This document shows positions 1 to 15,895 of a stretch of 15,895 bases of DNA, piece after piece. Every line of letters starts with the position of its first letter. Within the stretch, counting starts at the first letter, position 1. This DNA comes from Coprinopsis marcescibilis (lineage: Eukaryota; Basidiomycota; Agaricomycetes; Agaricales; Psathyrellaceae). Location of the stretch: positions 1 through 15,895 of the forward strand of contig ML210536.1 of assembly GCA_004369085.1 (NCBI GenBank), read 5' to 3'. The notes under the pieces are model-generated. The model saw only the letters and a program-made list of their open reading frames with translations. It was not told the DNA's origin and ran no database searches. The position numbers and the translations under genes are program-made.

Positions 1-104
1 TCCTCATTCACCTCCTCTTCAACTTCCTTCTCAGGCTCCACTGCCTTGACCTTCTCAGCCTCTGGTTTCTTCACTGGGGGAGGAGCAATTGGACAGTCAT
101 CCCT
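1..104 (-). CDS. Partial acidic, Lys/Glu/Pro-rich open frame running off the left edge
   Basis: Reading the - strand from 104 to 1 gives an open frame of about 34 codons with no stop, beginning just after a TGA at 107-105. It carries a DDCPIAPPPVKKPE stretch followed by alternating Glu, Lys and Val (EKVKAVEPEKEVEEEV). I do not recognise a family. It could be the charged tail of a cellular protein or a piece of a transposon Gag. No start or splice site was identified, and the frame is open to the window edge, so only part is visible. Confidence 0.25.
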
Positions 105-216
105 TCACATAATAATTAATATTGATGTACAAAACCAAATTTATTGAAATGACTACGAACATGATAGTTGTTGACTACAAGTATTCACAGGGGCGTTAAA
201 CAGGGCAGATGGAGAC

Positions 217-1245
217 GTGGCTGCACTGAAAGGTGGCACAGGCACAGGCAGCAGTAAAGGCAGTGGTGGGGTTGTTGTAGTGAGAGCAACGCGGGCAGTG
301 ACAAGGCAGGCAGGACAATGCAGGCGCGAGCACTCATGTTGCACAAAGCCGGGGGGTGAGGAAGCAGGCGGAACGGCACAGGCGCAGATGATCACGTCAC
401 TCAAAGCCGGGAGTGACAAAGCAGGCAAGACGACGCAGGCAGCACAACAGCTGGGGGAGAGACAAAGCAGGCAAGACGACACGGGCAGCACAAGGGCCGG
501 GGGTGACAAAGGAAGCAAGACGATGCAGCAGCACAAGGGCCAGGGTGACAAAGCAGGCAAGACGAAGTGGGCAGCACAAGGGCCAGGGGGACAAAGCAGG
601 CAGGAGGACACTCACATCGCACGAAGAAGGCGATCGACACGGGTGCAAGCGCTCACGTCACACGTAAGGCTGGCGGTGACGAACGAAGCGGGAGGACGCG
701 GGTGCGAACTTTCACATCGCACAATGGCGGGTGGTGATGAACCAAGCGGGAGAACACAGGCGCGAACGCTCACGTCGCAGGAAGGCGGGGTGATGAAGCG
801 GGCGGGGTGATGAAGCGGGCGGGACGACGCAGGCGCTCACGTCGCACGAAGGGGGTAACAAAGAGGGCGGGACGCCGCTGGCGCTCAAAGGCGGGCGGGA
901 TGCCGCTGGTGCTCAAAGGCGGGCGGGACGCCACTGGCGCTCAAAGGCGGGCAGGACGCCGCTGGCGCTCAAAGGCAGGCGGTGACGAACAGGGCGGGAT
1001 GGCGCGGGCGCGAACACTCACGTTGCACGAAGGCGGGCGATGAAGAAGGGGGCGGGGCGGCACGGGCGCGGGCGCTCATGTCGTGCGAAGGCGGGCGGGA
1101 CGGCGCGTGCGCAGGCGCTCACGTTGCACGAAGGTGGGCGGTGACGAAGCAGGCGGGACGGCGTGGGACAGCGCAGGCGCGAATGCTCACGTTGCACGAA
1201 GGTGGGGGTGACGGAGAGGGCAGAGCGAACAGAGGCGGGCGGGGC
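217..1245. repeat. GC-rich minisatellite block with three related sub-arrays
   Basis: About 1 kb of degenerate tandem repeats. From about 400 to 600 a unit of roughly 45 bp carries GACAAAGCAGGCAAGACGA and GCAGGCAGCACAAGGGCC. From about 600 to 1240 a unit of roughly 50 bp carries GCGCTCACGTCGCACGAAGG and a GCGGGCGGGACG core. Between 862 and 973 four near-perfect 28-bp copies end in GCTGGCGCTCAAA. Several long open frames exist on both strands only because stop-poor GC-rich units repeat; none looks like a conserved protein. The block is rich in CpG, unlike the decayed transposons to its right. Confidence 0.8.
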
Positions 1246-1339
1246 AAGTGTTTTGCGTCTGCTATTGGCAAAACAGGGGGCAGAGGTGGAGAGAGAGGGA
1301 GAATAGGAAAGAAGATCGAGGGCCCCCGTTTGGGAGGGG

Positions 1340-1367
1340 CACTGATCAACTGTACAGTTGATCAGTG
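1340..1367. repeat. Perfect 28-bp palindrome
   Basis: The 14-base arm CACTGATCAACTGT is followed directly by its exact reverse complement, with no spacer. It lies between the GC-rich minisatellites and AT-rich DNA. It could be two transposon ends abutting head to head, a symmetric protein-binding site, or a hairpin/cruciform. Slightly downstream, GGCAAAA (from about 1402) and TTTTGCC (about 1431-1437) form a second, loose inverted pair. Confidence 0.85.
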
Positions 1368-1536
1368 GCTTTTCCCACGCCGCAGATCCCAGGGCGGGAC
1401 CGGCAAAACCTGAAACACTCAAATTCCGGATTTTGCCAGTCCAGTTCAGAAATTTGTTTTATTTATTTTTTATTGATCTTTTGTATTGTCAGTTAAAATA
1501 ATGGTTATATTGGCTCTTGTCTTGATTACTTCAACA

Positions 1537-1616
1537 GGCCCTATAGTGTAGTAGTAATATTGCTTTTACTTGTGTCTAGGGCCCTTGGTTCAATTCCTGT
1601 TAATGGTATTTTTTTT
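1537..1616 (+). mobile_element. tRNA-derived SINE head (Pol III A and B boxes)
   Basis: TAGTGTAGTAG at 1544-1554 matches the Pol III A-box consensus TRGYNNARNNG exactly, and GTTCAATTC at 1588-1596 matches the B-box consensus GWTCRANNC exactly, at the 44-base spacing of a tRNA gene. Eight T residues at 1609-1616 could end transcription. The T-arm stem (CTTGG against CCTGT) pairs poorly and no clean acceptor stem is visible, so this is not a working tRNA gene; a tRNA-derived SINE or tRNA pseudogene fits better. The element's 3' end was not found; AT-rich sequence continues to about 1740. Confidence 0.5.
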
Positions 1617-1776
1617 CTCCAACTTACAAAATTAACTTGACAACTACAGATTCCTTTTTGACTGATTTTTTTTTGATCATATATAAATAGATCCATTCCA
1701 CCTTTCATCATGTTACATAGATTCATGTATAAAATTTTCCAATTGCAGGCAGCACAACACTGTACATCAAGTTTCC

Positions 1777-1864
1777 AAGGAGTATATGGGGAGTGTACGA
1801 GGAGTATACGGGGAGTGTACAAGGAGTGTATGAGGAGTGTATGGGGAGTGTACGAGGAGTGGAT
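1777..1864. repeat. 12-bp minisatellite (GAGTGTACGAGG-type)
   Basis: About seven degenerate copies of a 12-bp unit, GAGTGTACGAGG with variants such as GAGTGTATGGGG. Two further copies follow at about 1925-1945. Because 12 is a multiple of three, it creates open frames on both strands (Tyr-Thr-Pro or Glu-Glu-Cys repeats) with no coding support. It sits just upstream of the gypsy fragment and may have grown inside the element's gag or linker region. Confidence 0.75.
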
Positions 1865-1944
1865 ATACAGTGCATAAGCTGTGTTCATGTTGTGTCTGCA
1901 CTGTGTCCATGTTGTGTACAATTGAGTGTACGAGGAGTGTACGT

Positions 1945-2840
1945 ACACCCGTGGGCCAGTGTAAAGTACTCTGTATATGCCATAAAAGGGGACATGTCAA
2001 ATGGAACTGCCCAAACAAGGATAAGAGTGTATGAGTTGCAGACACAGGAAGTGAAAACATGGATTTTTCATAGGGGACATCTCAAGGTCAATGGAGATCA
2101 TCCCTGAACTGTTATTCAGAACAGTGATGATCAAATCCATATATAATCAATCAATTTTACTCCCAATACAGGTTCCTGAAAGAAGCATTGACACAAAAAC
2201 ACTTGTCAACTTGGGTGCAGACAGCATATTTGCAGACAAACAAATGGTGCAAAAATACAAAATCCCTGAAAAACAACTTGAAAACCCCATAATCATCTGA
2301 AATGTTGATGGAACCCCAAGCAAAACTGGATCAATCACAACCACAGTGGAACTTGAATTCAGCATCAATAGATGATTTGAACAATACACTATGTATGTGG
2401 CTGGTCTGGGAAAATGGGATTTCATCTTTGGAACTCCATGGCTACAAAAAGAAAACCCCAACATCAATTGGGCTTTGGGAACAGTAGAATGGAGAAACCC
2501 AAAGTCTCCTACAATGGAAGAAGAAGACAACAGTCTTGTCATTGCATTCATAAAAGGAGAAAACACAGAAGAACTTCATGAAGTCTGGCTCAATGCCACA
2601 ATGATTGAAGAAAAACCAAAGCTTGAAGAAAACCTCAACAAAATTATATCAAAAGCATTTCATCAATTTCTTGAAATATTCTCAGAAAATACTTCAAACA
2701 GATTTCCAGAAAAGAAAGAATGGGACCATGCAATCAACCTCACACTGGTAGAAAAAAGAGAACTTTGAAGAAAATCTGAAGAAAGGATATATCAGAGACT
2801 TAAAATCTCCAATGGCTGGATGGTGATGTTATATAAGCTG
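1945..2840 (+). pseudogene. pol: Ty3/gypsy retrotransposon fragment: degenerate zinc knuckle, retropepsin, start of RT
   Basis: A Gag-like CICHKRGHVKWNCP segment (about 1970-2020) resembles a CCHC zinc knuckle but its first cysteine is out of register. From 2091 one frame reads a retropepsin-like domain: TLVNLGADS, then after a stop NVDGTPSKTGSIT, then after another stop GLGKWDFIFGTPWLQ and NPNINW. The catalytic Asp of the usual DSGA/DTGA motif is Asn here and the following Ser is Leu, so the protease would be dead. Next come the linker to reverse transcriptase (FPEKKEWDHAINL, about 2703-2745) and, after a deletion and frameshift, KKGYIRDLKSPMAGW (about 2779-2823), the first strand of RT. The rest of RT, RNase H, integrase and both LTRs are not seen. 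In-frame stops at 2298 and 2373 are both TGA where Arg is usual. Confidence 0.8.
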
Positions 2841-3440
2841 ATCAATGACTGTACAATCCTAATTTCGTTAAACAAAAAACTTGCTTGGTGCTCACCTGCA
2901 TACCAGAAAAGATCAGAAGGTGGTTGCATCCTGTGAGTTTTGGAGAGGATGTCAGCAGCAGGGAAGAGGTTTTTGAGGCTGAATGTCGAGTCAGTGTCTG
3001 GAACTGTGGTGTAGGTCAGATGGGTTGGTGTTATGAGGTGGATCAGAGGCGGATGAAGATTAAGGATCAGAGGTCAGTTGACAGTTGAGATCATGGTTAA
3101 ACTCTAGATTACATACCAGAGCAGCTCAACAAAAGCACCCTACCAAGACGAATATGTTAGTACTAAGACAAAAGTGTGACCAAGTATGCACTGATTAGTT
3201 TGGAAAAGTGGTCTTTGTTGATGAATCATTGGTGGAAAAATGCAGCTGCAAGAGGAGGGGTGGGTTTGTTGTTGATATGCTTGTGAGGGGGCACAGGGAG
3301 GGAGCAAGGAATGCAGACAGAGGATGTGATGCAAGGGAAGGGAGAAATAAAACTCACCAGCAAGAACCCACCTGTCACTACCAAATCCATTGTGTATGGT
3401 GCACTGAAGACATCCAAATATGGTGCGGGACAAATGTGAG
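2841..3440. other. Stretch without a supported gene
   Basis: After the gypsy fragment the sequence holds no long frame of convincing composition. On the - strand, about 3356-3440, a short exon-like frame reads PAPYLDVFSAPYTMDLVV and ends at a good GTGAGT donor. It may belong to the same broken - strand gene as 3441-3790, but joining it would need a poorly supported intron. Confidence 0.4.
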
Positions 3441-3790
3441 GCTCAACAGAGGGGGAGGGAGGAGGGAGGGAGGGATCCTTCACGCCTGTCCAAGAATCTA
3501 AATGGAAAGCTCAACGTAAATCTCCTTGATGGCTTTGATCCACTGGGGCAGCGCTCGTCCACCTGCATACACGATTTAGCAAGCCAGGTGAGAAGCTCTT
3601 TGTTCAATGCACCATCGTGCTTGCTGATCAGGTTGCTGTAGAAGTAGTCGAGGCTCAGGACATGGAAACCTATCAGGTGATATGTTCATTAGGTAGGTAA
3701 GCAGGGAGGTGGGTGCTAATAGGCACATACCAGCAGTGGCAAATATCACTCCCTGAGTCTTTATAATTGATGGGGAGGTTATAAGCTATG
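3441..3790 (-). pseudogene. Remains of an unrecognised multi-exon - strand gene
   Basis: On the - strand an exon from about 3784 to 3731 (SIIKTQGVIFATA) ends at a GTATGT donor. A 61-nt intron (3730-3670) with a CTAAT branch-like site and CTGATAG acceptor leads into a second exon in phase (GFHVLSLDYFYSNLISKHDG, then NKELLTWLAKS). About 110 bases in, a one-base shift moves the protein-like frame to GGRALPQWIKAIKEIYVELS, which then meets TAG. I do not recognise the family; the helix-rich, ungapped look suggests a real protein remnant, possibly from a repeated fungal gene family. The frameshift and missing ends argue for a pseudogene, though a sequencing error or unusual splice could explain the shift. 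Confidence 0.4.
3449..3474 (+). repeat. G-rich tract with quadruplex potential
   Basis: Five runs of three or more G separated by single or few A bases (GGGGGAGGGAGGAGGGAGGG and on). Four-run combinations with short loops fit the usual G-quadruplex pattern. It falls inside the broken - strand gene remnant, so it may be an expansion in an old intron. Confidence 0.6.
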
Positions 3791-4234
3791 AATACAGCCT
3801 CATAACTACTACAGATCATATATGTAAAATCTCAGTGTTATAGATATGTTTGCCAAAATGACGATACAAATTTTTCTGTGATTTTTGGATAAGAAATGGG
3901 AGCAGGAGGTGCTGTTCAATGGCCAAAATTTGTGAAAAATCACAGTGTACCTGAGTATCTTACCAGATCGAAGGTGATACCACAGGGTGTTCGTGCCTAT
4001 AATTTTTTTAGCACTGCCAGCAGGTATATAGAGTACATCTACAAGATAATTTTAAGAGATCTGGGACTCAGAGGGAGGTAGTGTACTGTACAATGAGGAG
4101 GGTAGAAACAAGACTTCCAAGTGTGACATATTCAAGCTCCGATCAAATGCCTTCGTGCTCTGCCAGGCTGGCAGTGAGTGACACATGACTGGCAAGCAAC
4201 ACAATAGACAAATTACAAGTCTCAAAGCCTCCAG
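3791..4234. other. Stretch without a supported gene, one exon-like island
   Basis: A - strand 33-base segment (3996-3964, reading ARTPCGITFDL) lies between a TTATAG acceptor-like site and a GTAAGA donor, so it may be another exon of the gene remnant at 3441-3790, but the connecting sequence is not resolved. Directly upstream of 4235 I searched by eye for a transposon terminal inverted repeat matching the region after 5500 and found none. Confidence 0.3.
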
Positions 4235-5714
4235 ATGCCCAAAGCTGTGCAATACAGGAAGAAGAAGGTTGACTACAGCAATCTGGAAATTCGTGACACA
4301 TTTGAGCAAGCGCTAAAAGAGCTGAAGGGAGGAAAACACAACAGCTCAGTCACCAAAGCACTTTGCACCCATAACCTCCCTACTCTTGCCTACCAAACCT
4401 TCCATAACAGATGGCTAAATTGCATGAAGGTGCCCAAGGAAGCCCATGATCAAATGCTGCTCAGCCCTGAAGCCGAAGTTGTTCTCATCGACTGGATCAA
4501 GTTTCTTGGATTTGTTGGGAGGCCTGTCTGTACAGCAACTATCAGACCCAAGGTTCTTGAACTCAGAGGACGATATTCAGGGAAGCACTGGCTTTGAAGA
4601 CTTCTCAAATGCCACCCTGCCATCAGAGCTTGAAGAGCTGCCGGATTGGACCCCAAACAAGCTCATTGTTTCAACTATCCAGTGGTTAATGAGTTCTACA
4701 GGAAACTGAAAAAGGAGTTGGAGGAGAAGGATATACCTTGGGAGAATGTGTACAACATGGATGAGAAAGGGATACAAACTTGGAGGTGGAAGGAAAGGAA
4801 CCCTGACAAAGTACTTCTTCTCAAGAGACAACCGAGCAAATTACAAGCTTTGAGACACCAATTTAATGCTCATCAGCATCATCGAGTGCTGTGCAGCAGA
4901 TGGGGGGGGGGGGGCAATATTTCCTGGATTTGTGTTTCCTGGAACAGTTATTGATATTGAAGCATTCAAGGTTGAAGAGGCCAGAGAATGACGGCGGATT
5001 GAACAGGAGGAGGAACGGAAGCAGGATGAGAAGCAGGAGGCAGAGAGGAGGAAAGTAGTCCGTGTGCTTGCAACACAGAATTGTCAGGTGAACATGGCAA
5101 CAGATCATGCATTTACTGGCCCCCTTACCAGCAAAAACAAGGACCAGCTCAAGGATATCATGATCGTACTTGAGTTAACCATCCAAGGGACTAAGTCCAA
5201 TATTCTAACAAAAATTCAAGCTCACTTCCAAGCCAATGAGGCTGCTAAGGCAGACCCCCACTTTGTTGGTCTTTTTACTCATCGGTCCAATCGTCAAGCA
5301 GCAGCTCCAGCCCAGCAAGACAAGAATATCCCTCTGCCTATTCCACCAGTGAACCCAACTCAGCAACCACGTCAACCACAGCCCCACTTGCCACTGCCAA
5401 TGTGGGCACTATCTCATCTCAACATGTCCAATGACTACTACGCCTCTTGCCCTCCCTACAAGAGTCATGCTGGCCTGTCGCATATTCACCAGACTGAATC
5501 CACATGCTATATCCAACACGTTCAGTGTACATGCAGCCAATGGCCACTTGCCCACCTTTTCAACAACACTTGCCTGGACCCTCACAATATTACCATAGTA
5601 CAATGTATTGTCCATACTCGTAATAAGATTGTTTGTTTGTCATTTTTGGGAAAAAAGAAGGATAATACAAGTCCTTGCAAAGGACTTCAAACTGCCTCCC
5701 TCACTGCTGCGTGA
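4235..5714 (+). pseudogene. pogo-like DNA transposase, internally deleted and broken
   Basis: The frame from ATG 4235 (MPKAVQYRKKKVDYS) contains a psq-type helix-turn-helix (about residues 15-50), then a CENP-B/Tc5-like segment (SPEAEVVLIDWIKFLG, GRPVCTATIRPK). In the same frame follow GLDPKQAHCFNYPVVN and the start of the DDE core, IPWENVYNMDEKGIQ, whose Asp is the first catalytic residue. An extra A near 4776 shifts the frame. It resumes at 4779 (LGGGRKGTLTKYFFSRDNRA), runs through a 13-G tract (4902-4914) and FPGFVFPGT, then jumps straight to a charged coiled-coil tail (about 4995-5060). The second and third catalytic acidic residues are therefore lost to an internal deletion. A SAP-like segment follows (LKDIMIVLELTIQGTKSNIL) and then a Pro/Gln-rich tail. 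In-frame stops at 4595, 4631, 4851 and 4989 are all TGA. No TIR was found. Confidence 0.8.
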
Positions 5715-5970
5715 CAGAGCCAAGCGGAGTTGAATCGGCAGAGTGTGACAGGCTGTGACACTGTTATAAAGACTATGGATTTTCGACTTGGACACACCGG
5801 AATTCATCCATTCAAAGTACCTACCTAATTACCATGAAAGTAAGTAGGCAGAAGTTGAGACTGGTCATTTTGCTAACCTACCCTGAGCCCCTGGTAGGAT
5901 TTTAGGCCCAGGAACATACTCAAAAACATGCACCTTTGAAATTTTTATAATTATCAGGGGATTGATAGTA
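5715..5970. other. Short AT-rich spacer between two DNA-transposon remnants
   Basis: No open frame of note. It includes TTATAAAG near 5764, followed by ordinary AT-rich sequence. It ends in the TA (5969-5970) that is one half of the target duplication of the next element. Confidence 0.4.
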
Positions 5971-6038
5971 GAGCAGCTGGCGGATTTGTGAATTCAGAAT
6001 GTTCCGAAAATTTGATTGCCCCTAGCATAGGGTTCCAA
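5971..6038 (+). repeat. Left terminal inverted repeat
   Basis: 68 bp, inverted match to 6611-6678. Both differences are A here against G in the right copy (at 5975 and 5996), each turning a CpG into CpA. Similarity decays into a weak match for about 20 bases further inward. Confidence 0.85.
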
Positions 6039-6610
6039 ATACATACTGCGTGACAAGACTGTGATATTGGGCAGCTGGGCTCTACTTTTCAAACTTGGAG
6101 CTGTACTCGTCCAAAGTCAAATTCAAGAAGCTGGTTGTTGGTCTTGTCCTTGGCATTGAAGTGGAGTCCAGCTTTAGGTTGGCTTGGTGCCAGAATCTTC
6201 GTGCAATAGAGGTGGGTTGTTGTATGCTTGCTCCATGCCAGAAGCAACTCCTGTAGTACTGGATGCTGCACCATGCTACCCAGAACAGATTTCAGGCTGT
6301 AGGAAAGGCTGTGGATTGCATTCTGGAAGAGCCTGTCTGGCTGGAGATTTGGGCTGAGAAAACTCAAGTAAGAATTGAGAGAATAGAGGTTTCATCCTCT
6401 ATCAAGTTCTGCAATGTCTCCTTCAAAACAGTATCAGAGCAAGGAGGCATGTAGGCAGATGGGATCAAAATTCAAAATTCATATTGCTATTTCAAAGGTG
6501 AGATATGGAATGACTACTTGACCCATCTCTTCTCCCCCTCCATGAAATGCCCGACTAATTAGTGGCAGGTGCTTGCATGTGATCATTGTCACACTGTAAT
6601 ACCTCGCATC

Positions 6611-6678
6611 TTGGAACCCTATGCTAGGGGCAATCAAATTTTCGGAACATTCCGAATTCACAAATCCGCCAGCCGCTC
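6611..6678 (-). repeat. Right terminal inverted repeat
   Basis: 68 bp, reverse complement of 5971-6038 at 66 of 68 positions. It keeps both CpG sites that are changed in the left copy. It includes TTCGGA and TCCGAA flanking ACAT, a short internal inverted repeat. Confidence 0.85.
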
Positions 6679-6680
6679 TA

Positions 6681-7537
6681 TCGAGCACTGAACATAATTC
6701 ACACATCAAAGTGGCCAAACAAGAACCAAACATCATTCTCATTTGATCTACTTAGGTCAGTGAAGCTGCTCGATACGAGCGGCTGGTTTAGGAGCCTGGG
6801 AAGAGACCTGACGATTGGTTGACTCGGTTTATGTCGTGGGAAGTTGACTTCATTATGTCATGACGGGCGGGCGGCGGGTCGGCACGACGGACTCAGGGCT
6901 TTGGCCGTTTTCGCCCTTTCAAAGGTGATCTTCAGGTGACTTAAACGCTACCCCAAACCATTCACAGCCATAATCCATTTCGTCCCGTACTACAGGTACA
7001 TACCTGGACTGTGCGTTGCGTGTATGATCGCCAGCGCTTAATCATGCTGTTATCCCGTGATAACATCACATACCGGTCCGGAGATAAGGGAGATGACAAC
7101 GTCTGCATCAAGGATTTAACGCGGTGCTGGGGGTGTGTTTGAAGGGGCCATTACGAACAGCCTCATGAGAGCAACCCTCAGGCCGATAGACACAGAAATT
7201 TGCATTGCAAACGAATTACATGATCTTTTCTCTTCGATGCCGAATTCACGGCCGAACTTGGCAGGTGTATAATGTGGTGCTGCTGATTGAGGTGATCTGG
7301 ATACTGACCAAGAGTTATGAACGTCAAAACCTGGATCCAATGGATCTTGCCGGATTCTGTCCACCCTTGGTCTGAATCAAATCCTAGTTCCAAAATACTT
7401 ACGAAGGAGGTAGTCCACCCCTTCCAATCGCAATCAATGCGATGACTTTCCACCTGGAAGGCGATGCAATGAAACATCAAAGGGGCACTCGGAAAACCCC
7501 GGATTCCTTCCTCCTCAACGCAGTCGTGTCGACTGTA
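6681..7537. other. Intergenic region upstream of the single-codon-exon gene
   Basis: No convincing gene. Visible structure: AGCTGCTCG/CGAGCGGCT arms (6764-6784) that resemble two ends of the neighbouring TIR placed back to back, and a perfect GTTATC-CCGT-GATAAC inverted pair (7049-7064), a possible paired GATA-factor site. A - strand frame about 7364-7116 reads HYTPAKFGREFGIEEK but has no family, start or splice support. Confidence 0.4.
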
Positions 7538-7605
7538 CATATAAGCCCCGCCAATCAACACCACTCTCCCACTTCTCTCACCCCCACTTCGTCTTCTTTC
7601 ACTTT
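7538..7605 (+). promoter_or_regulatory. Putative core promoter of the single-codon-exon gene
   Basis: CATATAAG at 7538-7545 is a good TATA box, followed by CCAAT (7551) and a long CT-rich tract (about 7560-7605), the typical fungal layout in which transcription starts in the pyrimidine block. It lies about 270 bases before the proposed start codon at 7809. Confidence 0.5.
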
Positions 7606-7808
7606 ACCACCATATCCCCTGCAGCAAGGTAGTATCCGCCGTCTAATGCATATCGAGCATGTTGACCCTGTAGAGTATAGTAAGATGACAAGAAACCTAA
7701 ACGAAATGATTAACCAGCTGGAGGAGATGTTGCGCAAATTGGAGGCGAGTCAGATCTCTGGGAAACGGGCTGACCTTGCTAAAACCGCTTCGTTGCTCCC
7801 ATCGACAG
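7606..7808 (+). promoter_or_regulatory. Putative 5' leader with candidate introns
   Basis: Between the CT block and ATG 7809 lie candidate donors (CAAG|GTAGTA at 7629, TATA|GTAAGA at 7680), a CTGAC branch-like site (7770) and a CGACAG acceptor ending at 7808. If the 7680-7808 intron is removed, the start codon would itself be a 3-nt exon. If the leader stays unspliced, an upstream ATG at 7646 opens a different 141-codon frame (to 8071) that reads through the first introns and begins with a coiled-coil-like NLNEMINQLEEMLRKLEA. Leader splicing could therefore decide which product is made. Confidence 0.35.
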
Positions 7809-8371
7809 ATGGTATGTCGCATAGAAGGGCCCTTGTTGGAGGGTATGATATCCTGACCATGAGCAGAAGGTATGCTGCGGTGTCCTCGTGCAAACAATGC
7901 GGGGCAACTGAGAGCGTGGCCGATCGCCTGTTGGTAGAAGGTATGGTGTCCCATTCAGCTAAGTACGAAAGACCTGTGACCCGAGTTCTGACCCACCTTG
8001 GTGTAGCCTGTGAGAATCTTCCCAGCATCGAGTTGAACATGTCAGAGATAGCTGAGATACGACTCGCATGATACCTATTACCGGGTTTTTGCATGGCAGG
8101 TAGGACTGAATTGATGAAAAGAGATTGAGATGTTGGAATCTAAATACTATGGTTCTAGGGAGTGAGTTGGATTCTACGAGTTATTGAGGATGCTCATATC
8201 GCGAAAATTGCGCAAAATTTGCTTGTCCAGATTCTGGTACGCTTATCCCTTTTGAACAAACAACGGTGGCCTGATACGGCAACAGGGCGAGCTGCTGACA
8301 AAGGTGAAGGCTTAGAACTTAAAAGGAAAAGATGAGCTAATATGCCCTTGAAACAATGCGGTGCTAAGACC
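7809..8371 (+). other. 5' exon cluster with unrelated introns (codons 1-14)
   Basis: Exons: 7809 ATG, 7867 AAG, 7938 AAG, 8007 CCT, 8159 GGA, 8231 ATTCTG, 8286-8303 (six codons, GELLTK), 8369 ACC. Introns are 55, 68, 66, 149, 69, 49 and 65 nt, and do not resemble each other. Donors are GTATGT, GTATGC, GTATGG, GTGAGA, GTGAGT, GTACGC and GTGAAG; several have CTGAC, CTGAT or CTAAT before the acceptor. The only long intron (8010-8158) contains CAG|GTAGGA at 8099/8100, which would split it into 90 and 59 nt as a zero-length exon. The AAG|GTATG context of the second and third codons is repeated but the rest of those introns is not. Confidence 0.65.
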
Positions 8372-11300
8372 GTACGTATTGGTTGAACGAAAGCTAGCGC
8401 TACAGGAACAACTCTGACGCAATTGCAATCACTGCTACTCTACAGGAGGTACATAATGCGCTAATGTTTGCATAAGCCGTGCTGACCTGTTTGGAATCCC
8501 TGGTGCTCTGCAGGCCGTGGGTGATGGGCTCTTCCCGCCTGCATAGGCCACGCTGACGATTGCAATCCCTGGTGATCCACAGGAAGTGCGTGATGCGCTC
8601 CTCCCGCCTGCGTAAGCCACACTGACGATTGCATTCCCTGGTATTTGATAGAGAGTGCGTGATGCGCTCCTCCCGTCTGCGTAAGCCACATTGACCCGAT
8701 TGCAATCACTGGTATTTGACAGAGAGTGCGTGATGCGCTCCTCCCGTCTGCGTATGCCACGCTGACCCGATTGCAATCCCTGGTCCTCTACAGGAAGTGC
8801 GTGATGTGCTTCTCCCGCCTGTGTAGGCTACCCTGACCAAACTGCAATCCGTGGTGCTCTACAGCTGGTGCGTGATGCGCTCCTCCCGCCTGCCTAGGCC
8901 ACGCTGACCCGATTTCAATCTCTGGTGCTCTACAGGAGGTGCGTGATGCGCTCCTCCCGTCTGCGGACGCCACGCTGACCCGATTACAATCCCTGGTCCT
9001 TCATAGAGAGTGCGCGATACGATCCTCCCGCCTGCGTAGGGCACGCTGACCCGATTGCAACTTCTTACAGCAAGTGCGGGATGCGCTCCTCCCGCCTGCG
9101 AGCCATGCTGATGTTCACACTCCTTGGTACTCTACAGGCCGTGCGTGATGCACTGAGCCCACCTCCGTACACCGCGCTGACCCAATTGCAATCCCTGGCG
9201 CTCCACAGGATGTGCGTGATATGCTTTCCCCGCCTACGTACGCCACGCTGACCGACTGATTGCAACCCCTGGTGCTCTACAGGCCGTGCGTAATGCGCTC
9301 CTCCCGCCTGCGTAGACCACGCTGACCCCATTGCAATCCCTGGTGTTCTGCAGCCGGTGCGTGATGCGCTCCTCGCGCCTGCGTAGGGCACGCTGACCTG
9401 ATTGCAATCCTTGCCGCTCTACAGACAGTGCGTGATGCACTCCTCCTCCCTGCGTAGGCCACGCTGACGCGATTGCAATCCCTGGGGCTCGACAGCTCGT
9501 GCGTGATGCGCTCCTCCCGCCTGCGTAGACCACGCTGACCCGATTGCAATCCCTGGTGCTCTACAGGAAGTGCGTGATGCGCTCCTCACGCCTGCGTAGG
9601 GCACGCTGACCCGATTGCAATTCCTGGTGCTCTACAGAGAGTGCGTGATGCGCTCCTCCTCCCTGCGTAGGCCACGCTAACCCACTTGCAATCCCTGGTG
9701 CTCTACAGGCCGTGCGTGATGCGCTCCTCGCGCCTGCGTAGGCCACGCTGACCCGATTGCAATCCCTGGTGCTCTCCAGAGAGTGCGTGATGCGCTCACC
9801 CCACCTTTGTACGCCACGCTGACCCTTGCAATCCCTGGTGCTCTACAGCTCGTGCGTGATGCGCTCCTCCCGCCTGCGTAGACCACGCTGACCCAATTGC
9901 AATCCCTGGTGCTCTACAGGAAGTGCGTGATGCGCTCCTCCAGCCTGCCTAGGCCACGCTGACCTGATTGTAATCCTTGGTGCTCTCCAGAGAGTGCGTG
10001 ATGTACTCCTCCTGCCTGCGTAGGCCACGCTGACCCGATTTCAATCCCTGGTGCCCTACAGGCAGTGCGTGATGCGCTTGGCCCGCCTGTGTAGGCTACC
10101 CTGACCAACCTGCAATCCGTGGTGCTCTACAGGAAGTGCGTGATGCGCTCACCCCACGTTTGTACGCCACGCTGACCCGATTGCAATTCTTGGTCCTCTA
10201 CAGGAAGTGCGTGATGCACTGAGCCCACCTTCGTACGCCACGCTGACCCACTTGCAATGCCTGGGCCTCTACAGCTCGTGCGTGATGCGCTCTTCTCGCC
10301 TGCGTAGACCACGTTGACCCGGTTGCAATCTCTTGTGCGCTACAGAGAGTGCGTGATGCGCTCTTCCTGCCTGCGCAGACCACGCTGACCCGATTGCAAT
10401 GTCTTGTGCTCTACAGATAGTGCGTGATGTGCTTCTCCCGCCTGCTTAGGCCACGCTGATCCGATTGCAATCCCTGGTGCTCTCCAGAGAGTGCGTGATG
10501 CGCTCCTTCCGCCTGCGGAGGCCACGCTGACCCGATTGCAATCCCTGGTCCTTCACAGAGAGTGCGTGATGCACTGAGCCCACCTTCGTACGCTACGCTG
10601 ACCCGATTGCAATCTCTGGTGCTCCGCAGTTCGTGCGTAATGCCCTCCTTCCGCCCGCGTAGGCCACGCTGATCCGATTCCAATCCCTGGTCCTCTACAG
10701 GAAGTGCGTGATGCACTGAGCCCATCTTCGTACGCCACGCTGACCCGATTGCAATACCCGCTGCTCTACAGTTTGTGCGTGATGCACTGAGCCCACCTTC
10801 GTAGGCCACGCTGACCCGATTGCAATCTCCGGTTCTCTCCAGAGAGTGCGCGATGCGCTCCTCCCGCCTGCGTAGGCCACGCTGACCGGATTGCAATCCC
10901 TGGTGATCCACAGGAAGTGCGTGATGCGCTCCTCCTGCTTGCGTAGACCACACTGACCAAACTACAATGCATGGTGGTCTACAGAACGTGCGTGGTGCGC
11001 TCCTCCCGCCTGCGGGGGCCAAGCTGATGATTGCAATCTCTGGTCCTTCACAGAGAGTGCGTGATGCACTCCTCCAGCCTGCGTAGGCCACACTGACTCG
11101 ATTGCAATCTGTCGTGCTCTACAGGAAGTGCGTGATGCGCTCCTCCCGCCTGCGTAGGCCACGCTGACCGAGTGCAATCCCTCCCCCACAATATGTAGCT
11201 TGTGAGTCTTGTACTTCGGTGTTGGTCTGGTTACCCTTTACTCACACTCATACGCTCAGTTTGTACGCTGCGTTCTGCTCTGATTCTCCAAATTCGTATG

Positions 11301-11930
11301 TATATTCACCGCTTCCTAGTGGGTATGTCCACCCATCCTCTGCATTATTCCACACAGAGCTAACTTATTCCTTCAGTTTGTGCGTGTCATCAATTAGATC
11401 TAACCTCTGAGCCACTAACGGGGACTTTTATCTCGTTTAACAGACCGTAAGCCGTACTAATTACAAGGCGTCGCATGTTAATATCATATTTTGGCTTTCT
11501 TATTAGGTTGTAAGCTGCATACATTCTGTCATTACCTCCAGTTGCATGACTATCTGTATAGCACGTAGGTTGTTTAGTCCCATCGAGTGTTCCTGGCCAT
11601 TGATCTCGTTGCTTGCAATATGGTCCTATAGCTCGTATGTCATCTCACATCACCAGTCATATTCTACATTATACCCAACTAATGCTAATGTTCTTCTTTT
11701 AGGTCGTAAGTCGCTCCGACATGTATTAGTACAGAACCCACCGCTATGATGGTCTTCTTTTTGTAGAAAGTACGCCTCCTTCTCATGGGTGCCTTTGACG
11801 CTGCACTCATCCTTTTCTTTTCTAGCTTGTGAGTTCCATTTGTTTAGCTATGGGAATCATCACCACGATGTGTCGTGTGACTCAGGAAGCAAGTGGTTCA
11901 TTGCTCGACTCACTGCATACTTTTGTTTAA
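7809..11930 (+). CDS. Gene composed almost wholly of single-codon exons (59 coding exons, 78 codons)
   Basis: Splicing at every AG|NNN|GT gives one phase-0 frame from ATG 7809 to TAA 11928-11930 with no internal stop. Residues 1-13 are MKKPGILGELLTK, 14 is Thr, 15-34 are EAERRELERQADAPTLERAR. Residues 35-53 (LERAEELRIRRFEFRENRE) continue the Arg/Glu helix, 54-64 (LFWFTVVLVKL) are hydrophobic, and the tail is EASGSLLDSLHTFV. All exons are 3 nt except 6 nt at 8231, 18 nt at 8286 and the last, 45 nt at 11886. The other two phases hit stops: phase 2 at the first junction, phase 1 at TTT/AGA (10772/10843). Introns are mostly 54-74 nt with fungal donors and branch sites and make up about 94% of the gene. 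No family is recognised. A short charged amphipathic helix with a possible membrane-touching end is all that can be inferred. Splicing is predicted, not observed; the fallback reading is a non-coding intron-like satellite. Confidence 0.7.
8372..11198 (+). repeat. Tandem array of 71-bp intron-plus-codon units (codons 15-53)
   Basis: Thirty-nine triplets lie between near-identical introns, most exactly 68 nt, with donor GTGCGT, branch GCTGAC about 27 bases from the end, palindrome GATTGCAATC, and acceptor CTACAG or CTCCAG. Triplet starts: 8446 GAG, 8514 GCC, 8583 GAA, 8652 AGA, 8723 AGA, 8794 GAA, 8865 CTG, 8936 GAG, 9007 AGA, 9071 CAA, 9138 GCC, 9209 GAT, 9283 GCC, 9354 CCG, 9425 ACA, 9496 CTC, 9567 GAA, 9638 AGA, 9709 GCC, 9780 AGA, 9849 CTC, 9920 GAA, 9991 AGA, 10062 GCA, 10133 GAA, 10204 GAA, 10275 CTC, 10346 AGA, 10417 ATA, 10488 AGA, 10559 AGA, 10630 TTC, 10701 GAA, 10772 TTT, 10843 AGA, 10914 GAA, 10985 AAC, 11054 AGA, 11125 GAA. 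AGA occurs 11 times and GAA 9; none is a stop. The two edge introns (8372-8445 and 11128-11198) are half family, half unique. Confidence 0.9.
11199..11930 (+). other. 3' exon cluster with unrelated introns (codons 54-78) and terminal exon
   Basis: Exons: 11199 CTT, 11260 TTT, 11320 TGG, 11377 TTT, 11444 ACC, 11507 GTT, 11569 GTT, 11632 CTC, 11703 GTC, 11767 AAA, 11826 CTT, then 11886-11930 (14 codons and TAA). Introns are 54-68 nt, non-homologous and T-rich before each acceptor. Donors: GTGAGT, GTACGC, GTATGT, GTGCGT, GTAAGC twice, GTTTAG (weak), GTATGT, GTAAGT, GTACGC, GTGAGT. CTAAC or CTAAT branch sites are clear in the introns ending 11376, 11443 and 11702. An alternative end exists: after GAA 11886-11888 the next bases are GCAAGT, a strong GC-AG donor, with an acceptor at 11943 and an in-phase frame from CTT to TGA at about 11997. 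Confidence 0.7.
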
Positions 11931-11939
11931 CCATGTAAT

Positions 11940-12414
11940 TTAGCTTGATTGCGGGATCGAATCAAAGGCCACGACTACCGGCCAGTTCTGGGGATGAAGA
12001 AGAGGCGTGTCGGTGAGTTATGGTATTGAAAATGACTTGAGGGTGTCCATGTGCTTACATCGATAATGAATGCCAGTGTGGACAACGCGCATCCGCGCCT
12101 ACACAGCAAGTCCCAACTCAAAGGTTCTACCTGATATAGAATTAACCTACCCTGGCAGACGATGGATGACGGCAGGTCTGGAGACTGGAATGATTTGAAT
12201 GAGTTGGGATGAGAGGCTATTGCTCTGTGCGCGGTCACCGGGTGTGCAAGGATGTAGTAGTATAGTGCCAGACACTGAACCGCTTTCCTGCTAAACGTTT
12301 GGCCTCATTGAGAACCCAGTTTCTATTCGTACGGTGGTAGTCCGCTCGCAATATCGTCCCAGAGTATGGATGTGACCAGCGATAGATATTTGAGCATACA
12401 CCAGTATCATCATG
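11940..12414 (-). CDS. 3' part of a convergent multi-exon gene of unknown function
   Basis: Four - strand exons join in phase: 12414-12239 (contains IYRWSHPYSGTILRADY and NWVLNEAKRLAGKRFSVWHY), 12177-12151 (AVIHRLP), 12098-12059 (RGCALSTLAFIID) and 11987-11940 (NWPVVVAFDSIPQSS, stop TAA). Introns are 61, 52 and 71 nt with donors GTGACC, GTAGGT and GTAAGC and acceptors TCTCCAG, TGTGTAG and CCCCAG. Phases close exactly (split Arg and Gly codons). The frame is blocked by TAG at 12415-12417, which may be the acceptor of the exon. I do not recognise the family. Its stop lies 9 bp from the stop of the opposite-strand single-codon-exon gene. Confidence 0.45.
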
Positions 12415-12494
12415 CTATCACAACCGTTCATGACCATCTCTTGGCCGTCCCCCGTCTGCGGTGTAGCTCAAGGTAGGCTTGAACAGTCCATAAT

Positions 12495-12753
12495 CTGACA
12501 CCAGTCAGATCATTAGGAATCTGGGCTGTGGAGGGTGGAGAAGAAGGTACGACTCAGCTGCTTCAAGTGGAGCATCGGATGAGGTCTTGGCTTGTGAGTG
12601 GGCAAATAGAGTGAGTCGGGTATCGCTCCCTCTGCGTCTCACGAGCTCCAACAGCTTCTCGTGAAATTGACATATATTCGCCTGTAAAATCACTGTCACT
12701 CCCATTTATTGGTATCTCCCAGTCCCAAAACGCTCACCGTAACTTGTACCCAT
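12495..12753 (-). CDS. Possible 5' exons of the same - strand gene
   Basis: ATG at 12753 opens a 16-nt exon (MGTSY) ending at GTGAGC. A 56-nt intron with TTTTACAG acceptor (12682) leads to GEYMSISREAVGA. A further GTGAGA...CACAAG intron (about 49 nt) and a GTACCT...CTGACTGGTGTCAG intron (12550-12495, 56 nt) keep a frame open (SSDAPLEAAES, then LWTVQAYLELHRRRGTAKRW to about 12440). I could not connect this to the exon at 12414 with good sites, so the model is tentative and the two parts may be separate genes. Confidence 0.3.
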
Positions 12754-14130
12754 TGATTAATCAAGTCCTAGGACTATAAGTGATGGACGCGCCCTTCGGC
12801 GCACCTAAATAAATAGTCTTGCTAACCCCGACTTCTAAGACTAAGACTAACCAACTAAACCTAACCTCCTAAGCCTCACCTCCTAACCGGAACCCTCGCT
12901 TAACGGGCGGGAGTATCAAAAAGGTCAGCCAGGCAGCGCTCGGCAACCAACGCACCGTCTTTGGTTTCCCCTCACTTATTGGAATGCTCCCACTATACTT
13001 TTTTGTTATGCCCGCAATCGTGGGCTGTAGTCGATGCGATTGGAGGGCGGGCGATGCGAGAATACACGGGGGAGAGACGCGAAGAAGCTGAGTGGATTAG
13101 GGTGCATACATGCGTATAGATATCCACTAAGCAGCCCATTTAAACAGCCAAGTCACAAGAGCGGGGATTTCCCAGCATCGACAAAGCCATCCTGCGTGAG
13201 TATATTCTACGAGACATCATACCACACATCTGACAGTCACATCATCGTTTGAGTGTGCGAGGGACGTGTGTTTTGGAGGGCGAGAGGACAGTTCAGGCAC
13301 GGGCCCTGGTTGGCTGGCTGCCGGGCTGGCTCGGTATTGTGTCGAGCTGCCTGGCAATGGGCAGAGGCAAGGGTGTACTGCAGTCGCGGTGGGGTGCTAC
13401 AGATTGGGTGGCACAGCCACAATACCAAATCTAATCTGATCGGCTGTAAACCCTGGCGATGGATAGGCGAGAGGGAGGTTGGAGCAGACAAAGCAGGAGC
13501 AGGAATATGAATATATGAATATAACTCGGAGACCAGCGAAGAGTCGGAGTGGGGCGTGAATGCGCAGGCCGAAACATATACTCGATTGGTAAAGTGGGTG
13601 CTGAACGATGGGCTCAGAAGGGGCAGTCAAGACAAGGTGTTTTGGATGTATGCATCGAACGATACGATAGGGCAGGAGGGATGTAGTGCAGTTGTGCTTC
13701 TTGATTATTGATGCTCTAGGGGCACATGGTTCAAGGTTGGCTCTCTGCAACCATCATTTATTATTCCGACCCGCCGCGCAGTCACCCGCCTCAGTAACCC
13801 GGCAATCAACGTGTTCCTTCTGACTTGGATTTGTCAACCATGTACCTTCCACAACGACGTCCACACTAAGTATCCCTTCAGTATGACAGTATTTTTCAAC
13901 AAATATTCCGGAGCTGTGGTTGCGCTTGCAGAACAAGGTTTAATGTCATAATATGATGGCAGTACATGGTGCACGATACACAGTTTCGGTGGTATTTGTG
14001 ATACTTGATCATTGCTCGCAGTCGTCAGACATGGTTTTTCTATTGTTCCTGGAATTATCATTTCTCTGCTGCTGTGTCTACTACCCAGGCTCAAAAAGCT
14101 CAGCGACTGTGTCTGTGACCATGACTGCTT
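12754..14130. other. Intergenic stretch with short palindromes and a CTAA-rich tract
   Basis: No gene is supported. Visible structure: a perfect palindrome AGTCCTAGGACT (12764-12775), a hairpin GCGCC-CTTC-GGCGC (12789-12802), and a CTAA/CCTAA-rich tract (about 12820-12898) with some nine CTAA copies at irregular spacing, reminiscent of degenerate telomere-like sequence but without a fixed unit. Further right, TATAGATATCC (about 13114) and TTTAAA near 13139 could be promoter elements, with a GTGAGT donor at 13195, but no credible frame follows. Frames on either strand between 13234 and 13940 look random. Confidence 0.4.
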
Positions 14131-14170
14131 GCCAATTATGGTGATAATTGGGCGATACCACAGTGGTATC
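14131..14170. repeat. Two adjacent inverted repeats
   Basis: CCAATTAT-GGTG-ATAATTGG (14132-14151) is followed two bases later by GATACCAC-A-GTGGTATC (14154-14170). Both are perfect, with 8-base arms. They lie about 80-120 bases upstream of the TATA box at 14249 and could be operator-like sites or a folded DNA/RNA element. Confidence 0.6.
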
Positions 14171-14248
14171 CCTCCCGATCACTGACTGTACCATACCTGA
14201 CCATATAAGGAATTTTGGTTGAAGTCTGGAATGGCTGGGTTGGCTGCA

Positions 14249-14256
14249 TATAAAAG
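14249..14256 (+). promoter_or_regulatory. TATA box upstream of the gene copy at 14393
   Basis: TATAAAAG, a canonical TATA element, about 140 bases before the ATG at 14393. The T-rich stretch around 14330-14390 between them is consistent with a fungal start region. Confidence 0.4.
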
Positions 14257-14392
14257 ACATAATGTGAAGGTAGGAGTATTTCAACTCGTTATGATATTTT
14301 GACCCAGCCCAAGTTTTAACTTGTAGTTGGGTGCCTTCTATTTTATTATTCCTGTCCTTTACAGATACTCTGTCGCTCATTTTTTACCCTTA

Positions 14393-15895
14393 ATGTCTGA
14401 CAACTTTCTCGCTCATTTTACCCCTGACCAAATTGCTTGACTTCGGACAGCACTCGAGGTACAGGCTCCTCCACAAAACTCGACAAATGACTCATCGGTT
14501 TCTATACCTGGGCGACGACAGTCAGGTTTGTGATGCTGGATTAATATGTTAATAACAATTACTCATTTATATTTAGCAGGCTTTCCATCTACCTTCCCTC
14601 GTCCTCCAACCCAGCCTCACCCAGTGGTGCAGCCACATCCACTGTCCCAGGTTCCAAGTCATTCGACACAATTTACACCTAGCACACAGCCCTCCTCTCT
14701 ACTGCCATCCTTGCCGATAACAAGCATGTATCAAAGCACTTGCATTGGCACTTCTAATGGCCACCCTCAATCTTTGTCACAGCTTCGAGGAGGGTTTCAG
14801 CCATTTGTCGGGGCAAGTGCCTTGGCTGTACCTCTATCGACCAACAATGCAAACCAGGCAAGGAGAGCTTCTGCTGCAGCAACTTTACCAGGCTGAGGCC
14901 CTGCTCGTCCTCATCGTCGTGGACCTGCTGTGAATCCTCCAGGTCTTGCACCTCTTGGAGTCAATGGTGCCATTTGTTCCTGTATGGTGGATGAATCTGG
15001 AGACAACATCAGAATAATTATTAAGGTCTACCCCAATACTCCTGTGGTATGTGTAATCACTTTTTTTGCTCTACTCTGATAGTTAATAATCTAAATTATT
15101 CCAGGGAGTTAACCATCATATCCTATACCGATTTCGCAAAGCATCAGTGAACCGATGGCTTCAGGATCACCACCTCTATCTCGAACTGGAGGTTCCTGTC
15201 GCAACTACCATCAACAGTCTTATGGCCCATACCATTATTCGTATGGAAGCTTCGCCTTTTTGGTATAGCTTTTCACCTCATCTTGTTGATACTGCGATTG
15301 AAGAGGACTTTCGACTCTGCCTTCTCCGACTTGTTGCTCGTGGTGTGGCCTCTAACCGAGCAAGTGGTGATGTCAGACTAACAGGGGAACCTGTCCTTCA
15401 GTCCATGACTATTCAGAATCTTTTGCAGGCGAAGCCCAAGTATATTGGGTTGGATGGTCTCTGTATCGAGAGTAACCCCCCTTGATTTGTGATTCATTTT
15501 GGTGAGCCTTCTATTAGTCTTGCAGAAACATTGTCTTAAATGTTGCTTTTATAGCTGCATTGTCCCCCCAGTATACAATGGGTGGTCATAGGTATGGTAC
15601 ATCATGCTTGTCCAACCACTTTTTTAGTTGCTTTTCGACTGATCACCAGCCTCAGCTAAGGGTACCCAGTGGTGGTTTACTGGGGCACTCTGATGCCGAT
15701 ACCTCAGGGGGAGAAGACGATAGTCTAAGTGAAAGTGAGGACTCTGACTCCGACTCACAAGCAGGTTGTCACATGCCAGTACAGCGATCATTCACTCAAG
15801 TAAGTGTTTGCTTTCTCCATCTGTATTGTTTCTCAATTTGTACTTTCTCTATTATAGCTATCTGTTTCCACTCCCAGGTTGCAGGCAGCAACTAT
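14393..15895 (+). pseudogene. Five-exon gene copy of unknown, probably repeated family; three in-frame TGA; runs off the edge
   Basis: Exons 14393-14525, 14580-15046, 15105-15501, 15555-15799 and 15858 onward join in phase across introns of 54, 58, 53 and 58 nt (donors GTTTGT, GTATGT, GTGAGC, GTAAGT; acceptors AGCAG, CCAG, TATAG, TATAG). The product starts MSDNFLAHFTPDQIA, then has a Pro/Ser/Gln-rich low-complexity region. A well-ordered part follows (IRIIIKVYPNTPVGVNHHIL, YRFRKASVNRWLQDHHLYLE), then an acidic Ser/Asp stretch (SGGEDDSLSESEDSDSDS). I do not know its function; the look is of a repeated agaricomycete gene family, possibly transposon-linked, but that is memory and not evidence. 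TGA codons at 14438, 14894 and 15483 interrupt an otherwise clean frame; Arg would fit at each. It is therefore probably a recently silenced copy, unless TGA is read through. Confidence 0.65.

Follow-up and report, generated by a model that had tools for sequence, protein, structure and literature searches.

A plus-strand locus in the basidiomycete Coprinopsis marcescibilis, at positions 7809-11930 of the window (the 15,895-nt stretch of contig ML210536.1 analyzed here), is probably a spliceosomal gene whose 59 exons include 56 of a single codon; it would be spliced stepwise to a short mRNA and would have grown by duplication of a cassette. Its splice signals are laid out in a way that lies far beyond chance, and the predicted architecture of one-codon exons is strongly supported. 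That the joined exons are translated is plausible, and the coding evidence for the resulting 78-residue reading is weak.

Exon–intron model of the locus

We rebuilt the chain of splice units between 7809 and 11930 and obtained 59 exons and 58 introns. Fifty-six exons measure exactly 3 nt, bearing out a preliminary description of this DNA that had proposed about 55 consecutive single-codon exons; the others span 6 nt (8231-8236), 18 nt (8286-8303) and 45 nt (11886-11930, terminated by TAA) and, as had been claimed, are likewise multiples of three, as are all 59. Ahead of the terminal exon the model joins 192 nt, counted from the ATG. Introns range from 49 to 74 nt with the single exception of one of 149 nt (8010-8158), and two donors deviate from GTRNG (GTGAAG at 8304 and GTACAT at 8449). 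Phase 0 of the joined exons is open over 78 codons from ATG to TAA, no stop occurs among the 56 triplets, and phases 1 and 2 contain three and two stops, respectively, all in agreement with the frame first described (an ATG start, 78 codons without a stop, a TAA end and two interrupted phases). What that description overlooked is a tandem repeat of 71-bp units, in about 38 copies, that makes up most of the span. The features of the locus are as follows.

7540-7628, plus strand: putative core promoter and 5' leader, with TATAA at 7540, CCAAT at 7551 and a pyrimidine-rich segment at 7570-7620 (82% C+T)
7629-7808, plus strand: candidate 5'-UTR intron recognized by eye, ending CAG/ATG, with donor-like GTAGTA at 7629 or GTAAGA at 7680 and a CTGAC followed by AG-free sequence up to the CAG
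7809-7811, plus strand: ATG, a 3-nt exon of the rebuilt chain and start codon of the phase-0 reading
7812-8513, plus strand: 5' part, with exons AAG 7867, AAG 7938, CCT 8007, GGA 8159, 8231-8236, 8286-8303, ACC 8369 and GAG 8446 and introns of 49-149 nt
8100-8101, plus strand: AG/GT junction, a candidate zero-nucleotide recursive splice point within the 149-nt intron 8010-8158, seen by eye and as the sole count at zero spacing in the 5' part
8514-11127, plus strand: central array of 38 single-codon exons from GCC 8514 to GAA 11125, with introns of 61-71 nt and a 71-bp period
11199-11828, plus strand: 3' part of 11 single-codon exons (CTT TTT TGG TTT ACC GTT CAC CTC GTC AAA CTT), with introns not significantly array-like
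11886-11930, plus strand: terminal exon of 14 codons and TAA

A promoter-like stretch lies upstream of the chain on the same strand. The upstream ATG at 7646 is in a different frame and belongs to an ORF of 209 codons (7442-8071), which overlaps exons 1-4 and for which a protein search found no homologue.

Spacing of splice signals

We counted YAG-N(k)-GTRNG for every k from 0 to 30, separately in the 5' part, the array and the 3' part. In the repeat-free 3' part, 3 nt is the sole enriched spacing from YAG to GTRNG, with a count of 11 at k=3 and at most 1 at every other k (1000 shuffles, k=3 mean 0.162, maximum 3). The same spacing occurs 5 times in the 5' part (shuffles mean 0.204, maximum 2) and 38 times in the array (200 shuffles, mean 0.565, maximum 4). 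Alternative 29-nt exons using an internal GTAGG of the array were rejected, as k=29 reached a count of 23 versus 38 for k=3 and this length breaks the frame.

In the window the longest chain of such units is 49, and 300 Markov resamples of this stretch gave chains no longer than 2; the 3' part alone yields a chain of 11 versus at most 2 in 5000 resamples. Elsewhere in the genome chain length did not exceed 1, and no further array of one-codon exons was found, in 190 kb sampled as 19 loci of 10 kb (20 were fetched and the one on the window's own contig, L038, was omitted). Matches to the unit motif in viral contigs, one in each of at least 80 stretches listed among at least 120 scanned, were taken as chance. 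Because a tandem repeat of 71 bp occupies most of the span, the array units do not count as independent evidence; that role falls to the repeat-free 3' part and to the column pattern of the array.

Outside the array, 18 of 20 introns show no significant similarity to the array consensus (lowest P 0.077) while the 3-nt exon is retained; in the 5' part the last two introns are array-related and the other seven not significantly so. Six of the 20 have no YTRAY site in the scanned range, and an AG follows the chosen site in 2 of the remaining 14. For comparison we took introns of actin-family genes from the same genome, using six of seven gaps after dropping the ambiguous C23. These measure 52-65 nt, begin with GTAGGC, GTCCGT, GTGAGC, GTCGGC, GTGAGT and GTACGT, and contain a YTRAY site in five of six cases. 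The introns of the locus are similar to them in size and signals.

Variation within the array

Tandem Repeats Finder (TRF) reports the 71-bp array at about 38 copies, along with further repeats in the window; head-to-tail repetition within the locus is confined to the central array. Across all 38 units the GT donors and AG acceptors are invariant, as are the T and A of the branch site. The most variable columns are the triplets, with entropies of 1.70, 1.95 and 1.50 bits at their three positions where no other column exceeds 1.39, and indels sit within introns (61-71 nt), none between AG and GT. Every one of the 38 array introns carries a YTRAY branch site; an AG occurs between it and the acceptor in a single intron and upstream of it in 33. 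The invariance of AG, GT and branch-site A, the variable triplets and the 3-nt spacing outside the array together favor selection on the splicing of one-codon exons over a mere satellite.

The triplets are also biased in composition. Purines make up 71% of array triplets and 42% of array introns, an excess that is not upheld in the 3' part (27% and 40%). All 11 arginine codons of the array are AGA, which accounts for 14% of 968 arginine codons in sampled open frames, and on this basis the array triplets look co-amplified. Among 37 array introns, how similar two introns are does not predict the codon 5' of each (Mantel r -0.07, P 0.83) and predicts the codon 3' of each only weakly (r 0.16, P 0.0145). 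This pattern is unexpected under simple cassette duplication without later intron conversion.

Coding evidence

The openness of phase 0 is weak evidence, since 55 random triplets would be stop-free with P ~0.07 and 38 triplets of the array's column composition with P 0.42. Of the triplet positions in the array the third varies least, and no third-position pattern is seen. Homology searches found no protein homologue of the phase-0 reading, and no Pfam match exceeded the cut-off. A nucleotide search of the genome for an intronless copy of the spliced reading matched the terminal exon itself only; the corresponding protein search was empty, which is uninformative by itself. Neither an amphipathic helix nor a salt-bridge pattern was upheld in the array peptide, as helical moment (P 0.84) and opposite-charge spacing (P 0.69) were not above shuffles, and by eye the N-terminus MKKPGILGELLTK has no clear signal peptide. 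A coding repeat on the minus strand was rejected as well: ORFs there reach up to 226 aa because three 71-bp units amount to 213 nt, yet they are interrupted along the array. Of the earlier reading as a gene of single-codon exons, the splice architecture is upheld by the conserved columns, the branch sites with their AG-free zones, and 3' introns that have little in common beyond the 3-nt exon. Translation is plausible: the open phase is statistically weak, and the searches yielded neither a homologue nor an intronless copy, which would have proved a spliced mRNA.

Proposed mechanism and alternatives

We infer that the locus is transcribed, spliced sequentially and translated. Its introns, at 49-74 nt (one of 149), would be recognized across the intron rather than across the exon and removed successively, each step leaving three bases behind, until a short mRNA remains, whose phase-0 translation would give a peptide of 78 residues, rich in E, R, L and A. 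Cassettes consisting of one intron and one codon would have duplicated in tandem to expand the middle, each duplication adding one residue with the frame undisturbed. Older units at both ends would have diverged to the point of retaining only their splice signals and 3-nt exons.

One alternative, which we consider unlikely, takes the AG-NNN-GT sites as stepping points by which a short-intron spliceosome removes a single intron of ~4 kb, the triplets being non-coding or incidental. Such removal needs identical signals, and both the zero-nucleotide AG/GT site at 8100/8101 and the weak phase-0 coding evidence would fit it. Ratchet points, however, are juxtaposed acceptors and donors as described in PMC8605326, and apart from that one candidate the 56 sites here retain exactly three bases, with a stop-free chained phase and ATG as first triplet. 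About as improbable is the insertion of mobile, introner-like introns between the codons of an ordinary older gene, a historical account that is compatible with splicing and whose odds overlap those of the one-codon-exon gene. Near-identical introns do adjoin different codons (9496 and 9709, distance 0.044), but phase-0 insertions would have been needed at almost all codon boundaries, the 11 AGA codons point to copied codons, and a word-based genome search, whose counts are lower bounds, placed the intron family (at least nine matches) at the present locus only.

That the locus is a functionless minisatellite, with splice-like words an accidental part of the repeat unit, would suit the TRF array of 38 copies and the other repeats in the window. 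We regard it as very unlikely, as the 3-nt spacing continues in 11 non-array units whose introns are not significantly array-like, the most variable columns lie between invariant AG and GT, and AG is scarce solely downstream of the branch site. Slightly less credible still is an inside-out gene whose repeated introns are the product, as small RNAs, with triplets that merely connect them. The introns are conserved and the exons vary, in keeping with it, yet a search of 7400-12100 against Rfam gave no match up to E=1, the seven introns tried had folding energies that did not improve on shuffles (z -0.35 to 1.02), and a consensus structure from 36 of 38 array units (9071 and 11125 omitted) showed two-sided change in 0 of 7 pairs. 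By these three measures the introns hold no known or conserved structured RNA as in snoRNA hosts, and those of the 3' part are not significantly array-like.

Comparison with known systems

The locus resembles a microexon gene in that short exons lie between splice signals, as judged from those signals. The preliminary description knew of no gene in which nearly every codon is its own exon. One-codon exons are in fact described as frequent in gene models of Phlebia radiata, another Agaricomycete, along with two-nucleotide exons, and its GAPDH gene opens with a start-codon exon (PMC6540522). There they are presented as a general feature of predicted genes (PMC6540522), whereas here they form nearly the whole frame, mostly as a tandem array. 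A gene almost wholly of one-codon exons was not among the matches listed from open-licence PMC literature, and to that extent the claim holds.

Exons of schistosome micro-exon genes are usually longer than one codon. These animal genes share with our locus many short exons that are largely multiples of three (59 of 59 here), although non-symmetrical exons are also marked and signal peptides feature in the account (PMC4671649). Aphid bicycle and megacycle genes, compared here by gene layout and not by sequence, have very many small exons, more than 100 microexons in one gene, but their internal exons are described as nearly all phase 2, versus phase 0 in the open reading here, and the megacycle protein has ~2000 residues versus 78 (PMC9168663). 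Introner-like elements (PMC4457414) and sequence-similar stwintrons (PMC12403724) are likewise reported as spliceosomal introns present in a fungal genome as many nearly identical copies; the former lie in unrelated genes (PMC4457414), in contrast to the single-locus family here. Single exons of 3 nt in Drosophila homothorax (PMC7392893) and 1 nt in Arabidopsis APC11 (PMC4674806) indicate that exons no longer than 3 nt can be spliced, and for APC11 intron definition with stepwise removal has been proposed (PMC4674806). One tiny exon per gene is described in these reports.

Implications

If transcribed as read, the locus would represent an extreme of exon miniaturization, with dozens of consecutive 3-nt exons. 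As such exons are hardly recognizable by exon definition, it would offer a direct test of the limits of intron definition and stepwise splicing. It would also reveal how a gene can grow one codon at a time, as well as a class of genes overlooked by standard annotation and read alignment. At somewhat less than even odds, each codon of the protein has an exon to itself and the gene lengthens and reshuffles codon by codon as cassettes of intron and codon duplicate in tandem. Protein length would then shift by one residue at a time without damage to the frame, and interchangeable splice sites could give rise to a repertoire of in-frame peptide variants from the single locus.

The exon chain and its features

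Rebuilding the chain from sequence, between AG acceptors and GT donors, yielded 59 exons from the ATG at 7809 to the TAA at 11930, of which 56 are exactly three bases long; the 5′ part contributes 7 of these, the array 38 and the 3′ part 11.

7809-11930 (+): exon chain, ATG to TAA
7812-8513 (+): 5′ part
8514-11127 (+): array of 71-bp tandem units, each one intron plus one triplet
11199-11828 (+): repeat-free 3′ part
11886-11930 (+): terminal exon

The run of about 55 single-codon exons claimed in the preliminary description is thereby borne out, as is its single open phase: phase 0, in which the triplets are joined in order from the ATG, reads MKKPGILGELLTKTEAERRELERQADAPTLERARLERAEELRIRRFEFRENRELFWFTVHLVKLEASGSLLDSLHTFV and then stop, and the remaining phases contain 3 and 2 stops. 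Introns are 49-74 nt long with a single exception of 149 nt (8010-8158). This intron carries GCAG/GTAGGA at junction 8100/8101, a candidate site for recursive splicing with no nucleotide retained; its use would divide the intron into 91 and 58 nt.

Comparison with chance

We counted YAG-N(k)-GTRNG for all exon lengths k of 0-30 nt. The repeat-free 3′ part contains 11 sites at k=3 and at most one at any other k, and across 1000 dinucleotide shuffles the k=3 count averaged 0.162 and never exceeded 3. Counts at k=3 were 5 in the 5′ part (shuffles: mean 0.204, maximum 2) and 38 in the array, which also has 23 sites at k=29. The longest chain at intron spacing was 49 in the window, compared to 0 or 1 on both strands of 19 other 10-kb loci from the same genome (an assembly of 36.3 Mb in 448 contigs, the window being contig C374), and at most 2 in reversed controls and in Markov resamples of the 3′ part (5000) and window (300). 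The splice-signal layout is real and, judged from the DNA, hard to explain except by splicing.

Array and flanking introns

TRF reports 38 copies with a period of 71 bp. Aligning the 38 units gave entropies of 1.70, 1.95 and 1.50 bits for the three triplet positions and at most 1.39 for any other column; no variation occurs in the GT and AG adjoining the triplet or in the T and A of the branch site, CTGAC. Length variation is confined to the introns (61 to 71 nt), the exon remaining constant. The spliceosome uses the first AG 3′ of the branch point; consistent with this choice, 33 of 38 array introns have an AG 5′ of the branch site, whereas only one of the 38 has an AG between branch site and acceptor. 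Adjacent units tend to form blocks of related sequence (diagonal correlation 0.23, P 0.015).

Elsewhere in the window, 217-1146 holds imperfect GC-rich tandem repeats with periods including 28, 43, 58 and 86 bp, overlapped by an ORF of 197 aa (217-810). ORFs 2391-2768 and 4235-4597 (+) resemble retroelement and transposase fragments by eye, with no Pfam match over cut-off.

Among the 20 non-array introns, two (8372-8445 and 8449-8513) are array-related and 18 show no significant similarity to the array consensus (lowest P 0.077). Pairwise tests with 200 shuffles per pair gave P<0.01 in 3 of 190 pairs, up to about 2 being expected by chance, and one of the three joins the two array-related introns. 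The 3-nt exon is retained beside these dissimilar introns and so is not explained as an accident of one repeat unit. Counting against splicing, a YTRAY site is absent from the scanned range in 6 of the 20, and 2 further introns have an AG after the chosen site. Six introns of actin-family genes in the same genome (two read by eye, as they start GTC; a seventh gap, C23, was ambiguous and dropped) are 52-65 nt long with donors similar to those of the chain, and five contain YTRAY. A 379-residue OPT transporter exon of this genome had 1135 matches; the 120 listed include Gymnopus, Candolleomyces, Rhizoctonia (2), Lyophyllum, Ceratobasidium, Cerrena and Hohenbuehelia at 48-58% identity, and the closest of those listed reach 74%. 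As these genera belong to the Agaricomycetes, the host probably does too.

Because array Arg codons are AGA in 11 of 11 cases, versus 14% of 968 in 33 long open frames from sampled loci (not all proven genes), the triplets were probably copied along with their units from a few templates. Intron closeness, however, had no predictive value for the codon on the 5′ side (Mantel r -0.07, P 0.83) and little for the one on the 3′ side (r 0.16, P 0.0145), which would require the introns to have undergone conversion among themselves later.

Coding potential

We lean slightly towards the phase-0 peptide being made. The first triplet is ATG, one phase is open with its stop confined to the terminal exon, purines make up 71% of array triplets versus 42% of introns, and a promoter-like leader lies upstream. 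Against this, an open phase this long is only mildly unlikely by chance, the third triplet position varies least of the three, and 3′ part triplets are pyrimidine-rich (27% purine; introns there, 40%). Protein homologue searches and Pfam found no homologue of the peptide, and no helical or salt-bridge signal was found in it. A 209-codon ORF in another frame (7442-8071, +), for which a search likewise found no homologue, overlaps the leader and first four exons. If the introns themselves were the product of the locus, structure would be predicted, but none appeared in an Rfam search, seven single-intron folds or an alignment fold of 36 units.

Precedents and proposed splicing

Among the matches listed in searches of open-licence PMC papers, we found no gene built almost entirely of single-codon exons, in keeping with the preliminary description, although its contrast with known genes is softened by Phlebia radiata gene models, reported to have many one-codon exons, including a GAPDH gene whose first exon is the start codon (PMC6540522). 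Also described are microexons of 2-10 codons in Phanerochaete chrysosporium P450 genes (PMC1184071) and microexon-rich genes in schistosomes (PMC4671649) and aphids (PMC9168663); a Trichoderma paper calls functional microexons previously undescribed in filamentous fungi (PMC11121469).

At three bases, an exon is hardly recognisable as such. For the 1-nt exon of Arabidopsis APC11, the authors propose intron definition with stepwise removal (PMC4674806), and the chain, with introns of native length, may be spliced alike. Intron-plus-codon cassettes probably duplicated to build up the gene; those in the middle would be young and those at both ends old.
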